Part shown: positions 1 through 64,000 of the stretch, one piece after another
How the letters are laid out: each line of letters opens with the position of its first letter
How positions within the stretch are numbered: the first letter of the stretch is position 1
Position numbers and translations under genes: made by a program
NCBI GenBank assembly: GCA_020723325.1
Contig: DYJD01000019.1
Span: 62,001-126,000, forward strand
Source: Desulfosudis oleivorans
Lineage (GTDB): Bacteria; Desulfobacterota; Desulfobacteria; Desulfobacterales; SURF-7
Reading direction: 5' to 3'
DNA length: 64,000 nucleotides
Notes under the pieces: generated by a model
The model's input: the letters and a program-made list of their open reading frames with translations, nothing else
Told to the model about the DNA's origin: nothing
The model's database searches: none

Positions 1-1
1 G

Positions 2-268
2 GTGGTGGGGAAAAGCCGCCACTCCCTGTACGATATATCCGAGCGGCCCCAGGACTTTCCGGACTATGCAGGCGATCTCACGCCCGAGGACATGTCCTTC
101 ATGTTCCGGCACCGGGTGGCCAATCTGCGCAAATTGTTTCCCCACATCTCCCCGGCCCTGAATGAAATCCTGATGCGCTTCTCCGCCGGCAGCAACGACC
201 ACTACAAAGACATTGCCGACCTGCTGCAAGACCTGCGTGATTTGTTCCCTCCCTGCCAATCCAAGTGA
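2..268 (+). CDS. C-terminal end of a Ser/Thr protein kinase (partial)
   Basis: The gene enters from the left edge of the window, so only the last 88 or so residues are seen and the GTG at position 2 is not a real start. The visible part resembles the end of a bacterial protein kinase domain: ISPALNEILMRFSAGS followed by YKDIADLLQDLRDL matches the usual C-lobe pattern, in which a helix ends in a conserved R and is followed by a 'dL..dL' helix. No catalytic motif (HRD, DFG) is inside the window, so activity cannot be judged. The protein stops soon after the C-lobe, so it has no long C-terminal sensor or membrane part. Kinase assignment is an inference from this short segment. Confidence 0.55.
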   Translation: MVGKSRHSLYDISERPQDFPDYAGDLTPEDMSFMFRHRVANLRKLFPHISPALNEILMRFSAGSNDHYKDIADLLQDLRDLFPPCQSK

Positions 269-322
269 CTTTCACAACTTTTTTGGTCATAGCAAATCAG
301 TTCAGATCCGATCCTTTTCCAT

Positions 323-351
323 TTGACAGCCAACTACCGCCCTCTTATACT
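323..351 (+). promoter_or_regulatory. Sigma70-type promoter, TTGACA-N17-TATACT
   Basis: TTGACA at 323-328 and TATACT at 346-351 are separated by 17 bp and lie directly upstream of the ATP-grasp protein at 409. Almost the same block (TTTGACAGCCA, then CGCCCTCTTATACTG) occurs at 9882-9912 upstream of the monooxygenase at 9984. Confidence 0.75.
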
Positions 352-408
352 GGCAAGGGACCCTGAATAGTTAGGGTTATGCTTGTTTCTCCATACGAGA
401 TCGTAATA

Positions 409-2997
409 ATGACATACCTCTCTCATGTAAGCACCGGCTGGGATAGCCTGGATATGATTATTGATCACCTGCGCAGGGGTGACAATGTCGTTTGGCAGGT
501 GGACAGCATCGATGATTATCAGCGTTTGGTTACCCTTTTTGTAAACAACGCCGTTTCCCAAAATGAGCGGGTGGTGTATATGCGCTTTGCCCGCCACACC
601 CCTCTCCTGGAGGAGCGCAACCATGTCTCGATCTACAACTTAAAAGTCGATCACGGCTTTGAGTCCTTCTCATCTCAAGTACATGGCATTATTACAAAAG
701 AAGGAAAAAACGTCCATTATGTCTTTGATTCACTCTCCGATCTACTGCACGTGTGGGCCACGGATTTGATGATCGGTGATTTTTTTTACATCACCTGCCC
801 ATATCTTTTTGAACTCAATACCATCGCCTATTTCGCCATAGTAAGAAATCGTCATTCATTCAAAGCCATTGCCCGAATCCGGGAAACAACCCAGGTGTTG
901 ATCGATGTATATAACTACAGAAGGCAAATCTGCATTCACCCGCTGAAGGTGCAGCATCGCTATTCCCCTACTATGTTTTTTCCGCATCTGCGCAAAAAAA
1001 ATAACCTAATTCCGGTCATCAACAGCGTGGAAGCCACTCAGTTATTCTCCCATCTTTCCCGCCATCATACTGCCGACGCCCAAAGGCATCTCGATTACTG
1101 GGACCGACTTTTCATCCAAACCAAGAAACTGCTCAGATCGGAAGCCCCATCGAATGAGAAGCTCGATATGGTGGAACAATTGAGTCGTCTTTTGTTAAGC
1201 CGCAGCAAACGCGTTCTTGCATTGATTAGACAATATTTTTCACTCGAAGACATACTCCGGATCAAGGAGCGGTTAATCGGCACAGGTTTTATCGGCGGCA
1301 AAGCACTGGGTATGCTCCTGGCCCGGAGAATTCTAATACAGGATACCACCTTCCCCTGGCGCAATATCCTGGAGCATCATGACTCGTTTTATATCGGCTC
1401 GGATGTGTATTACTCCTATATCGTCCAGAGCGGCTGGTGGAAACTTTTCATGGCCCATAAAACCAAAGAGGGTTATTTTGAAAAAGCGCTTGAACTGAAA
1501 AACAAAATGCTTAAGGGCAATTTTCCGGAAGAAATAAAAGAACAATTTCAACGCATGTTGGAATATTTCGGCCAGTCGCCGATTATCGTCCGTTCCAGCA
1601 GCCTCCTGGAAGATGCATTCGGGAGTGCTTTTTCCGGAAAATACGAAAGTTTTTTTTGCGTCAATCAGGGCTCCCCGGAAAAACGCTATGAACATTTCGA
1701 AGAAGCGGTCAAACGGATATTTGCCAGCACGATGAATGAGGATGCCCTCGCCTATCGCCTGCAACGCGGGCTTGATCAACGAGATGAACAGATGGCCTTG
1801 CTGGTGCAACGGGTATCCGGAGCCTACCGGAAACAATATTTTTTCCCTGAAATCGCCGGAGTCGGCCTGTCTCGCAATCCCTTTGTGTGGAAAACGGGCA
1901 TGAATCCAACGGCTGGCATGTTGAGGCTGGTTTTCGGCCTGGGAACCCGCGCGGTGAATCGGGTGGATATGGATTATCCACGAATTGTGGCTGTCGACGA
2001 GCCATTGGTGCGCCCCTTATCGGAAATGAAGGATATACGAAAATTTTCCCAGCACTTCGCCGATATTTTGAATCTGGAGAAAAATCAGCTCCAAACCGTT
2101 CCTTTTCGGGAATTGGCCCAGAAGGAACTCAATACCAAACTGGATCTTTTGTCGATTCGTGATACGGAGGCCATCGAAAACTTGCGGACCATGGGAAAAC
2201 CGAAACAGGAACTGAGGATTCTAACCTTTGATCCGTTTTTAACGAACACTTCTTTTATCTCCATGATGGCCGGCATGCTCCAAACACTTGAAAACAGTTA
2301 TCAGCATCCGGTGGATATCGAATTCACGGTTAATTTCAGTCAAACAGATGAAATCCAGATCAATCTATTGCAATGCCGGCCGTTTCAAACCTTCGGTGAA
2401 GGAGTCCACGTGGATATACCCGCCCACATCGATCCGGAAAAAATTATAATCCGGAACGATGGCAATTTCATGGGTGGCAACGTTTCACAGCCGATTGACT
2501 GTATTATTTATATTGACCCCAAAGCCTATACTTCCCTTTCCATCTCTGAAAAATACAGTGTGGCGCGTCTGATCGGTAAATTGAACAAACAAATGGTGAA
2601 TCGGAAGAAATCGCCCACGTTTTTATTGGGTCCCGGTAGATGGGGCACGCATTCACCCGCCATGGGCGTCCCGGTCACATTTTCGGAAATCAATCATATC
2701 GCCGCAATGGCGGAAATCAGCTACCAGGATGGGAGTCTGATTCCGGATCTATCCTTCGGAAGCCATTTTTTCCAGGATTTGGTTGAAACACGAATTTTTT
2801 ATCTGGCGGTTTATCCGGAAAGACCAGGTGTCATTTTCAATCAGCGATGGCTTGCCTCTCTTCCGAACCTGCTCGAAGTCATTAGTCCGGGTGATATACG
2901 CTTCAGTTCAGTCGTGAAAGTATATGACACCCGGAATGAAGGCTTGGTTATCTGCTCCGATATTACGACCCAAAAAATGTTGTGTTACCTGTCATAA
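409..2997 (+). CDS. PEP/pyruvate-binding ATP-grasp domain protein (PPDK_N type)
   Basis: Protein of 862 residues from the ATG at 409; an in-frame ATG at 379 is also possible, but 409 puts the conserved STGWDSLD motif at residue 8. The first 220 residues resemble a KaiC/RecA-like fold (GWDSLDMIIDHLRRGDNVVW) but show no Walker A motif, so that part is probably not an active ATPase. The central part carries the PPDK/PEP-synthase nucleotide-binding signature: GGKALGM near residue 295, IIVRSSSLLEDAFGSAFSGK near 390 and LLQCRPFQ near 652. The swivelling phosphohistidine domain and the PEP-binding barrel of true pyruvate phosphate dikinase are absent, so a metabolic dikinase role is unlikely; a regulatory or phosphotransfer role is possible. 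The C-terminal 200 residues (LLGPGRWGTHSPAMG) are shared by this uncharacterised family. It is monocistronic and convergent with gdhA. Confidence 0.75.
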   Translation: MTYLSHVSTGWDSLDMIIDHLRRGDNVVWQVDSIDDYQRLVTLFVNNAVSQNERVVYMRFARHTPLLEERNHVSIYNLKVDHGFESFSSQVHGIITKEGKNVHYVFDSLSDLLHVWATDLMIGDFFYITCPYLFELNTIAYFAIVRNRHSFKAIARIRETTQVLIDVYNYRRQICIHPLKVQHRYSPTMFFPHLRKKNNLIPVINSVEATQLFSHLSRHHTADAQRHLDYWDRLFIQTKKLLRSEAPSNEKLDMVEQLSRLLLSRSKRVLALIRQYFSLEDILRIKERLIGTGFIGGKALGMLLARRILIQDTTFPWRNILEHHDSFYIGSDVYYSYIVQSGWWKLFMAHKTKEGYFEKALELKNKMLKGNFPEEIKEQFQRMLEYFGQSPIIVRSSSLLEDAFGSAFSGKYESFFCVNQGSPEKRYEHFEEAVKRIFASTMNEDALAYRLQRGLDQRDEQMALLVQRVSGAYRKQYFFPEIAGVGLSRNPFVWKTGMNPTAGMLRLVFGLGTRAVNRVDMDYPRIVAVDEPLVRPLSEMKDIRKFSQHFADILNLEKNQLQTVPFRELAQKELNTKLDLLSIRDTEAIENLRTMGKPKQELRILTFDPFLTNTSFISMMAGMLQTLENSYQHPVDIEFTVNFSQTDEIQINLLQCRPFQTFGEGVHVDIPAHIDPEKIIIRNDGNFMGGNVSQPIDCIIYIDPKAYTSLSISEKYSVARLIGKLNKQMVNRKKSPTFLLGPGRWGTHSPAMGVPVTFSEINHIAAMAEISYQDGSLIPDLSFGSHFFQDLVETRIFYLAVYPERPGVIFNQRWLASLPNLLEVISPGDIRFSSVVKVYDTRNEGLVICSDITTQKMLCYLS

Positions 2998-3036
2998 CTC
3001 GGCAGGCAACACATATCATTTTTTACTCCAGGTTTG

Positions 3037-4985
<1,949 letters not shown>

Positions 4986-5343
4986 CGTTGCTGTCCTTTC
5001 CCTTGCGGTCAAGCTGGTTTTGGGCCATGTGAATTGCGCTTTTCGGCGGAAATCCGGAACGACGCGTTACCGAATTATGCAAAGCAACTCCGTCGGCAAA
5101 GGATTCAGCAAGGCTCGTGCCGAAAGAGCAACCCCGGCAATTATTTAATAACCAATTGTAATTTTATTATAAATTGTTATAGCGGACTTGGTTACGAAAA
5201 ACCGGAATGAATTCGCTGCTGAAAACAGCGCAGTCGCATTTTCGTCCCAAGGCTGAAAACAGCGGTTGAGAGTGTCCTGGCAGGAAAAAAAAAGTCACTA
5301 CAGAGCTGCTCAAAAATTGAACAGGTGTGATGAAATTGAAGCA
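4986..5343. other. Intergenic region with two GCTG-AAAA-CAGC hairpin repeats
   Basis: No gene is supported here. The part at 5140-5185 is AT-rich and could hold the promoter of the 4985 to 3037 transcript, but no convincing -35/-10 pair was found. The 13-mer GCTGAAAACAGCG occurs twice, at 5218-5230 and 5252-5264; each copy can fold into a 4-bp stem with an AAAA loop. Confidence 0.4.
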
Positions 5344-5360
5344 GATCCGAGCTTCGGATC
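5344..5360 (-). terminator. Short hairpin at the end of the NtrC-type regulator gene
   Basis: GATCCGA and TCGGATC form a 7-bp stem with a 3-nt loop that overlaps the stop codon of the regulator gene. No clear U-tract follows, so a Rho-independent role is uncertain. Confidence 0.25.
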
Positions 5361-6807
5361 AAGCAAGCATAGATTTGTCCCCTATTTTTTTCAGACGGTG
5401 ACGCAATGTATTACGGCTGATTCCAAGCAATCTTGCAGCGTGAACCTGGTTGTTGCCGCACTCCTGCAGGGCTTTCAGGATGAGGGTCTCTTCCACCATT
5501 TCCATAAGGTTGACATGTGTGTCGTCTTTTGAAAGGCGTAGAATTTCCGGGATAATGGTTTCGAGTTTAATTCTGAAGCGATCCAGCAATTGCTCCCTGC
5601 TGATGGATGACAGCGGTTGCTCCTCTTTGGAGGGCGATAAAACAAAATGCTCCTCCGAGATAATATCACTTGTGGATATGAGGATGGCCCGGCGGATACA
5701 GTTTTGAAGCTCGCGCACATTTCCAGGCCATGAGTACGCGCTTAGTTTTTTCCGTGCAGGTTCGGAAAGATAATGAATAGGCTTGGCGTATTCCCGGCTA
5801 AAGCGCGCCAGAAAATAATCCGCTAGCAGATGAATATCCGTCGCTCTTTCCCTCAACGGCGGAAGGGGAATGGTGATGATTTTCAACCGCCAAAACAGAT
5901 CCGCTCGAAATCGCCCGTACTCGACTTCCTTTTCCATATCTTTATTGGATGCGGCGATCACGCGCACATCGATTTTAATGGTTTGAGATCCTCCCAGTCG
6001 CTCGAATTCCCCTTCCTGCAACACCCGCAACAGCTTTGCCTGCGCATTTAGGGACATATCGCCGATTTCATCCAAAAAACAGGTTCCGCCATTGCATCGT
6101 TCGATTTTTCCGATATGGGTCCGGTCGGCTCCGGTGAACGCACCGCGCTCATATCCGAACAACTCGCTTTCAAACAGATTTTCTGGAATGGCTGCGCAGT
6201 TGATGGCAATAAACGGTTTTTCCTTCCGGGTACTGTGATGATAGATGGCGCGCGCCACCAATTCCTTACCGGTTCCGCTTTCCCCGGTGATCAATACCGA
6301 TACGTCCGATTCGGCGATCTGGCCGATCAGCTTGTAGACATCCTGCATTCTCCTGCTGGTGCCGATGATTTTTAATTCATTGCCGATGGGAAGGGTTGGA
6401 TCGGCTATTTCCGCGCCGGAGAAACTGACGATTTCCTTCATCTGCCGGTTGACCTGGAGCGCCTCACCAACGATACGGCTCAATTCCTTTCTTTCAAAAG
6501 GCTTAACGAGATAATCATAGGCCCCGCGCTTCATCGCCTCAATCGCGATATCGGTGCTTCCATATGCGGTCATTAGAATGACGGGTGTTTTAACCTGGGA
6601 GGCCTTAATGGATGTCAATATATCGATTCCATTTAATTCCGGCATTTTATAGTCCAGCAGAATCAGATCGAAAATCTCTTGCTGAATGATTTTAATGGCA
6701 TCCCGGCCACTGAGACAGGTCTTGACTGCATATCCTTTGCGCTGAAAAAAGCGGCTTAGGAAATGAATGAGCCCTTCATCATCGTCAATCAGAAATATTT
6801 TTTCCAT
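5359..6807 (-). CDS. Sigma54-dependent NtrC-family response regulator
   Basis: Protein of 482 residues with three parts. Residues 1-120 are a receiver domain (FLIDDDEG, phospho-acceptor Asp near 53 in LILLDYKMPELNG, and LVKPF). Residues 150-385 are a sigma54-interacting AAA+ domain with Walker A GESGTGKE, the loop GAFTGAD that contacts sigma54, and GGTCFLDEIGDM as Walker B. Residues 435-478 are a Fis-type helix-turn-helix (QVHAARLLGISRNTLRHRL). It should activate sigma54 promoters once phosphorylated by the kinase encoded immediately upstream (5-bp gap). Targets are unknown; I did not find a clear -24/-12 promoter nearby. All catalytic motifs look intact. Confidence 0.93.
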   Translation of the reverse strand: MEKIFLIDDDEGLIHFLSRFFQRKGYAVKTCLSGRDAIKIIQQEIFDLILLDYKMPELNGIDILTSIKASQVKTPVILMTAYGSTDIAIEAMKRGAYDYLVKPFERKELSRIVGEALQVNRQMKEIVSFSGAEIADPTLPIGNELKIIGTSRRMQDVYKLIGQIAESDVSVLITGESGTGKELVARAIYHHSTRKEKPFIAINCAAIPENLFESELFGYERGAFTGADRTHIGKIERCNGGTCFLDEIGDMSLNAQAKLLRVLQEGEFERLGGSQTIKIDVRVIAASNKDMEKEVEYGRFRADLFWRLKIITIPLPPLRERATDIHLLADYFLARFSREYAKPIHYLSEPARKKLSAYSWPGNVRELQNCIRRAILISTSDIISEEHFVLSPSKEEQPLSSISREQLLDRFRIKLETIIPEILRLSKDDTHVNLMEMVEETLILKALQECGNNQVHAARLLGISRNTLRHRLKKIGDKSMLA

Positions 6808-6812
6808 TTGCT

Positions 6813-8675
6813 TTATTTACCGCCATGAAGTTTTTTGCAGGGAAGAAAAAGTGAAAAAGCCGTTCCTTGATCAGGATGACTTTTCACCTGAATATCGCCG
6901 CCGTGATGCCTGATGGTGTTGAGCACCAAGGGCAGACCCAGACCGGTGCCGGAAGATTTGGTGGTAAAAAAGGGATCAAAAATATTATCGATCCGATCCT
7001 CGGAAATGCCTGTGCCGGTATCCTTGATATCAACTCTGATACATGTCTTGGATTCCCCGTTCGACGAAAGTTCATCCTGCTCTGCGACTACGAAAAGACT
7101 GCCTTGATGAGGCATCGCTTCCAGGGAATTCACAAACAAATTGATCAGCGCTTCTTCCAATAATTTTTTATCTCCCCATACTGTCGGCAAATCATCCTCG
7201 ATTTTCATGTGCAAGGAACATTCCTGCTTGCTCACCATCGGCTTCACGATATACAATACGTCTTCAATCAGTCTGGACACATCAATATCTAAAAAAACCG
7301 GATCTTTGGGTTTTGAGAAATCCAAAAAACGGTTGATGGTGGCTTCTATACGACTGACCTGCCGCATAGCGACAGCATAGTCTTCCTCGAATTCGGGCGA
7401 TATCTCAATTTCAGCTTGGATCGATTCCAAAAACAATTTCAGAGAAGTGAGCGGGGTCCGAATCTCATGAGCCACGGCAGCGCTAAGCCGGCCAATGGCA
7501 GCGAATTTTTCGGATCGTTCGGCAATGCGTTTGATTTGCTTTAAAACGATATCCGTTTCCTTCAGTTTGGCGTTCTTCAAATCGACCTTTTTTTCCAGAT
7601 GATTCTGGCGTGCCTGAAGTTTCAGGGCCATATTTTCAAACGCCCGGTAGAGCATTCCGATTTCATCATGCCGATCGTGCTTGACGATCACTTTTTCAAA
7701 TTCCGAATTCGCCAAAAGATCGGCCGACCGGCTAAGGGTGCGAATGGGGCGAATGATATGGTAGGAAATCACCCAGGTCAGCATCAACGCACTGCCGATG
7801 CACAAAACAATCGTTAGATACAGATTGCGCTTCAATGCATCCACACTTTCAAAGACTTCATCACGGTCCTGCTCCACAACCACGTGCCAGACCGTATCAC
7901 CGACTTTCTGGGAGGTTCCAAAGACTTCAATACCGCGATAATCCAGGTAGGTCTCCCTGGGGTTTCGTCTACCGACGATATTCTGAAAGCTCTCCGATTT
8001 GGAAATGGTTTCTTTCAGAATACGTCGTGGTTCCTTGTGAGCGAGGAAGGTTCCCTCCTTGTCCACCAGATAGCATTCGCCGGTCTTACCTAACGCCACA
8101 TTCAGAATAAAAAAAATAATTTGTTTCGTTCCCACTGTGCCGTACACCGTCCCTGCGATGCGGTTTTGATCATCATAAATCGGCGCCGCAATATCGAAGG
8201 TGGACTCCTTTTCTTCCGGCGAAAGGCTGATATTGGATAAAAACAAATGCTCCTTCAACCCATGCCGGTTCAGGCCTTTTCTTTCCTTACTGAGACGCCC
8301 GGCTTGAAAGGTATAGGCAAAATCGTCGGAGACGGAAATCACCATGTGCTTTTTATATACTTCATATTTTTGTTGAACAAGCCCAAGGTAGGGGGCGATC
8401 CGGGTGGGGTTCATGGATTGAAGGGTCGATGTTCCCGCAATCACGAGCATATCGGCTTTGCGTTCGCTCAACCACCTTTCCAGAATAGACGCCTTGTCGA
8501 CAGCGACATTTTCGAGCTGCCGCATGACCATTTCGACAATCAGATTCTCGGTGGTGGTAATGGAAAAAAAACCGACGATTGCGAGCGGAATCAGCGAGAT
8601 GGTGAGAAAAAGAAACATCACCTTAACTTGCAGGTTAAAAAAGTTGTTGCTTCTATTCGAAACAGAATCATTCAT
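6813..8675 (-). CDS. Membrane sensor histidine kinase (Cache-HAMP-HisKA-HATPase)
   Basis: Protein of 620 residues. A first membrane helix lies near residues 20-42 (VMFLFLTISLIPLAIVGFF), followed by an extracytoplasmic region of about 240 residues that resembles a double Cache domain. A second helix near 285-308 leads into a HAMP domain (IIRPIRTLSRSADLLA). The HisKA H-box is VAHEIRTPLTSLK near residue 400, and the HATPase domain shows DTGTGISEDRIDNIFDPFF, TTKSSGTGLGL and a final GTAFSLFLP. It phosphorylates, by context, the NtrC-type regulator encoded 5 bp downstream. The gene lies 18 bp after the MreB-like gene, so all three are probably one operon. The signal sensed is probably a small extracellular ligand, as for other Cache receptors; its nature is unknown. 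Confidence 0.93.
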   Translation of the reverse strand: MNDSVSNRSNNFFNLQVKVMFLFLTISLIPLAIVGFFSITTTENLIVEMVMRQLENVAVDKASILERWLSERKADMLVIAGTSTLQSMNPTRIAPYLGLVQQKYEVYKKHMVISVSDDFAYTFQAGRLSKERKGLNRHGLKEHLFLSNISLSPEEKESTFDIAAPIYDDQNRIAGTVYGTVGTKQIIFFILNVALGKTGECYLVDKEGTFLAHKEPRRILKETISKSESFQNIVGRRNPRETYLDYRGIEVFGTSQKVGDTVWHVVVEQDRDEVFESVDALKRNLYLTIVLCIGSALMLTWVISYHIIRPIRTLSRSADLLANSEFEKVIVKHDRHDEIGMLYRAFENMALKLQARQNHLEKKVDLKNAKLKETDIVLKQIKRIAERSEKFAAIGRLSAAVAHEIRTPLTSLKLFLESIQAEIEISPEFEEDYAVAMRQVSRIEATINRFLDFSKPKDPVFLDIDVSRLIEDVLYIVKPMVSKQECSLHMKIEDDLPTVWGDKKLLEEALINLFVNSLEAMPHQGSLFVVAEQDELSSNGESKTCIRVDIKDTGTGISEDRIDNIFDPFFTTKSSGTGLGLPLVLNTIRHHGGDIQVKSHPDQGTAFSLFLPCKKLHGGK

Positions 8676-8693
8676 TTCCGGTTTCTGTGGCTT

Positions 8694-9728
8694 TCATAAA
8701 ACCGTAAGCGGCCAGTTGATCTTTTCCCACCAAAATTCAACCTCTTTCATCTTATGCAGGGTCTGGACCGCTCCGTTGATCACCGCATGCACCGGATCAG
8801 GCGCAACCCATACGCTTTGATCGGCGTTCAAGGACAACAGCTTGTCCATCCCTTTGATACAACTCCCCCCACCAGTCAGACAAATTCCGGACCGGGATAT
8901 TTCGTGGGAAATATCCTTGGGAAGTCTCCGCATACTGGTTTTGATCATGCTGAGAATCCGAGCGACCACCGGTTCCATGGCCTTGATAATTTCCGTATTC
9001 GTAACCTCGATACTGGCTTCAACACCTCTTACGACGTCCATCCCCTTTACGGGGATGGACACTTGTTCAAATGGTTGCGAATCGATATTCGAATTCATTA
9101 CATGGGTCAAGCTTTCCACCTCCGGGGAATGGAGAAAAACCCGGTGGCGCGAGATGATTGCGCCACGCAAGGCTTTGTGGATGTCAAAACAGGCTGTTCG
9201 CAGCGCGGCACTGAAAACGATCCGTCCGCCTCGAAACACGGCCATATCCGTAACCCCTTCGCCGATATCCACGAGCATTTGGGAATACGGTTTCGCCGGA
9301 TCCATACCTGCGCCGATTGCGGCGGCCCAGGGTTCCGGTATGATGGCCACGTGGGAGGCCCCGGCCTTGAGGAGCGCCTCCGACAGTCGTTTTCGTTCCT
9401 TTTCGGATGAGTCCGTAGGAGCGCACGCCAACGATACCGGTTGCCGGAATCCCTTATGAACGCGGTTGAATAAGGGTTTGAGCAATTGGACGGCGGCATT
9501 GACATCGACGACGACTCCCCCGCGCAGCGGCGATTGAACAAATTTATCATTCAAATAGTCGATGTATGGATCCATCTCTTTATTATGCTCATTCTTACGA
9601 ATAGTTCGGATGATGGAAGGTTCTTCCGTAATCATCTCCGGTTCACAGGCATACATACGGGTGCTGGCGGTTCCAAGATCGATGGCAATGGTGGGCCTTT
9701 TCAATATTTGTTTAAATCTGAACAGCAT
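8694..9728 (-). CDS. Divergent MreB-like actin-fold ATPase
   Basis: Protein of 344 residues from ATG 9728. This start gives the MreB-like N-terminus MLFRFKQILKR (an amphipathic basic helix) directly before the phosphate-1 motif TIAIDLGTAST; a TTG six codons upstream is possible but unlikely. Other actin-fold motifs are IPEPWAAAIGAG, phosphate-2 MLVDIGEGVTDMAVF and adenosine-binding ICLTGGGSCIKGM. Typical MreB has DIGGGTT and IEEPMAAAIGAG, so the catalytic loops have changed (G to E, T to V, E to P). It is not next to mreC/mreD but is first in a cluster with a histidine kinase and an NtrC-type regulator. This suggests a specialised paralogue rather than the cell-shape MreB. Whether it polymerises or hydrolyses ATP cannot be told from sequence. 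Confidence 0.82.
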   Translation of the reverse strand: MLFRFKQILKRPTIAIDLGTASTRMYACEPEMITEEPSIIRTIRKNEHNKEMDPYIDYLNDKFVQSPLRGGVVVDVNAAVQLLKPLFNRVHKGFRQPVSLACAPTDSSEKERKRLSEALLKAGASHVAIIPEPWAAAIGAGMDPAKPYSQMLVDIGEGVTDMAVFRGGRIVFSAALRTACFDIHKALRGAIISRHRVFLHSPEVESLTHVMNSNIDSQPFEQVSIPVKGMDVVRGVEASIEVTNTEIIKAMEPVVARILSMIKTSMRRLPKDISHEISRSGICLTGGGSCIKGMDKLLSLNADQSVWVAPDPVHAVINGAVQTLHKMKEVEFWWEKINWPLTVL

Positions 9729-9882
9729 TAAAGGCTCGATATCCAAAATTTCATATTGATCAGCAATATAAATTTCGAAACAACGATAAAAGCATGTTTT
9801 TCACACCTGCGTCCTCCATCTTGATATTATTAAAATATGACAATAAAATCAATCAATTTTACATATTAATATCCATTTTGAT

Positions 9883-9911
9883 TTGACAGCCAGTTGTCGC
9901 CCTCTTATACT
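9883..9911 (+). promoter_or_regulatory. Sigma70-type promoter, second copy of the 323-351 block
   Basis: TTGACA at 9883-9888 and TATACT at 9906-9911 with a 17-bp spacer lie 72 bp upstream of the monooxygenase start. The spacer is nearly the same as in the promoter at 323-351, differing only around the middle. Confidence 0.75.
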
Positions 9912-9983
9912 GACGGTGTTCAACAACCGGAAACCCTTTTTATTATATTTCCGGCGCACCCCTAAAGAGCAGGAGAAAAAGCG

Positions 9984-10277
9984 ATGATCGGATTGATTGC
10001 GAAAATACCGGTGCAAGAAAATAAAGTGGATGAAGCCATCACCATGTTCAAAGAGTTGATCCAGAAAGTGGCCGAGGAGGAAGGCACCCTGAGCTATACC
10101 CTGAATCGCTCCAAGAAAGAACCCAACACCCTGGTGGTGATGGAACGATATAAGGACAAGGCGGCCCTGAACGCCCACTCGGCATCACCCCATTTCAATG
10201 CTTTCATGACCAGACTCTTCAAGATCTTAGACGGCAATCCGGAAATCACCGTAATGGAAGAGATCACTTCCATTTAA
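9984..10277 (+). CDS. Antibiotic biosynthesis monooxygenase-like (ABM) small protein
   Basis: Protein of 97 residues with a single ferredoxin-like ABM fold: an N-terminal strand MIGLIAKIPV, a helix with a KVDEAITMFKELI pattern, then EGTLSYTL, the strand TLVVMERYKDKAALNAH with the conserved W/R-Y-x-D-x-AL-x-H pattern, and SPHFNAF. Relatives such as E. coli YgiN act on quinols; others are heme- or aldehyde-related, so the substrate is unknown. The start is set by GAGCAGGAG upstream. It is transcribed alone from the promoter at 9883 and ends 20 bp before the palindrome that precedes the nitrate reductase operon, so it is probably not part of that operon. Confidence 0.85.
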   Translation: MIGLIAKIPVQENKVDEAITMFKELIQKVAEEEGTLSYTLNRSKKEPNTLVVMERYKDKAALNAHSASPHFNAFMTRLFKILDGNPEITVMEEITSI

Positions 10278-10297
10278 TTCGGTTTTGCATTCTTTTT

Positions 10298-10339
10298 TTG
10301 ACTTAAGTCAACGTTTTTTTCAGATTCTTATTCTATAAA
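10298..10339 (+). promoter_or_regulatory. FNR/DNR-type palindrome and class II promoter of the nap operon
   Basis: The perfect 14-bp palindrome TTGACTTAAGTCAA (10298-10311) has the TTGAC-N4-GTCAA form bound by CRP/FNR-family regulators of the FNR, DNR/NnrR and HcpR groups. A -10-like TATAAA lies at 10334-10339. A start near 10346 would place the palindrome centre at about -41.5, the standard class II activator position. No good -35 box is seen, as expected for an activator-dependent promoter. The next gene in this direction is napD at 10513. Confidence 0.65.
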
Positions 10340-10370
10340 TCTCGGAACGGCACGACCATAAATGTGATGT

Positions 10371-10449
10371 TGTGGGAGCGGCTTCCAGCCGCGGTGAGAT
10401 TTTGCGGTTTTGAACTGTCGTCCTATCGCGGCTGGAAGCCGCTCCCACA
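10371..10449. repeat. Inverted pair of REP-like elements in the nap leader
   Basis: A 23-bp sequence with core GCGGCTGGAAGCCGC is present at 10427-10449 and, perfectly inverted, at 10371-10393, with 33 bp between. The whole unit can form a long stem in the predicted 5' leader of the nap mRNA. The same core recurs at 42788, 61083 and 61564. Confidence 0.85.
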
Positions 10450-10512
10450 AAGTAAAAAATTCAAGCCAAAAAAAATACAGAAAAGATGATTTATTCAAAT
10501 CAAGGAGCTGCC

Positions 10513-10767
10513 ATGCCGATTTTCAGTTATTTGGCCTATCCTGCCGCCGGCGCCAAGGAGACCCTTTTGGGCGATCTGCGCAGGCTGAAATATTGCGAAG
10601 TCATGCCGGCCGACAATGAAGACCTTCTGATTCTGGTGACCGACACGCCGGACGAAGCCGCAGAAGCACTCCTCCAGCAAAAAATCAAAAAACTGAGCTC
10701 ATTGCAGTCCCTGAGTATGGCCTTTGGACATGCAGACCTTCAAACAGACCATGTAAAAAAGGGGTAA
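10513..10767 (+). CDS. napD: NapD-like chaperone of periplasmic nitrate reductase
   Basis: Protein of 84 residues with the small ferredoxin-like fold of NapD: MPIFSYLAYPAAG, then a helix, the strand CEVMPADNEDLLILV, and a second helix with DEAAEALLQQKI. NapD binds the Tat signal peptide of NapA and holds it until the molybdenum cofactor is inserted. The ATG at 10513 is preferred over 10486 because CAAGGAG lies just before it. The gene ends 3 bp before napA. Sequence similarity to well-studied NapD proteins is modest; position before napA supports the call. Confidence 0.8.
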   Translation: MPIFSYLAYPAAGAKETLLGDLRRLKYCEVMPADNEDLLILVTDTPDEAAEALLQQKIKKLSSLQSLSMAFGHADLQTDHVKKG

Positions 10768-10770
10768 GGA

Positions 10771-13092
10771 ATGGAAATCACGAGAAGATCATTCATTAAA
10801 AGCGCGGCCGTGAACAGCGCCGTGGCTGCCGCGGCCATGCTGTTTCCCGGGATCAGCTTCGGCGCTGCCAAGGATGGGGATTTGGAATCAGGCAAAATCC
10901 AGTGGAAAAAGACCCCTTGCCGCTTTTGCGGCACGGGCTGCGGTCTGCTGGTGGGCGTTTCCGGCAACCGCGCCGTGGCCGTGAAAGGCGACCCCAACAG
11001 CCCGGTGAACAAAGGTCTGTGCTGCGTCAAGGGCTACCATTCCATCCAAGCCCTTTATGGCAAAGATCGGCTGCAAAAAGCCCAGGTCCGTCAAAACGGC
11101 AAACTCGTGGACGTGCCCCTGAAGGACGCCCTGGATCTGGTGGCTCAAAAGCTCAAGGAGACAGTTGAAAAGCACGGCAAGAACAGTGTGTCCATCTACG
11201 GTTCCGGCCAGTGGACCATTCCGGACGGCTATGCCGCCTCCAAGCTGTTCAAGGGCTGCATCGGCACCAACAATGTGGAGGCCAACGCCCGCCTGTGCAT
11301 GGCCAGCGCCGTGACCGGCTTTGCCACCAGCTTCGGCCTGGACGAGCCCATGGGCTGTTATGACGATATCGACCATGCCGATGTATTTGTCACCTGGGGC
11401 AACAACATGGCGGAAATGCATCCGGTGCTCTTTTCCAGGATGCTGGCCAACCGCAAACGCAAGACCCATGTGAAAATCATCGACTTCGCCACCCGCCTGA
11501 CCCGCACCAGCCAGGCGGCGGACAAGTCCATTATTTTCAAGCCCCAGACCGATCTGGCCGTGGCCAATGCCGTTTGCTACGAAATCATCCGCAACAATTG
11601 GGTGAATACCGGTTTTGTGAATAGCCATGTTTCCTTTCACAAGGGGCTCGCGGAAATCGGTTACGGCACGAAGGACCATTTCGAATTCCAGGACAAACCC
11701 GAGACTGTGGATTTTGAAAAATTTAAGGCTTTTCTCCAGGACTATACCCCGGAGAAAGTGGAGAAGATCTCGGGCGTGCCGGCCAAGGACATCAAATATC
11801 TGGCGGCTCTTTACGGTGATCCGGACAAGAAGGTGACCTCCTTCTGGTGCATGGGCATGAATCAGCATACCCGCGGCACCTGGATCAACAATCTGGTCTA
11901 CAACATCCATCTGCTCACCGGCAAGATTTCCTCACCGGGCAACAGCCCCTTTTCCCTCACCGGCCAGCCCAGCGCCTGCGGCACGGTACGGGAAGTGGGC
12001 ACCCTGACCAACCGCCTGCCCCACGGCGTGGTCATGAACGAGGCGGATCGCAAGCATGCCGCCGAGATCTGGCAGGTGCCGGTGGCCAACATTGATCCCA
12101 AGCCCACCTATCATACCGTGGAGATGTTCCGGGCCTTGGATCGCGGCGATATCCGCTTCATGTGGATCCAGGTCACCAATCCCATGGTGACCATGCCCAA
12201 TTTAAAACGCTACCGCGACGGTGCCTTGAAAGAGGACCGCTTCATCGTGGTTTCGGATGTCTACCCCACCCCCACCACCGATGTGGCCGACGTGATCCTG
12301 CCCGCCGCCATGTGGATTGAACGGGAAGGTTTTTACGGCAATTCCGAGCGGCGCACCCAGCATTTTGAACAGATTGTCCCGCCGCCTGGGGAAGCCATGT
12401 GCGACACCTGGCAACTCATCGAAGTGGCCCGCCGTTTGGGATTTGAAAAGCAATTCCCCTGGCCTAGGGAAACCTATATCGGGGAAATCTGGAACGAATA
12501 TAGCAAATTTCACAACAGCCCCAAGCATCGCATGGCCTCATACCAAGTTCTCAAGGAAAGATCCGGCGTGCAATGGCCCTTTGTGGACGGCAAGGAAACC
12601 AAATGGCGCTACAACCCCAAATATGATCCGGCAGCGGCCAAAGACAAGGATTTCGACTTTTACGGCTGTCCGGACAACAAGGCCTGGATCTGGCTGCGGC
12701 CCTATGAGCCGGCCGCGGAGTCGCCGGATACGGAATATCCCTTCTGGCTCAACACCGGCCGGGTGATCGAACACTGGCATACCGGCTCCATGACCCGGCG
12801 CATCCCCATCCTGCACAGCGCCGTGCCTTCCGCCTATGTGGAGCTCCATCCGGATGACGCCGAAGCCCTGGGCGTCGTCAACGGCGACAAGGTGAAAATC
12901 ACCTCCCGGCGGGGGAGCATTGTCATGACCGCCAGCATCAACGGCCGGGGTATGCCGCCCCGGGGCATGGTTTTCGTGCCCTTTTTCGACGAAAACTACC
13001 TGATCAATGAAGTCACCCTGGATGCTTTCTGCCCCATATCCAAGCAACCGGATTATAAAAAATGTGCTGTTAAACTGGAGCGAGTATCATGA
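10771..13092 (+). CDS. napA: Periplasmic nitrate reductase catalytic subunit
   Basis: Molybdoenzyme of 773 residues that reduces nitrate to nitrite in the periplasm. The N-terminus TRRSFIKSAAV is a twin-arginine signal. The [4Fe-4S] ligands are Cys50, Cys53, Cys57 and Cys85 (CRFCGTGC ... CCVKGY, the NapA spacing). The molybdenum-ligating cysteine is Cys176 in NARLCMASAV, followed by DEPMGCYDDI, which is typical of NapA rather than of formate dehydrogenases. The C-terminal MGD-binding domain contains LNTGRVIEHWHTGSMTRR. Length is close to the short Desulfovibrio form and below the E. coli form. A GGGGTAAGGA motif precedes the start, and the stop overlaps the next gene by 4 bp (ATGA), which suggests translational coupling to the cytochrome. 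Confidence 0.96.
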   Translation: MEITRRSFIKSAAVNSAVAAAAMLFPGISFGAAKDGDLESGKIQWKKTPCRFCGTGCGLLVGVSGNRAVAVKGDPNSPVNKGLCCVKGYHSIQALYGKDRLQKAQVRQNGKLVDVPLKDALDLVAQKLKETVEKHGKNSVSIYGSGQWTIPDGYAASKLFKGCIGTNNVEANARLCMASAVTGFATSFGLDEPMGCYDDIDHADVFVTWGNNMAEMHPVLFSRMLANRKRKTHVKIIDFATRLTRTSQAADKSIIFKPQTDLAVANAVCYEIIRNNWVNTGFVNSHVSFHKGLAEIGYGTKDHFEFQDKPETVDFEKFKAFLQDYTPEKVEKISGVPAKDIKYLAALYGDPDKKVTSFWCMGMNQHTRGTWINNLVYNIHLLTGKISSPGNSPFSLTGQPSACGTVREVGTLTNRLPHGVVMNEADRKHAAEIWQVPVANIDPKPTYHTVEMFRALDRGDIRFMWIQVTNPMVTMPNLKRYRDGALKEDRFIVVSDVYPTPTTDVADVILPAAMWIEREGFYGNSERRTQHFEQIVPPPGEAMCDTWQLIEVARRLGFEKQFPWPRETYIGEIWNEYSKFHNSPKHRMASYQVLKERSGVQWPFVDGKETKWRYNPKYDPAAAKDKDFDFYGCPDNKAWIWLRPYEPAAESPDTEYPFWLNTGRVIEHWHTGSMTRRIPILHSAVPSAYVELHPDDAEALGVVNGDKVKITSRRGSIVMTASINGRGMPPRGMVFVPFFDENYLINEVTLDAFCPISKQPDYKKCAVKLERVS

Positions 13093-13781
13093 GCACCTCC
13101 AAAGAGAAGTTCAGCCGGATCTTACTGGGATTTGCCGGGCTCGCCGGGACAGCCGCCCTCATCATCCTGCTCACGGCCTTTACCCACGAACCCCAAAAAA
13201 TGGCCGCCGCCCTACCCATAACGGCTTCTGAAAAGGTGGATGACGGCAGCGCTCATATATTCAATAGTTATACGGCCATCCCGGATACGTATCTGGCCGC
13301 CGGTTCCACGGATCGGACCTTGGCGGAGTTTTATTCCCGCAGACAGTATCCGGGAGCACCGCCCTTGATCCCCCATGCCGTGGAAGATGTGCAGAACGAA
13401 AAAAAGGATTGTCTGGCCTGCCATGAAAAAGGCGGCTTTGCCGTTGAGATGAACCGGTTTTCGCCCCTTACCCCCCATCCGGAGCAGATCAACTGCCGCC
13501 AGTGCCATGTCCACCCAATCACCGCGGTCTTGTTCATGGAAACCAACTGGCAGCTCATGGCACCGCCCCTCCTAGGACGCTCCCATCTGCCCGGAGCGCC
13601 GCCGCCCATCCCCCATGCCCTGCAGATGCGCGAGAACTGCATCGCCTGCCATGCCGGTCCGGGGGCGGTGACTGAAATCCGGGTGGAGCACGCTTCCCGG
13701 GGCAATTGCCGGCAATGCCATGTGCCGGATGAGTTCAAAGCACCTTTTGAGCGCAAAACCACGGTGTCCGCCGCAGGATGA
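13089..13781 (+). CDS. Tetraheme NapB-like cytochrome c with duplicated module
   Basis: Protein of 230 residues with an N-terminal membrane anchor or uncleaved signal (residues 11-31). It has four CXXCH heme motifs at 108-112, 136-140, 184-188 and 207-211. The wording PGAPPLIPHA before the first pair and PGAPPPIPHA before the second pair shows that a two-heme unit is present twice; ordinary NapB has one such unit with two hemes. The module order PGAPPxIPH, CxxCH, CRQCHV is typical of NapB. It should pass electrons to NapA in the periplasm. It overlaps napA by 4 bp. The extra pair of hemes could let this one protein do the work of NapB plus a further electron carrier, which is an inference. 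Confidence 0.82.
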   Translation: MSTSKEKFSRILLGFAGLAGTAALIILLTAFTHEPQKMAAALPITASEKVDDGSAHIFNSYTAIPDTYLAAGSTDRTLAEFYSRRQYPGAPPLIPHAVEDVQNEKKDCLACHEKGGFAVEMNRFSPLTPHPEQINCRQCHVHPITAVLFMETNWQLMAPPLLGRSHLPGAPPPIPHALQMRENCIACHAGPGAVTEIRVEHASRGNCRQCHVPDEFKAPFERKTTVSAAG

Positions 13782-13821
13782 AACCGATCATGAAGAATGG
13801 AAATAAAGTGAAGCAAACCAG

Positions 13822-14460
13822 ATGAAAAAAAACCGCAATTCTGAAAAAATGATGAAAGTCTGCCTTTCCCTGACGAGTCTGATACTGCTCCTATTCCTTG
13901 GCGCCTGCCGGGAACATACTGGACATGACGGGGTAACCGACCGGATCAAAGCAGCGGAGACCAAACCAAGTGATCAAATCCAAATCGATTCAGTCCCGCT
14001 CCCGCCGGCCAAATCAATCCGCGCACAAATGAGTTACCAGGGCGGACTCTTTTGGGTGGAAGCGCGCAAGGAAAAAATCGGCCGTTTCCAATGCAGCCAG
14101 TGTCATGGCAATCAACTAGCCCGCATTGATCAGGCCGTGGAACTGGCCCATGGGGACATCGTAAATCGCCATGGGGCTGAAAACAAGCGCCTGGCCTGCA
14201 AGACCTGTCATGACGACCAGGACCGGAATTTCCTGACCAGTGCCGCCGGTGAAAAAATTGATTTTGACCACGGCTACCAGCTCTGCGGCCAATGCCATTT
14301 CAGGCAAAAGCAGGACTGGATCGGCGGGGCCCACGGCAAGCGCATAGGCTATTGGGCCGGCAAACGCACGCTTCTGAACTGCACCGCATGCCACAACCCC
14401 CATGCTCCCAAATTCGCCAAACGCTGGCCCACAACCTTTTCACCACCACTAAACCAATAG
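13822..14460 (+). CDS. Tetraheme cytochrome c lipoprotein
   Basis: Protein of 212 residues with a lipoprotein signal ending in LFLGAC (lipidated Cys29) and four CXXCH motifs at 91-95, 126-130, 155-159 and 187-191. Histidines in HGDIVNRHGAE, FDHGY and GGAHGK could be distal heme ligands. It lies between the NapB-like cytochrome and the NrfC-like iron-sulfur protein in the same operon, so it is probably the link between the membrane quinol module and the NapB-like protein. Desulfovibrio nap operons encode a different tetraheme protein, NapM; I cannot tell from sequence alone whether the two are related. Confidence 0.8.
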   Translation: MKKNRNSEKMMKVCLSLTSLILLLFLGACREHTGHDGVTDRIKAAETKPSDQIQIDSVPLPPAKSIRAQMSYQGGLFWVEARKEKIGRFQCSQCHGNQLARIDQAVELAHGDIVNRHGAENKRLACKTCHDDQDRNFLTSAAGEKIDFDHGYQLCGQCHFRQKQDWIGGAHGKRIGYWAGKRTLLNCTACHNPHAPKFAKRWPTTFSPPLNQ

Positions 14461-14466
14461 GGAAAA

Positions 14467-15429
14467 ATGATGAGTTGCCGAAAATCTTGCAACCCTGAGA
14501 AGCAAACAGAATCCAAGCGCTCCACGGAGTCCGCTTGCAGCCGCCGGTCTTTTCTGAAAACCGCCGTTGCCGGCACTGGCTTGCTGGCCGGCGGCTGCGG
14601 CAGCGGCATGTCCGGCACCGCGGAAAAAATGCATCTGAACTGGCAGGAATACTTCAAAGGCAACTACCGCTTGATGACACCCACGGAAAAAGAAGCCACA
14701 GTGAGCCGCCTGGAAAGGTTGGCTAAGATCAAATACAAACTGGATGTTCAGATCAGCACCCGCGAACCGGTGCAGCAGGTCCTGTTCGGATATGCCTTTA
14801 ATATTTCCCGTTGCGAGGGCTATATGGACTGCGTGGCGGCCTGCGTCAAGGAAAACAACCTAGACCGGAAATCCCAAACTCAATATGTGCGCATTTTCGA
14901 GCTGGAACACGGCCGGATGGATATCGCCTCGGGCAACGGCAAGTATTTTCATGAAGTGCCGGTGGCCGATCATTTTTACATGGGGGTGCAGTGCTTCCAT
15001 TGTGAAAGCGCGCCCTGTATCAAGGCTTGTCCCACCAAGGCCACCTGGCGGGAGCCGGACGGCATCGTGGTGGTGGATTATGACTGGTGCATCGGCTGCC
15101 GCTATTGCATGGCCGCCTGCCCGTATTGGGGCCGGCGTTTCAACTGGCATGACCCTGACGTACCCCTTGGGGAGCTGACCCGCAAGCAGCATTATCTCGG
15201 AAACCGGCTGCGCCGCCGGGGCGTGATGGAAAAATGCACCTTCTGCATCCAGCGAACCCGGGAAGGCCGCCTGCCGGCCTGTGCCGATGCCTGCCCCACC
15301 GGCTCGCGGGTGTTCGGCAACCTTTTGGATCCGGACAGCGAGATCCGTTACGTGCTCAAGCACAAAAAGGTTTTCCGGATGAAGGAGGAGCTGGGGACCG
15401 ATCCGAAATTTTGGTATTTCAGTGACTAA
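14467..15429 (+). CDS. NrfC/DsrO-like ferredoxin subunit with Tat lipoprotein signal
   Basis: Protein of 320 residues. The N-terminus has CSRRSFLKTAVAG followed by LLAGGC, a twin-arginine signal combined with a lipobox, so it is probably exported folded and may be lipid-anchored. Four clusters of cysteines are visible: CEGYMDCVAAC, CFHCESAPCIKACP, CIGCRYCMAACP and CTFCIQRTREG followed by CADACP, the layout of a four-[4Fe-4S] NrfC/DmsB/DsrO type subunit. It should take electrons from the NrfD-like membrane protein encoded next and pass them to the cytochromes encoded before it. It overlaps the earliest possible start of the NrfD-like gene by 8 bp. Confidence 0.9.
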   Translation: MMSCRKSCNPEKQTESKRSTESACSRRSFLKTAVAGTGLLAGGCGSGMSGTAEKMHLNWQEYFKGNYRLMTPTEKEATVSRLERLAKIKYKLDVQISTREPVQQVLFGYAFNISRCEGYMDCVAACVKENNLDRKSQTQYVRIFELEHGRMDIASGNGKYFHEVPVADHFYMGVQCFHCESAPCIKACPTKATWREPDGIVVVDYDWCIGCRYCMAACPYWGRRFNWHDPDVPLGELTRKQHYLGNRLRRRGVMEKCTFCIQRTREGRLPACADACPTGSRVFGNLLDPDSEIRYVLKHKKVFRMKEELGTDPKFWYFSD

Positions 15430-15445
15430 ACAGAAAGATGCGATC

Positions 15446-16684
15446 ATGACAAAATCCGATATGAAAAGCGCCGTGAACTTTGTGCGGGATTCGGTTGCCT
15501 GGAGTCTTTCCGGCGGCCTGGGATATCAGCTCTATCTCGGCATTCTGATGCTCTTCATGGTGCTGGGCCTATATGCCTACTCGGTGCAAACCAGCCAGGG
15601 CCTGGCCGCCACCGGCATGAGCGACATTGTCAGTTGGGGCCTGTATATCTCCAACTTCACCTTTTTGGTGGGCGTGGCGGCGGCGGCGGTGATGCTGATC
15701 CTGCCGGCTTATGTGTTCAAGGACAAGGATCTGCATCGGGTGGTGATCATCGGCGAACTCATGGCCGTGGGCGCCCTGATCATGTGCCTGATGTTCATCC
15801 TGGTGGACCTGGGCGGCCCGGAGCGGGCCTGGCATCTCATTCCGGGCATCGGCCTTTTCAACTGGCCTTCCTCCATCCTGGCCTGGGATGTCATCGTGCT
15901 CAACGGATATCTGGCGCTGAACACCCTGGTGCCGGCCTATATCCTTTTCTGTCATTACAACCTGCGCAAGCCGGATGAACGCAAATACCGGCCCTTTGTA
16001 TTCCTGTCCATTTTCTGGGCCTTTTCCATTCACCTGGTGACGGCCTTTTTATATGAAGGTTTGCCGGCCCGGCCCTTTTGGAACAATCCTCTTTTGGGCC
16101 CGCGCTTTCTGGCTTCGGCCTTTGCTGCCGGACCGGCCTTGATCATGCTGGCCCTGGCCCTCATCTCCACCTTTACCTCCTTCAAAATCGAAAAAACGGT
16201 TTTCAACAAACTGCGCATCATCGCGGTGGTGGCGGCGATCATCAACCTGATTATGCTCTTTTCCGAGGTATTCAAGGAATTCTACATCCCCACCCACCAC
16301 AGTGAATCCGCCCTGTATTTGTTTTTCGGACTCAAAGGCCATGCCAGCCTGGTGCCTTGGATCTGGACCGCCGTGAGCATTAATCTTGCCGCCACCATTA
16401 TTCTGGCCCTGAATCCGGGCAAGAATCATCCCCTGGTTTTGTTTCCGGCCGCGGCCCTGCTGTTCATCGGCATCTGGATCGAAAAGGGCGTGGGTCTCAT
16501 CGTTCCCGGTTTCATCCCCTCCCCCATGGGTGAAGTGGTGGACTACTCCCCCACCTGGGTGGAAATCTGCATCACCCTGGGGGTGCTGGCCCTGGGAACC
16601 TTTGTGGTCACCCTGCTCATCCGGCCGGCCCTGGTCATTGAAGAACGGTTTGCCTTGCAGGAAGGAAGTCATCATCATGGTTAA
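15446..16684 (+). CDS. NrfD/PsrC-like membrane quinol dehydrogenase subunit
   Basis: Integral membrane protein of 412 residues from ATG 15446; a GTG at 15422 would overlap the previous gene. About ten hydrophobic segments are visible, in the NrfD order, including WGLYISNFTFLVGVAAAAVM, the loop GGPERAWHL and WDVIVLNGYL. NrfD-family proteins oxidise quinol (or reduce quinone) at the membrane and exchange electrons with a NrfC-type partner, here the preceding gene. In this operon it takes the place usually held by NapC or NapGH. It overlaps the next gene by 8 bp. Confidence 0.9.
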   Translation: MTKSDMKSAVNFVRDSVAWSLSGGLGYQLYLGILMLFMVLGLYAYSVQTSQGLAATGMSDIVSWGLYISNFTFLVGVAAAAVMLILPAYVFKDKDLHRVVIIGELMAVGALIMCLMFILVDLGGPERAWHLIPGIGLFNWPSSILAWDVIVLNGYLALNTLVPAYILFCHYNLRKPDERKYRPFVFLSIFWAFSIHLVTAFLYEGLPARPFWNNPLLGPRFLASAFAAGPALIMLALALISTFTSFKIEKTVFNKLRIIAVVAAIINLIMLFSEVFKEFYIPTHHSESALYLFFGLKGHASLVPWIWTAVSINLAATIILALNPGKNHPLVLFPAAALLFIGIWIEKGVGLIVPGFIPSPMGEVVDYSPTWVEICITLGVLALGTFVVTLLIRPALVIEERFALQEGSHHHG

Positions 16685-17708
16685 AACCATCCGCGTGGAA
16701 GAAGCCGTGGGCATGATTCTGGCCCATGACATCACGGAAATCAGGCCGGGTGAATTCAAGGGGCCGGCTTTTCGCAAAGGCTACCGGGTCCGGAAGGATG
16801 ATCTTTGTCATTTGATGCGCCTGGGCAAGCGTCATCTCTACATTCTGGACCTGGAAAAGCATCAGGTGCATGAAGATGAGGCGGCCTTGGAAATGGCCGC
16901 GGCCCTGGCCGGTCCCGGCATGACCTTCATCCCCGAGCCCCGGGAAGGCAAATTGACCCTCACGGCAGCCCAGGACGGCCTCTTTAAGGTGGATGTGGAA
17001 CGCCTGGTGCGCTTCAATCAGATCCCGGAAGTCATGTGCACCAGCATCCACGGCAATCGGCCGGTAAAAGCCGGCAAGAACCTGGCCGGCCTGCGGGCCA
17101 TCCCCCTGGTGATCGAGCGCAAGACCCTGGATGCGGCTGTGCAAATCGCGGCTGCAAGCGGCCCCATTTTTTCCGTTAAACCTTTCCGAAGCATTCAGGC
17201 CCGCCTGATCATCACCGGCAGCGAAGTCTATTCCGGCCTGATCCAGGACAAATTCGAGCCAGTGGTACGTCGCAAACTCGACGCCTATGGCTCCACTCTG
17301 ACTCGGGTGGTGATCCTGCCGGATGACCAGGAATTAATCGCCGCTGAAGTTCGCGCGGCCTTGGAAGCCAAGGCGGATTTGATCATCACCACCGGCGGCA
17401 TGTCGGTTGATCCCGACGACGTTACCCGCCTGGGGATTCAACAGGCTGGGGTGGAGCGCATGTATTACGGCGCGGCCGTGCTGCCCGGCGCCATGTTCCT
17501 GCTGGCCTATTGCGGCCAAACCCCCGTCATCGGCCTGCCGGCCTGCGCCCTGCACCATCAGACCAGTGTCTTTGACCTGATCCTGCCCAGGCTGCTGGCC
17601 GGCGAACAACCCGATGACCTGGACTTGGCCCGCCTGGCCTACGGTGGCTATTGCCAGGACTGTGAGACCTGCCGCTTTCCGGACTGCGCCTTTGGCAAGG
17701 GCCTATGA
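16677..17708 (+). CDS. MoeA-like molybdopterin-binding protein
   Basis: Protein of 343 residues from ATG 16677, set by GGAAGG upstream; longer frames starting at 16530 are not supported. The N-terminal half has VEEAVGMILAHDITEI and FRKGYRVRKDDL, as in MoeA-related proteins. The C-terminal half is a MoCF-biosynthesis domain: LIITGSEVYSGLI, ITTGGMSVDPDDVT and a GLPAC in place of the usual GLPGN-type loop. The extreme C-terminus holds a cysteine cluster, CQDCETCRFPDC, that may bind metal. MoeA proteins insert molybdenum into molybdopterin; as the last gene of the nap operon it probably supplies cofactor for NapA. This is a short form lacking the extra domains of full MoeA, so it could be a binding-only paralogue. 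Confidence 0.82.
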   Translation: MVKTIRVEEAVGMILAHDITEIRPGEFKGPAFRKGYRVRKDDLCHLMRLGKRHLYILDLEKHQVHEDEAALEMAAALAGPGMTFIPEPREGKLTLTAAQDGLFKVDVERLVRFNQIPEVMCTSIHGNRPVKAGKNLAGLRAIPLVIERKTLDAAVQIAAASGPIFSVKPFRSIQARLIITGSEVYSGLIQDKFEPVVRRKLDAYGSTLTRVVILPDDQELIAAEVRAALEAKADLIITTGGMSVDPDDVTRLGIQQAGVERMYYGAAVLPGAMFLLAYCGQTPVIGLPACALHHQTSVFDLILPRLLAGEQPDDLDLARLAYGGYCQDCETCRFPDCAFGKGL

Positions 17709-17842
17709 ATCAAAACTGAAAAACGAAGTGATACCATAGCCCTCCGGCGAATCAGGCAATGCCGCTTTGAATGAGCAGTATCGATGGGCCGGTGTAAAGG
17801 CCGTGCGCACCCAGGACTGCTACGGCCCGTTGGATCTAAGCG

Positions 17843-18964
17843 TCATGTAAAATCGAGGATTCTATCAACAGTAATTTTATTGTCGGAAAATTCCATGGAA
17901 ATCTGTTTGAATCTCGCTTCCAGTTTTAAAAACGAATCCGTGATGGCAGGATCAAAATGGCGTCCCTTTTGCTCCCTGATGATATTCAAAGCCTTTTCAT
18001 GCGGATAAGGGGGCTTGTATAAACGTTTGCTGATAAAGGAATCATAAACATCTGCCAAGGCCATCAACCTTCCGGATATGGGGATTTGCGCTTCTTTCAG
18101 CCCTTGTGGATATCCTGTGCCGTCCCATTTTTCATGATGGGTATAGGCGATTTCTCCGGCTATACGTAAAAAAGAATTGCTGCCCAGTGCTTTTTCCGCT
18201 GACAGAATGGCATCGTGGCCATAAATCGTATGCTTTTTCATGATCTCAAATTCTTCGCTGGTAAGCTTTCCAGGTTTGAGAAGAATGCTGTCCGGCACGC
18301 CGATTTTACCGATGTCATGGAGCGGCACGGATTTAAATAACAATTCGATGAATTCATCGGTTAAATCCCCTGCAAACAGCGGGTGATGCTTTAAATCCTC
18401 TGCCAATATCTTTACGTAATACTGCGTTCGTCTAATGTGGCCGCCGGTTTCCGGATCTCTGTATTCAATCAGGGAGCTTAAGCTGTGAATGGTGACTTCC
18501 TGGGTCAGGGCCAGTTCCTCTGTTCTTGTACGAACTTTTTCTTCCAATAGGATGTTTTGATTTTTCAGGGCAGCATTGGCAAACTGAAGCCGGAGATGGG
18601 TCCTCACCCTGGCCCTGACAATGGGGGGACTTACCGGCTTAATAATAAAATCCACGGCCCCCAGCTCAAACCCAATGGATTCATCTTCCACCGTGCTCTT
18701 GGCGGTTACAAATATGACCGGAATATCCCTGGTCTTCTTATCGGCTTTTAAGCGTTTGCAAACCTCATAGCCATCTATTCCCGGCATCATCACATCCAAT
18801 AGGATCAAATCCGGCGGATGCTTGGAGCGCGCCACCTTCAGGGCCGTTTCGCCGTCAAGGGCGAAAACACGCTTGTAATCCGATAAGATGCCCCCAATTA
18901 CATCCAGATTTTCAGGCATATCATCAACGATGAGAATCCTGCTGCCGCCGCTTTCGTCATTCAT
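17843..18964 (-). CDS. Response regulator with HD-GYP c-di-GMP phosphodiesterase domain
   Basis: Protein of 373 residues. Residues 1-125 are a receiver (ILIVDDMPENLDV, phospho-Asp in LILLDVMMPGIDG, IIKPVSPP). A short coiled coil (about 130-165) joins it to an HD-GYP domain with HDIGKIGVPD, KKHTIYGHD, HHEKWDGTGYPQG and LADVYDSF; all metal-binding and GYP residues are present, so c-di-GMP hydrolysis is likely. The start is ATG 18964, which overlaps the stop of the giant hybrid kinase gene by 8 bp, so the two are translated together and the kinase is the likely phospho-donor. The longer frame from 19003 would start deep inside the kinase gene and is rejected. Confidence 0.92.
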   Translation of the reverse strand: MNDESGGSRILIVDDMPENLDVIGGILSDYKRVFALDGETALKVARSKHPPDLILLDVMMPGIDGYEVCKRLKADKKTRDIPVIFVTAKSTVEDESIGFELGAVDFIIKPVSPPIVRARVRTHLRLQFANAALKNQNILLEEKVRTRTEELALTQEVTIHSLSSLIEYRDPETGGHIRRTQYYVKILAEDLKHHPLFAGDLTDEFIELLFKSVPLHDIGKIGVPDSILLKPGKLTSEEFEIMKKHTIYGHDAILSAEKALGSNSFLRIAGEIAYTHHEKWDGTGYPQGLKEAQIPISGRLMALADVYDSFISKRLYKPPYPHEKALNIIREQKGRHFDPAITDSFLKLEARFKQISMEFSDNKITVDRILDFT

Positions 18965-21900
18965 CTTTTTTCTCTTCAAGGATGATGCCCAATTGCCCGG
19001 CAATCTCTTTGATATTGTTCAAGGCGTTTGGGTAGTCATACCGGCTCAACTGGTTTTTAATTCTTCCCAAAAGGCTTTTGAATTGAGTGATGAGGAGATG
19101 AGGTCGCAGCTCCTCAAAATATTCTATGGCTTCCATATCATTTTCTTTCATCATATCCACAAGCCGACGAAGCATCGTCTCCACCATGATTCGATCAATG
19201 GGGGCGTCTGTGACCGGATCTTGAAGGGCTGAGCTTGCCTCAAGCCTAGGCGCAAGCTCCTGCCGTCGGAAATGGTAATCGTCTGCAAGACCGGGCTGTT
19301 CTTCTGTATATTCAACCCCATGGTCAATTATATTTTTATGGGATTTGCTGATCCATTTTACTATGGTCTTATAAAAATATTCCGGATCGATTGGTTTGGC
19401 GACAAAATCGTTCATACCGGCAGCAAGACAGTTTTCACGTATGCCGGTGATGGCATCAGCCGTCATGGCAATGATGGGCACATTGCGGAACCGTGGATTG
19501 TTGCGGATGATGCGTGAGGCTTCATAGCCGTCCATCTCCGGCATGTGCAAATCCATGAGAATCGCTTCAAAAAATAGATCCTGGCGACTGGTCAGAACCT
19601 GCACCGCCTCCTGGCCGTTGTCGGCTGTCACCACGGCAATCCCGGCTTTATTTAAAAATTCCGTTGCCACAAGCTGATTTACCCGGTCGTCTTCAACCAA
19701 CATGATGGTGGCACCACTGGTTTGAAGCAATATTTCCTTGTTGATAAACTGCTTTTTCATCTGAACGGCAGGGTCCATTTTTTTCCGTCCCAGACCAGCC
19801 ATGATTGCGGAATACAGATCAGAGCGATTGATGGGTTTTGTCAGAAAAAATTCAATCCCAATTTCGCCGGCAGCTTGAATTATTTTTTCTCTGCCGGAAT
19901 CAGGGGTCATGATCATGATGGGGATACTCGTTTTTCCAACTAACTGCTGAATGCGCTCTGCGGTTTCAATGCCGTTCCAATCCGGCATCTGATAATCAAT
20001 GATGATGAGATCAAAGGCCTTTGCTTGCCGGTGGGAGTGCTCGGCAATTTTTGCAAGGGCCGCTTTGCCGGACAAAGCAGTACTCACCTGGGAGGAAAGC
20101 GACTGCAATGCGGTTTGAAGTATTGCACATGAGGTGATACTGTCATCAACTACCAGAATGCCTGATTCATGTAGATCCAATGCCGGCTTGCAGATCTCTT
20201 GCCCTTCTTTTGACTGTCTGCCGAAAGGAACGGTGAAAATAAAACGGCTGCCTTTCCCCGGCTCGCTTTCAACATGGATTTTTCCTCCCATCATTTCCAC
20301 CAGCCGCTTGCAAATAGCAAGCCCCAGGCCGGTTCCACCGTATTTGCGGGTGATGGTGCCGTCTGCCTGGATAAATGACTGGAACAAATTATCCATCTCA
20401 TTTTTCGACAAGCCGATGCCGGTATCGCCAACCGTAAAGCACAGCTCCACCCCCGCCCTTTGCTTTTTTATCAATTCGGTTTTTACAACAATTTCACCCT
20501 GGGATGTGAACTTCACTGCATTATTGGTCAAATTGATCAGAATTTGACCCAGTCGTGCCGGATCACCGATGAGCTGGAGGGGTACATCCCCACGGGTATC
20601 AAAAAACAATTCGAGCCCTTTTTCCTCCACTTTAATGCTCATCAGGTTCGATAAGCTGCGCAGGACATCTTCCAAATGGAATTCGATGGATTCAATCTGC
20701 ATTTTGCCGGCTTCGATTTTGGAAAAATCAAGAATATCATTGATGATCTCCAGTAGTGATTGAGCGGAAGACTGAATCTTTTGTAAAAAATCCTCCTGCC
20801 TTGGGGCCAAGCGGCCTTGCAAGGCCAGATGACTCAGCCCGATAATGGCATTCATGGGCGTTCGGATTTCATGACTCATCCGCGCCAGAAAATCACTTTT
20901 TGCCTTGGTTGCCGATTGCGCTTCATGGGCGGATTGCTTTGCCTGGCGTATGCTTTCTTTTAACTGCTCATTCACCAGATTCAGTTCAGTGGTGCGTTCG
21001 AGCACTCTTTTTTCAAGTTCCGCATTGAGTTTGTGAATTTCTTCTTCGGCTTTTTTCAGGTTGGTGATGTCGCGCACAGCCCCCACCAACAAATCTTTGC
21101 CATGATAATGATAGGGTTTGCCGATGACCTGGACATGAAATCTGGAGCCGTCTTTGCGCACACCCATATCCAAAAAGGGTTTATTAAAACCATAGCGGAT
21201 ATGATGGGCCAAACTCTCCCGTGATTCCGGTCTTACCAATTGAAAGACCTCAATGCCTATCATTTCATGATGTTCATAGCCGAATATCCTGGCCAAGGCT
21301 TCGTTGCCGTCAATGATGCGGTGCTTTGAATAGATCGCAATCCCTTCTTCAGCCACATCGGATAATTTTCGAAATCTTTCTTCACTTTCTTTTAAGGCTC
21401 TTTCCGCCAGGATGCGCTGGGTGATATCGGTTACCATGGCAAACGTCCCGATGGTGTGCTCTCCTTCCAATAAGGGACTGGTATTGAATTGGCAATGGAC
21501 ATCGCATTGGTCCGGCTGCTTGAAGGTTACTTCATAGGAATTTTTTCCTTTGGGCTTTTGGTGTTTTAACTGTTTGAGCATTTCCTCCTGCTTGTCCGGT
21601 TCGACAAAATCAGAAATACTCCTGCCGATGATTGCATTGCTCGGGCGGCCCAGAATATCCGACATCTTTGGATTAACATCCATGATGAAGCCGCCTTGAT
21701 CCATTTCCACAAAACCCTCATTGGCGGTTGTCAGCAAGGTGCGAACCCTTTTTTCAGAGGCCGCCAAACTTTCATAGAGCCTTGCATTTTCCAGGGAGAT
21801 GGCAAAGGGCGTGGCCAAAGCTCTTAAATATTCCAGACGATCAGATGAGAAAGCCCCGGAAATCAAATTGTTTTCCAGATAAATGATGGTGGAGAGGCTG

Positions 21901-24900
21901 TCCTGATGAAAAATCGGATTGCATAAAATCGATTTTGTTCCGGATCGAGAGATATAAGGGTCTGTCGCAAATCGATTATCCTGGGCCGCATTTTCGATCA
22001 CCATGTTCTCATGGGTGCGAATTACATAGTTGATGATCGTTGTCGGCAGCAATTCATGTATCTTTGGATGATTTTCTGCAAACGGAATGCATTCAAGCAC
22101 TGGCTCAAGGTTTTTGCTGGTATTTCCATGGGCCTCAATGAACCATTGCCCGTCCTTGGCCAGCAGCAATACACCTTTTTGCCCGCCCATGTTTTCGATC
22201 ACGATGGTGAGCATTTTTTTCAGCAACTCACTCAAAACAATCTCACTGGAGATTACCTCCAGGGCTTTCATCACCGAAGCAAAATCAAGTTTCTCAGACA
22301 GGGATATGGTTTGCTGGGCCGGTTCGGCGGTCATGCGCTTAAGGACATATTGATCCGCAGCAGAGGGCGTCAACCATTCATGATGTTGTTGAATAAGCTT
22401 TTCCACTTTGGATTCCGCCTGCAACTGCTGGAAAGCATACAGGGCCTTTATCAAGTATAATCTCGCAAAATCCTTCTGCTGCCGCCCTTCCCAAAATTGG
22501 GCGGCCCGTTCGCTGATGAGGGCTTCATCCAGGAGAAAACCGGATTTTTGGGCTGATTGCGCGGCCTGATCATACAGCCTGCCTGCTTTATCGATGTTAT
22601 CCGAAAGGTTTGCCAACTCGGCTTCCAAGAAACAGTAGCGATGCAGGTGATTATCCGGGCCGACCTTGGTCCATGGCGACAATTTCCGCAAAATTGCCGT
22701 CACTTCTTTACGTATCTTCCGGCGTTGAGGCGAATTGGGCCGTGTGTATCGGGCCAGACGCGCCAGGGCGCAGAAATAATAGCCCAACGGAAGAAAAAAG
22801 GAAGAAATGGAACTATCCATTTTTTTTTCCAATATCAGGGCCAGTTGATGGGCGTTTTCATAGTCCTGGAAAAGGCATGCAAGTACAAGTTTGAGAAAAT
22901 AGAATAAGGAACCTATCGATCCATCCATTCCAGCCAGATGCTGGGCCGGAATAATCCGTTCGTCAAAGGCTTCACCGATCAAATCACAAGGAGTCAAAGT
23001 GCTCCCTTTTAAATTATTGATGAACTGCAGAACAAGATCATATCGAATACCGTTTGTTGCGGTTTTCAACCAGGGTGAAGCTGTCTGAAATGAGATGAGC
23101 TCCTTTTCTATATTTGAAAGCCTGGTCCCTGAAAAAAGCTGATGAACCAAATAGGCCTGAAGGGCCAGGTCTGCTTCCTCATGATTTTCCAGGCCGGATG
23201 CCAGTTGATATATTTTCTGCAACGGCGCCAGGGTATGTTGAAGCGGTGCTTGCAGGTGATGGAGATGGCTTTCATAAATTCTCCGGACGGTGATGGCCGG
23301 CATCACCTCTTTGGCTTTTTCCGATACCAGCAAGGCCACGCGCCCAAAGGCATACCCGTTTTCCAAGTCCTGGTTTTGTTCGCATAACAATCGTCCGAAA
23401 TTGACAAAAGCACGAGCGGCAAAGGGTGATAAGCCGTATTGAATCGAGGCAACAGTTTGTTTGATTTCCAGTTGTCGTAAAACCCCGTGAAACGAGGCCG
23501 GGAGGATTGTGCAGAGGCGATCCATTATTGCCATTGCCGCCAACTGAATCGGATTCGACATTTCCGGCAGATAGGCAAAGTCGTCAATCTGCTTCCGGAA
23601 TAAAAGCTTTTTGGCCATGGCCAGCGAGAAACGATCCGCCAAGTTTGACGGATTTTCCGCAATTTTTACACCCAATTTTTTCAGAATGGCGCAGCCAGCA
23701 GCCAGGGCTTCACCTGGTTTGTGCTGGAGGCTGAGAATAAAAAGACGGATCTGACAAGCTTGAGCCTCATCTTCCAATGCCTGGACATTTTGTAAAAATA
23801 CATCCAAAAAGCCATGGGCTTGTTCATGGCTTTGGCAGCGGCCGGCGCTTTCCGCTGCTCCCAAATAAAGCCTTTTGGATAAGGAGTATAAAACCCTCCA
23901 GTTGTTTTCAGGCAACATGCCCATGCCGGCTTTAAAACAAGTCAGGGCGAATTCCTCGATTCCCAATGAAAGGGCCAGGTTGCCGGCTTTGATCAACAAC
24001 TCAATCCCTTGGGCAATTTCTGTCTGTGCTTCAAAGGACAGGGGCCCCAGCAGCATCTGTTTCGCGGCGGAAACCAAAACCATATAATGGGGCACGGAAT
24101 CAGCTCTTGCCAAAAGCTTCTGTCCGATTTTTCCATGCCATTCCTTTTTTTGATGCTCATCAATAGCTGAATAAACCAAATGATGCATTTCAGCAGATGC
24201 AAAACGCCAGTATATGGCATTGCAGGCGGTTTCATTTTCCGAGGCAGCATGTTGCAGCGGCAACACGAAATCCTGGAACCTTGGTTCACGAAATTGTTGA
24301 TAAAGGCTTGCAACCGCTTGATGGCGCAAAACCGACAGGAGATCAAGATCAAAAACAAAGCCTGTACAGGCTGCTTGCTGGAGTAAGTCCTTATAATTTT
24401 TTTCAAGGCCGTGCAGCCCGGCTGAACCATCAGCCATAATTTGATTCATTTGGGAATGGGGTAATGACCCCAGGCTGATGGTTTGCACGGGGAGCTTGCT
24501 TTTTCGTATATTCGCGATTGCCCTGCACACCGGGTGGTTGTCATTTACTTCGCTTTCTCGATATGAACCGATGACGAGAAGGTATTCCTGCCTGGACGCG
24601 GAAACAAAGGATTCAAGCAGATCCAGGGTGGGCCTGTCCGCCCATTGCAGGTCCTCAAGCCAAATGATAAGGGGACGATTTTTTTGGGCTATAGCACAAA
24701 AAAAATGTTGAAATGCCTTGGGCAACAATTGTTGGGAGCAAAGGGAAGATAAACCCGCCGGCATTGTTGATTCCCCTAAAAGGGATTTCATTTCAGGAAC
24801 AAGCTCTGCCAGGAGCCGGCCGTTTGCTTCAATGGCACCGATAAGTTGTTGCCGGATAAAGGATAGTTCTTTTTCATCTCTGCCCAACAAATTACTGATA

Positions 24901-25202
24901 AGCTCACGGCAACCGGAAACCAGGGCCGCGAATGGCAGATCGCAATCAAATCTGTTGAAATGTAACGTAATCAGTTCAGGTCGGCGTTCGTCCCTGTTCC
25001 TGCCGGAGATGCATTTGTAAAATTCGGAAACCAGGAAGGTCTTGCCCATGCCAGGACCGCCTGAAATAAAAACGACTTCTGATATTTTCCGTTGGGTACG
25101 CTCAAAAGCGCTGCACAGGATATCGATGTTTGCCTGTTTGCCGTTACATTTTTGGGGGAATTGGAGCATAACCCTCTGCCGGTTATGGTTGCCATCGGAC
25201 AC
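18957..25202 (-). CDS. Giant AAA-GAF-PAS-PAS hybrid histidine kinase with two receivers
   Basis: Protein of up to 2081 residues (GTG 25202; ATG 25169 is an alternative). Order: a P-loop NTPase (FISGGPGMGKT near 47, then LIIWLEDLQWADRPT), a long alpha-helical TPR-like region to about 950, a GAF domain (about 1030-1170), two PAS domains (about 1190-1420), a coiled coil, HisKA with [14 protein letters not shown] (His near 1446), a HATPase domain (GDTGIGLSKNEMDNLF, GGTGLGLAICKRL), and two receivers (LVVDDSITS near 1685, LVEDDRVNQL near 1833). The last 80 residues lack an Hpt signature. The domain set is that of the kinase-AAA-GAF-PAS-HK family but without the N-terminal Ser/Thr kinase domain. That missing part is found in the divergent neighbour at 25412. 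It is cytoplasmic, with no membrane helix. Confidence 0.9.
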   Translation of the reverse strand: MSDGNHNRQRVMLQFPQKCNGKQANIDILCSAFERTQRKISEVVFISGGPGMGKTFLVSEFYKCISGRNRDERRPELITLHFNRFDCDLPFAALVSGCRELISNLLGRDEKELSFIRQQLIGAIEANGRLLAELVPEMKSLLGESTMPAGLSSLCSQQLLPKAFQHFFCAIAQKNRPLIIWLEDLQWADRPTLDLLESFVSASRQEYLLVIGSYRESEVNDNHPVCRAIANIRKSKLPVQTISLGSLPHSQMNQIMADGSAGLHGLEKNYKDLLQQAACTGFVFDLDLLSVLRHQAVASLYQQFREPRFQDFVLPLQHAASENETACNAIYWRFASAEMHHLVYSAIDEHQKKEWHGKIGQKLLARADSVPHYMVLVSAAKQMLLGPLSFEAQTEIAQGIELLIKAGNLALSLGIEEFALTCFKAGMGMLPENNWRVLYSLSKRLYLGAAESAGRCQSHEQAHGFLDVFLQNVQALEDEAQACQIRLFILSLQHKPGEALAAGCAILKKLGVKIAENPSNLADRFSLAMAKKLLFRKQIDDFAYLPEMSNPIQLAAMAIMDRLCTILPASFHGVLRQLEIKQTVASIQYGLSPFAARAFVNFGRLLCEQNQDLENGYAFGRVALLVSEKAKEVMPAITVRRIYESHLHHLQAPLQHTLAPLQKIYQLASGLENHEEADLALQAYLVHQLFSGTRLSNIEKELISFQTASPWLKTATNGIRYDLVLQFINNLKGSTLTPCDLIGEAFDERIIPAQHLAGMDGSIGSLFYFLKLVLACLFQDYENAHQLALILEKKMDSSISSFFLPLGYYFCALARLARYTRPNSPQRRKIRKEVTAILRKLSPWTKVGPDNHLHRYCFLEAELANLSDNIDKAGRLYDQAAQSAQKSGFLLDEALISERAAQFWEGRQQKDFARLYLIKALYAFQQLQAESKVEKLIQQHHEWLTPSAADQYVLKRMTAEPAQQTISLSEKLDFASVMKALEVISSEIVLSELLKKMLTIVIENMGGQKGVLLLAKDGQWFIEAHGNTSKNLEPVLECIPFAENHPKIHELLPTTIINYVIRTHENMVIENAAQDNRFATDPYISRSGTKSILCNPIFHQDSLSTIIYLENNLISGAFSSDRLEYLRALATPFAISLENARLYESLAASEKRVRTLLTTANEGFVEMDQGGFIMDVNPKMSDILGRPSNAIIGRSISDFVEPDKQEEMLKQLKHQKPKGKNSYEVTFKQPDQCDVHCQFNTSPLLEGEHTIGTFAMVTDITQRILAERALKESEERFRKLSDVAEEGIAIYSKHRIIDGNEALARIFGYEHHEMIGIEVFQLVRPESRESLAHHIRYGFNKPFLDMGVRKDGSRFHVQVIGKPYHYHGKDLLVGAVRDITNLKKAEEEIHKLNAELEKRVLERTTELNLVNEQLKESIRQAKQSAHEAQSATKAKSDFLARMSHEIRTPMNAIIGLSHLALQGRLAPRQEDFLQKIQSSAQSLLEIINDILDFSKIEAGKMQIESIEFHLEDVLRSLSNLMSIKVEEKGLELFFDTRGDVPLQLIGDPARLGQILINLTNNAVKFTSQGEIVVKTELIKKQRAGVELCFTVGDTGIGLSKNEMDNLFQSFIQADGTITRKYGGTGLGLAICKRLVEMMGGKIHVESEPGKGSRFIFTVPFGRQSKEGQEICKPALDLHESGILVVDDSITSCAILQTALQSLSSQVSTALSGKAALAKIAEHSHRQAKAFDLIIIDYQMPDWNGIETAERIQQLVGKTSIPIMIMTPDSGREKIIQAAGEIGIEFFLTKPINRSDLYSAIMAGLGRKKMDPAVQMKKQFINKEILLQTSGATIMLVEDDRVNQLVATEFLNKAGIAVVTADNGQEAVQVLTSRQDLFFEAILMDLHMPEMDGYEASRIIRNNPRFRNVPIIAMTADAITGIRENCLAAGMNDFVAKPIDPEYFYKTIVKWISKSHKNIIDHGVEYTEEQPGLADDYHFRRQELAPRLEASSALQDPVTDAPIDRIMVETMLRRLVDMMKENDMEAIEYFEELRPHLLITQFKSLLGRIKNQLSRYDYPNALNNIKEIAGQLGIILEEKKDE

Positions 25203-25411
25203 TTGGAATGAAACTGTTGAAAGGTGATCCTCTGATCAGGTTTGCAGGATTTCTGGGTGCAATTATCAAACTGATGGACATCCTAGTACAAAATATCCTT
25301 TTTGTCAAAATGATTCCGATATGATATTAATTAGCAACCTGCATACTTTTTGGAACTTACTCGGCCCCTGGGCTCGCGGCACTAAATCTATAGGAACTTC
25401 TCCCTGAAAAA
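25203..25411. other. Divergent intergenic region between two giant signalling genes
   Basis: This stretch separates the 5' ends of the hybrid kinase and the kinase-like AAA protein and must hold both promoters. The portion 25285-25330 is AT-rich. I saw no clear consensus promoter or operator. Confidence 0.35.
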
Positions 25412-28400
25412 ATGAAGCTCCCGCAACTGCAAAACTATAGTATTGCTGAAACCCTGGAAAATAATCTTAATTCAAAAGTTTACCGGGCGATGCACGGGTG
25501 TCAAAAAATTCTCATCAAATTGCTTTCACCGCCCAATCCCACCCCTTCGGAAATCGCCCGGTTAAAAAAAGAATTTGAACTCATTAAAAGCACAAGCATC
25601 AAAAATGTCATTAAATTATATGACATCATTGAAAATAAAAATGAAATTGCCGTTGTCATGGAAGATGTGGCGGGTGTTCCCCTCAACCGCTCCGATCATT
25701 TTTGTTTTTTTCCCTTGGCAGACTTCCTCGATCTTGCCATTCAAATAACATTTACCTTGGGTTCTTTGCATGAGCATAATATTATTCATCGAGATATTCG
25801 GCCCCATAATGTGTTCATTCAAAACGGGTCCATTACGTTATCTAATTTCGGTGTCTTTACGGATTTTGCTCATGAACGGGATGAAATCCATCATCCCAGT
25901 GTTCTTGAAAACCACCTGCCGTATATGTCGCCTGAGCAAACCGGCCGGATGAACAGAACCGTGGATTATCGCACGGATATTTATTCCTTGGGCATCATGT
26001 TTTATGAGATGCTGACCGGTTTTGTGCCGTTCCAATATGATGATCCCCTTGAACTCATCCACGCCCATATTGCGCGTTTGCCGGTCCCGCCCCATGAACA
26101 CAATCCGGATATCCCAGAGACGCTTTCGCTTTTGATCGTAAAACTGTTGCAAAAAACAGCCGAAGAGCGTTATCAAAACTGCTTCGGCGTGTTGTCCGAC
26201 CTGCAGCGTTGTCTTGTCCAATTAAATCAGCATGGTGCTGTTCAGCCTTTCCAACTGGGCCGAAATGATATCTCCATCAAATTTACCATACCCCATATGC
26301 TCATCGGCAGGGAAAATGAAATTGATATCCTGCAGCAAAAAAGCGCCCTGGCTCAAAATGGGAAAAAGCAAATCGTTTTCATTTCCGGAAATCCTGGAAT
26401 CGGTAAATCAGCGCTGGTAAATGAGATTCAAAAATCAGTGATCACCAAAAATTGTTATTTCATTTCCGGAAAATATGATCGCTTCAGAACCGAAGTGCCG
26501 TACAGTTCGATTATTGCAGCATTTCAGGGCTTGATTCGCCGGCTATTGTCAGAAACAGAAGCGCAAATTGATATCTGGAAACAAAAACTATTGTCGGCTC
26601 TTGGAGCCAACGGCAATGTCATCATCAATGTGATTCCTGAAATCAAATATATTATCGGTGAACAACCTGAAATACAGGTTATCGGTCCGGAAGAAGCATT
26701 AAACCGCTTCAATCTGGTATTTGACAATTTTGCCAAGGTATTTTCTACCAAAGCAGCGCCGCTGGTTCTTTTCCTGGATGATCTGCAATGGGCCGATGCC
26801 GCCAGTTTTGAATTGCTGAAAATTCTGCTGACCGATCCTGATTTGAACTATTTTTTCTTTATCGGCGCGTATCGTGACAACGAAGTCGATCAGTCTCATC
26901 CGCTGATGAAAACAGCAAATACCCTCAGCAGGACTGACATCCAAATCGATACAGTTCCCCTGGCACCTCTGGGGATCAACGCCGTCAACCAGTTCCTTGC
27001 CAATCTTTTCAAATGCGAACCGTCAACCTCTGGTGAATTTGCCGAGCTGATTCATCACACAACCAACGGCAATCCATTTTATATCAAACAGTTTTTAAAA
27101 ACACTGTACGAAGAAAAAGTGCTCCATATCACCCGCAGCGCAAGGCCGAGTGAGAAAGACATTCAGATTTGGGAGTGGAAATGGAACCTGAAAGATATTG
27201 CGCGGGTCGGGATGAAAACAAATCCGATTCATTATCTGTCTGAGGAAATCACCGGTTTTTCCCGAGCGACCCAGGAAATTTTAAAAATCTGCGCCTGTAT
27301 CGGCAACCGCTTTGATCTTGAAACACTAGCCTATTTTCTGAACAAGCCCGTATCGGAAATATTGTCCGAGCTTACCGAAGCAATCGACAAGGGTTTTATC
27401 TATTTTGAAGATCCCATGTATGCTTTTTGCCATGATCGAATTCATGAGGCCGCCCGGTCGCTTTTATCCGAGAATGAAAAAATTCACCTGCATTTTGGTA
27501 TCGGCAATCTCATTCTAAAAAAATATATGGGCCGGCATGAGCTGGAGCACAAGCTGCTTTTTATTGTGAATCACCTGAATTATGCTGCCGATCTGATTGA
27601 AAATCCAATGGAACGGATACGTCTGGCCGAACTGAATCTCATGGCTGGAAAAAAAGCTAAAAATTCGGCCGCCTATCAATCCGCATTCGGTTATTTTAAA
27701 ATCGGCATGGATTTGCTGAATCAAAACCCTTCTTCCGGTATAATAAACAATGGCCATGGCACATCCTGGGAAAAGTATTACCACCTGACCCTCTCTTTAC
27801 ATGTTGAAGCAGCCGAAGCAGCCTATTTAATTACCGATTATACAGCCATGACAAGCATTTCAAATGCCGTCCTGAAAAATGCGCGCACACTCCTTGATAA
27901 AATCAAAGTTCATGACATTAAAATGAAAACCTATATGGCCCAAAACCAGATGCTGGAGGCGATCAAGACCGGTAAGGAAGTCCTGAAACTGATGGACATT
28001 CAATTTCCGGATAATCCAGGCTTGGTGCATATTTTGTTCAGCCTCGCCCGCACCAGGTTGGCTCATTCCGGCAGGCGCATTGAAAACCTGGTCAACCGGC
28101 CGGAAATGACTGACCCCTATAACCTGGCAAAAATTCATTTTTTAGCAAGCATCGCCACAGCAGCCTACTGGGCTCAACCCAATTTACTGCCTTTGCTGGT
28201 TTGTAAGATGATCAATTTGTCCATCAAGCATGGCAACGCGCGGATTTCCGCTTACGGCTATTTGGCTTACGGCTTAATTCTATGCAGCATCGGCGATATC
28301 GACACGGGTTATCAATTCGGCAAAATGGCAATGGCCATTGTTGAAAGGAGAAACATCAGGGAATTGCGGGCCAGAACGCGTTTTATGATGAATGCTTTTA

Positions 28401-29302
28401 TCGAACATTGGAAAAGTCATGCAATTTCCACCATAGAACCGCTGAAAATCGCTTACCATGATGGATTGGACACCGGAGATTTCGAATTCTCGGCCTATGC
28501 AGCCATGGTCTATTGCAATCATCTGTATTTTTCCGGTTATCATCTTGGTGAGCTGGAAAAGGAAATTCATCACTTCAAGAATGTGGTGTTCCGGTTACAA
28601 CAAATCTCGCAATTCAACTATTTGCAGATATTTCATCAAACTGTCTTGAACCTGATCAACAAAAACGAGCCAGCCTATCACCTGGCAGGGAGCAGCTATC
28701 AGGAAGAGGAAATGCTGTCCGTTCATTTGAAGGCAAGCGATCAGTTAAATCTTTTTGCCGTATATTTTAACAAGGCAATCCTCAGCTATTTATTTCAATA
28801 TGCTCAGCAGGCATATGAATTTATCCAAGAAGCTGAAAAATATATCAATGCTGTCGCGGCATCAATGGTCGTCTCATTATTCTATTATTATGACGCTTTA
28901 ATTAGAGCCGGAATCTGCCAAGATCTGCCGAAAAAAGAACATAAAAACCACATGAAAAAAATCAGGAAAAATTTGAAAATATTAAAGCGAAATGCGTTCT
29001 ATGCCCCCATGAACCGGTTGTCCCACTATTGTCTGGTTCAAGCGGAAATCGCCCGGATACATCAACGATATGATGAAGCCATGGAATTCTATCTCCAAGC
29101 AATCAAATGCGCAAAAGATAACGGATATATACAGGACGAGGCGCTGGCGCATGAACTTGCCGCAAGATTTTTTTTCTCAATCGGCGATGCAACACAGGCC
29201 CATCAATATGTCAATAAATCAGAAGCTTGCTATCGGCAATGGGGGGCCTTGAGCAAAGCCGATCACCTGCAAAAGCAATTCCATGGCCGCATTAATGCTT
29301 AG
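25412..29302 (+). CDS. Ser/Thr kinase-like AAA/TPR protein with NFG in place of DFG
   Basis: Protein of 1296 residues without membrane segments. Residues 10-275 are a protein kinase fold: candidate beta3 Lys36 (ILIKLL), catalytic loop HRDIRPHN (Asp128, Asn133) and the activation segment SPEQTGRMN. The DFG motif, however, reads NFG (Asn145), which removes the metal-binding aspartate, and the usual loop lysine is arginine. Residues 290-560 are an AAA/STAND-type NTPase with SGNPGIGKSALV (near 325) and LVLFLDDLQWADA. Residues 600-1290 are helical, TPR-like. In related multidomain proteins GAF, PAS and histidine kinase parts follow; here they are missing but present in the divergent neighbour. It may be a pseudokinase scaffold or a regulated switch. 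Confidence 0.9.
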   Translation: MKLPQLQNYSIAETLENNLNSKVYRAMHGCQKILIKLLSPPNPTPSEIARLKKEFELIKSTSIKNVIKLYDIIENKNEIAVVMEDVAGVPLNRSDHFCFFPLADFLDLAIQITFTLGSLHEHNIIHRDIRPHNVFIQNGSITLSNFGVFTDFAHERDEIHHPSVLENHLPYMSPEQTGRMNRTVDYRTDIYSLGIMFYEMLTGFVPFQYDDPLELIHAHIARLPVPPHEHNPDIPETLSLLIVKLLQKTAEERYQNCFGVLSDLQRCLVQLNQHGAVQPFQLGRNDISIKFTIPHMLIGRENEIDILQQKSALAQNGKKQIVFISGNPGIGKSALVNEIQKSVITKNCYFISGKYDRFRTEVPYSSIIAAFQGLIRRLLSETEAQIDIWKQKLLSALGANGNVIINVIPEIKYIIGEQPEIQVIGPEEALNRFNLVFDNFAKVFSTKAAPLVLFLDDLQWADAASFELLKILLTDPDLNYFFFIGAYRDNEVDQSHPLMKTANTLSRTDIQIDTVPLAPLGINAVNQFLANLFKCEPSTSGEFAELIHHTTNGNPFYIKQFLKTLYEEKVLHITRSARPSEKDIQIWEWKWNLKDIARVGMKTNPIHYLSEEITGFSRATQEILKICACIGNRFDLETLAYFLNKPVSEILSELTEAIDKGFIYFEDPMYAFCHDRIHEAARSLLSENEKIHLHFGIGNLILKKYMGRHELEHKLLFIVNHLNYAADLIENPMERIRLAELNLMAGKKAKNSAAYQSAFGYFKIGMDLLNQNPSSGIINNGHGTSWEKYYHLTLSLHVEAAEAAYLITDYTAMTSISNAVLKNARTLLDKIKVHDIKMKTYMAQNQMLEAIKTGKEVLKLMDIQFPDNPGLVHILFSLARTRLAHSGRRIENLVNRPEMTDPYNLAKIHFLASIATAAYWAQPNLLPLLVCKMINLSIKHGNARISAYGYLAYGLILCSIGDIDTGYQFGKMAMAIVERRNIRELRARTRFMMNAFIEHWKSHAISTIEPLKIAYHDGLDTGDFEFSAYAAMVYCNHLYFSGYHLGELEKEIHHFKNVVFRLQQISQFNYLQIFHQTVLNLINKNEPAYHLAGSSYQEEEMLSVHLKASDQLNLFAVYFNKAILSYLFQYAQQAYEFIQEAEKYINAVAASMVVSLFYYYDALIRAGICQDLPKKEHKNHMKKIRKNLKILKRNAFYAPMNRLSHYCLVQAEIARIHQRYDEAMEFYLQAIKCAKDNGYIQDEALAHELAARFFFSIGDATQAHQYVNKSEACYRQWGALSKADHLQKQFHGRINA

Positions 29303-29502
29303 GGCATCCTGTATCTTTTTCGATGCCGGCGCGCGCAATTTCTACAAAACGGTTTTTCAGTACCATCCGACGGTGTGCCCTTATCACGGTGCATGCAGCC
29401 GCATACGGAAACAGGCTCGTCATTGTAGAAAATATGCACCTTGCGCCGGTCAGGGCAGTCTGATTTGCTTCTGACCCAGGAAATTTTTCTTATTGATTTC
29501 AA
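29299..29502 (-). CDS. Possible small cysteine-rich protein
   Basis: A 67-residue frame with TTG start, overlapping the last codons of the kinase-like gene on the other strand. It holds KVHIFYNDEPVSVCGC near the middle and FCRNCARRHRKR at the end, a C-x-C ... C-x2-C layout with basic tail that could bind zinc. No good ribosome binding site was seen. It may be a chance frame; the ordered cysteine spacing is the only support. Confidence 0.3.
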   Translation of the reverse strand: MKSIRKISWVRSKSDCPDRRKVHIFYNDEPVSVCGCMHRDKGTPSDGTEKPFCRNCARRHRKRYRMP

Positions 29503-29792
29503 TTGATAATAATGAATTGGATTCGTTAAATAATTGGGTATACAATCTACCGATATTCTGTTATATTCGTCCGTACCTTACAGTTATTTCAATATCATTG
29601 CAAGCGTTATCACCGAAAATCATATTAAACGATGTGCATGCAAAAAAGCTGCCTACTGAATCCATTGCGCCTGAGTTTGCGGAAATGGGTCTTTGATGGT
29701 CACCACGGGACGGATGACCGTCGCCCCAAAAGATAAGTTGAAAGGGTTTCCGGATGTAAGCAACCACACGGGTATGGCTTGGAAAGGAACAT
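29503..29792. other. Intergenic region, no gene supported
   Basis: Short frames in this stretch have no ribosome binding site or recognisable motif. The end of it (29785-29790, GGAAAGGAAC) is the ribosome binding site of the hybrid kinase at 29793. Confidence 0.4.
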
Positions 29793-32700
29793 ATGCGCAC
29801 CGACTCCTTTTTAAAAGCGTTGGCCGATGCTGGAGCACGACTATCCATTCGGCAAAAACTGCTCCTGAGTGTCTCCGTGATCCTTTTTATTTCCTTCATT
29901 GCCAGCACTTCCATCCTGCATTTGCTCCTGGAAAAAAGAATCGAAGCTTACGTTCAGAATGAACTAAAATACGCCACCCAGACCATTCGCAATATCATCA
30001 AGACCTCTTTAACCCTTTGCATTCAAAACCACCTGCATGCCATAGCGGAAAAAAATTTGGAAATCATTCAATACTTATACAAGGAATACCAAAACGGGCG
30101 TATCAGCGAAAACGAGGCCAAACAAAAAGCTCGCACCATTCTTCTGAGTCAGTCCATTGGAAAGACCGGTTATATCTTTGTATGGGATATCCACAAAGCA
30201 CCTGAATCAATTCCCCTGGTGGTTCATCCGAAAATCGAAGGCCAGGATGTGGCCTATGTTGATTTTGTAAAAATCGGTGCCCAAAAAAAAACAGGCTATA
30301 TGGAATACAGATGGAAGAATCCGGATGAGCAGGAATTCAGGGATAAAGCCATGTATCTCGAATACTTCCAACCCTGGCAATGGGTGATCGCCGCCTCGTC
30401 CTATCGGGAAGAATTTCATGATTTGATCCGGATAGAAGATTTTCAGGACACGATTTTATCCTTTCACTTTGGAACAACAGGTTATCCATTTATCATCGAC
30501 GGCAAAGGCAATGTGGTCGTTCATCCAAAACTGAAGGGAAATTTTTATGACGCCGTGGACAGCCAAGGAAAATACTTTATCCGTGAAATCTGCGCTCAAA
30601 AGAATGGAAGTCTATCTTACACCTGGAAAAATCCCGATGAAGCCACCTACCGGAAGAAAGTCGTCTTTTTCAATGATATTCCGGAATACAACTGGATCGT
30701 AGCCTCTTCCGCTTATATGGAAGAATTGTTCGAGCCCTTTCTTGCTGTCCGAAATATTCTTTATGCAACGCTGCTGGTGATTTTTCTAGTGTCCGTGATC
30801 ACCCTGGCAAAAATCAGTTCAGCCATCACCAGACCCATCCGCGAGCTGACTGCTGATTTGGCTCTGCACGGCGTAATCCCCCAAGATCCGAAGCCTCCCG
30901 GTCAAGATGAAGTCCAACGTCTTTCTCAATATTTCGAAATATTCATGAAAAACTTATCCAGGGAAAAACAGATCCGTGAAAATACAGAAACCGCCCTGCA
31001 GGAAAGCGAACAAAAATTCATGGATATCTTTTACTCCTCGGATGACGCAATTCTCTTGTTGGATGGCGACATCTTTGTGGACTGTAACGATGCTGCCGTA
31101 AAAATGTTGAAATGCGCCACCAAGGCGGATGCCCTTTCCCTGCACCCATCCAAGCTTTCGCCGGAATCCCAACCGGACGGCAGGCCTTCCTTTGAAAAAG
31201 CCAATGAAATGATCGCCATAGCCTTTGAAAGGGGCGTGAACCGCTTTGAGTGGATTCACCGTCGCAATGACGGCCAGGATTTTCCTGTGGAAGTCACCCT
31301 GATCGCCATTCCCTTCAAGGGCAAACAGGTGTTGTACGTTGTCTGGAAAGATATCACGGAGGTTAAAATAGCCGAGCAGTCCTTGCAAAAATTGAACGAA
31401 AACCGGGAACGGGAAATTATCGAACGCACCGCTGCCCTGCGTGAAACCACCAAACAACTGCGCATGGATATCGCCGAAAGGGAACGGGCGGAAAACGCCT
31501 TCCGGAAATCCGAAATACGGAATCAAGCGGTATTGGAGGCCAACCCGGATCCCATGGTGCTCTATGACATGGAAGGTAAAGTGGTCTATTTCAATCCCGC
31601 CTTTACCGCCACATTCGGCTGGCACCTGGATGAATTGAGAGGCAAAAAACTCGATCTTTTTGTTCCAGAGGAGAATTGGCCTGAAACCAGACGGATGATC
31701 GAGATGGTTATCAAAGGCAAAAGCTTTTCCGGAATTGAAAGCTGCCGGTACACCAAAAACGGCGTGAAAATCCCGGTCAGCATCAGCGGCGCCACTCATA
31801 AGGACCTGAACGGCGAATCCCTGGGCAGCGTCATTAATATCCGGGATATATCCAAGCTGAAACAAACCGAGCTGGAATTGACTGCCGCCAAGGAAGCTGC
31901 TGAAACAGCCAACCTGGCCAAAACAGAATTCCTGGCCCATATGAGCCATGAAATCAGAACGCCCATGAACGGGGTCATCGGCATGACGGAACTGCTGCTC
32001 GCCACCCCCTTGTCCGATGAGCAAAACGATTTTGCCCAAACCATATCCACCAGCGCCAATGCTCTGTTGAATGTAATCAATGACATTCTGGATGTTTCTA
32101 AAATCGAGGCTGGAAAACTCGCCCTGGAGATCATGCCCTTCAATCTGCGCTTGGTATTGGAGGAGATCTCCGATATTCTTTCCCCCAAAGTCTTTCATAA
32201 AAAGATCGAATTGGCCGTGCTGATCGATCCGGAACTCCCTCCCATGGTAAAGGGTGATCCGGGCCGACTCCGGCAGGTGATCATCAACCTCGCCGGGAAT
32301 GCGATAAAATTCACGGAACAAGGGGAAGTCATGCTGAAATTCAACCGCAGTGAAGAGACGTCTACCCATGTCGGCATCCATTTCTCCGTGACCGATACCG
32401 GTATTGGTATTTCCGAAGCGGATCAGCAACGCCTGTTCCTTTCCTTTGCCCAAATCGATCCGTCCGCCAATCAAAGATTCGGCGGCTCGGGCTTGGGATT
32501 GGCCATTTCCAAACGCTTGATTGAAATGATGGGGGGAAAAATCGGCGTTGAAAGCATGCCCGGCAAGGGTTCCACTTTCTGGTTTTCCATTTCATTGGAA
32601 AAAGAAAAAACACTCTTCCAGGACCGCCCGCTACCGGACGCCGCCCTGATCAAAGGCAAGCGGATTCTGGCAGTGGATGATCACACCATTCATCATGAAG

Positions 32701-33503
32701 TACTGCAAGCCTATTTGAAATCAGCGGACTGTAATTTCTATTCGGCTTCCACCGCCAAAGAAGCCATGAAATTGCTGCGCCTGGCGGCTGAAACCAACGG
32801 CCCCTTTGATGTGGTCCTGATCGACAATTTGATGCCCGGAATCCAAGGGGAAGAGCTGGTCCGTACCATTAAAAACGATCCCTGCCTTGCAAAAGCCAAA
32901 CTGGTGGTCTTGACCGGCAGCGGATTGCGCGGCGATGCCGCCAAAGCGAAAAAGGCCGGATTCGACGCCTACCTGACCAAACCCATTAAACAATACCAAT
33001 TGATCGCCTGTTTGATGGAAGTGCTGGGCAATGCGCATCAAAGCGCCGATATCAAGTCGGTTTCATTTCTTACCCGTCATTCCCTGAAGGAAATGCAAAA
33101 CGCCAATGTCAAAATCCTTTTGGTGGAAGACAATATTATCAATCAGAAATTGGAGTCCCTGATTCTGGAAAAATTTGGTTTCCGGGTAACCATCGTCAGC
33201 AACGGCCGAGAAGCCATCCAGGAACTTGCCCAAACCAGATATGAACTGGTTTTAATGGACGTCCAGATGCCTGTCTTGGATGGCTTCGCAACGACTCAAA
33301 TCATTCGCGACCCGAGCTCAGAGGTCCTGGATCACAATGTCCCCATCATCGCCATGACCGCTCATGCCATGAAAGGACACCGCGAGGAATGCATTCAGCA
33401 CGGAATGAACGACTACCTCACCAAGCCGATACAAACCGGCCTTCTGTATCGAACCATCCGGCGCTTCCTCGATCTCCCAGCCGAATCAACGCTTGATACT
33501 TGA
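29793..33503 (+). CDS. Membrane hybrid histidine kinase with tandem Cache domains
   Basis: Protein of 1236 residues. A membrane helix at about 22-46 is followed by two consecutive Cache (sCache_2-like) domains: [10 protein letters not shown] ... [11 protein letters not shown], then [10 protein letters not shown] ... [11 protein letters not shown]. These share the pattern of Gly-Tyr, VVHPK, Y-x-WKNPDE and a final strand, which indicates duplication. A second membrane helix near 325-345 leads to two PAS domains (about 405-520 and 555-680). HisKA has [14 protein letters not shown] (His near 716), followed by HATPase ([29 protein letters not shown]). Two receivers follow, with [10 protein letters not shown] near 958 and [10 protein letters not shown] near 1108. 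A GGAAAGGAAC ribosome site precedes the start. The gene is 25 bp ahead of the P-type ATPase, so they may share a transcript. Confidence 0.93.
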
Positions 33504-33528
33504 AAATACAGCCGAAAGGAACCGTTTC

Positions 33529-36072
33529 ATGATTTCCGAATTCAATCTGAAAGCCTTCGGCGGCCTTTCCACAGCAGCGGTTGCTGAAAGAGTGCAAGCC
33601 GAAGGCTTCAACGAACTTCCCTCTTCACAAAAACGCAGCATTATCGGCATTACCAAAGAGGTTGTGCAGGAACCCATGTTTCTGCTCCTCATGGCCTGCG
33701 GCACGCTTTATCTGCTTTTGGGCGACTTTAAAGAAGCTCTGATCTTGCTGGCTTTTGTATTCGTGGTAATGGGCATCACCCTGTATCAGGAACGTAAAAC
33801 CGAGCGGGCCCTGGAAGCCTTGCGCGACCTTTCCAGCCCCCGCGCCATGGTGATCCGGGACGGCGAACCCAAGCGCATTCCGGGCCGGGAAGTGGTGCGC
33901 GGGGACATCGTGGTGCTGGCAGAGGGGGACCGGGTTCCGGCAGATGGTGTTTTGCTGGCCTGTATGAACCTCTCCATTGATGAATCCCTTCTCACCGGAG
34001 AATCCCTGCCGGTGCGCAAAAGTCCTTGCAAAGAAAAGGTGGAAATGGGTTGTCCCGGCGGGGACGATTTGCCGTTTGTCTATTCCGGCACGCTGGTAGT
34101 GCAAGGCCAGGGCATTGTCTGTGTAAAAGCCGTGGGCAACCGCACGGAACTTGGAAAAATCGGCAAGGCCCTGGAAACCATCGAGACCCGGCCCACCCCT
34201 TTGCAGCAGGAGACCGCTCATCTGGTTCGCAATCTGGCCCTGGCAGGCCTGACCATTTGCATCCTGACGGTCATTGTGTACGGACTCACCCGGGAAAGCT
34301 GGCTCAACGGTATTCTGTCCGGAATTACCCTGGCCATGGCTTTGCTGCCGGAAGAATTCCCGGTGGTGTTGACCATTTTCCTGGCCATGGGCGCCTGGCG
34401 CATCTCCCATAAACAGGTTCTGGCCCGCCGGGTGTCGGCCGTGGAGACCCTGGGCGCCACCACGGTTTTGTGTGTGGATAAAACCGGCACCCTGACCCTG
34501 AACCAGATGTCCGTAACCCGCATGTACGTGGACAATGAATATTATCGTATCAAGGCTTATGAGGAAGAACAATTGCCGGAAAAATTTCATGCCCTGGTTG
34601 AATTCGGAATTCTAGCCAGTCAAAAAGAGCCTTTTGATCCCATGGAAAAAGCCCTCCGCAACCTGGGGGCCTGCTGTTTAAACAACACCGAACACCTCCA
34701 CGAAGACTGGGTCCTGGTGCGCGAATATCCTTTGTCCCAGGAGCTTCTCAGCCTCTCCCTGGTGTGGCGATCCCCCCTGCTTCAGGAGCATGTCATCGCG
34801 GCCAAAGGGGCACCTGAGGCCATTGCCGATCTTTGTCATATGAGCCCTGCCAAGGTTCAAGCTCTGATCGCTCACATCCGGGAGATGACCGATGAAGGCT
34901 TACGGGTGCTCGGGGTGGCCAAGGCCGGCTTCAAGCCCGCCGTCCTGCCTGGTGAACAGCATGATTTTCAATTTCAATTTTTAGGGCTGGTGGGTTTTTC
35001 CGATCCGGTCCGGCCCGGCGTGCCGAAAGCCATGACGGAATGCGCCCATGCCGGCATCCGGGTGATCATGATCACCGGCGATTATCCGGGAACCGCCCAA
35101 AGCATTGCCCGGCAAATCGGCCTCATGCCCGCCGATGATTTCATCACCGGCCCGCAACTGGATGAAATGGATGACCGCACTTTGCGGCAACGGATCCGCT
35201 CCGTCAACTTGTTCGCCCGGGTGGTTCCGGAACAAAAACTGCGGCTGGTGAACGCCCTCAAGGCCATAGGTGAAATCGTGGCCATGACCGGCGACGGTGT
35301 CAATGACGCCCCGGCTTTAAAAGCCGCCCACATCGGCGTGGCCATGGGCGGACGGGGCACGGACGTGGCCCGGGAAGCCGGCGCCATCGTGATTCTCGAC
35401 GACGATTTCACTTCCATTGTGGGCGCGGTGCGCCAGGGCCGCAGGATTTTCGACAACTTGACCAAGGCCGTGGCCTATATTTTCGCCATTCATGTACCCA
35501 TTGCCGGCATGTCGTTCCTGCCTGTACTGTTCAATTGGCCCCTGGTGTTCTTTCCCTTGCACATTGCCTTTTTGGAGCTGATAATCGATCCGGCATGCTC
35601 CTTTGTCTTTGAAGCCGAACAGGAAGAAGATGATGTGATGGATCGCCCGCCCCGGAATCCGCATAAACCCCTGTTCGGCAAGTCCACCGTGGTCTTCAGT
35701 CTTTTGCAGGGTCTGGGCGGCCTGGCGGTGATTCTGGCGGTCTTTCTCATTGCCCTGTATCGGGGCCTGGATCAGCAGGAGGTTAGGGCCTTTACTTTTA
35801 CAACCCTGGTCATAATCAACATCGCCCTTATTTACACCAACCGCTCCTTTTCCCTCGGTATATCGGCGATCCTCGGGCGGCCTAATGCTGCCATCCGCTG
35901 GGTAACCGGCGGAACCGCCCTGTTCCTGGGCCTGGTGTTGTTCATCCCGTTCCTGCGTCGTTTATTTCAATTCATGCAATTGCATTTCATTGATCTTGCT
36001 GTTTGCCTGATCGCCGGGCTGGTGGGGCTTTTCTGGTTTGAAATCCTCAAACGATTGCGCCGACGCTTTTAA
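33529..36072 (+). CDS. Cation-transporting P-type ATPase
   Basis: Membrane ATPase of 847 residues; the start at 33529 follows CGAAAGGAAC. Key motifs are LTGES (actuator), the M4 motif LLPEEFPV near residue 275, the phosphorylation motif DKTGTLTLNQ (Asp317), and TGDGVNDAPALKAA (hinge). The N-terminal LSTAAVAERVQAEGFNELP is the cation-ATPase N domain of the P2 group. The M4 motif reads PEEFP where calcium pumps usually have PEGLP, so the transported ion is not certain; calcium is a first guess. The C-terminal membrane domain is complete. The stop overlaps the stop of the convergent peptidase gene by 3 bp. Confidence 0.9.
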   Translation: MISEFNLKAFGGLSTAAVAERVQAEGFNELPSSQKRSIIGITKEVVQEPMFLLLMACGTLYLLLGDFKEALILLAFVFVVMGITLYQERKTERALEALRDLSSPRAMVIRDGEPKRIPGREVVRGDIVVLAEGDRVPADGVLLACMNLSIDESLLTGESLPVRKSPCKEKVEMGCPGGDDLPFVYSGTLVVQGQGIVCVKAVGNRTELGKIGKALETIETRPTPLQQETAHLVRNLALAGLTICILTVIVYGLTRESWLNGILSGITLAMALLPEEFPVVLTIFLAMGAWRISHKQVLARRVSAVETLGATTVLCVDKTGTLTLNQMSVTRMYVDNEYYRIKAYEEEQLPEKFHALVEFGILASQKEPFDPMEKALRNLGACCLNNTEHLHEDWVLVREYPLSQELLSLSLVWRSPLLQEHVIAAKGAPEAIADLCHMSPAKVQALIAHIREMTDEGLRVLGVAKAGFKPAVLPGEQHDFQFQFLGLVGFSDPVRPGVPKAMTECAHAGIRVIMITGDYPGTAQSIARQIGLMPADDFITGPQLDEMDDRTLRQRIRSVNLFARVVPEQKLRLVNALKAIGEIVAMTGDGVNDAPALKAAHIGVAMGGRGTDVAREAGAIVILDDDFTSIVGAVRQGRRIFDNLTKAVAYIFAIHVPIAGMSFLPVLFNWPLVFFPLHIAFLELIIDPACSFVFEAEQEEDDVMDRPPRNPHKPLFGKSTVVFSLLQGLGGLAVILAVFLIALYRGLDQQEVRAFTFTTLVIINIALIYTNRSFSLGISAILGRPNAAIRWVTGGTALFLGLVLFIPFLRRLFQFMQLHFIDLAVCLIAGLVGLFWFEILKRLRRRF

Positions 36073-37622
36073 TTGGCCATACTTTTGCGCCACTGCTGCT
36101 CGAGATAGGCCAGGTCGCTGCCCAGAATCCGGGCAACGGCCCGGTTGATTTCCTCGCCCTTACCCAGGGCGATTACCAGACTGCGGATGGAGACCGTTGA
36201 ATACTGGTTGATCAAATAGGTGACAAACGATTCAGACTGGGCATACACTAGTTGTATATGTTGCCGGTTGAGACCCATCAGACTCGCAACATTCATACGG
36301 GCCAAGGTCTGTATGGGAATAAGACCGTCGGCCCCGGCGGCGGATTTCAACAATTGGGTTTGGGACTGCCGCAAGGAATCAGGCCGCTCGGACCTGGACA
36401 TATATTCAGCCAGGCCCTCCTGCAACCACAAAGGCACCCAGCGTCCGCCCAGGGCATGCACCACCGCATGGGTGTATTCATGATACAATATGGCCGTATA
36501 ATAATCCCCTTCAAAAAGATCTTCGGCAAAGCGAATTTTACCGTCATAAATTCCGGCAGCCCAGTCCGGCACATAATTCATGCCTTGCAAATCGCTGCGG
36601 GGGTAAATGATGACAATGATTTTCTCGCTGGGATACATGTCCAGGGTCGCGCCCACGGCTGAATGGGCCTTTTCCAGGATGCTCACGGCTTTATCAGCCA
36701 CGCTCTGCTTTTTGCTGCCCTCGAATTTAACGGAAAAACCACCGCTTTCAGCCTTGTTCAGCTTCTGCTCCACCTGCCAGTCCTTGTCGAGCTGCTTGAG
36801 ATGCTGAGCCGCAACCGTGAGATCCGGCTTGAGACTCAAGGCCTTGCGCCAATAATGCTGGGCATCGGTATATTCATCCTTGGCATAGGCGATTTGACCA
36901 TGGAGAAGATAGATCTGGGCATTGTCGGCATCATGGGACACGGCGTTTTTCAACAACTGGGCGGCGCCGTCATAATCACGCATGCTGAATTTCTGTTGGG
37001 CCATGGTCAGATACACCCCGGCCATTCCGCGCGTGGCCGGCGCATAATCCGGTGAATAGTCCAAGGCGGTTTTCAGGTTATCCAACGCTTCCGGACAAGC
37101 CCCTTTATTGCACAGGTCAGCCGCCAGGCGCACATGCAGATCCGCCATATATCGGGCCGAAACGCCTTCCTTGCCCAGGATTTGCCGGGCCTTGTTGCCG
37201 GCCTCAATGGCCTCGCGCCATTTCCCGGCCTGGGCCAGCCCCTCCACCTCGGCCGCATAATCCATTTTCGGATCAGAAGTCTTGGCTGCCGCAGCGCCTG
37301 CCTCAGGCACCTTTCCAGCCATGGGTGCGGTTGAAGGGGCCTGATCCTTCTGCCGGGACTTGCTCTTTTCCAAGTCGGCTTCGGATTTCATGGAAGCCGG
37401 TGTTTCAATTCGCCGAATATTTTCCTTGGGAAATCGGCAAACCGAACCGTACATCTCCACACACACTTCGCCGTTTTCTTCCCAGGCCCGCTCAACATCC
37501 AGGCGCATGCCGTCCTTGAAAAATACCGTATCCGCCTGCAACGAAGCGTCTACAGCGATGAGCATCAATATAAGACCCGCCGCTGCCGCATAACGGCTTA
37601 AAAAATGCACGGCCCCTTTCAA
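36069..37622 (-). CDS. TPR protein with peptidase-MA-like (HExxH) domain
   Basis: Exported protein of 517 residues: an N-terminal hydrophobic segment (about 12-30) ends near SLQADTVFF. A short beta-rich domain, VFFKDGMRLDVERAW ... RFPKENIRRIE, resembles domains seen in secreted delta-proteobacterial proteins. TPR-like repeats occupy about 140-290. The C-terminal domain has HEYTHAVVHALGG followed 9 residues later by QEGLAEYMS, giving HExxH plus a third glutamate, a gluzincin metalloprotease signature of the peptidase-MA type. It starts with TTG overlapping the stop of the small secreted protein gene (TTGA), so the two are coupled; a GTG at 37610 is possible. Substrate is unknown. Confidence 0.8.
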   Translation of the reverse strand: MKGAVHFLSRYAAAAGLILMLIAVDASLQADTVFFKDGMRLDVERAWEENGEVCVEMYGSVCRFPKENIRRIETPASMKSEADLEKSKSRQKDQAPSTAPMAGKVPEAGAAAAKTSDPKMDYAAEVEGLAQAGKWREAIEAGNKARQILGKEGVSARYMADLHVRLAADLCNKGACPEALDNLKTALDYSPDYAPATRGMAGVYLTMAQQKFSMRDYDGAAQLLKNAVSHDADNAQIYLLHGQIAYAKDEYTDAQHYWRKALSLKPDLTVAAQHLKQLDKDWQVEQKLNKAESGGFSVKFEGSKKQSVADKAVSILEKAHSAVGATLDMYPSEKIIVIIYPRSDLQGMNYVPDWAAGIYDGKIRFAEDLFEGDYYTAILYHEYTHAVVHALGGRWVPLWLQEGLAEYMSRSERPDSLRQSQTQLLKSAAGADGLIPIQTLARMNVASLMGLNRQHIQLVYAQSESFVTYLINQYSTVSIRSLVIALGKGEEINRAVARILGSDLAYLEQQWRKSMAN

Positions 37623-37948
37623 TCCTGCCCCTGGGCTTTGACCTGATTATGCTTGGCCCGGAAAATGCGTTTGCTGGCCCGGTCCTGCATATTCTCGATT
37701 TTATCCCGTTCCTTAACCGTCAACTTGCCGTCGCTGCGGGCATTGTGTTTGAATTTCCGGATCTGGTTTTGTTCCTGTTGGAGTTTCAGAGCCTCTTTTT
37801 GATTCAATTCACCGCTTTCGATTCCATCGGAAATGCGTTCCTCTTGGTTGGTCTGCCGAGTTTTAATCCGGCCGGCCTGGGCCATATCCGTATAAACCAA
37901 ACCAGCGGCCATAACAATGGTTAATAGGATGATATTGAATCGTTTCAT
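37619..37948 (-). CDS. Small secreted basic protein
   Basis: Protein of 109 residues with a clear signal peptide (MKRFNIILLTIVMAAGLVY, cleavage near MAQA-G). The mature part is charged and helical: GRIKTRQTNQEERISDGIES, then GELNQKEALKLQQEQNQIR, and NARSDGKLTVKERDKIENMQ. The two acidic turns IESGELNQKEA and RSDGKLTVKER repeat the same pattern (D/E-x-G-x-L-x-x-x-E), which suggests an internal duplication with a loose likeness to EF-hand-type turns. Function unknown. It is translationally coupled to the TPR/peptidase gene downstream and may be its partner. Confidence 0.7.
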   Translation of the reverse strand: MKRFNIILLTIVMAAGLVYTDMAQAGRIKTRQTNQEERISDGIESGELNQKEALKLQQEQNQIRKFKHNARSDGKLTVKERDKIENMQDRASKRIFRAKHNQVKAQGQD

Positions 37949-38046
37949 GGCATAAGCTCCTCAAGTTGGGAAGTTTCTGAAAAAATATTGCATTGCAGCC
38001 TTTGGAACTATTAAACACATTTCCTGCCCAAAGGTTTCAAGAATAA

Positions 38047-38071
38047 TTTTTGAAAAATCGATTTTCAAAAA
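38047..38071. promoter_or_regulatory. AT-rich palindrome between small secreted protein and tex genes
   Basis: TTTTTGAAAA (38047-38056) and TTTTCAAAAA (38062-38071) are perfect inverted arms with a 5-bp spacer, in a divergent promoter region. It could be an operator or a structural element; no regulator is assigned. Confidence 0.3.
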
Positions 38072-38167
38072 CCACCGAGTACGCTATAGGTTTTAACGCT
38101 TTTTCTTCAAAATCGCAATAACCTTCAGTTGGGTCAGAATGAATCAAATTAGAGGTCGACAAGCCAT

Positions 38168-40447
38168 ATGAATGCAAGCCATGTTGAAAAAATAGCAACC
38201 GAGCTGGGAATCTCCATTTCACAAATCAACGCAACCGCCCTCTTGCTGGCCGAGGGCGCCACCATTCCTTTTATTGCCCGTTATCGCAAGGAAACCACCG
38301 GCAGCCTGGATGAGGTTGCCATCGCCGCCATCCGCGACCGCCTGGCCCAACTGGTGGAACTGGATGAACGCCGGCAGGCCATTCTGAAATCCCTTGAACA
38401 GCACGGGCATCTCACGCCGGAACTGGCTGAAAAGGTGGAACAGGCGGAGACCCTTGCGGTTCTGGAGGACATTTATCTGCCCTATAAACCCAAAAGAAGA
38501 ACCAAAGGCATGATTGCCCGGGAAAAAGGCTTAGGCCCCTTGGCGGAAGCGCTTTTCCATCAAAGCGGGCTGGACCCGGAAACCGCGGCCGCGGCCTATA
38601 TCAATGCCGAACAAGGTGTTGCCTCGGTGGAAGAGGCCTTGTCCGGCGCCCGGGACATCATGGCCGAGATGATCAACGAGGATGAACAGGCCCGCACGCG
38701 CCTGCGTGAACTCTTTACAACCCGCAGCACCATGAAAAGCAAGGTGGTGGAGGGTAAGGAAGTAGAAGGCGCCAAATATCGAGATTATTTTGATTGGGAG
38801 GAACCAGCGGCAGCAGCCCCCTCCCATCGAATTCTGGCCATCCGGCGCGGCGAACGGGAAGACATTCTGAACATGTCGGTCATACCGCCGGCTGAGGAAG
38901 CCCTTGCCATTCTCGAACATCTGTTTGTCAAAGGGGAAGGCCAAGACTCCCAGCAGGTGAAGGACGCCTGTCATGATGCGTATAAGCGCTTGTTATCCCG
39001 CTCCATGGAAACGGAAATCCGGGTGATTTTAAAAGACAAGGCCGACAAGGAAGCCATTGTTATTTTTGCCGACAACCTGCGCCAATTGCTGCTGGCCCCG
39101 CCCCTGGGTGCCAAACGCGTGCTGGGCATCGACCCGGGCTTCCGCACCGGCTGCAAAACCGTCTGCCTGGACCGCCAGGGCAAACTCCTGCACCATGAAA
39201 CCATTTATCCGCATTTATCGTCCCAGCAAGTGGAAAAAGCTGCTCAGACCGTATTGAACCTTTGCCGGCAATTTGAGATTGAAGCCATTGCCGTGGGCAA
39301 CGGCACGGCCGGCCGGGAAACCGAAGCTTTTGTCAAGGCCCTGCCCTTTCCCAAAAAAATCCCGGTGGTCATGGTGAATGAAAGCGGCGCATCAATCTAC
39401 TCCGCTTCAGAAGCGGGCCGGGAGGAATTTCCTGATCTTGATCTGACCGTGCGCGGTTCCATATCCATCGGCCGCCGCCTGATGGACCCCTTGTCCGAGC
39501 TGGTGAAAATCGATCCAAAATCCATCGGCGTGGGCCAATACCAGCACGATGTGGACCAAAGCGCCCTGAAACAATCCCTGGATGACGTGGTCATGAGCTG
39601 CGTCAACGGTGTGGGCGTGGATGTGAACCGCGCCAGCACCCAACTTCTGACCTATGTCTCCGGTCTCGGCCCCCAACTGGCCAAAAACATCGTGGCCTAT
39701 CGAGATACAAACGGCCCGTTTACAGCCCGGCAACAGTTGAAAAATGTGTCCCGCCTGGGTCCCAAGGCCTTTGAGCAATGCGCCGGGTTTCTGCGCATCC
39801 AGGACGGAGAGAACCCCCTGGATGCCAGCGCTGTTCACCCGGAAAGCTATCATATTGTGGATCGTATGGCCGCGGATCTGAATTGCTCGGTTGTCCAATT
39901 AATGGTTGATCCGGACCTACGCCGTAAAATTGACAAGGTCAGGTATGTCACCGACACTATCGGCATGCCCACCTTGCAGGATATCCTTTCCGAACTGGAA
40001 AAGCCCGGCCGTGATCCCCGGAAAGAATTCGAGGAGTTCGCCTTTGCCGGCGGCATTTCAGCCATGGAGGATCTTGTCCCCGGCATGCAGGTCCCCGGCA
40101 TTGTCACCAACATCACAGCCTTCGGCGCTTTTGTGGATATCGGCGTGCACCAGGACGGCCTTGTCCATGTGAGCCAGCTCTCGGATCATTTTGTGAAAGA
40201 CCCGGCCGTGGTGGTGAAGGTCCAGCAAAAAGTCAAAGTCACGGTTCTGGAAGTGGATCTTGGCAGGCGGCGCATTTCCCTGTCCATGAAATCCAACCCG
40301 GAAATCGGCGGGCAACGGGAAACAAGTCCCAAATCAGCGCCCAAGACCAAACCAGCCGCAGCCAAATCCGGGCACCAGGCTAAAAAGAGCAATGATCGCA
40401 AACCCTTCAACAATCCCTTTGCCGATGCCTTGGGAAAGTTGAAATGA
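38168..40447 (+). CDS. tex: Tex family RNA-binding transcription accessory protein
   Basis: Cytoplasmic protein of 759 residues, the usual Tex length. It starts with an HTH-like N domain (EKIATELGISISQINAT) and the Tex signature TIPFIARYRKETTGSLDE. A YqgF/RNase H-like domain (VLGIDPGFRTGCKTVCLD near 320) follows, then HhH motifs (YVSGLGPQLAKNIVAYRD and a second LKNVSRLGPKAFEQCAGF), and a C-terminal S1 domain (GIVTNITAFGAFVDIGV, with LVHVSQLSDHFV). A basic low-complexity tail with KTKPAAAKSGHQAKKS ends the protein. Tex binds nucleic acids and influences transcription in several bacteria. It is transcribed alone. Confidence 0.95.
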   Translation: MNASHVEKIATELGISISQINATALLLAEGATIPFIARYRKETTGSLDEVAIAAIRDRLAQLVELDERRQAILKSLEQHGHLTPELAEKVEQAETLAVLEDIYLPYKPKRRTKGMIAREKGLGPLAEALFHQSGLDPETAAAAYINAEQGVASVEEALSGARDIMAEMINEDEQARTRLRELFTTRSTMKSKVVEGKEVEGAKYRDYFDWEEPAAAAPSHRILAIRRGEREDILNMSVIPPAEEALAILEHLFVKGEGQDSQQVKDACHDAYKRLLSRSMETEIRVILKDKADKEAIVIFADNLRQLLLAPPLGAKRVLGIDPGFRTGCKTVCLDRQGKLLHHETIYPHLSSQQVEKAAQTVLNLCRQFEIEAIAVGNGTAGRETEAFVKALPFPKKIPVVMVNESGASIYSASEAGREEFPDLDLTVRGSISIGRRLMDPLSELVKIDPKSIGVGQYQHDVDQSALKQSLDDVVMSCVNGVGVDVNRASTQLLTYVSGLGPQLAKNIVAYRDTNGPFTARQQLKNVSRLGPKAFEQCAGFLRIQDGENPLDASAVHPESYHIVDRMAADLNCSVVQLMVDPDLRRKIDKVRYVTDTIGMPTLQDILSELEKPGRDPRKEFEEFAFAGGISAMEDLVPGMQVPGIVTNITAFGAFVDIGVHQDGLVHVSQLSDHFVKDPAVVVKVQQKVKVTVLEVDLGRRRISLSMKSNPEIGGQRETSPKSAPKTKPAAAKSGHQAKKSNDRKPFNNPFADALGKLK

Positions 40448-40461
40448 AACAGGCTCCGCAA

Positions 40462-40490
40462 CAGTGATAGCATTTTAAATGCTATCACTG
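40462..40490. terminator. Perfect inverted repeat after tex
   Basis: Arms CAGTGATAGCATTT and AAATGCTATCACTG (14 bp each, 1-bp centre) lie 14 bp after the tex stop codon. There is no long T-run behind it, so this is either a weak terminator or a 3'-end stabilising hairpin. Confidence 0.5.
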
Positions 40491-40627
40491 CCATCTTTCC
40501 TTATATTTAAAACCTTTTTCCCACCGCCGCCGGATCGATTCCACAAAAACTCTGCTGCTTTCTTATTAGTTTAATTCAAAATTCTATCCATCATTGCAGC
40601 CAAATTTTGCACGGATGAAAAAAATGA

Positions 40628-40655
40628 TTGACATTTGCTATTAGCATGTTATGTT
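40628..40655 (+). promoter_or_regulatory. Sigma70-type promoter of the relic-hgcAB transcript
   Basis: TTGACA at 40628-40633, a 16-bp spacer and TATGTT at 40650-40655. It overlaps the first of two palindromic operators (40633-40649); the second (40664-40680) would cover the transcription start. Confidence 0.6.
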
Positions 40656-40680
40656 ATTGGCATATTTGCTGTTAGCAAAT
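40633..40680. promoter_or_regulatory. Two palindromic operators, ATTTGCT-N3-AGCAAAT type
   Basis: The copy at 40664-40680 is a perfect palindrome, ATTTGCTGTTAGCAAAT. The copy at 40633-40649 reads ATTTGCT-ATT-AGCATGT, with a weaker right arm. They are 31 bp apart centre to centre (three helical turns), one between -35 and -10 and one at the start site, which is the arrangement expected for repression by a dimeric MarR/TetR-type protein. The binding protein is unknown; the MarR gene at 43212 is the nearest candidate. Confidence 0.6.
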
Positions 40681-40711
40681 ATATAGCCATCACCCTATCA
40701 ATGGAGGCAAC

Positions 40712-41323
40712 ATGCAACATGATGTAATCAAACCAAGTCCATCCACCCAACGTTTCCGGCTCGGGCAAAAGGAAAAACTGGACATCGTTTCCAATATATT
40801 TCCTTTCTGGCGCAAGCGTGATGCGGAAAAACGGAAAGCGGAGTTACCCTCTCCAAACGGCATTGAGTTGGAAAAAAGGATTTTTTATGATGCCGTCATT
40901 ATTTCCTGCAAGGCTGTCATCGGATTTGCCGAACGCTACGTCTATCTGGCCGAACAAATGGCCGCCATTATAGCCAGCGGCGCCAACACCATTCAGGTTT
41001 TCAATGATGAAGCCATCGTCAAGGGCTTCCTGGACGCCGGATTTTCCAAGGCGGAAGCCCGCAACTATATCATCACCGGCTGTGTGCAGCCCATTCCGGC
41101 CGCCACTTATGGATCGGTCTGCGCCGCCCATTCGGAAAACGGCCATGTGGTGTTCGGCTTTGTCACCGGTGCCACACCCGATGGTCGGAAGCAAATGGAG
41201 CCCTATTCCATCGGCGCGGCCGGCGGCCGCGGCCGGGAGAAAAAGGGGTATACTGCCGCCCTTAAATCCTTCAGCAAAATCAACCCTAATGAAATCATCG
41301 CAAGGACCGTACATGATCGTTGA
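40712..41323 (+). pseudogene. Collapsed glycyl-radical enzyme (PFL-like) relic
   Basis: An open frame of 203 residues with a good ribosome site (GGAGG). It is made of pieces of a much larger glycyl-radical enzyme in correct order. Residues 15-45 (IFPFWRKRDAEKR) match an early part. Residues 50-90 (IFYDAVIISCKAVIGFAERY) match a later helix. Residues 95-145 (NDEAIVKGFLDAGFSKAEAR, then YIITGCVQP) contain the active-site cysteine region. Residues 150-190 (FVTGATPDGRK, then YTAALKSFSKIN) match the part before the last third. The spans between them and the whole C-terminal glycyl-radical domain are missing; family members have about 800 residues. The deletions have kept the reading frame open. It cannot be an active enzyme. 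It shares a transcript with the HgcA-like gene 43 bp downstream. Confidence 0.75.
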
Positions 41324-41366
41324 TCATGCATACAGCCATCGACCATAAGAAGACAGGAGCGAAACG

Positions 41367-42491
41367 ATGAAATTGCTATCACTTACTGCCATATCCTTTT
41401 TTATCGGTATAGCTGGAAAGTCTGGTTATATCAAAGCATTTGAACCATACTTCCCATGGTTTCTCGGAATCGGTTTTTTAATGCTCAGCCTATGGCTGTT
41501 GAGCCTTACCTTTTATTCCAGCGGACATGACTGGCCTGAAACAAATCATAAGCCCCAAAAAATCCGGTTAATTCCCGTGGACAGCCTGAAAGCGCTGATC
41601 GCCTGGTTCCATGCTTTCCAAAGGACCTATGCCGTGGCGCCGGGACTTTACTACACCGGAGACCGCTATGATCCTGAATCACCTTTGCTGGTCACTTCCA
41701 ATTATCACTTGACCGTCTTTTTACTACTACGGGCCGTGCGAGGATTTTCCATTAGACTGTTGGTGATCGACACGGACGGCATAAATGTCTGGTGCGCTGC
41801 CGGCAAGGGGGCTTTTAACAATACGGCCATCCTGAAGCAGATCAGCCGTTTCCAAAAGGATTTAAGCGTAAATGGGAAAAAAATCCAATTGGTTTTGCCC
41901 AAGCTGGCCTTATCCGGTGTAAATCTTCAGGAGTTGCGACAAACCGGTGTACGACCGATAATCGGCCCCATCAAAATTAAAGACCTGCCGGCCTTTTTGT
42001 CCAGCCCCAGCTTGGTGGATCAAACCGCCGACATCTATCAATTCGATTTCAGATCCCGGTTGTTCACCTGGTTGCCCGGACTGGTGCAATATATGATCTA
42101 CGGTTTGATGTTGGTCATGGGACTCCTGGGGATAGAAGTTCTTTGGGGGTTGCAGGCACCTACTGGAATCATCCTGCTGATTGCGCTGACGGCCACCCTT
42201 TATCCCATCTTGTTTCCTTGGTTGCCTGGACGCGGCTTTGCTGCCAAAGGCTTGTGGATGGCCGGGGGCTTGGGAACTGCTGTACTCACATCGGTTCTTT
42301 TCAATCACATGAGTATCCATGCGGCCATAACGACCATCGTTTTTGCCTTTGCCTTATCCATTCTTTTTGGTTTGTCTTACACCGGGAATTCTCCGGTGAG
42401 CAATTATACACGGGTACGAAAGGAGACCGCCCGTTTTCTACCCCTGAACATCATGCTCTTTGTAACCAGTTTTGTCCTGTATCTTTTATAA
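41367..42491 (+). CDS. hgcA: HgcA-like corrinoid membrane protein with extra N-terminal helices
   Basis: Protein of 374 residues. The corrinoid-binding domain (about 88-215) shows VAPGLYYTGDRYDPESP, LLVTSNYHL, and the HgcA cap-helix motif NVWCAAGK (Asn140-Lys147, cobalt-ligating Cys143 in the family). The membrane part (about 230-374) has five helices and a loop with YTGNSPVSNYTRVRKE, matching the FTG ... V-x-x-E region of HgcA. HgcA carries a methyl group on cobalt and, with HgcB, methylates mercury(II). This copy differs from well-studied ones by about 50 extra residues at the N-terminus with two hydrophobic segments (3-17 and 30-50), and by changes in the domain core (RLLVIDTDG, LVLPKLALSGV). 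It could be a true HgcA or a relative with another substrate. ACAGGAG precedes the start. Confidence 0.8.
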   Translation: MKLLSLTAISFFIGIAGKSGYIKAFEPYFPWFLGIGFLMLSLWLLSLTFYSSGHDWPETNHKPQKIRLIPVDSLKALIAWFHAFQRTYAVAPGLYYTGDRYDPESPLLVTSNYHLTVFLLLRAVRGFSIRLLVIDTDGINVWCAAGKGAFNNTAILKQISRFQKDLSVNGKKIQLVLPKLALSGVNLQELRQTGVRPIIGPIKIKDLPAFLSSPSLVDQTADIYQFDFRSRLFTWLPGLVQYMIYGLMLVMGLLGIEVLWGLQAPTGIILLIALTATLYPILFPWLPGRGFAAKGLWMAGGLGTAVLTSVLFNHMSIHAAITTIVFAFALSILFGLSYTGNSPVSNYTRVRKETARFLPLNIMLFVTSFVLYLL

Positions 42492-42503
42492 GGAGGATTT
42501 TAT

Positions 42504-42752
42504 ATGCTTCACATCGATTCAACAGCCTGCAGCGGCTGCGGGTCTTGTAAAAAAGTTTGTCCCCATGGTGTTTTATCGATTGAACAACGAAAAGCCCGTG
42601 TAAAAGTGGAAGAACGCTGCATCGAATGCGGCGCCTGCCAGCTCAACTGCCCGGAAAAAGCCCTTACGGTGCAGAAAGGAACCGGTTGCTTGTTCATCAT
42701 CATCAAGGAAGATATTTTGAAACTGAATTCCGGGGCATGTGCTTGTGGATGA
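42504..42752 (+). CDS. hgcB: HgcB-like 2[4Fe-4S] ferredoxin
   Basis: Protein of 82 residues encoded 12 bp after the HgcA-like gene behind a strong AAGGAGG site. Two [4Fe-4S] motifs are visible, CSGCGSCKKVCP and CIECGACQLNCP; the second fits the HgcB-type CxECGA wording. Then GTGCLFII adds a lone cysteine, and the C-terminus ends in CACG, a cysteine pair as in HgcB. HgcB supplies low-potential electrons to the corrinoid of HgcA, and its C-terminal cysteines are thought to hand over mercury. The linkage and the tail cysteines make a general ferredoxin less likely. Confidence 0.8.
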   Translation: MLHIDSTACSGCGSCKKVCPHGVLSIEQRKARVKVEERCIECGACQLNCPEKALTVQKGTGCLFIIIKEDILKLNSGACACG

Positions 42753-42762
42753 ATCCTTGCAG

Positions 42763-42840
42763 GCCTTGATCATCGTTCTGTCATTATCGCGGCTGGAAGA
42801 CGCTCCCACAACGGGAGATGATCGAAAGGATGATCAAGGC
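42763..42840. repeat. Nested palindromic element with REP-like core
   Basis: Outer arms GCCTTGATCATC (42763-42774) and GATGATCAAGGC (42829-42840) flank a REP-like core at 42788-42810 that has one mismatch to the other copies. The element is 78 bp, the same size as the one at 61539-61616, with which it shares arms and core. Confidence 0.8.
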
Positions 42841-42855
42841 ACCCATGATCGCCCC

Positions 42856-42883
42856 TTGACAAGAAAAGATAGGATGATATTTT
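42856..42883 (+). promoter_or_regulatory. Possible promoter, TTGACA-N16-TATTTT
   Basis: TTGACA at 42856-42861 and TATTTT at 42878-42883 lie between the palindromic element and the C_GCAxxG_C_C relic, and could drive the MarR gene at 43212. Confidence 0.4.
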
Positions 42884-42893
42884 AAATTTATAA

Positions 42894-43178
42894 TTATGGT
42901 ATTCCGGCAAGGGCGCGGATGACGAGAAGCCGGCCAAAGAACTGCTGCCCATGCTGCAAGATTTCAATGATTGGTTTCAAAAAGAATGCCGGGAAAAATT
43001 TAAAGATACACGCTGCAAGGGAATCGTCGGTGAAGCAGTGGGGACCGTTGAGGGCAAAATGATCTGTGGTGCTCTAATTATCCAAGCATACAAACAACTA
43101 ACACGTATTTTCACTGAATACCAAATTGGACGATTCCATGAATCGACAAATACAAACGCCGCCATAAGAACCGAATAG
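42894..43178 (+). pseudogene. 5'-truncated C_GCAxxG_C_C family redox protein relic
   Basis: From a stop codon at 42891 the frame reads YSGKGADDEKPAKELLPMLQ, then DFNDWFQKECREKFKDTRCK and a later MICGALIIQAYKQLTRIF. This is the second half of a C_GCAxxG_C_C redox protein, whose family has LYAGKGADEx ... ML ... WF ... C ... C. The first half with the GCAxxG motif is absent and the stretch before it is unrelated intergenic sequence. The ATG at 42951 is internal. It is thus a gene remnant, ending right where the MarR region begins. Confidence 0.6.
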
Positions 43179-43211
43179 ATGTATCATACTGAGCCAAAGG
43201 AAGGAGCCAAA

Positions 43212-43739
43212 TTGAATAATAACTCCATGGTCCAAAGAACCTATCAGGCCTTTACATATCTCTCCCGCCGGGTGAGTCGACTGATGCGGGAGCAACTTTC
43301 GCCCTGCCCCATCACAGTGCAGCAATGTTATGCCCTCGAGTCCTTGATGGATGGCCCCAAATCCATGAGCACCCTGGCTGAAGACGTGGCCATTCATCAA
43401 AGTACTCTTACCCGGATTGTGGAAAAACTGGAAAAACAAGGTTTGGTCGAACGAACCCGCAAGGTGAATAATCAACGAATGGTTGTGGTTCAGATCACGG
43501 AAACCGGCAAACAGATCCATGATCAGCTTCACCAGGAATCCTTAAAAATCATTTCCGCCCTGTTGGATCAGATCCCCGTCTCCCAGCGCGAAAACCTTTT
43601 ATGCGCGCTGGAAGCGGTAGTGAAGCTCATTGATCCGGAGAACCAAACTTTCCGAAGCGTCATGAATAGCTGCTGCAATACCGACATGATTGCCGGCATC
43701 ATGCCCATGAAAAAAGCCGGGCATGAATCAGCCGGATAG
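43212..43739 (+). CDS. MarR-family transcriptional regulator
   Basis: Protein of 175 residues if it starts at TTG 43212, which sits 5 bp after AAGGAAGGAG; ATG 43179 gives 186 residues but lacks such a site. The winged helix-turn-helix is visible as TVQQCYALESLMDGPKSMST, LAEDVAIHQSTLTRIVEKLE and LVERTRKVNNQRMVVVQIT. The C-terminal tail adds FRSVMNSCCNTDMIAG, with a cysteine pair that could serve in redox or metal sensing. It is a candidate for control of the palindromic operators at 40633-40680, as it is the only regulator gene in this island. The operator link is an inference. Confidence 0.88.
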   Translation: MNNNSMVQRTYQAFTYLSRRVSRLMREQLSPCPITVQQCYALESLMDGPKSMSTLAEDVAIHQSTLTRIVEKLEKQGLVERTRKVNNQRMVVVQITETGKQIHDQLHQESLKIISALLDQIPVSQRENLLCALEAVVKLIDPENQTFRSVMNSCCNTDMIAGIMPMKKAGHESAG

Positions 43740-43747
43740 AGTTATAT

Positions 43748-44269
43748 CTATTCGTCCAACCTGACCATCAATACCGGCTTTTTGGATCTCTTTAGAACGG
43801 TTCTGGAAACACTTCCCAGCCAGGAATCGATGAGTCCGCCGTGGCCGTGGGAACCCATGACAATGACATCGCAATCCCTTTCCACAGCTTGTTTGACGAT
43901 TTCATCAGCCGGGTTGCCTTCAGCAATCACGATTTCATCCATGCTGAAAGTTTTGTCTTCCAGCTTTTCTTTTGCCTCTTCACAGATCCTTGTCAGAGCC
44001 TCCCGTATAGGAACGTTCCCGCGTTGTTTTCCGATCAAAACCTCCCTGGCTTCCTTGACATGCTCTTTCTGAATTTTTTTCAGGTCTTCCCTGCTCAAAG
44101 ACCCATGAATATGCGCAAAGGCTTCCTCACTGTCAATCACCACATGCAGGATGGTGATACCGGCATTATAATGATCAGCAAGACTGACGGCATAGGCAAA
44201 GGTTTTTTGGGCATATTCGGAAAGATCAGTAGCATACAGAATTTTTTTTATTTGCACATCCGGAAACAT
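43748..44269 (-). CDS. Universal stress protein (UspA family)
   Basis: Cytoplasmic protein of 173 residues with the Usp fold: KKILYATDLSEYAQKTFAYA at the N-terminus, ITILHVV, and at the C-terminus the ATP-binding signature VMGSHGHGGLIDSWLGSVSR followed by KKPVLMVRL. The G-2x-G-9x-G(S/T) pattern indicates the ATP-binding subgroup. An AAAGGAG site and a promoter at 44304-44333 precede it. It converges on the MarR gene (8-bp gap). Confidence 0.93.
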   Translation of the reverse strand: MFPDVQIKKILYATDLSEYAQKTFAYAVSLADHYNAGITILHVVIDSEEAFAHIHGSLSREDLKKIQKEHVKEAREVLIGKQRGNVPIREALTRICEEAKEKLEDKTFSMDEIVIAEGNPADEIVKQAVERDCDVIVMGSHGHGGLIDSWLGSVSRTVLKRSKKPVLMVRLDE

Positions 44270-44303
44270 GAATAGCTCCTTTCGCTTGAATCGATTCGAA
44301 AGG

Positions 44304-44333
44304 ATTATGACTGAAAATACGGCTTTCTGTCAA
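44304..44333 (-). promoter_or_regulatory. Sigma70-type promoter of the universal stress protein gene
   Basis: On the minus strand TTGACA (44328-44333) and CATAAT (44304-44309) are separated by 18 bp, about 35 bp upstream of the start codon. Confidence 0.5.
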
Positions 44334-44610
44334 TGCGTTAATCAACGATATTCATTCTATAATGTATCTTCTGAAACCTTTCGCGACTCTTGATTCGAAA
44401 AAACATCCATGTTAAAAGAAAATTATATTTATAAATATGGAACAACTCCGGGAAAACATGACCGGCCGGATCTCCAGCGGATTCACTTCCCGACATTAAT
44501 GAATTTCATTTTTCGACTCAATATCAGCATTTTTTCAACCCTTTAACCTATCAAGCGGTCCCCTGATCCATGATTTAAATTTGGATGAACTGCGTTATGG
44601 AAAGGGTTTC
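44334..44610. other. Intergenic region, divergent from usp to cyclase gene
   Basis: Together with the usp leader this gap is about 340 bp. It is AT-rich around 44410-44440 and should hold the promoter of the cyclase operon, but no strong match is visible. No gene is supported. Confidence 0.35.
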
Positions 44611-46527
44611 ATGCCACTGCGCCGGAAAGTTTTATTGATCATCAGTTCTCTTTTTTTCGTTATGACAGCCATGATTTACGCTTTCACCAGAATGATACTG
44701 GTAGGAGGATACGAAACCCTGGAAATCCGGGAAATGAAACATAGCGCCGATCAGTTCATGCATTCCATCAAGAACGAGGTGGAACAGATCAAAAGTTTTG
44801 CCATGGACTGGGGGCCTTGGGACGATACTTATGAATTCGTAATCAACCTCGACCAGGATTACATTGAAAAAAACTTAATGGATGAGACGTTTTCGAATTT
44901 CCGATTATCCTTCATCGCCTTCATGGATTCAATCGGACGATTTATTTACGGAAAAGCCTTTGATTTGGAAAAAAATGCGTCGGATTTGTTTCCACAATCA
45001 CTCATCCAGCATTTACAAGCCGATTTCAGATTATTTCATCGCACCAATGAAACAGATATCATTAAGGGATTGTTCTTGTTTGGCGAAAAGGTAGCCTTCA
45101 TTGCTTCTGTACCGATTCTCGATAGTAAATTCAAAGGCCCCATCCGCGGGTCCTTGATTATGGGAAGATTTTTGACTCCTGAGGAAATCCATCGAATACG
45201 GGAAAAAACCCAGTTGGACATTGAGATTCGCCGCTGGAATGAAAAAGACCTTCCTTCCGAATACCAACACGTCAAATCCCTATTGCAACCAAATTCACCG
45301 CTCACCTTCCATCGGAGCGGGGATAAGGTCATCACGGTTTATTCCCTGCTGCAGGATATTCATGGGCAACCGGTCCTGATTGCTGGAATCCGAAAGCCTC
45401 GAGAGATTTTTCATCAGGGCCTTAAAAGCTTGCATTATTTAATGATGTCACTACTTCTGGTCAGTTTGTTAGTTATCGTGGCGATTCTGATTTTTCTGGA
45501 AAAAAACGTATTGTCCAGACTAACCTATCTACGCAAAACAGTTCGATATATTGCAACCACAAGATTGTTTTCCTTACGGATTCATATAAACGGCCGAGAT
45601 GAGTTGTCGGACCTTGGCCAGGATATCAATGCCATGCTGGAAGCCTTACGTCAAAGCGAAGAACGAGATAAAGCCCTGCTTGAAAATATTGAGGACGGTT
45701 ATTTTGAAGTGGATTTACAAGGAAATTTCACTTTTTTCAATGATTCGGTTTGCCGCATGACCGGGTTCGACCGCAGTGAAATACTGGGTATGAATTTCCG
45801 TCAATTTACAGACACTTCGACAGTCGAACATCTGGTTCATAAATTCAATCAGTTATACCAAGGTGGTCGCTCGATTCAGGCTCTGGAGGGTGATTTCTTC
45901 CATAAGAACGGAACCAGACGCCAAATGGAAACCTCCGTATCCCTGGTCCGGGATGTGGATAACAACCCCATCGGTTACAGGGGCATAGCCCGGGACATCA
46001 CCCGACGCCGGCGTATGGAAGAAGAATTGCGGATACAGGCCGCCACCGATCCCCTTACTGGAGCGAATAACCGGCGCCGCTTTCTGGAACTTGCGGCAAA
46101 TGAATTTCAGCGGTTTCAACGATACGGTGATTTGTTCTGCATCCTGGTCATAGATATCGACCATTTCAAGCGCATTAATGACACCCATGGTCATGCTGCC
46201 GGTGATGAAGTCCTGCGTAATATAGTAAAAAGGTTCAAAGAAAATCTGCGTCAAACGGATTTTTTCGGCCGTATGGGCGGCGAGGAGTTCTGTCTCGTCC
46301 TGGTGGGAGCAGAAATTTCCATTGCAAAAACCATCGCCGAAAGGTTGAGGCGGGATATTGAACGCTTCATTATTCGTATGGAGGAGCACCTAATTCAATT
46401 CACAGTCAGTATTGGTTTAGCTGAAATCCAAAAACCGGACGTGTCTTTTGAGGCAGGCCTGAAACGGGCAGATGCTGCTCTGTATAAAGCCAAGCGTCAA
46501 GGACGCAATTGTATTGTAACAGCATGA
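44611..46527 (+). CDS. Diguanylate cyclase with CHASE4 and PAS domains
   Basis: Protein of 638 residues from ATG 44611, which follows GGAAAGG; a TTG ten codons upstream is less likely. A membrane helix (about 6-28) is followed by a periplasmic CHASE4-like domain (FAMDWGPWDDTYEFV), a second helix near 280-302, a HAMP-like linker, a PAS domain (about 355-470), and a GGDEF domain. The cyclase part has DPLTGANNRRRF, the active-site GGEEF, and an RQTD five residues before it that fits the RxxD product-inhibition site. It should make c-di-GMP in response to a periplasmic signal. It is the first gene of a probable operon with the PilT-type genes, which fits control of pilus motility. Confidence 0.92.
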   Translation: MPLRRKVLLIISSLFFVMTAMIYAFTRMILVGGYETLEIREMKHSADQFMHSIKNEVEQIKSFAMDWGPWDDTYEFVINLDQDYIEKNLMDETFSNFRLSFIAFMDSIGRFIYGKAFDLEKNASDLFPQSLIQHLQADFRLFHRTNETDIIKGLFLFGEKVAFIASVPILDSKFKGPIRGSLIMGRFLTPEEIHRIREKTQLDIEIRRWNEKDLPSEYQHVKSLLQPNSPLTFHRSGDKVITVYSLLQDIHGQPVLIAGIRKPREIFHQGLKSLHYLMMSLLLVSLLVIVAILIFLEKNVLSRLTYLRKTVRYIATTRLFSLRIHINGRDELSDLGQDINAMLEALRQSEERDKALLENIEDGYFEVDLQGNFTFFNDSVCRMTGFDRSEILGMNFRQFTDTSTVEHLVHKFNQLYQGGRSIQALEGDFFHKNGTRRQMETSVSLVRDVDNNPIGYRGIARDITRRRRMEEELRIQAATDPLTGANNRRRFLELAANEFQRFQRYGDLFCILVIDIDHFKRINDTHGHAAGDEVLRNIVKRFKENLRQTDFFGRMGGEEFCLVLVGAEISIAKTIAERLRRDIERFIIRMEEHLIQFTVSIGLAEIQKPDVSFEAGLKRADAALYKAKRQGRNCIVTA

Positions 46528-46545
46528 TGAACAGGAGAAAAGTCT

Positions 46546-46818
46546 ATGAATGAACAACAGGATCGAACCAAAGTAATCATCCTCACGCATCGATATCGGA
46601 TCGACGGTGAAATCGCTAATTTTTCGGATTCCAGATTGACGGATTTCATGACGGAAGCAAAGAACTTCATAGCCGTAACAGATGCCGAGGTGCTGGATCG
46701 TACAAATGGCCAGAGTGTTTCCACAGCTTTTCTGAACGTGCACCGGGATATGATCGAGGTCATCATTCCTGTGGATCAGGTGATATTGGATGAAATCCAC
46801 TTTGCAGCAAAGGAGTAA
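46546..46818 (+). CDS. DUF6812-like small protein
   Basis: Protein of 90 residues with a beta-rich pattern: TKVIILTHRYRIDGEI, then SRLTDFMTEAKNFIAVTDAE, and a final hydrophobic strand MIEVIIPVDQV. This resembles small proteins often encoded beside pilus ATPases and labelled DUF6812. Function is unknown. It lies 18 bp after the cyclase and 3 bp before the PilT-like gene, so it is in the same operon. Confidence 0.7.
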   Translation: MNEQQDRTKVIILTHRYRIDGEIANFSDSRLTDFMTEAKNFIAVTDAEVLDRTNGQSVSTAFLNVHRDMIEVIIPVDQVILDEIHFAAKE

Positions 46819-46821
46819 ACC

Positions 46822-47910
46822 ATGACCGCAATGGATAAAGTATTCAAGGTGGCTGTGGACATGGCGGCATCGGATATTCACGTGGCACCGGGGGAGCCCT
46901 TCATCCTTCGAAAACTGGGGCGATTGCAAAAGCTCAAAAGTGCGGCTCTGACTCCAGGTCAATGCCGACAATTGGTATTCGAATTGCTTGATGAGCATCA
47001 GCAAAAGCAGTTACAGGAGAAACTCCAGTTGGATTTTGCCTTGGAAAGGCCTAATCTTGGGCGGTTCCGGGGCAGCGCCATGATGCATAACAATGGAATG
47101 AGCGCCGTTTTCAGGGTTATCCCCCCCCGCATCCCCACCCTGGAAAGTCTGGGCATGCCCGAAACGATCCTGAAGGTGCTTGACAACCATCAGGGGCTCA
47201 TTCTAGTCACCGGTGCCACGGGTATGGGAAAATCCACCACCTTGGCGGCCATGGTGGATCACATCAACACCCATCGGGCCCACCATGTTTTGACCATTGA
47301 AGATCCCATTGAATTCATTCATCCGCTCAAAAAAAGCGTTGTCAACCAGCGTCAACTGGGGCGGGACACTTTGTCTTACGCCAATGCCTTGCGCAGCGCA
47401 TTACGGGAAGATCCGGACATTATCATGATCGGCGAATTGCGGGACCTGGAAACCATTTCCATGGCTATCTCCGCCTCGGAAACCGGGCATTTAGTCATCG
47501 GCACCCTTTCAACTTCCAGTGCGCCCAAAACCGTGGACCGCATTATTGATTCCTACCCACCGGAAGAACAGGGGCAGATCCGGGCCATGCTCAGTGAAAG
47601 CCTGAAAGCCGTCATCACCCAAAAGCTGTTTCCTGGTAAAGATGGCCAGCAAATGCACCTGGCTCTGGAAGTCCTCATCGGCACACTGCCCCTGGCCAAT
47701 CTGATCCGTGACGGCAAGACTTTTCAGATTCCGTCGGTGATGCAGACCGGCAAAAACGTGGGCATGCTGATCATGGACGAATCCATTATGGCTTTGCTCC
47801 AGCAAGGCAAGATCAGCGCCAAGGACGCCTATGCCGGTGCCAACAGCCCTGCCCGCTTCAAATCGTTTTTAACCGGAGAAAAAAGTGCAGCGGCACCTGG
47901 CAATGCATAA
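46822..47910 (+). CDS. PilT/PilU-like ATPase with altered His box
   Basis: Protein of 362 residues of the type IV pilus retraction ATPase family. The N-terminal domain starts MAASDIHVAPGEP; Walker A reads GATGMGKSTT (usual PilT: GPTGSGKST); the Asp box is VLTIEDPIEF; Walker B is IIMIGELRD. The His box, usually GTLHTNSA, reads GTLSTSSA, so the conserved histidine is a serine. This histidine takes part in ATP binding in PilT, so activity may be reduced or the protein may need its partner. The next gene is a standard PilT, which suggests a PilT/PilU-type pair with this as the accessory member. Confidence 0.88.
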   Translation: MTAMDKVFKVAVDMAASDIHVAPGEPFILRKLGRLQKLKSAALTPGQCRQLVFELLDEHQQKQLQEKLQLDFALERPNLGRFRGSAMMHNNGMSAVFRVIPPRIPTLESLGMPETILKVLDNHQGLILVTGATGMGKSTTLAAMVDHINTHRAHHVLTIEDPIEFIHPLKKSVVNQRQLGRDTLSYANALRSALREDPDIIMIGELRDLETISMAISASETGHLVIGTLSTSSAPKTVDRIIDSYPPEEQGQIRAMLSESLKAVITQKLFPGKDGQQMHLALEVLIGTLPLANLIRDGKTFQIPSVMQTGKNVGMLIMDESIMALLQQGKISAKDAYAGANSPARFKSFLTGEKSAAAPGNA

Positions 47911-47943
47911 TAGTGATATACAAAAACAAATAAGGAGTGCACA

Positions 47944-48990
47944 ATGGCGACAATCGATGCCTATTTTCGCGAAATGAAAGCGCGGGGTGCCAGTGATCTG
48001 CACATGGTAGTAGGATTTCCGCCCTTGCTGCGGCTTCGGGGCGAATTGGTGCCCATGGAACGTCAACCGGTTCTGACCCCCGAATCCAATCTGAAAATCC
48101 TTTTTGAAATCCTGACCTCCGAACAGCAGCAACATGTGATGAAAAACAGGGATTTTGATATGGCCTATGCCCTGGAAGGAATCGGTCGTTTCCGCTGCAA
48201 TATCCTCTTTCAAAACCGTGGCATTGGTGGTGTGTTCCGGATTATCCCCTCCAAAATCTTGACCCTGGCGGATCTGAATATGCCACCGGTATTGAAAAGC
48301 ATTGCCGAATATAAACATGGGCTGGTACTGGTGACCGGCCCCACCGGCAGCGGCAAGTCCACAACCCTGGCGGCCATGATCGATCACATCAATGAAACCC
48401 GGGAAGCCCATGTGATCACCATCGAAGATCCCCTGGAATTCGTCCATCCAAATAAGTGCTGTCTGTTCACCCAGCGGGAAATCGGCACCCATGCCAAAAG
48501 CTTTTCCGATGCCCTACTGGTTGCCAGCCGGGAAAATCCGGACATCATTCTAGTGGGTGAAATGCGGGATCTGGAAACCATTTCCCTGGCCCTGACCTGC
48601 GCTGAACTGGGCATTCTGGTTTTCGGCACCCTGCATACCAACAGTGCTGCCAAAACCATTGATCGTATCATCAATGCCTTCCCTGCGGATCGCCAGGCCC
48701 AGACCCGCACCATGCTGTCCGAATCCCTGAAAGCCGTCATCGCCCAGCAACTGTTGAAAACCAAGGACGGCAAGGGGCGCTGTGCTGCCAATGAAATCCT
48801 GATCGGCTCAACCGCTCTGGCCAGCATGATCCGGGAAGGCAAAATTTCTCAAATCGGTTCCCTGATCCAGACCGGTACAGGCGAAGGTATGCAATCCATG
48901 GATCAACACCTGATGAAACTCATAAATGAAGGGAAGATCACCAAGGAAGCGGCCTATGAAAAGGCCATTGACAAGAAATTATTTGCATAA
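47944..48990 (+). CDS. pilT: Type IV pilus retraction ATPase PilT
   Basis: Protein of 348 residues with all standard PilT motifs: SDLHMVVGFPPLLRLRGEL, Walker A GPTGSGKSTTLAAM, Asp box VITIEDPLEFVH, Walker B IILVGEMRDLETI and His box GTLHTNSAAKTIDRI, followed by a C-terminal GEGMQSMDQHL. In the family a hexamer disassembles the pilus and drives twitching. It follows the PilT-like gene by 33 bp. Only retraction-type ATPases are encoded here; the pilus assembly genes must lie elsewhere. Confidence 0.93.
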   Translation: MATIDAYFREMKARGASDLHMVVGFPPLLRLRGELVPMERQPVLTPESNLKILFEILTSEQQQHVMKNRDFDMAYALEGIGRFRCNILFQNRGIGGVFRIIPSKILTLADLNMPPVLKSIAEYKHGLVLVTGPTGSGKSTTLAAMIDHINETREAHVITIEDPLEFVHPNKCCLFTQREIGTHAKSFSDALLVASRENPDIILVGEMRDLETISLALTCAELGILVFGTLHTNSAAKTIDRIINAFPADRQAQTRTMLSESLKAVIAQQLLKTKDGKGRCAANEILIGSTALASMIREGKISQIGSLIQTGTGEGMQSMDQHLMKLINEGKITKEAAYEKAIDKKLFA

Positions 48991-49000
48991 GGGGGATGTC

Positions 49001-49771
49001 ATGAAAAAATCTGTTGCCGCTGTGTTTGTAATCCTCTTTTTCAGTTTGATTTCACTCAATGCCCATGCCGACCGGATCACCATTGTTTCCGATGAATGGT
49101 GCCCGATCAATTGCAAACCTGGTTCGGAAAAGCCGGGCTTTATGGTGGAATTTGCCCAACAAATTTTCATCAAGGCCGGTCATCAATTGGAATACATACA
49201 AGAACCATGGGAACGGGCAGTAGCTGAAAGCCGCAAAGGCGAACATACCGGAATTATCGGCGCCTACCAGGGCGATGCCCCTGATTTTATTTTTCCGGAA
49301 AATGAACAGGCCATGATCGGCAATTCCTTTTTTGTGGGAAAAGACAAACCATGGATCTATACAGGCATCGACTCATTAAGCAAGGTCAACCTGGGAATCA
49401 TTCGAGGCTATGATTACGGCAAGGAAATCAATGACTATATCCAAGCCAATAAGGATACACTAAAAGTCCAGGCTAACGGAGGTGAGGATGCCCTTGAAAA
49501 AAACATTAAAAAGCTCCTGGCCGGCAGAATCGATGCAATAATTGAAAACAACTATGTCTTCAGCTTTAAAATCAATCAAATGGGTGTTGCAGACAAATTT
49601 AAGCTCGCGGGCGTGGCAATAAAACCGGACAAGGCCTACATCGCCTTTTCTCCGGCAAATCCAAAATCAAAAGAATATGCTGAAATTCTTTCCAAAGGCA
49701 TGGAGGAACTTCGAAAGTCGGGAGAATTGGCGGCAATTATGAAAAAATATGGATTACAAGACTGGAAATAA
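49001..49771 (+). CDS. Periplasmic solute-binding protein, family 3 type
   Basis: Protein of 256 residues with a signal peptide (MKKSVAAVFVILFFSLISL, cleavage near NAHA-D). The mature protein follows the family 3 (amino-acid type) pattern: ITIVSDEWCPINC, GFMVEFAQQIFIKAG, EPWERAVAESRKGEH and a final YAEILSKGMEELRKSG. The start ATG 49001 follows GGGGGATGTC and lies 10 bp after pilT; the longer frame from 48926 overlaps pilT and is rejected. No transporter genes are near, so it may be a stand-alone sensor protein. Two cysteines (CPINC) in the ligand-binding half could form a disulfide. Confidence 0.87.
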   Translation: MKKSVAAVFVILFFSLISLNAHADRITIVSDEWCPINCKPGSEKPGFMVEFAQQIFIKAGHQLEYIQEPWERAVAESRKGEHTGIIGAYQGDAPDFIFPENEQAMIGNSFFVGKDKPWIYTGIDSLSKVNLGIIRGYDYGKEINDYIQANKDTLKVQANGGEDALEKNIKKLLAGRIDAIIENNYVFSFKINQMGVADKFKLAGVAIKPDKAYIAFSPANPKSKEYAEILSKGMEELRKSGELAAIMKKYGLQDWK

Positions 49772-49851
49772 AATCTTCAACAGGCAGTGCTTATAAACTC
49801 ATTGCGCGAAAGAAGAAACGCCTTTTGGGGATAGCATTCTGGCTTGTATTA

Positions 49852-50124
49852 TTACCGAATGCAGACTTTCGGGCCGTGACGCCGCATGCATAGAAGTTTT
49901 TCAATCGCTGCATCTGTCTGCTCTGAATCAATGGACCGCTCGTGATTTTGCTCAAGGCGCTTTTCAACACCTGGAAGCACCCGGCTCCAGGTCTGAACAA
50001 CCCAATGTCCGTAGCGAACAGCCAGATCCATGAACAACACCGGCCCGCCGATGGCAGCCAGTAATAATAAACTAGTAGTTCCATGTTCATTCGATTGAAG
50101 CTTTCTTCCAGGTCTGCGCGCCAT
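49852..50124 (-). CDS. Small hypothetical protein with one membrane segment
   Basis: Protein of 90 residues, not recognised. The start at ATG 50124 is set by GAAGGAGGAT just upstream. After a basic N-terminus (MARRPGRKLQ) comes one hydrophobic stretch (LLLLAAIGGPVLFMDLAV, about 18-35) and then a charged helical tail with RLEQNHERSIDSEQTDAAIE. It may be a small inner-membrane protein with the basic end inside. It is transcribed alone, convergent with the solute-binding protein gene. Confidence 0.55.
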   Translation of the reverse strand: MARRPGRKLQSNEHGTTSLLLLAAIGGPVLFMDLAVRYGHWVVQTWSRVLPGVEKRLEQNHERSIDSEQTDAAIEKLLCMRRHGPKVCIR

Positions 50125-50364
50125 CCTATCCTCCTTCAATCTTTTTCCGTGCAATTCAACGCCTATAATTATTCATCGACTGTTTTCAAATCAGACTAAA
50201 GCAAATCGTATACCACTTTGCCAAATTGTTTATATTTGATGTATAATCAACATAATGTGTGACAGGGAGATGAAGCGGAAATGCATGGCTATGAAATGGT
50301 TTTCCCAATAATTATTCCCATTGTTTCTAGAACGAAACAATGTTTTACCACCTGATGAGAATAA

Positions 50365-51219
50365 TCATGACCCCGACGTTGCGGACAACTCCTCCACAAC
50401 CTCGCCTTCTTTGTAGCGAACACGTTTAATCAACTTGCCGGACTCTTCCCAAAAAGTCCAAATCCCGTCTTTGCCGTTTTGGTAGGCACCTTCGGCTTTT
50501 TTAGTGCCGTTCTCATACCAGTCTACGGATGAGCCCCTTTTTTTACCCATTTCATAGGTATCTTTGGATTTCGGCGTACCGTTTTCATACCATTCCTCGC
50601 AGACTCCATTGCGCATGCCCTTTGAATAATTAAATTCACTCTTTTTCTGGCCGTTCAAATACCAGCGGATTTCCTTTCCATTTGGTTTGCCGTTCAGGTA
50701 TGCGCTCTTTTCCTGCTCCTGTCCAGTGGTATACCAACTGGTCTTTACCCATGACAAATCTTTCTCCTTCAAGGTATAGACGGTTTCGGACTTGCGGTTT
50801 CCATCCATGTGCCATTCAAAACGGGTCCCAACCGGTTGGTCATTGCGGTATTCTACTTCCGAGAGTTTTTTTCCATTGAAATACCATTCTGTCCACTTAC
50901 CGGTCTTTTTACCATTCTGGTACTCTTCTTCTTTAATTAGTTTGCCGCCATCATTCCAGTAGGTCCACTTGCCGTCTTTTTTATCGGATTGATAGCGCCC
51001 TTCCATGAGTGTTTGACCGTTGGGATGCATTTTCTTATACGGTCCGTGTTTCAGCTCTTTACCGTCTTTATCGTAAACAAAAAAATGCTCACCAGGAGTG
51101 GATACTTCTCGTTCCTTTTGCGTGGATTCCTCTCCCCAGGCTGGGACGACCATTAAGAGAAAGGCAGTCAAAAGTGCATTACTTTTTATCCAAAGCATGA
51201 TTGGACGAGGCTTGTTCAT
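50365..51219 (-). CDS. MORN-repeat (YwqK-type) exported protein
   Basis: Protein of 284 residues with a signal peptide (hydrophobic core ALLTAFLLMVVPAW, cleavage near WGEES). The rest is a run of about nine MORN-type repeats of 22-24 residues, with the pattern G-x-W-x-x-W-(Y/D)-x-N-G-x-x-x-x-E-x-x-Y-x-x-G-K, for example DGKWTYWNDGGKLIKEEEY and TGKWTEWYFNGKKLSEVEY. Such proteins are often annotated as YwqK-family antitoxins, but an exported repeat protein need not have that role. The start is supported by GGAGG. No toxin-like gene lies next to it. Confidence 0.85.
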   Translation of the reverse strand: MNKPRPIMLWIKSNALLTAFLLMVVPAWGEESTQKEREVSTPGEHFFVYDKDGKELKHGPYKKMHPNGQTLMEGRYQSDKKDGKWTYWNDGGKLIKEEEYQNGKKTGKWTEWYFNGKKLSEVEYRNDQPVGTRFEWHMDGNRKSETVYTLKEKDLSWVKTSWYTTGQEQEKSAYLNGKPNGKEIRWYLNGQKKSEFNYSKGMRNGVCEEWYENGTPKSKDTYEMGKKRGSSVDWYENGTKKAEGAYQNGKDGIWTFWEESGKLIKRVRYKEGEVVEELSATSGS

Positions 51220-51636
51220 GAAATACCTCCTTCTTCGGAAAATTGTTTCCCGGCAGGGACATCTCCACGTCCGGTGTTATTAATATGATTGAGAATTACT
51301 CAGGCAGGTGGAAACCATATAAATACCGGTTCCCACCTGGAAGCATGCAATCAAAGATACAATCTAAAATGGTCTCGTGCTGAATTTTGAAAATTACTGT
51401 AATTAATATATCATAACCATGCTGGTCTTCACAAGCCCGGAAAAAGCCCATGGACCGATCTTTTTGACAAAATGCAAAAATTTCTGACATAAGGCTGATC
51501 AAGAAGTCGTTTATTTTCTTGATTAAACAGCAAAATTTAAAACACAATCGGGGCATGCCATTTGCATATTGAACGCATTACACCCGTAATCCCTTCAGCG
51601 AATTTGAAAGCAGAGATCAAAACAAAAAGGGAAAAA
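51220..51636. other. Intergenic region, no gene supported
   Basis: Divergent gap of about 415 bp between the MORN-repeat gene and a sensor kinase. An 86-codon minus-strand frame (51296-51556) lacks a ribosome site and any motif. The stretch should hold two promoters but neither is obvious. Confidence 0.35.
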
Positions 51637-53163
51637 ATGAAGCTTCTGATTATATTCTTTCTATGCTTTTTGTCGACGGCTCTGACTTATTATTTCCATG
51701 CTGTCCTTGGGATCGGAACGGTCTTTACCCATTTTTTCTATGTTCCGATCATTCTCTCCGCCATATGGTGGCAACGCAGAGGAATTCTTGTGGCTGTTTT
51801 TTTCAGCCTAATGCTGATCGGCAGCCATTTTGTTACCGAGCTTCCCTTTTCATCCATGGATTCCCCTTATAATGATTATGCCCGGGTTTTCATGTTTTTG
51901 CTCATATCCATTGTGGTGGTTTATCTCAGCGAACAGATCGCTGAATCACGGAAAGCCTTGAAAGCCCATGGCGATCAATTGGAAGAACTTGTTCGCCGAC
52001 GAACCAGCGAATTGGCGACGGCCAATGAGACCTTGAAAAACAACATAAACATACTGAATCAGGCTGAAGAAGCCATCCGCGCCTCTGAAACGCAACTGCG
52101 CAGAATTATCGAAGAAGCGCCGGTGGGCATTCGGATTGTCCAAAACGGCAAGTATGTGTATGTCAATCCAAAGCTGGCAAAAATGTTCGGCTATTTGAAT
52201 CCGGATGAAATCATCGGTCGGCCAGTGGAATCTCTGTTTGCTCCGGAACATGCCGAGTTGATCCGTTCCCGGGGCCGGGAGCGCCTGGCCGGAAAAAAAG
52301 TGCCCACTACCTACGAACTCCAAGGGATTAAAAAATCGGGGGAAATCTTTGACGTGGCTTTGTGGCTCACCATTTTCAATTATTCAGGAGTACCATCCAT
52401 TCTGGGATTTGTGGTGGATATCAGTTTGGAAAAAAAATTGCGCCGGCAAATATTTCAATCCCAAAAAATGGAATCCATCGGTACCTTATCAGGAGGAATT
52501 GCACATAAATTCAATAATATTTTGAGTATTATTTCCGGCAATACCGGTCTTGCCCAAATGGTCTGCCCCAGGAATCTGCCCATCCAAACCCACCTTGAAG
52601 CCATTATGGATTCCGTCGGCCAAATGGTCAATTTGAACAACATGCTTTTGGCCTTTGCCAGAAAGGGAGGATATCGTTCCCAACTCATCCACTTGAACCT
52701 GGTCATCAGGGAGACCCTGTCGATTCTTCAGCATGAAAAAGATACATCTCCCCGGATTGAGATTGATTTGGATCCGAACTTGCCGCCTATCCAAGCTGAC
52801 GACACCCAGATTCACATGATCGTCGCTGCTGTGGTGCAAAACGCCATTGAGGCAGTTGGGGATGACGCTAAAATCATGATCAAAACTTATCCGGAGGTCA
52901 TCTCGCCGAAAAGGGCCGAGCAACATCAAGGAATGCTGCCCGGGAAATATGTTTGCATACAGATTCAAGACAACGGTATCGGCATGGGCCCCGAAATTCT
53001 GGAACGGATTTTCGAACCTTTTTTTACGACTCATTTTCAAGGACGCGGGCTAGGCATGGCGGCCGTATACGGCATAGTTAAGAACCATAAGGGCTGGATC
53101 GGTCTGGAGTCTCAGCCCGGCGTGGGGACCATCGTCCGTATTTATCTGCCCATAGCAATCTGA
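51637..53163 (+). CDS. Membrane PAS histidine kinase with AHKFNN H-box
   Basis: Protein of 508 residues from ATG 51637 (AAAGGG upstream); the frame also opens at TTG 51562. The N-terminal 115 residues hold four hydrophobic segments with very short loops, so the sensor is membrane-embedded. A coiled coil leads into a PAS domain (about 145-270: RIIEEAPVGIRIVQNGKYVY). The H-box is LSGGIAHKFNNILSII, with lysine where most members have aspartate (AHDFNN). HATPase motifs are ADDTQIHMIVAAVVQNAIEA, QDNGIGMGPEILERIFEPFF and GLGMAAVYGIV. No receiver domain is attached. The neighbouring convergent gene is a hybrid kinase, not an obvious partner. Confidence 0.9.
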   Translation: MKLLIIFFLCFLSTALTYYFHAVLGIGTVFTHFFYVPIILSAIWWQRRGILVAVFFSLMLIGSHFVTELPFSSMDSPYNDYARVFMFLLISIVVVYLSEQIAESRKALKAHGDQLEELVRRRTSELATANETLKNNINILNQAEEAIRASETQLRRIIEEAPVGIRIVQNGKYVYVNPKLAKMFGYLNPDEIIGRPVESLFAPEHAELIRSRGRERLAGKKVPTTYELQGIKKSGEIFDVALWLTIFNYSGVPSILGFVVDISLEKKLRRQIFQSQKMESIGTLSGGIAHKFNNILSIISGNTGLAQMVCPRNLPIQTHLEAIMDSVGQMVNLNNMLLAFARKGGYRSQLIHLNLVIRETLSILQHEKDTSPRIEIDLDPNLPPIQADDTQIHMIVAAVVQNAIEAVGDDAKIMIKTYPEVISPKRAEQHQGMLPGKYVCIQIQDNGIGMGPEILERIFEPFFTTHFQGRGLGMAAVYGIVKNHKGWIGLESQPGVGTIVRIYLPIAI

Positions 53164-53170
53164 TTCGGTT

Positions 53171-55471
53171 TTACAGCAAAGCTCGATCTAAAATTCTTCG
53201 GACTGTGGCGGCTATCCGGCGTTTGGACAATGGCTTTTCTTCCACAGCCGCCAAACAATCCCGCTCCATCTGGCCTTCCCAGGCCCTCTCGGCAAAGCCG
53301 GTGCAAAGAATGACGGGGATATCCGGTCGAATTCGCTTTACTTCCTTTGCCAGCAAGGTTCCGGTCATATTCGGCATGGTCAAATCAGTAATGATCAGGT
53401 CAAAGGAATCCGGTCGCGCCCTGAAAAGTTCCAGCGCTTCAAGGCTGGCGGTGCGATGTTCCACATGATACCCTAGACTTTCAAAAAGCTGTTTTTCCAT
53501 TTTGACAATGGAATATTCATCATCAACGAGTAGAATCCGCTCATTCCCGCTTGGAATCGGGGCGGATTCACTCAAATCATCTTCTGAAACGGTTTGGACC
53601 ACAGGAAAATAAAGGTCGAAACGACTACCTTTGCTCTCCTGGGAGCTGACTTGAATCAAGCCGTTTAAACTGGTCACAATGCCGTGTACCAGAGCCAGCC
53701 CCATGCCGGTACCCTTGCCCTGATCCTTGGTGGTGAAAAAGGGATCGAAGATTTTTTCTATAATATCAGATCTCATCCCATGCCCTGTATCACATACGAC
53801 CAATTTCAAATAATTTCCGGGAGTGGTGTTTTTATATGGAGCGACGAAGGCCGAATCCAGGACCACATCCTGGAGTTGAATGAGCAGAATTCCGCCTTCT
53901 GCTTCCATGGCATGCCCGGCATTGGTGCCGAGATTCAGAATCACCTGATGAATTTGAGTCGCATCCCCTTTGATGATGGCATCACTGTCTAGTTCCGTGC
54001 GGATCTCGATGGTGGTCGGCAGAGACGAACGCAATAACCTGCAAACTTCGTTGATGATTGGTTTCAGACTAATGGGTTTGATTTCCGGTTCCACCTGGCG
54101 ACTGAAGGTCAATATCTGACGAACGAGATTCTTGGCACGATCGGCAGCGATCAATACTTCATTCAGATTGCTTCGCAAAGGGGTACCTTCTCCGGCGTCG
54201 TCCAGCGCCAATTCTGTATAGCCGATGATTGAAGTTAAAATATTATTGAAATCATGGGAAATACCACCGGCCAAGATACCGATGGCCTCCATCTTTTGGG
54301 ATTGACGCAGTTGTCCTTCCACCCGCTTGCGTTCCTGAAAAAGCTCGTCGATTTCTTCCTTGATCATTTGCAGCACATCAAAAACAGGACGAAAAGGATG
54401 GGTTTCATCCACTTTAATGCTGCTGTCGAATCCGTTTTTTTCCCAATTGATTTTTCCAAGGTACTGCAAAAGCTCTTCCACATAGATGCGTATTTGTTCA
54501 TCAGAATCGATGCTGCTTACTTCCCTGGGCATACATTCGGTTCCATTCTGCACGATATTGATCGGATTCAAGTGTGTCAGTGCTATTGCACTTCTGAAAT
54601 CTTTTGTTAATTTTGTTTTAAACGGCATAAACAGTCTGGCCAAATGAGCGGCGGCCTGTATCAGCGGATTGGCGCCGTATATTATATACATCTCAAAGGG
54701 TGCCCGCGCATACCACTGCAGGATGGCATGCATGTAATACTTGCGTGCTTTTCTTTCGATACGCTTCAAGCCGCAGGCATTAACAATGATAAATTTAAAA
54801 TGTTTTTCGGCTAAAACCGTTTGCGCGATCTGCTGCTGCATTTCCATCAGCGCACTCACATTTTTTCCCTGCAGAATGCCATGGGCAATGATATGCAATA
54901 TACAAGTGTCGATGACTTCAAATTGAACCGAAAACTCCTCATCCTGGATGAACCAATTCGGGCCGGTCAAAATCTCCGGACGGCTTGCATATTCCAGGAT
55001 ATTCAAGGGCGATATGGTATCAAAGGCGAGCCCCCCCTCGGACTTGGCCAGGATGATCTTTGCCAATTGGATCGCATCTTCAAGAGAAGTGGTCTGGTAT
55101 ACGTCAAAAGGAAACACATTAAAGCGTTTGGCCAGTTGAATGCTCAGGTTGAGCAGTACGGAAGTATTGCACAGGATCTTGCACAAATAGCGATCATAAT
55201 GTTTATGGCTGTCTACATAGATCTTGCGTGCTTTGAAGGAAGCGCCCCGCAGGGTGGCATAATCATCTATTGAAACCACTGGCCGGCCGTCTCCGAAACA
55301 TTCCTCCACCACTTTCCGGGTTAATGCAAAAATATTGCGGGCATCATCATCTTCTGCAAATCCCGAGGCTCTTAGCACCAAGATATGATCGCCCAGAAGA
55401 TGCAAGGAAGCATTGTAGTCACTGGTGGGATTGCGGTATGTCCATTCTGGTTCTCGGCGCAGATGAAACAT
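53171..55471 (-). CDS. Hybrid histidine kinase with tandem unknown N-terminal domains
   Basis: Protein of 766 residues from ATG 55471, preceded by GGGGA; TTG 55492 is less likely. It has no membrane segment. The first 300 residues contain two similar units (about 20-145 and 160-295). Each has a strand DHILVLRASG or DTCILHIIAHG, a helix, a strand with VVSIDDYATLRG or FIIVNACGLKRI, the basic helix FKARKIYV or RKARKYYM, and a last helix with SIQLAKRF or AAHLARLF. They may be STAS-like. The kinase part has LAGGISHDFNNILTSIIGY, VCDTGHGMRSDIIEKIFDPF and TGMGLALVHGIV. The C-terminal receiver has LLVDDEYSIVKM and LIITDLTMPNMTG. All catalytic residues are present. Confidence 0.9.
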   Translation of the reverse strand: MFHLRREPEWTYRNPTSDYNASLHLLGDHILVLRASGFAEDDDARNIFALTRKVVEECFGDGRPVVSIDDYATLRGASFKARKIYVDSHKHYDRYLCKILCNTSVLLNLSIQLAKRFNVFPFDVYQTTSLEDAIQLAKIILAKSEGGLAFDTISPLNILEYASRPEILTGPNWFIQDEEFSVQFEVIDTCILHIIAHGILQGKNVSALMEMQQQIAQTVLAEKHFKFIIVNACGLKRIERKARKYYMHAILQWYARAPFEMYIIYGANPLIQAAAHLARLFMPFKTKLTKDFRSAIALTHLNPINIVQNGTECMPREVSSIDSDEQIRIYVEELLQYLGKINWEKNGFDSSIKVDETHPFRPVFDVLQMIKEEIDELFQERKRVEGQLRQSQKMEAIGILAGGISHDFNNILTSIIGYTELALDDAGEGTPLRSNLNEVLIAADRAKNLVRQILTFSRQVEPEIKPISLKPIINEVCRLLRSSLPTTIEIRTELDSDAIIKGDATQIHQVILNLGTNAGHAMEAEGGILLIQLQDVVLDSAFVAPYKNTTPGNYLKLVVCDTGHGMRSDIIEKIFDPFFTTKDQGKGTGMGLALVHGIVTSLNGLIQVSSQESKGSRFDLYFPVVQTVSEDDLSESAPIPSGNERILLVDDEYSIVKMEKQLFESLGYHVEHRTASLEALELFRARPDSFDLIITDLTMPNMTGTLLAKEVKRIRPDIPVILCTGFAERAWEGQMERDCLAAVEEKPLSKRRIAATVRRILDRALL

Positions 55472-55660
55472 GAGCTTTTCCCCAGGATTCAATGCAAGGT
55501 AATGAAATCAAATTGGATAAAAAAGGCACATCCATTCAAATGAACAGATGACAATAGAAGATAAAACAGATAGATATCGTATCAGTCATGATTTGTCAAC
55601 CGCTATCATTCAAGTAAAAAAATCTTGAAATGGTGGTTGCCGTTCACATATATTCCGATC

Positions 55661-55906
55661 ATGAGAAATAACGGTATAAAAAGCAAAAGACTGATTGGTC
55701 TGTTTCTGCTGGGCTGCCTGCTTTCCAATTATCCCATCATTTCCCTGTTCAACCTCAAACGCCTATTTCTCGGGTTTCCTTTGCTGCATTTATATATGTT
55801 TACCATTTGGGCCGGCATGGTATTTCTTATATTCTGGATAACACGCTCACCCCGTCATGATAGCCGGGTAAAATCCTCTGCCAGACAGGATCAATCCTTG
55901 CCATGA
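55661..55906 (+). CDS. Small membrane protein coupled to the CbrA-like kinase
   Basis: Protein of 81 residues from ATG 55661 (TTG 55625 also possible; neither has a strong ribosome site). Two hydrophobic segments are separated by NLKRL: LIGLFLLGCLLSNYPIISLF and FPLLHLYMFTIWAGMVFLIF. The tail is basic. The last 4 bp overlap the start of the transporter-kinase gene (ATGA), so the two are translationally coupled. Small two-helix partners are known beside Na+/solute symporters, and a small coupled frame called CbrX precedes cbrA in Pseudomonas. This is a likely counterpart by position and form. Confidence 0.75.
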   Translation: MRNNGIKSKRLIGLFLLGCLLSNYPIISLFNLKRLFLGFPLLHLYMFTIWAGMVFLIFWITRSPRHDSRVKSSARQDQSLP

Positions 55907-58617
55907 TCGAAACCTGGATCGTATTGACCGTTTCCTTTGGCTATCTTTGCCTGCTTTTCGCCATTGCCTATTATGGTGATAAACGTGCTGATGAAAATCG
56001 CAGTATCATCAGCAATTCCTATATTTATGCGCTTTCATTGGCGGTTTATTGCACGGCCTGGACTTTTTACGGCAGTGTCGGCTTTGCCGCCCGCAGCGGT
56101 CTGGGTTTTCTCCCCATCTACATCGGTCCCACCCTAATGGCCTCGCTGGGCTGGCTGGTTTTACGAAAAATCATCCGTATCAGCAAGGTCCATCACATTA
56201 CTTCCATCGCCGATTTCATCGCTTCCCGTTATGGTAAAAGCATGACCTTGGGCGCCATTGTCACCATCATCGCCGTGGTGGGGGTCATCCCCTATATTTC
56301 ACTGCAACTGAAAGCCATTTCCGGCAGTCTCTTGATCGTCACCCGTTATCCATCCATTTCCCTGCCGGCCCAGCACGCGCATATTCCCGTACTGACGGAT
56401 ACAGCCTTTTACGTTACCGTCATCCTGGCCATCTTTGCTATTCTGTTCGGCACCCGCCATCTGGATGCCACGGAACGTCATGAAGGCATGGTGGCGGCCA
56501 TTGCCTTTGAATCCATCGTCAAACTGGCGGCCTTTATTTCCGTGGGTGTATTTGTCACCTATTTTATCTATAACGGTCTCGGCGATCTCGCAGCTAGGGC
56601 TGATGGGAACGAACAGCTCAGGCAGTTGTTCACCTTGGACAACCCCGGTAAAACCCTGGCGTATACCGATTGGAGCATCTATTTGTTTTTGTCCATGATG
56701 GCCGTCCTCTTTCTCCCCCGCCAGTTTCAAGTGGCGGTGGTGGAAAATGTCAATGAAAACCATCTGGAAAAAGCTATCTGGCTCTTTCCCCTATATATGT
56801 TTGCCATCAACATCTTTGTGCTGCCCATTGCTTTCGGCGGCGTGCTCCATTTTGTCGATCAGGAAGTGGATGCGGATTTTTTCGCCCTGATCCTGCCCCT
56901 GATTCAACACCAAAAAGGCTTGGCGCTGTTTGTTTTCATCGGCGGCACCTCCGCCGCCACGGGCATGGTTATTGTGGAGACCATTGCCTTGTCCACCATG
57001 ATCTGCAACGAGCTGATCATGCCCGGCCTGTTGCGGCTTCCCATCCGGCGCTTGACCCAACAAAAAGATTTCAGCGGTTTTATTCTGGCCACCCGCAGGG
57101 GCAGCATTGTGCTGGTTTTGCTGCTTGGTTATGCTTATTTCCGTTTTGTGGGTGAGTATTATTCCCTGGTGTCCATCGGCTTGATGTCATTTTCCGCCAT
57201 TGCCCAGTTCACCCCGGCCATTCTGGGCGGTATCTTTTGGAAATCCGCCACCCGTTCCGGCGCCCTGTGCGGCCTTGTGGCCGGCTTCTCGGTCTGGGGC
57301 TATACATTGATTCTCCCCTCCTTGTGCCAGGCCGGCATCCTGCCGGAAAGCTTCGTGTCCCAGGGGCCTTTCGGCCTTGGGTTGCTTAAACCCTCCAGTC
57401 TGTTCGGCTTGCAAGGCTTCAATCCAATCTCCCATGCGGTCTTCTGGAGCATGCTGTTCAATCTGACCTTTTATATCAGTGTGTCCTTGTTCAGCAACCA
57501 GAGCCCCATAGAACATTCCCAGGCGGCTCTTTTTGTGGATGTGTTTAAATTCGTGGTTCAGCCCCAAGGCTCGCACATCTGGCGCGGCACTGCCTTTGTT
57601 CCGGATTTGCGTTCCCTCCTGGGGGCCGTGCTCGGGAAAAAACGGGCCAATGAAGTCATTGCCACATATGCGAAGAAGCATAAAATCAACATGACCCAAA
57701 AGCTGAAGGCCGATCCGGGCATGGTCAGTTATGCGGAAAAAATTCTGGCAGGCACCATCGGCTCGGCCTCGGCCCATGTCATGGTGTCCTCGGTGGTCAA
57801 GGAAGAGCCTTTGGCTGTTCAGGATGTGATGAAAATCCTGGATGAAACCCGCCAGGCCATCGCTTACAGCCGTGATCTGGAAAAAGCCACGGCCGAACTC
57901 AAGGCTGCCAATGAACAACTCAAGGCCCTGGACAATCTCAAAGACGAATTCATTTCAACCGTCACCCATGAACTGCGCACACCGCTTACCTCTGTGCGCG
58001 CCCTGGCCGGAATTCTGCACGAAAATCCGGATCTGGATGCGGAACAGCGCATTCGTTTTTCCGGGATCATTATCCAGGAAGGCGAACGCCTCACCCGCTT
58101 GATCAATCAGGTGCTGGACTTTCAAAAAATCGAATCAGGTAAAATCGCCATGCAGATCGCTCCGCTGGATTTAAAAGAGGTGATCCAGGAAGCCTTGGCA
58201 TCCACCCGGCAATTGATCGGCGCAAGCCCGATTCAAATCGATTTGGAACTTGCCGGTCAGGTCCCCAAAATTCAAGGGGACAAGGATCGCCTGATTCAAG
58301 TAATGGTCAATTTGATTTCCAATGCCGTCAAATTCTGCAACCAGGAAGCGGGCCTGATTCGCATCGAACTCGTTCAACACAAATACCAGGCCCGCATCCA
58401 TGTTTCCGATAACGGCGAAGGTATCAGCCGGGAAAACCTGGAGGTTATTTTTGAGCGTTTCTGGCAGGTCAAAAACACGGCCAAAGGCAGGCCCGCCGGC
58501 AGTGGTTTGGGTCTGGCCATTGCCCGGCAAATCATCGAGCGCCACAACGGCAAGATCTGGGTTGAAAGCCAGATGGGAAAAGGCTCCACTTTCTCGGTGA
58601 GCCTGCCTCTGCCATAG
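55903..58617 (+). CDS. CbrA-like sodium/solute symporter-histidine kinase
   Basis: Protein of 904 residues. Residues 1-510 are a sodium:solute symporter domain with about 13 membrane helices (YALSLAVYCTAWTFYGSVGF, GLGFLPIYIGPT, LFLPRQFQVAVVEN). Residues 530-640 are a STAC-type linker (VPDLRSLLGAVLGKKRANEV, ILAGTIGSASAHVMV). A coiled coil leads to the HisKA domain with THELRTPLTSVRALAG (His near 689), and the HATPase domain has SDNGEGISRENLEVIFERFW and [14 protein letters not shown]. CbrA proteins combine transport or nutrient sensing with signalling for carbon and nitrogen use. No response regulator gene is beside it, so the partner is elsewhere. No PAS domain is seen between linker and kinase. 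Confidence 0.93.
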   Translation: MIETWIVLTVSFGYLCLLFAIAYYGDKRADENRSIISNSYIYALSLAVYCTAWTFYGSVGFAARSGLGFLPIYIGPTLMASLGWLVLRKIIRISKVHHITSIADFIASRYGKSMTLGAIVTIIAVVGVIPYISLQLKAISGSLLIVTRYPSISLPAQHAHIPVLTDTAFYVTVILAIFAILFGTRHLDATERHEGMVAAIAFESIVKLAAFISVGVFVTYFIYNGLGDLAARADGNEQLRQLFTLDNPGKTLAYTDWSIYLFLSMMAVLFLPRQFQVAVVENVNENHLEKAIWLFPLYMFAINIFVLPIAFGGVLHFVDQEVDADFFALILPLIQHQKGLALFVFIGGTSAATGMVIVETIALSTMICNELIMPGLLRLPIRRLTQQKDFSGFILATRRGSIVLVLLLGYAYFRFVGEYYSLVSIGLMSFSAIAQFTPAILGGIFWKSATRSGALCGLVAGFSVWGYTLILPSLCQAGILPESFVSQGPFGLGLLKPSSLFGLQGFNPISHAVFWSMLFNLTFYISVSLFSNQSPIEHSQAALFVDVFKFVVQPQGSHIWRGTAFVPDLRSLLGAVLGKKRANEVIATYAKKHKINMTQKLKADPGMVSYAEKILAGTIGSASAHVMVSSVVKEEPLAVQDVMKILDETRQAIAYSRDLEKATAELKAANEQLKALDNLKDEFISTVTHELRTPLTSVRALAGILHENPDLDAEQRIRFSGIIIQEGERLTRLINQVLDFQKIESGKIAMQIAPLDLKEVIQEALASTRQLIGASPIQIDLELAGQVPKIQGDKDRLIQVMVNLISNAVKFCNQEAGLIRIELVQHKYQARIHVSDNGEGISRENLEVIFERFWQVKNTAKGRPAGSGLGLAIARQIIERHNGKIWVESQMGKGSTFSVSLPLP

Positions 58618-58634
58618 CTTGCATTTTTGCTTTG

Positions 58635-59060
58635 CTACTTGCGTTCCTCGACTTTCAGTTCCATGACAATATGACCCCAGCCGCCGCACTTGATGCCGGT
58701 ATCAAAGCAGCCGGTGCGTTTGAAGCGCATCTGGTTTGGGTCCACGCCGGCATAGATGAGTTCGTGGGCCCCGAAAACCAGGGCTGAAATCGGGCTCAAG
58801 GCAAAGCAACAGATCTTTTTGGGATTCAATTTGGTAATCAAATTCCCGGTACCGTCAAAATAGAAGCGATCGCCCTTCTTATGCTGGCTGTTGCAGCCGT
58901 GGGCTTCCACTACTTCTATGACAATGGTCTTTTCCTTCAACACCGGAGTCAGTGACAATACTTCCGCGTTTCTGGGATTGGCCTTGAACAATGCCATTTC
59001 TTCATCTGAATAGCCGAGATGGGTTTGAATCGCTTTGGATATACCTTCATCGATCTTCAT
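58635..59060 (-). CDS. TIGR04076-like cysteine-containing protein, copy 1
   Basis: Protein of 141 residues with GGAGG before its start. It belongs to an uncharacterised family related in form to TIGR04076: strand VIEVVEAHGCNSQHKKGDRF, then KKICCFALSPISALVF, and the end FDTGIKCGGWGHIVMEL. Conserved cysteines sit in HGCN, KKIC and CGGWG and may bind metal. A relative is encoded at 60617 with the same motif order. The operator ATAGTTTGACATCAAACC lies 26-43 bp upstream of the start, so it is probably controlled by the MarR protein encoded just upstream on the same strand. Confidence 0.8.
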   Translation of the reverse strand: MKIDEGISKAIQTHLGYSDEEMALFKANPRNAEVLSLTPVLKEKTIVIEVVEAHGCNSQHKKGDRFYFDGTGNLITKLNPKKICCFALSPISALVFGAHELIYAGVDPNQMRFKRTGCFDTGIKCGGWGHIVMELKVEERK

Positions 59061-59085
59061 GGTCTTCCTCCTTTTAATAGACGTT

Positions 59086-59103
59086 ATAGTTTGACATCAA
59101 ACC
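59086..59103. promoter_or_regulatory. MarR-type operator, copy 1
   Basis: The 18-bp sequence ATAGTTTGACATCAAACC contains the perfect palindrome GTTTGA-CA-TCAAAC (59089-59102). It is identical to the copy at 59564-59581 and lies between the MarR gene and the TIGR04076-like gene. Confidence 0.75.
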
Positions 59104-59119
59104 TTTTCTATAAATTTTT

Positions 59120-59542
59120 TTACAAATTCTCCTGGATTTTATTAAGCAATTCCATGAGCGTCGCCATTTGTTCTTTGGATAATCCCTGATAGGCCTTTGC
59201 CCGCAACGCTTCAGATACTTCCCAGAAATCCTGTTTCATCGCCCGGCCTTTTTCCGTTAGAAAAATGTTGCTGATGCGACTGTCGGCCGGATCGGTTCGT
59301 TTCTCCACATACTTAAAGTTGATCAGCTTGTTCACCAAGGCGGTCACAGTGGATTTATCCCGGCCGATGATCTGAGCCAGCTTGTTCATTGGCAGTTCGC
59401 CATAAGTATATAAGGCCCACAGGATGTCCCCATGGGTGGGGGCAATCCCTTTCATGTGGCGCCTCTTCAGCTCTTTGATCAAAAAAGCATTGGCCTTATC
59501 CCGCACCTGACCGATCTGGCGTATGATGAGTTCTGATTTCAT
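59120..59542 (-). CDS. MarR-family regulator with its own operator
   Basis: Winged helix-turn-helix protein of 140 residues: HMKGIAPTHGDILWALYTYG, MNKLAQIIGRDKSTVTALVN, then YVEKRTDPADSRISNIFLTE. The start is taken at ATG 59542. The predicted transcription start is near 59554, so the more upstream codons at 59578 and 59575, which lie inside the operator, cannot be used; ATG 59554 would be leaderless. It is probably a repressor of itself, of the downstream TIGR04076-like gene, and of the divergent sigma factor, because the same 18-bp operator is present at all these positions. The inducer is unknown. Confidence 0.88.
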   Translation of the reverse strand: MKSELIIRQIGQVRDKANAFLIKELKRRHMKGIAPTHGDILWALYTYGELPMNKLAQIIGRDKSTVTALVNKLINFKYVEKRTDPADSRISNIFLTEKGRAMKQDFWEVSEALRAKAYQGLSKEQMATLMELLNKIQENL

Positions 59543-59560
59543 ATCCGCTTTCATGCCTTG

Positions 59561-59589
59561 ATAATAGTTTGACATCAAACCATTGTCAA
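59561..59589 (-). promoter_or_regulatory. MarR gene promoter enclosing the operator
   Basis: On the minus strand TTGACA (59584-59589), a 17-bp spacer and TATTAT (59561-59566). The spacer holds the whole palindrome 59567-59580, a standard position for repression. Confidence 0.7.
59564..59581. promoter_or_regulatory. MarR-type operator, copy 2
   Basis: Identical 18-bp copy of the site at 59086-59103. It lies between -35 and -10 of the MarR promoter and covers the -35 box of the divergent sigma factor promoter. Confidence 0.75.
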
Positions 59590-59597
59590 GCTAAAAT
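59569..59597 (+). promoter_or_regulatory. Divergent promoter of the sigma factor gene
   Basis: TTGACA (59569-59574), a 17-bp spacer and TAAAAT (59592-59597) on the plus strand, overlapping the operator. It would start transcripts near 59604, ahead of the sigma factor gene. Confidence 0.65.
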
Positions 59598-59714
59598 TTT
59601 AATTCAAAATAGTACCCCAAAGTCCTAACTTTTTTTTCCAAACCATTGTCACAGGCTTGCCAAAGAATTGTATCAGTAGATAGAATGAAGATAGATACAG
59701 AGTTGGAGATGATC

Positions 59715-60599
59715 ATGCACAATCCATTTAAAGAGACCATCCATGAACAGGAAAACGATCTGTTTTTGATTCAACAGATATTAAACGGCAGCCGGCCGGA
59801 TCTGGAAAAGCTCGTTGCCCGGCACCAGGCCTGGATTTACAATATCGCCATAAAGATGGTGCTGGATCCGGCCGACGCCGAGGATGTCACCCAGGAAATC
59901 CTGATCAAGCTGGTGACCAAACTGTCCACCTATGATCCGCAAAAAGGCGCCTTTCGCACCTGGCTTTATCGCATCGTGGCCAATCATGTGATCAGCATGA
60001 AAAAGAAAAAATATGAAGCTATCTTTGCCTCATTTGAAGACAGCGCCGAGGTAGTGGAGAAGATGCCGGACCAAAGCATCAACGGATTAACGGAAAGCAA
60101 GGTACTGGCGGAAGAATTAAAAATCAAGTGCTGGACCGGCATGCTGCTGTGCCTGAACCGGAAGCAGCGCCTGGTTTTCATCCTGGGGGGAATTTTTGAA
60201 GTCTCTGATGCTGTCGGCAGTGAAATTCTCGAAATCACGAAAGTCAATTTTCGCAAACAGCTTTCCCGGGCCCGTCTCAAAATCGATAATTTCATGCAGC
60301 AGAAATGCGGTCTGATAAAAAGCGACAATCCCTGCAATTGCAGCCGGAAATTGAAAGGGTTTATTGAAAACGGCTTTGTTAAACCGGATCATCTGTTCTT
60401 TTCCAGGGCTGATATGACCCAAATCAAGGCATTGGTTCACGAAAATCTGCACCAGTTCGAAAGCCTGTGCACATCGGAAACCATCCGGCATTTCCAGGAG
60501 CATCCCTTTTATGATCCACCGGAATTTGAACAATGGATGGGCCGGATCTTCAATACCGAAATGCTGGACCGCTTGTTGCGCGGGGAATTACATTCATAA
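59715..60599 (+). CDS. ECF-type sigma factor with C-terminal cysteine extension
   Basis: Protein of 294 residues from ATG 59715, which follows GGAG at correct spacing; earlier starts at 59685 and 59709 are possible. Region 2 is visible as LVARHQAWIYNIAIKMVLDP, ADAEDVTQEILIKL and FRTWLYRIVANHVIS. Region 4 is LCLNRKQRLVFILGGIFEVS with KVNFRKQLSRARLKI. The C-terminal 100 residues are extra: they open with KCGLIKSDNPCNCSRKLKGF, a C-x8-C-x-C cluster that may bind metal, and continue as a helical domain. Such extensions often replace or regulate an anti-sigma factor. The gene is divergent from the MarR gene and lies 17 bp ahead of the second TIGR04076-like gene. Confidence 0.85.
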   Translation: MHNPFKETIHEQENDLFLIQQILNGSRPDLEKLVARHQAWIYNIAIKMVLDPADAEDVTQEILIKLVTKLSTYDPQKGAFRTWLYRIVANHVISMKKKKYEAIFASFEDSAEVVEKMPDQSINGLTESKVLAEELKIKCWTGMLLCLNRKQRLVFILGGIFEVSDAVGSEILEITKVNFRKQLSRARLKIDNFMQQKCGLIKSDNPCNCSRKLKGFIENGFVKPDHLFFSRADMTQIKALVHENLHQFESLCTSETIRHFQEHPFYDPPEFEQWMGRIFNTEMLDRLLRGELHS

Positions 60600-60616
60600 C
60601 CAATGGAGGGAAAAAG

Positions 60617-61048
60617 ATGACCAAAGACAAACAAACCGAAAACGCCATCTGGCGCTTCATGCAGCAACGCCTGGGATATTCCGACGCTGAATTGGAAACC
60701 TTCCGGAATACACCCCGCAACCGCAAAATCATGGAAAAGGCCGGCGACCTGGTGAACAAAACCGTGATTTTTGAAGTGATTGAATCCCACGGCTGCAACA
60801 TTGAACACAAGGTCGGAGACCAATTCCTTTTCAGCGCCGAAGGCTACATGCTCGCCCACAAATGCCCCAAAAAAATCTGTCCGTATATTCTACCGCCCAT
60901 GACGCGCCTGATGTGGGTGATTCAGGAACGTATTTATGAAGGTCTGGACCCCCGGCCCTATTTCTACCGCGCCCATTGTGAGGATGTGGGCATTGAATGC
61001 GGCGGATGGGGGAAAGTCCTGATCGAAGCGAAAATTATCAATCGATAA
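60617..61048 (+). CDS. TIGR04076-like cysteine-containing protein, copy 2
   Basis: Protein of 143 residues starting at ATG 60617 behind GGAGGG; the longer frame from 60533 overlaps the sigma gene. It shares motif order with the protein at 58635: FRNTPRN, VIFEVIESHGCNIEHKVGDQ, HKCPKKICPY, and VGIECGGWGKVLIEAK. Cysteines in HGCN, CPKKIC and CGGWG are kept. The two copies flank the MarR and sigma factor genes, one on each side and on opposite strands. This one is probably co-transcribed with the sigma factor. Confidence 0.8.
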   Translation: MTKDKQTENAIWRFMQQRLGYSDAELETFRNTPRNRKIMEKAGDLVNKTVIFEVIESHGCNIEHKVGDQFLFSAEGYMLAHKCPKKICPYILPPMTRLMWVIQERIYEGLDPRPYFYRAHCEDVGIECGGWGKVLIEAKIINR

Positions 61049-61082
61049 CAGAAGCTGGCTTAGAGCAAAGTTACGATCATAT

Positions 61083-61105
61083 CGCGGCTGGAAGCCGCTC
61101 CCACA
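61083..61105 (+). repeat. Single REP-like element
   Basis: A 23-bp copy of the core found at 10427-10449, with identical sequence, between the TIGR04076-like gene and the DUF3795 gene. No outer arms are visible here. Confidence 0.8.
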
Positions 61106-61157
61106 GAGAAAAATCGATCGGAGCTATAATCATTGCCGGAGAGAAAGGAAATAAATC

Positions 61158-61508
61158 ATGGCAAAGCAGATTGCCTGCTGCGGTTTGAATTGCAGTGAAT
61201 GCCCGACTTATCTGGCCACCCAAAACAATGATGATGCGGCCCGTGAAAAAGTCGCCGCCCACTGGAAAAAGCAGTTTCAAATGAATTTAACGGCTGCGGA
61301 TATCAACTGTGACGGCTGCCTTTCGAATTCCGGACGGATTTTTATGCATTGTCGCACCTGCGAAATCAAGAAATGCGCAACGGCTAAAGGTCTTGCCAAC
61401 TGCGCCCCTTGCAATGACTATGCTTGCGAAAAACTGCAGGCCTTTCATACGTTTGTGCCTCACGCCAAATCCGGCCTGGAAGCCATTCGGAAAGAACTTG
61501 GGCTATAG
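61158..61508 (+). CDS. DUF3795 cysteine-rich protein
   Basis: Protein of 116 residues with the DUF3795 layout: ACCGLNCSECPTYLAT at the N-terminus, CDGCLSNSGRIFMHCRTCEI in the middle and CATAKGLANCAPCNDYACE towards the end. The twelve or so cysteines in pairs suggest metal or iron-sulfur binding. Function of the family is unknown. It follows the REP-like element and a GAGAGAAAGGA site, and is followed by the large palindromic element at 61538. Confidence 0.85.
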   Translation: MAKQIACCGLNCSECPTYLATQNNDDAAREKVAAHWKKQFQMNLTAADINCDGCLSNSGRIFMHCRTCEIKKCATAKGLANCAPCNDYACEKLQAFHTFVPHAKSGLEAIRKELGL

Positions 61509-61953
61509 TCCCGGAAGCCATTTCAACGGGAAAGACGGGCCTTGGTCATCGTTTTGGCCTTATCGCGGCTGGAAGCCGCTCCCACAATGGAGGATGGCCG
61601 AAACGATGATCAAGGCCGGAAAGATGTTTGAAATGGCTTCCATTTTCCCACCGCCCCCCATTATTCTTCCCATGATCCCATAAAAAGCGACAATTGTACC
61701 AAGTTATAGGACAATTGTTTTGAATTGTTCCAGTGGCCGGGTCGGGCCTGGATATATCTAACAATGTGTTTTCAGTTAATTAACAAAAACAATCCAGGTT
61801 TTTGGATTTGGCATACATATTGAAGTAATTAATATGCGTTTTTCCCCTAACATTTTTTAAAACATTTAGTATTCAGGGAAAAATCATCATTATGCGGCGA
61901 TGATTTTTCGTCCGGATTTGGGATTGCAACTCCATTGAAAAAAAGGACTGCCC
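61509..61953. other. Intergenic region with palindromic element and a hairpin
   Basis: No gene is supported. It holds the nested REP-type element (61538-61617) and, at 61879-61908, arms AAAAATCATC and GATGATTTTT with a 10-nt loop in the leader of the chemoreceptor gene. That hairpin is AT-rich and may be a weak terminator or leader structure. Confidence 0.5.
61538..61617. repeat. Nested palindromic element with REP-like core
   Basis: Outer arms GGCCTTGGTCATCGTTTTGG (from 61538) and CCGAAACGATGATCAAGGCC (to 61617) pair with very few mismatches around a perfect REP-like core (61564-61586). The outer arms match those of the element at 42763-42840. Confidence 0.85.
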
Positions 61954-63591
61954 ATGACCATCAGCAAAAAACTGAACCTGGCCCTATTGATCAGCCTGAT
62001 CGCCGTGGTCTCCATTGCATTCGGATGGCAATATCTGGTCATTTCAAATCAGATCACCAAACTGACCCATGATAGTGCTGAACAGATTTCCCGGATTTCC
62101 AGGGAAAATGAAAAATCCATCAGCACCCTTTCCAAAAGCGACAGCGAATATTTAAAACAGTTTGAAATTCACGCAGCGGAAGACATCTTTCAATTGATCA
62201 ACGCCAATTTGTCCAAAGATATCAAGATGGGGAACAAAAGAGGTCTGATCGTGCGCATGAAAGGACAAAAAATCGGCCAGATAAAAGAAATTTCCGTTTT
62301 TGATCACCGTGGTGTCGTGCGATTCTCCGCGGATCAGGAACGCTTGGGTCGTCCCATCAATCCGGATATCATGGGCACCCTTGTAAAAAGCCTGAAAAAA
62401 GTAGTCCGCTCGGATGAAAACGGCCGGGTGGATATCTATGAACCCCAAATCGTCACCCGTAAATGCACCATGTGCCACATCCACCAGGAATGGCGTGGAA
62501 AGGAAGGCATGGTGGGCGGTGTCACCTTTGCGTCCATTTCCACGGAAGAATTCAATCTTCTCCAGCAAAACAATCAACAATTGCTTTCCGAACTGGATGA
62601 CAACAATAAAAAAAGCGTTGAAGATGTAAAACGCAAGAATATGCAGAATATTATCGAAATACGGAATTCCTTCATTTGGACAGCCATGGCGGCCCTTGGC
62701 GCCATTCTCTGTCTATCCTTCCTCACCATGCAGTTTTCCATCGGCAAATTCATGGTCAAACCGGTCAGGCAATTTATCGAAGGTGTGAACAAAGGGGCTG
62801 TGCTTGTGGCCACCGCCTCCAAGGAGGTCAATTTATCCAGTCGGCAATTATCCGACGGCTCCACCACGCAAGCCGCGGCCCTGGAAGAAACGTCGTCTTC
62901 CCTTGAACAGGTCTCGGTCATTATCCGCCGCAATGCCGATTATGCCGAAGAAGCGGATCAGCTCATGAAAAACACTGGTCAGGTGGTCACCCGGGCCAAT
63001 ACCGTCTTGGAAAAATTAATGGCGGCCATGACCGAAATCTCCAAGTCCAGCGAGGCGGTTTCCAAGATTATTCGCACCATCGACGAAATAGCCTTTAAAA
63101 CAAATCTACTGGCCCTAAACGCGGCAGTGGAGGCAGCCAGGGCCGGGCATGCCGGTGTCGGGTTTGCCGTCGTTGCCGATGAAGTCAGAAATCTGGCCAC
63201 CCAGGCTTCACAGGCGGCCCAGGATACGGCGAAATTGATTGAAGCCACGGAGGGTAAAATAAGCGAAGGGAACAAGCTGGTTCATTCCACCAACAATGCT
63301 TTTGACGAAGTTTCCCAAGCAACCGCCAAGATGGGCGATCTGGTGGGTAAAATCGCCTCTGCCTCGGCTGAACAAGCACTGGGAATTGAACATGTGAACA
63401 AGGCTGTTGCGGAAATGAACAAAATCGTCCAGCAAAATGCTGCCCATGCCGGCGATTCGGCCCAAGCTTCCAATGCCATGTCCTCTCAGGCTGAAGAGTT
63501 GAAAGCGTTTATCGAATCGCTCTCAAAAATAATGGGCGGAGCATCCCTGAACAATGGAGGGACAAAACGGGAACTACTGCTCCCCGAGTGA
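61954..63591 (+). CDS. Methyl-accepting chemotaxis protein with c-type heme motif
   Basis: Protein of 545 residues. A membrane helix (about 8-28) and a second near 240-262 enclose a periplasmic sensor domain. This domain contains [20 protein letters not shown] and the heme-attachment motif CTMCH (Cys171-His175), so it probably carries covalent heme c and may sense redox state, NO, CO or oxygen. The cytoplasmic part has no clear HAMP; the signalling domain has [14 protein letters not shown], the hairpin tip [18 protein letters not shown], and [16 protein letters not shown]. It lacks a CheR-binding pentapeptide at the C-terminus. Heme-containing chemoreceptors are known in Geobacter. Confidence 0.92.
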
Positions 63592-63620
63592 CGTCTCCAA
63601 GCAAGATGAATGGAGACGTC
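63590..63620. terminator. Hairpin between convergent genes
   Basis: GACGTCTCCA (63590-63599) and TGGAGACGTC (63611-63620) form a perfect 10-bp stem with an 11-nt loop at the end of the chemoreceptor gene. No T-run follows on either strand. Confidence 0.5.
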
Positions 63621-63636
63621 GTCCACACTATGGGTC

Positions 63637-63960
63637 CTAACGTTGAGCAGATCGGGGCGCTTTACCGGCCAGGGGATTGTATAATTTCATGATGGCCACT
63701 TTCATCACATCCAGGGTTTTCATCTGAGCGATGATGTCCATGAGTTTGGTTTCGGCTTCGGCCGGCAACACATAGGCATTGGCTGCGTCAATGGTAAGAT
63801 CCGGAAATCCCTTGGATAATTTCTTCTGTTCCTTATCCGAAACTTTTACCTGCACTGCCTTTTTGCCATCAATTTCCTTGATCTGTCCGGCCAGCCCGGC
63901 GCCTTCGATCACTTGCATTTTCTTGTCGTCCAAAAACAGGTTTACAAAATAATCCGCCAT
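63637..63960 (-). CDS. Hypothetical small protein
   Basis: Protein of 107 residues, not recognised. AAAGGAG precedes the ATG at 63960. The N-terminus MADYFVNLFLDDKKMQVIEG is beta-rich, then VQVKVSDKEQKKLSKGFPDL and a helix with AEAETKLMDIIAQMKTLDVM near the end. No signal peptide, membrane helix or cysteine is present. It is convergent with the chemoreceptor gene. Confidence 0.65.
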   Translation of the reverse strand: MADYFVNLFLDDKKMQVIEGAGLAGQIKEIDGKKAVQVKVSDKEQKKLSKGFPDLTIDAANAYVLPAEAETKLMDIIAQMKTLDVMKVAIMKLYNPLAGKAPRSAQR

Positions 63961-64000
63961 GATATTAACTCCTTTGCTGAAATATTAAATTCGGATAAAC

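Follow-up and report, generated by a model that had tools for sequence, protein, structure and literature searches.

The 64,000-nucleotide stretch of DNA analysed here (the window) carries a gene cluster, hgcA2-hgcB2-marR, that rather probably forms a self-regulated unit encoding an HgcAB-type corrinoid methyltransferase anchored in the membrane. Its HgcA protein falls in a clade of its own, which is most probably the sister group of canonical HgcA and is not CFeSP-like. hgcA2 (41367..42491, plus strand) specifies a 374-aa HgcA-like corrinoid membrane protein, as judged from its ORF, profile matches, tree and AlphaFold2 model, and hgcB2 (42504..42752, plus strand) an 82-aa two-[4Fe-4S] ferredoxin. 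Both ORFs were confirmed at these coordinates and are preceded by ribosome-binding-site-like sequences. The third gene, marR (43179..43739, plus strand), encodes a 186-aa MarR-family regulator. The initial annotation of an HgcA/HgcB-like pair marked by NVWCAAGK, YTGNSP, five C-terminal helices, CIECGAC and a cysteine tail was borne out by the ORFs, the profile E-values and the structural model. HgcA2 matches the HgcA model NF040863 with 178.4 bits (E=2e-52) and HgcB2 the HgcB model NF040864 with 84.4 bits (E=4e-24), below the respective equivalog cut-offs of 275 and 99. Since these strong NCBIfam matches stay below the cut-offs, the two proteins are clear relatives and, by the curated standard, members of neither family. 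HgcA2 is also below the cut-off of the HgcAB-like fusion model NF043039 (136 bits, cut-off 285), the pair consisting of two separate ORFs and not a single chain, and below the gathering score of PF03599 (23 bits, gathering score 24.8).

The host is a sulfate-reducer-type bacterium whose genome (7.2 Mb, 113 contigs, 99.5% complete) holds the window in contig C101. About 74 kb from the hgcA2 pair, at C101:29286-30608, lie a canonical hgcA (451 bits) and hgcB (127 bits), both above cut-off, with an ArsR-like gene directly upstream. The CFeSP genes of the host sit on contig C18. A plasmid origin was rejected, with no match among 72,556 plasmids. All-against-all comparison of the flanking ORFs revealed no widely common neighbours apart from regulators. 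A third HgcA relative, 50% identical to the window HgcA2, was noticed on host contig C98 (L020 9543-10517, G000). This copy stops inside the C-terminal membrane domain, continues as an in-frame fusion to the HgcB2 tail (TKGVGCLFIIIKEDIL) and lacks the ferredoxin; it looks like an internal-deletion product.

AlphaFold2 modelling of HgcA2 with a 13-sequence alignment left the cap region unresolved, and a 46-sequence alignment resolved it, with a mean pLDDT of 91. The modelled protein opens with an N-terminal membrane hairpin (residues 2-46, helices 2-19 and 23-46; 41370..41504, plus strand), delineated at pLDDT 89-95 and by hydropathy. The corrinoid-binding domain that follows (residues 70-216; 41574..42014, plus strand) was assigned by its match to the CFeSP large subunit (Z ~15, rmsd 1.9-2.0 Å over 124-127 residues). 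It includes the cap helix (residues 141-146; 41787..41804, plus strand), placed by the model and by the alignment of Cys143 (codon 41793-41795). The C-terminal membrane domain (residues 228-373; 42048..42485, plus strand; model and alignment) comprises five helices (228-260, 267-285, 291-311, 317-341 and 347-373) and contains the clade motif GNSxVSNY, with YTGNSP near the C-terminus. The best fold match of the whole model was the HgcAB model 9a0b, which is likewise a computed, though published, structure (Z 16, rmsd 6.2 over 296 residues), followed by CFeSP. NVWCAAGK spans residues 140-147 and fits the HgcA cap-helix consensus N-V/I-W-C-A-A/G-G-K; Asn140, Val141, Trp142 and Cys143 are invariant over the 46 aligned sequences of the clade and canonical HgcA. 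In the model, HgcA2 has the cap helix of HgcA with Cys143 as predicted cobalt ligand.

The N-terminal hairpin had initially been taken for a novel membrane extension. Its two helices were indeed modelled, and no counterpart occurs in the 31 canonical HgcA proteins; nonetheless, it is not unique, being found in most non-spirochaete members of the clade. Hydrophobic N-terminal segments are present in 10 of 15 aligned clade HgcA proteins (a single one in L030) and in none of the 5 spirochaete members. In the structural comparison of the whole HgcA2 model the hairpin had no clear solved relative, its matches all being short helical hairpins. The divergent core sequence VLPKLALSGV, also pointed out initially, proved to be a clade signature. 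Identity to the canonical proteins is 23-31% over the alignment, and 16 positions split the two groups, including Arg130 (Trp in canonical HgcA), Lys179 (Gln), Pro197 (Val), Phe283 (Leu) and Ser345-Asn346 (Thr-Ser). All 15 aligned clade members have Lys179, where all 31 canonical proteins have Gln. A further spirochaete sequence, L178, retains Gln at this position. Clade-fixed changes such as Lys179, Arg130 and Ser345-Asn346 lie in both the corrinoid and the membrane domain, so that the acceptor site may differ.

HgcB2 shares with canonical HgcB the linked two-cluster ferredoxin architecture, the CxECGAC motif and the tail cysteines, whereas the clade proteins lack the N-terminal YL..V.TL stretch. 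It displays two CxxCxxCxxxC(P) motifs, one of which includes CIECGAC, and a C-terminal CACG tail with Cys79 and Cys81; Cys62 is the counterpart of Cys73 in HgcB of ND132, which is essential (PMC7305189). This extra cysteine, within G[TA]GC, is kept in all 15 clade HgcB proteins seen, as is the characteristic tail [TEQ]KG[TA]GC. At least two cysteines end the protein in 11 of these 15, one in L029 and none in L025, L027 and L028. Tail-cysteine loss in the latter three is weak evidence on the substrate, because some 20% of the HgcB proteins aligned in PMC7305189 also lack any tail cysteine. In L024 (9085-9339), Arg replaces the first cysteine of CIECGAC, which the near relative L026 retains; this is either a sequencing error or the loss of a cluster ligand.

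The clade is rare and was charted at 17 sequences from 16 genomes of several phyla, with 38-75% identity. One genome per species (84,980 genomes) was scanned with short peptide patterns, a method that undercounts; this retrieved 12 close loci (L022-L033) at 44-75% identity, after which identity fell to 27-41%, the range of canonical HgcA and other relatives. The same gap appeared in scores within phyla. The window's own genome was alone above 290 bits among 395 Desulfobacterota genomes (120 with an HgcA relative), the rest reaching at most 146; six clade members scored 369-511 bits in 393 Spirochaetota genomes (next ≤178), and three scored 523-579 bits in 379 Myxococcota genomes (next ≤171). 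Other full-length members match NF040863 with 150-176 bits, also under the cut-off of 275. Canonical hgcA above cut-off was found in one of the 12 scanned clade genomes, that of the sister species, and in the window's own genome, so that canonical hgcAB and the clade pair coexist in two genomes; absence was counted in draft genomes, which may miss genes. Two of the 11 remaining genomes have an HgcAB-like fusion.

The corrinoid domain was used for a maximum-likelihood tree (59 rows, LG+C20), in which the 14 clade sequences included are monophyletic with support of 100/99. They join canonical HgcA at 94/68, and canonical HgcA without the clade is held together at 88/79, whereas CFeSP forms a separate 100/100 branch. 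Four archaeal relatives and CFeSP lie outside the clade plus canonical HgcA. The stem of the clade is long, at about 2.5 changes per site. Because stems are long, the exact join (sister versus nested) is less certain than the clade itself. Of the two possibilities raised initially, a methylator of an unusual branch or a corrinoid enzyme with another substrate, the unusual branch is thus upheld, outside canonical HgcA, and on sequence grounds mercury is one possible substrate. A separate thorarchaeal 577-aa ORF (L057 7230-8960) combines a CpaM-like methyltransferase domain with an HgcA-like domain lacking the NVWC motif.

Domain order, the cap-helix cysteine, the five-helix membrane domain and a frequent regulator neighbour liken the pair to canonical HgcA/HgcB (NF040863, NF040864). 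Our literature search did not find the clade described as such, nor biochemical evidence on any member; an earlier mention is possible, as the main evolutionary work (Lin et al. 2023) fell outside this search. Long-branched 'Spirochaetes-like' hgcAB sequences, BARM-01, -07 and -09, were reported by Capo et al. 2020 (PMC7536318). Like the clade, they combine NVWCA[AS]GK and CIECGAC with a long branch near spirochaetes, and our guess, from motifs and placement alone, is that they are members. The HgcAB-like fusions (NF043039, with a SAM methyltransferase neighbour) resemble the pair in the cap-helix NVWCAA, the corrinoid domain, the membrane helices and the ferredoxin. They differ in being one fused protein, and two clade genomes have them in addition to the pair. 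L122, L124 and L134, which lie in the genomes of L023 and L025, are HgcAB-like ORFs that carry a ferredoxin part at the C-terminus and adjoin a SAM-dependent methyltransferase; L122 matches NF043039 with 391 bits, and a TetR-type regulator also adjoins L124 and L134.

To our observation, newly made here, the clade pair clusters with a cysteine-pair MarR (ArsR in spirochaetes) and, in three genomes, with a locus-specific 33-bp operator. A MarR gene lies downstream of hgcB2 in the window, L022 and L023, and an ArsR gene in four spirochaete members (L031, L032, L033 and L177); L179 has no regulator beside the pair, L178 stops at the contig edge, and the two models applied detected no MarR/ArsR neighbour in L024-L030. 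This downstream position differs from the upstream position of the regulator at canonical hgcAB, which frequently adjoins ArsR in the loci examined, as reported before (PMC7438021, PMC10349881). In two canonical loci (L051 4381-4857, L058 5681-6157), the gene directly upstream of hgcA belongs to the MarR family and has cysteine-rich ends; it might act in place of the known ArsR control. The MarR proteins of the window, L022 and L023 and their orthologue in G818 have QQC and a C-terminal CC in common. ArsR of L031-L033 has CC at its C-terminal end or close to it, and cysteines near the usual sensor helix are present in all four spirochaete ArsR proteins. These cysteine-bearing regulators suggest, by inference, a thiophilic signal.

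Upstream of hgcA2, a candidate promoter was read by eye (40628..40655, plus strand), with -35 TTGACA (40628-40633), a 16-base spacer and -10-like TATGTT (40650-40655). It is overlapped by a candidate 33-bp MarR-type operator (40633..40665), recognised from the sequence as an imperfect palindrome (11/15), ATTTGCTATTAGCAT-GTT-ATGTTATTGGCATAT. A second palindrome, ATATTTGCT-GTT-AGCAAATAT (40662..40682), has the counterpart ATGCTTGCT-ATT-GGCAAGCAT in L022. A 59-base upstream block, which holds TTGACA and an inverted repeat, is 89.8% identical between the window and L022, above the genes (77.7-80.2%). The operator site precedes hgcA2 in the window, L022 and L023, and a perfect 15+3+15 palindrome precedes the orthologous marR in G818. 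At a tolerance of 3 mismatches, the operator pattern marks one locus per genome in these four genomes, with no other site except the opposite-strand reading of the palindrome; as the pattern was built from the same four sites, their matches arise by construction and the absence of other sites is the result. A reversed control pattern had zero matches, 2 of 100 window shuffles yielded one match, and C98 had none. MarR may bind this palindrome. Co-transcription of marR with the pair is uncertain because 427 bases lie between hgcB2 and marR in the window. Between the operator and hgcA2 lies a glycyl radical enzyme remnant of the PFL family (40712..41323, plus strand), in which a single 203-aa frame links separate family pieces and the greater part of the core is gone; the L022 locus lacks it.

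The L023 cluster hgcA2-hgcB2-marR continues into a gene resembling MddA (methanethiol S-methyltransferase; 125 bits, cut-off 270). No clade HgcA was found in G818, where the marR orthologue and operator (L176 6550-8394) adjoin a protein that combines an MddA-like part with a C-GCAxxG-C-C part; slightly further out come genes resembling those for selenophosphate synthase and YedF.

In the HgcAB-type scheme that we favour, HgcB2 would deliver low-potential electrons to yield Co(I). The Cys143-capped corrinoid of HgcA2 would then accept a methyl group, probably from methyl-tetrahydrofolate, and hand it to a soft, thiol-bound acceptor on the HgcB2 cysteine tail. MarR would repress from the operator over the promoter and be released once its cysteines meet the acceptor or a related thiol-reactive signal. 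Grouping HgcA2 with CFeSP instead would account for the common corrinoid fold and the weak PF03599 match, but AcsC, the CFeSP large subunit, lacks both the cap cysteine and the membrane domain. We rejected such membership, to which we give next to no credence, on the separate branch in the tree and on the true CFeSP genes on C18; placement with CFeSP-type proteins, which the initial annotation had named as refuting a mercury role, is not what the tree showed. That the pair is a decaying, functionless paralogue is very improbable. The truncated and fused C98 copy and the broken gene between operator and hgcA2 would fit decay, but the window copy is intact, as are Cys143 and the ferredoxin cysteines, and the promoter/operator region is conserved. 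Comparison with L022 (NG86) gave dN/dS of 0.147 for HgcA2 (75% identity), 0.147 for HgcB2 (82%) and 0.176 for MarR (74%); hgcA2 and hgcB2 are under purifying selection. Canonical HgcA is 51% identical between the same two genomes and CFeSP 84.5%, so that the divergent pair is better conserved than canonical HgcA (75% versus 51%).

Mercury is a possible acceptor of the favoured HgcAB-type system, with roughly equal odds for a thiol or a different metal(loid); these are narrower versions of one explanation, and the confidences given for them overlap with it. That the pair is a genuine mercury methylator on a divergent branch, keeping the HgcAB reaction and substrate while evolving fast under different regulation, is a reading that we hold tentatively, at somewhat under even chances. 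It is plausible because the catalytic marks are intact, all essential ND132 residues being matched (Cys93 by Cys143, HgcB Cys73 by Cys62 and the required one or more tail cysteines by Cys79/Cys81; PMC7305189), and because most clade hosts have no canonical hgcA; in 11 of the 12 scanned genomes the pair would be the main HgcA. It sits less easily with the two missed equivalog cut-offs and the long stem, with the canonical hgcAB already possessed by the host and its sister species, and with the three HgcB proteins without tail cysteines, though these are also missing from some 20% of the HgcB proteins aligned in PMC7305189. A corrinoid methyltransferase with a different or additional acceptor, such as an organic thiol or a thiophilic metal(loid) other than mercury, is made plausible by the fixed substitutions, by the presence of canonical hgcAB in the same genome and by a regulator and operator of its own, and the MddA-like genes at the L023 cluster and beside the G818 MarR also speak for it; we likewise hold it as a tentative reading, short of an even bet. 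Its catalytic marks are nevertheless those of HgcAB, the MddA-like link concerns two loci and has no counterpart in the window, and a division of labour is not general since most clade genomes lack canonical HgcA. In a more specific form, in which the clade acts in nature not on mercury but by Cys-on methyl transfer to another soft acceptor (a small thiol, or a metal(loid) such as arsenic, selenium or antimony), that compound being the inducer via the cysteine-pair MarR/ArsR repressor, it is a conjecture to which we attach about one chance in three.

The clade pair should not count as hgcA without an assay. One survey accepts the motifs NVWCASGK and NVWCSAGK and HMM scores from 100 as HgcA (PMC8546676); its filters, and those of PMC10349881 for NVWCAAGK members, would pass many clade members. 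Methylator counts may therefore be inflated, as motifs accepted in PMC8546676 occur in the clade. Conversely, should the clade prove to methylate mercury, tools designed around the canonical genes may overlook it. A deep sister branch that sits beside canonical hgcAB in two genomes and has its own cysteine-bearing switch makes the native role of HgcAB a testable question, since the inducer of MarR/ArsR should reveal the substrate. If the clade acts on a non-mercury acceptor, this would shed light on the purpose of the HgcA superfamily.
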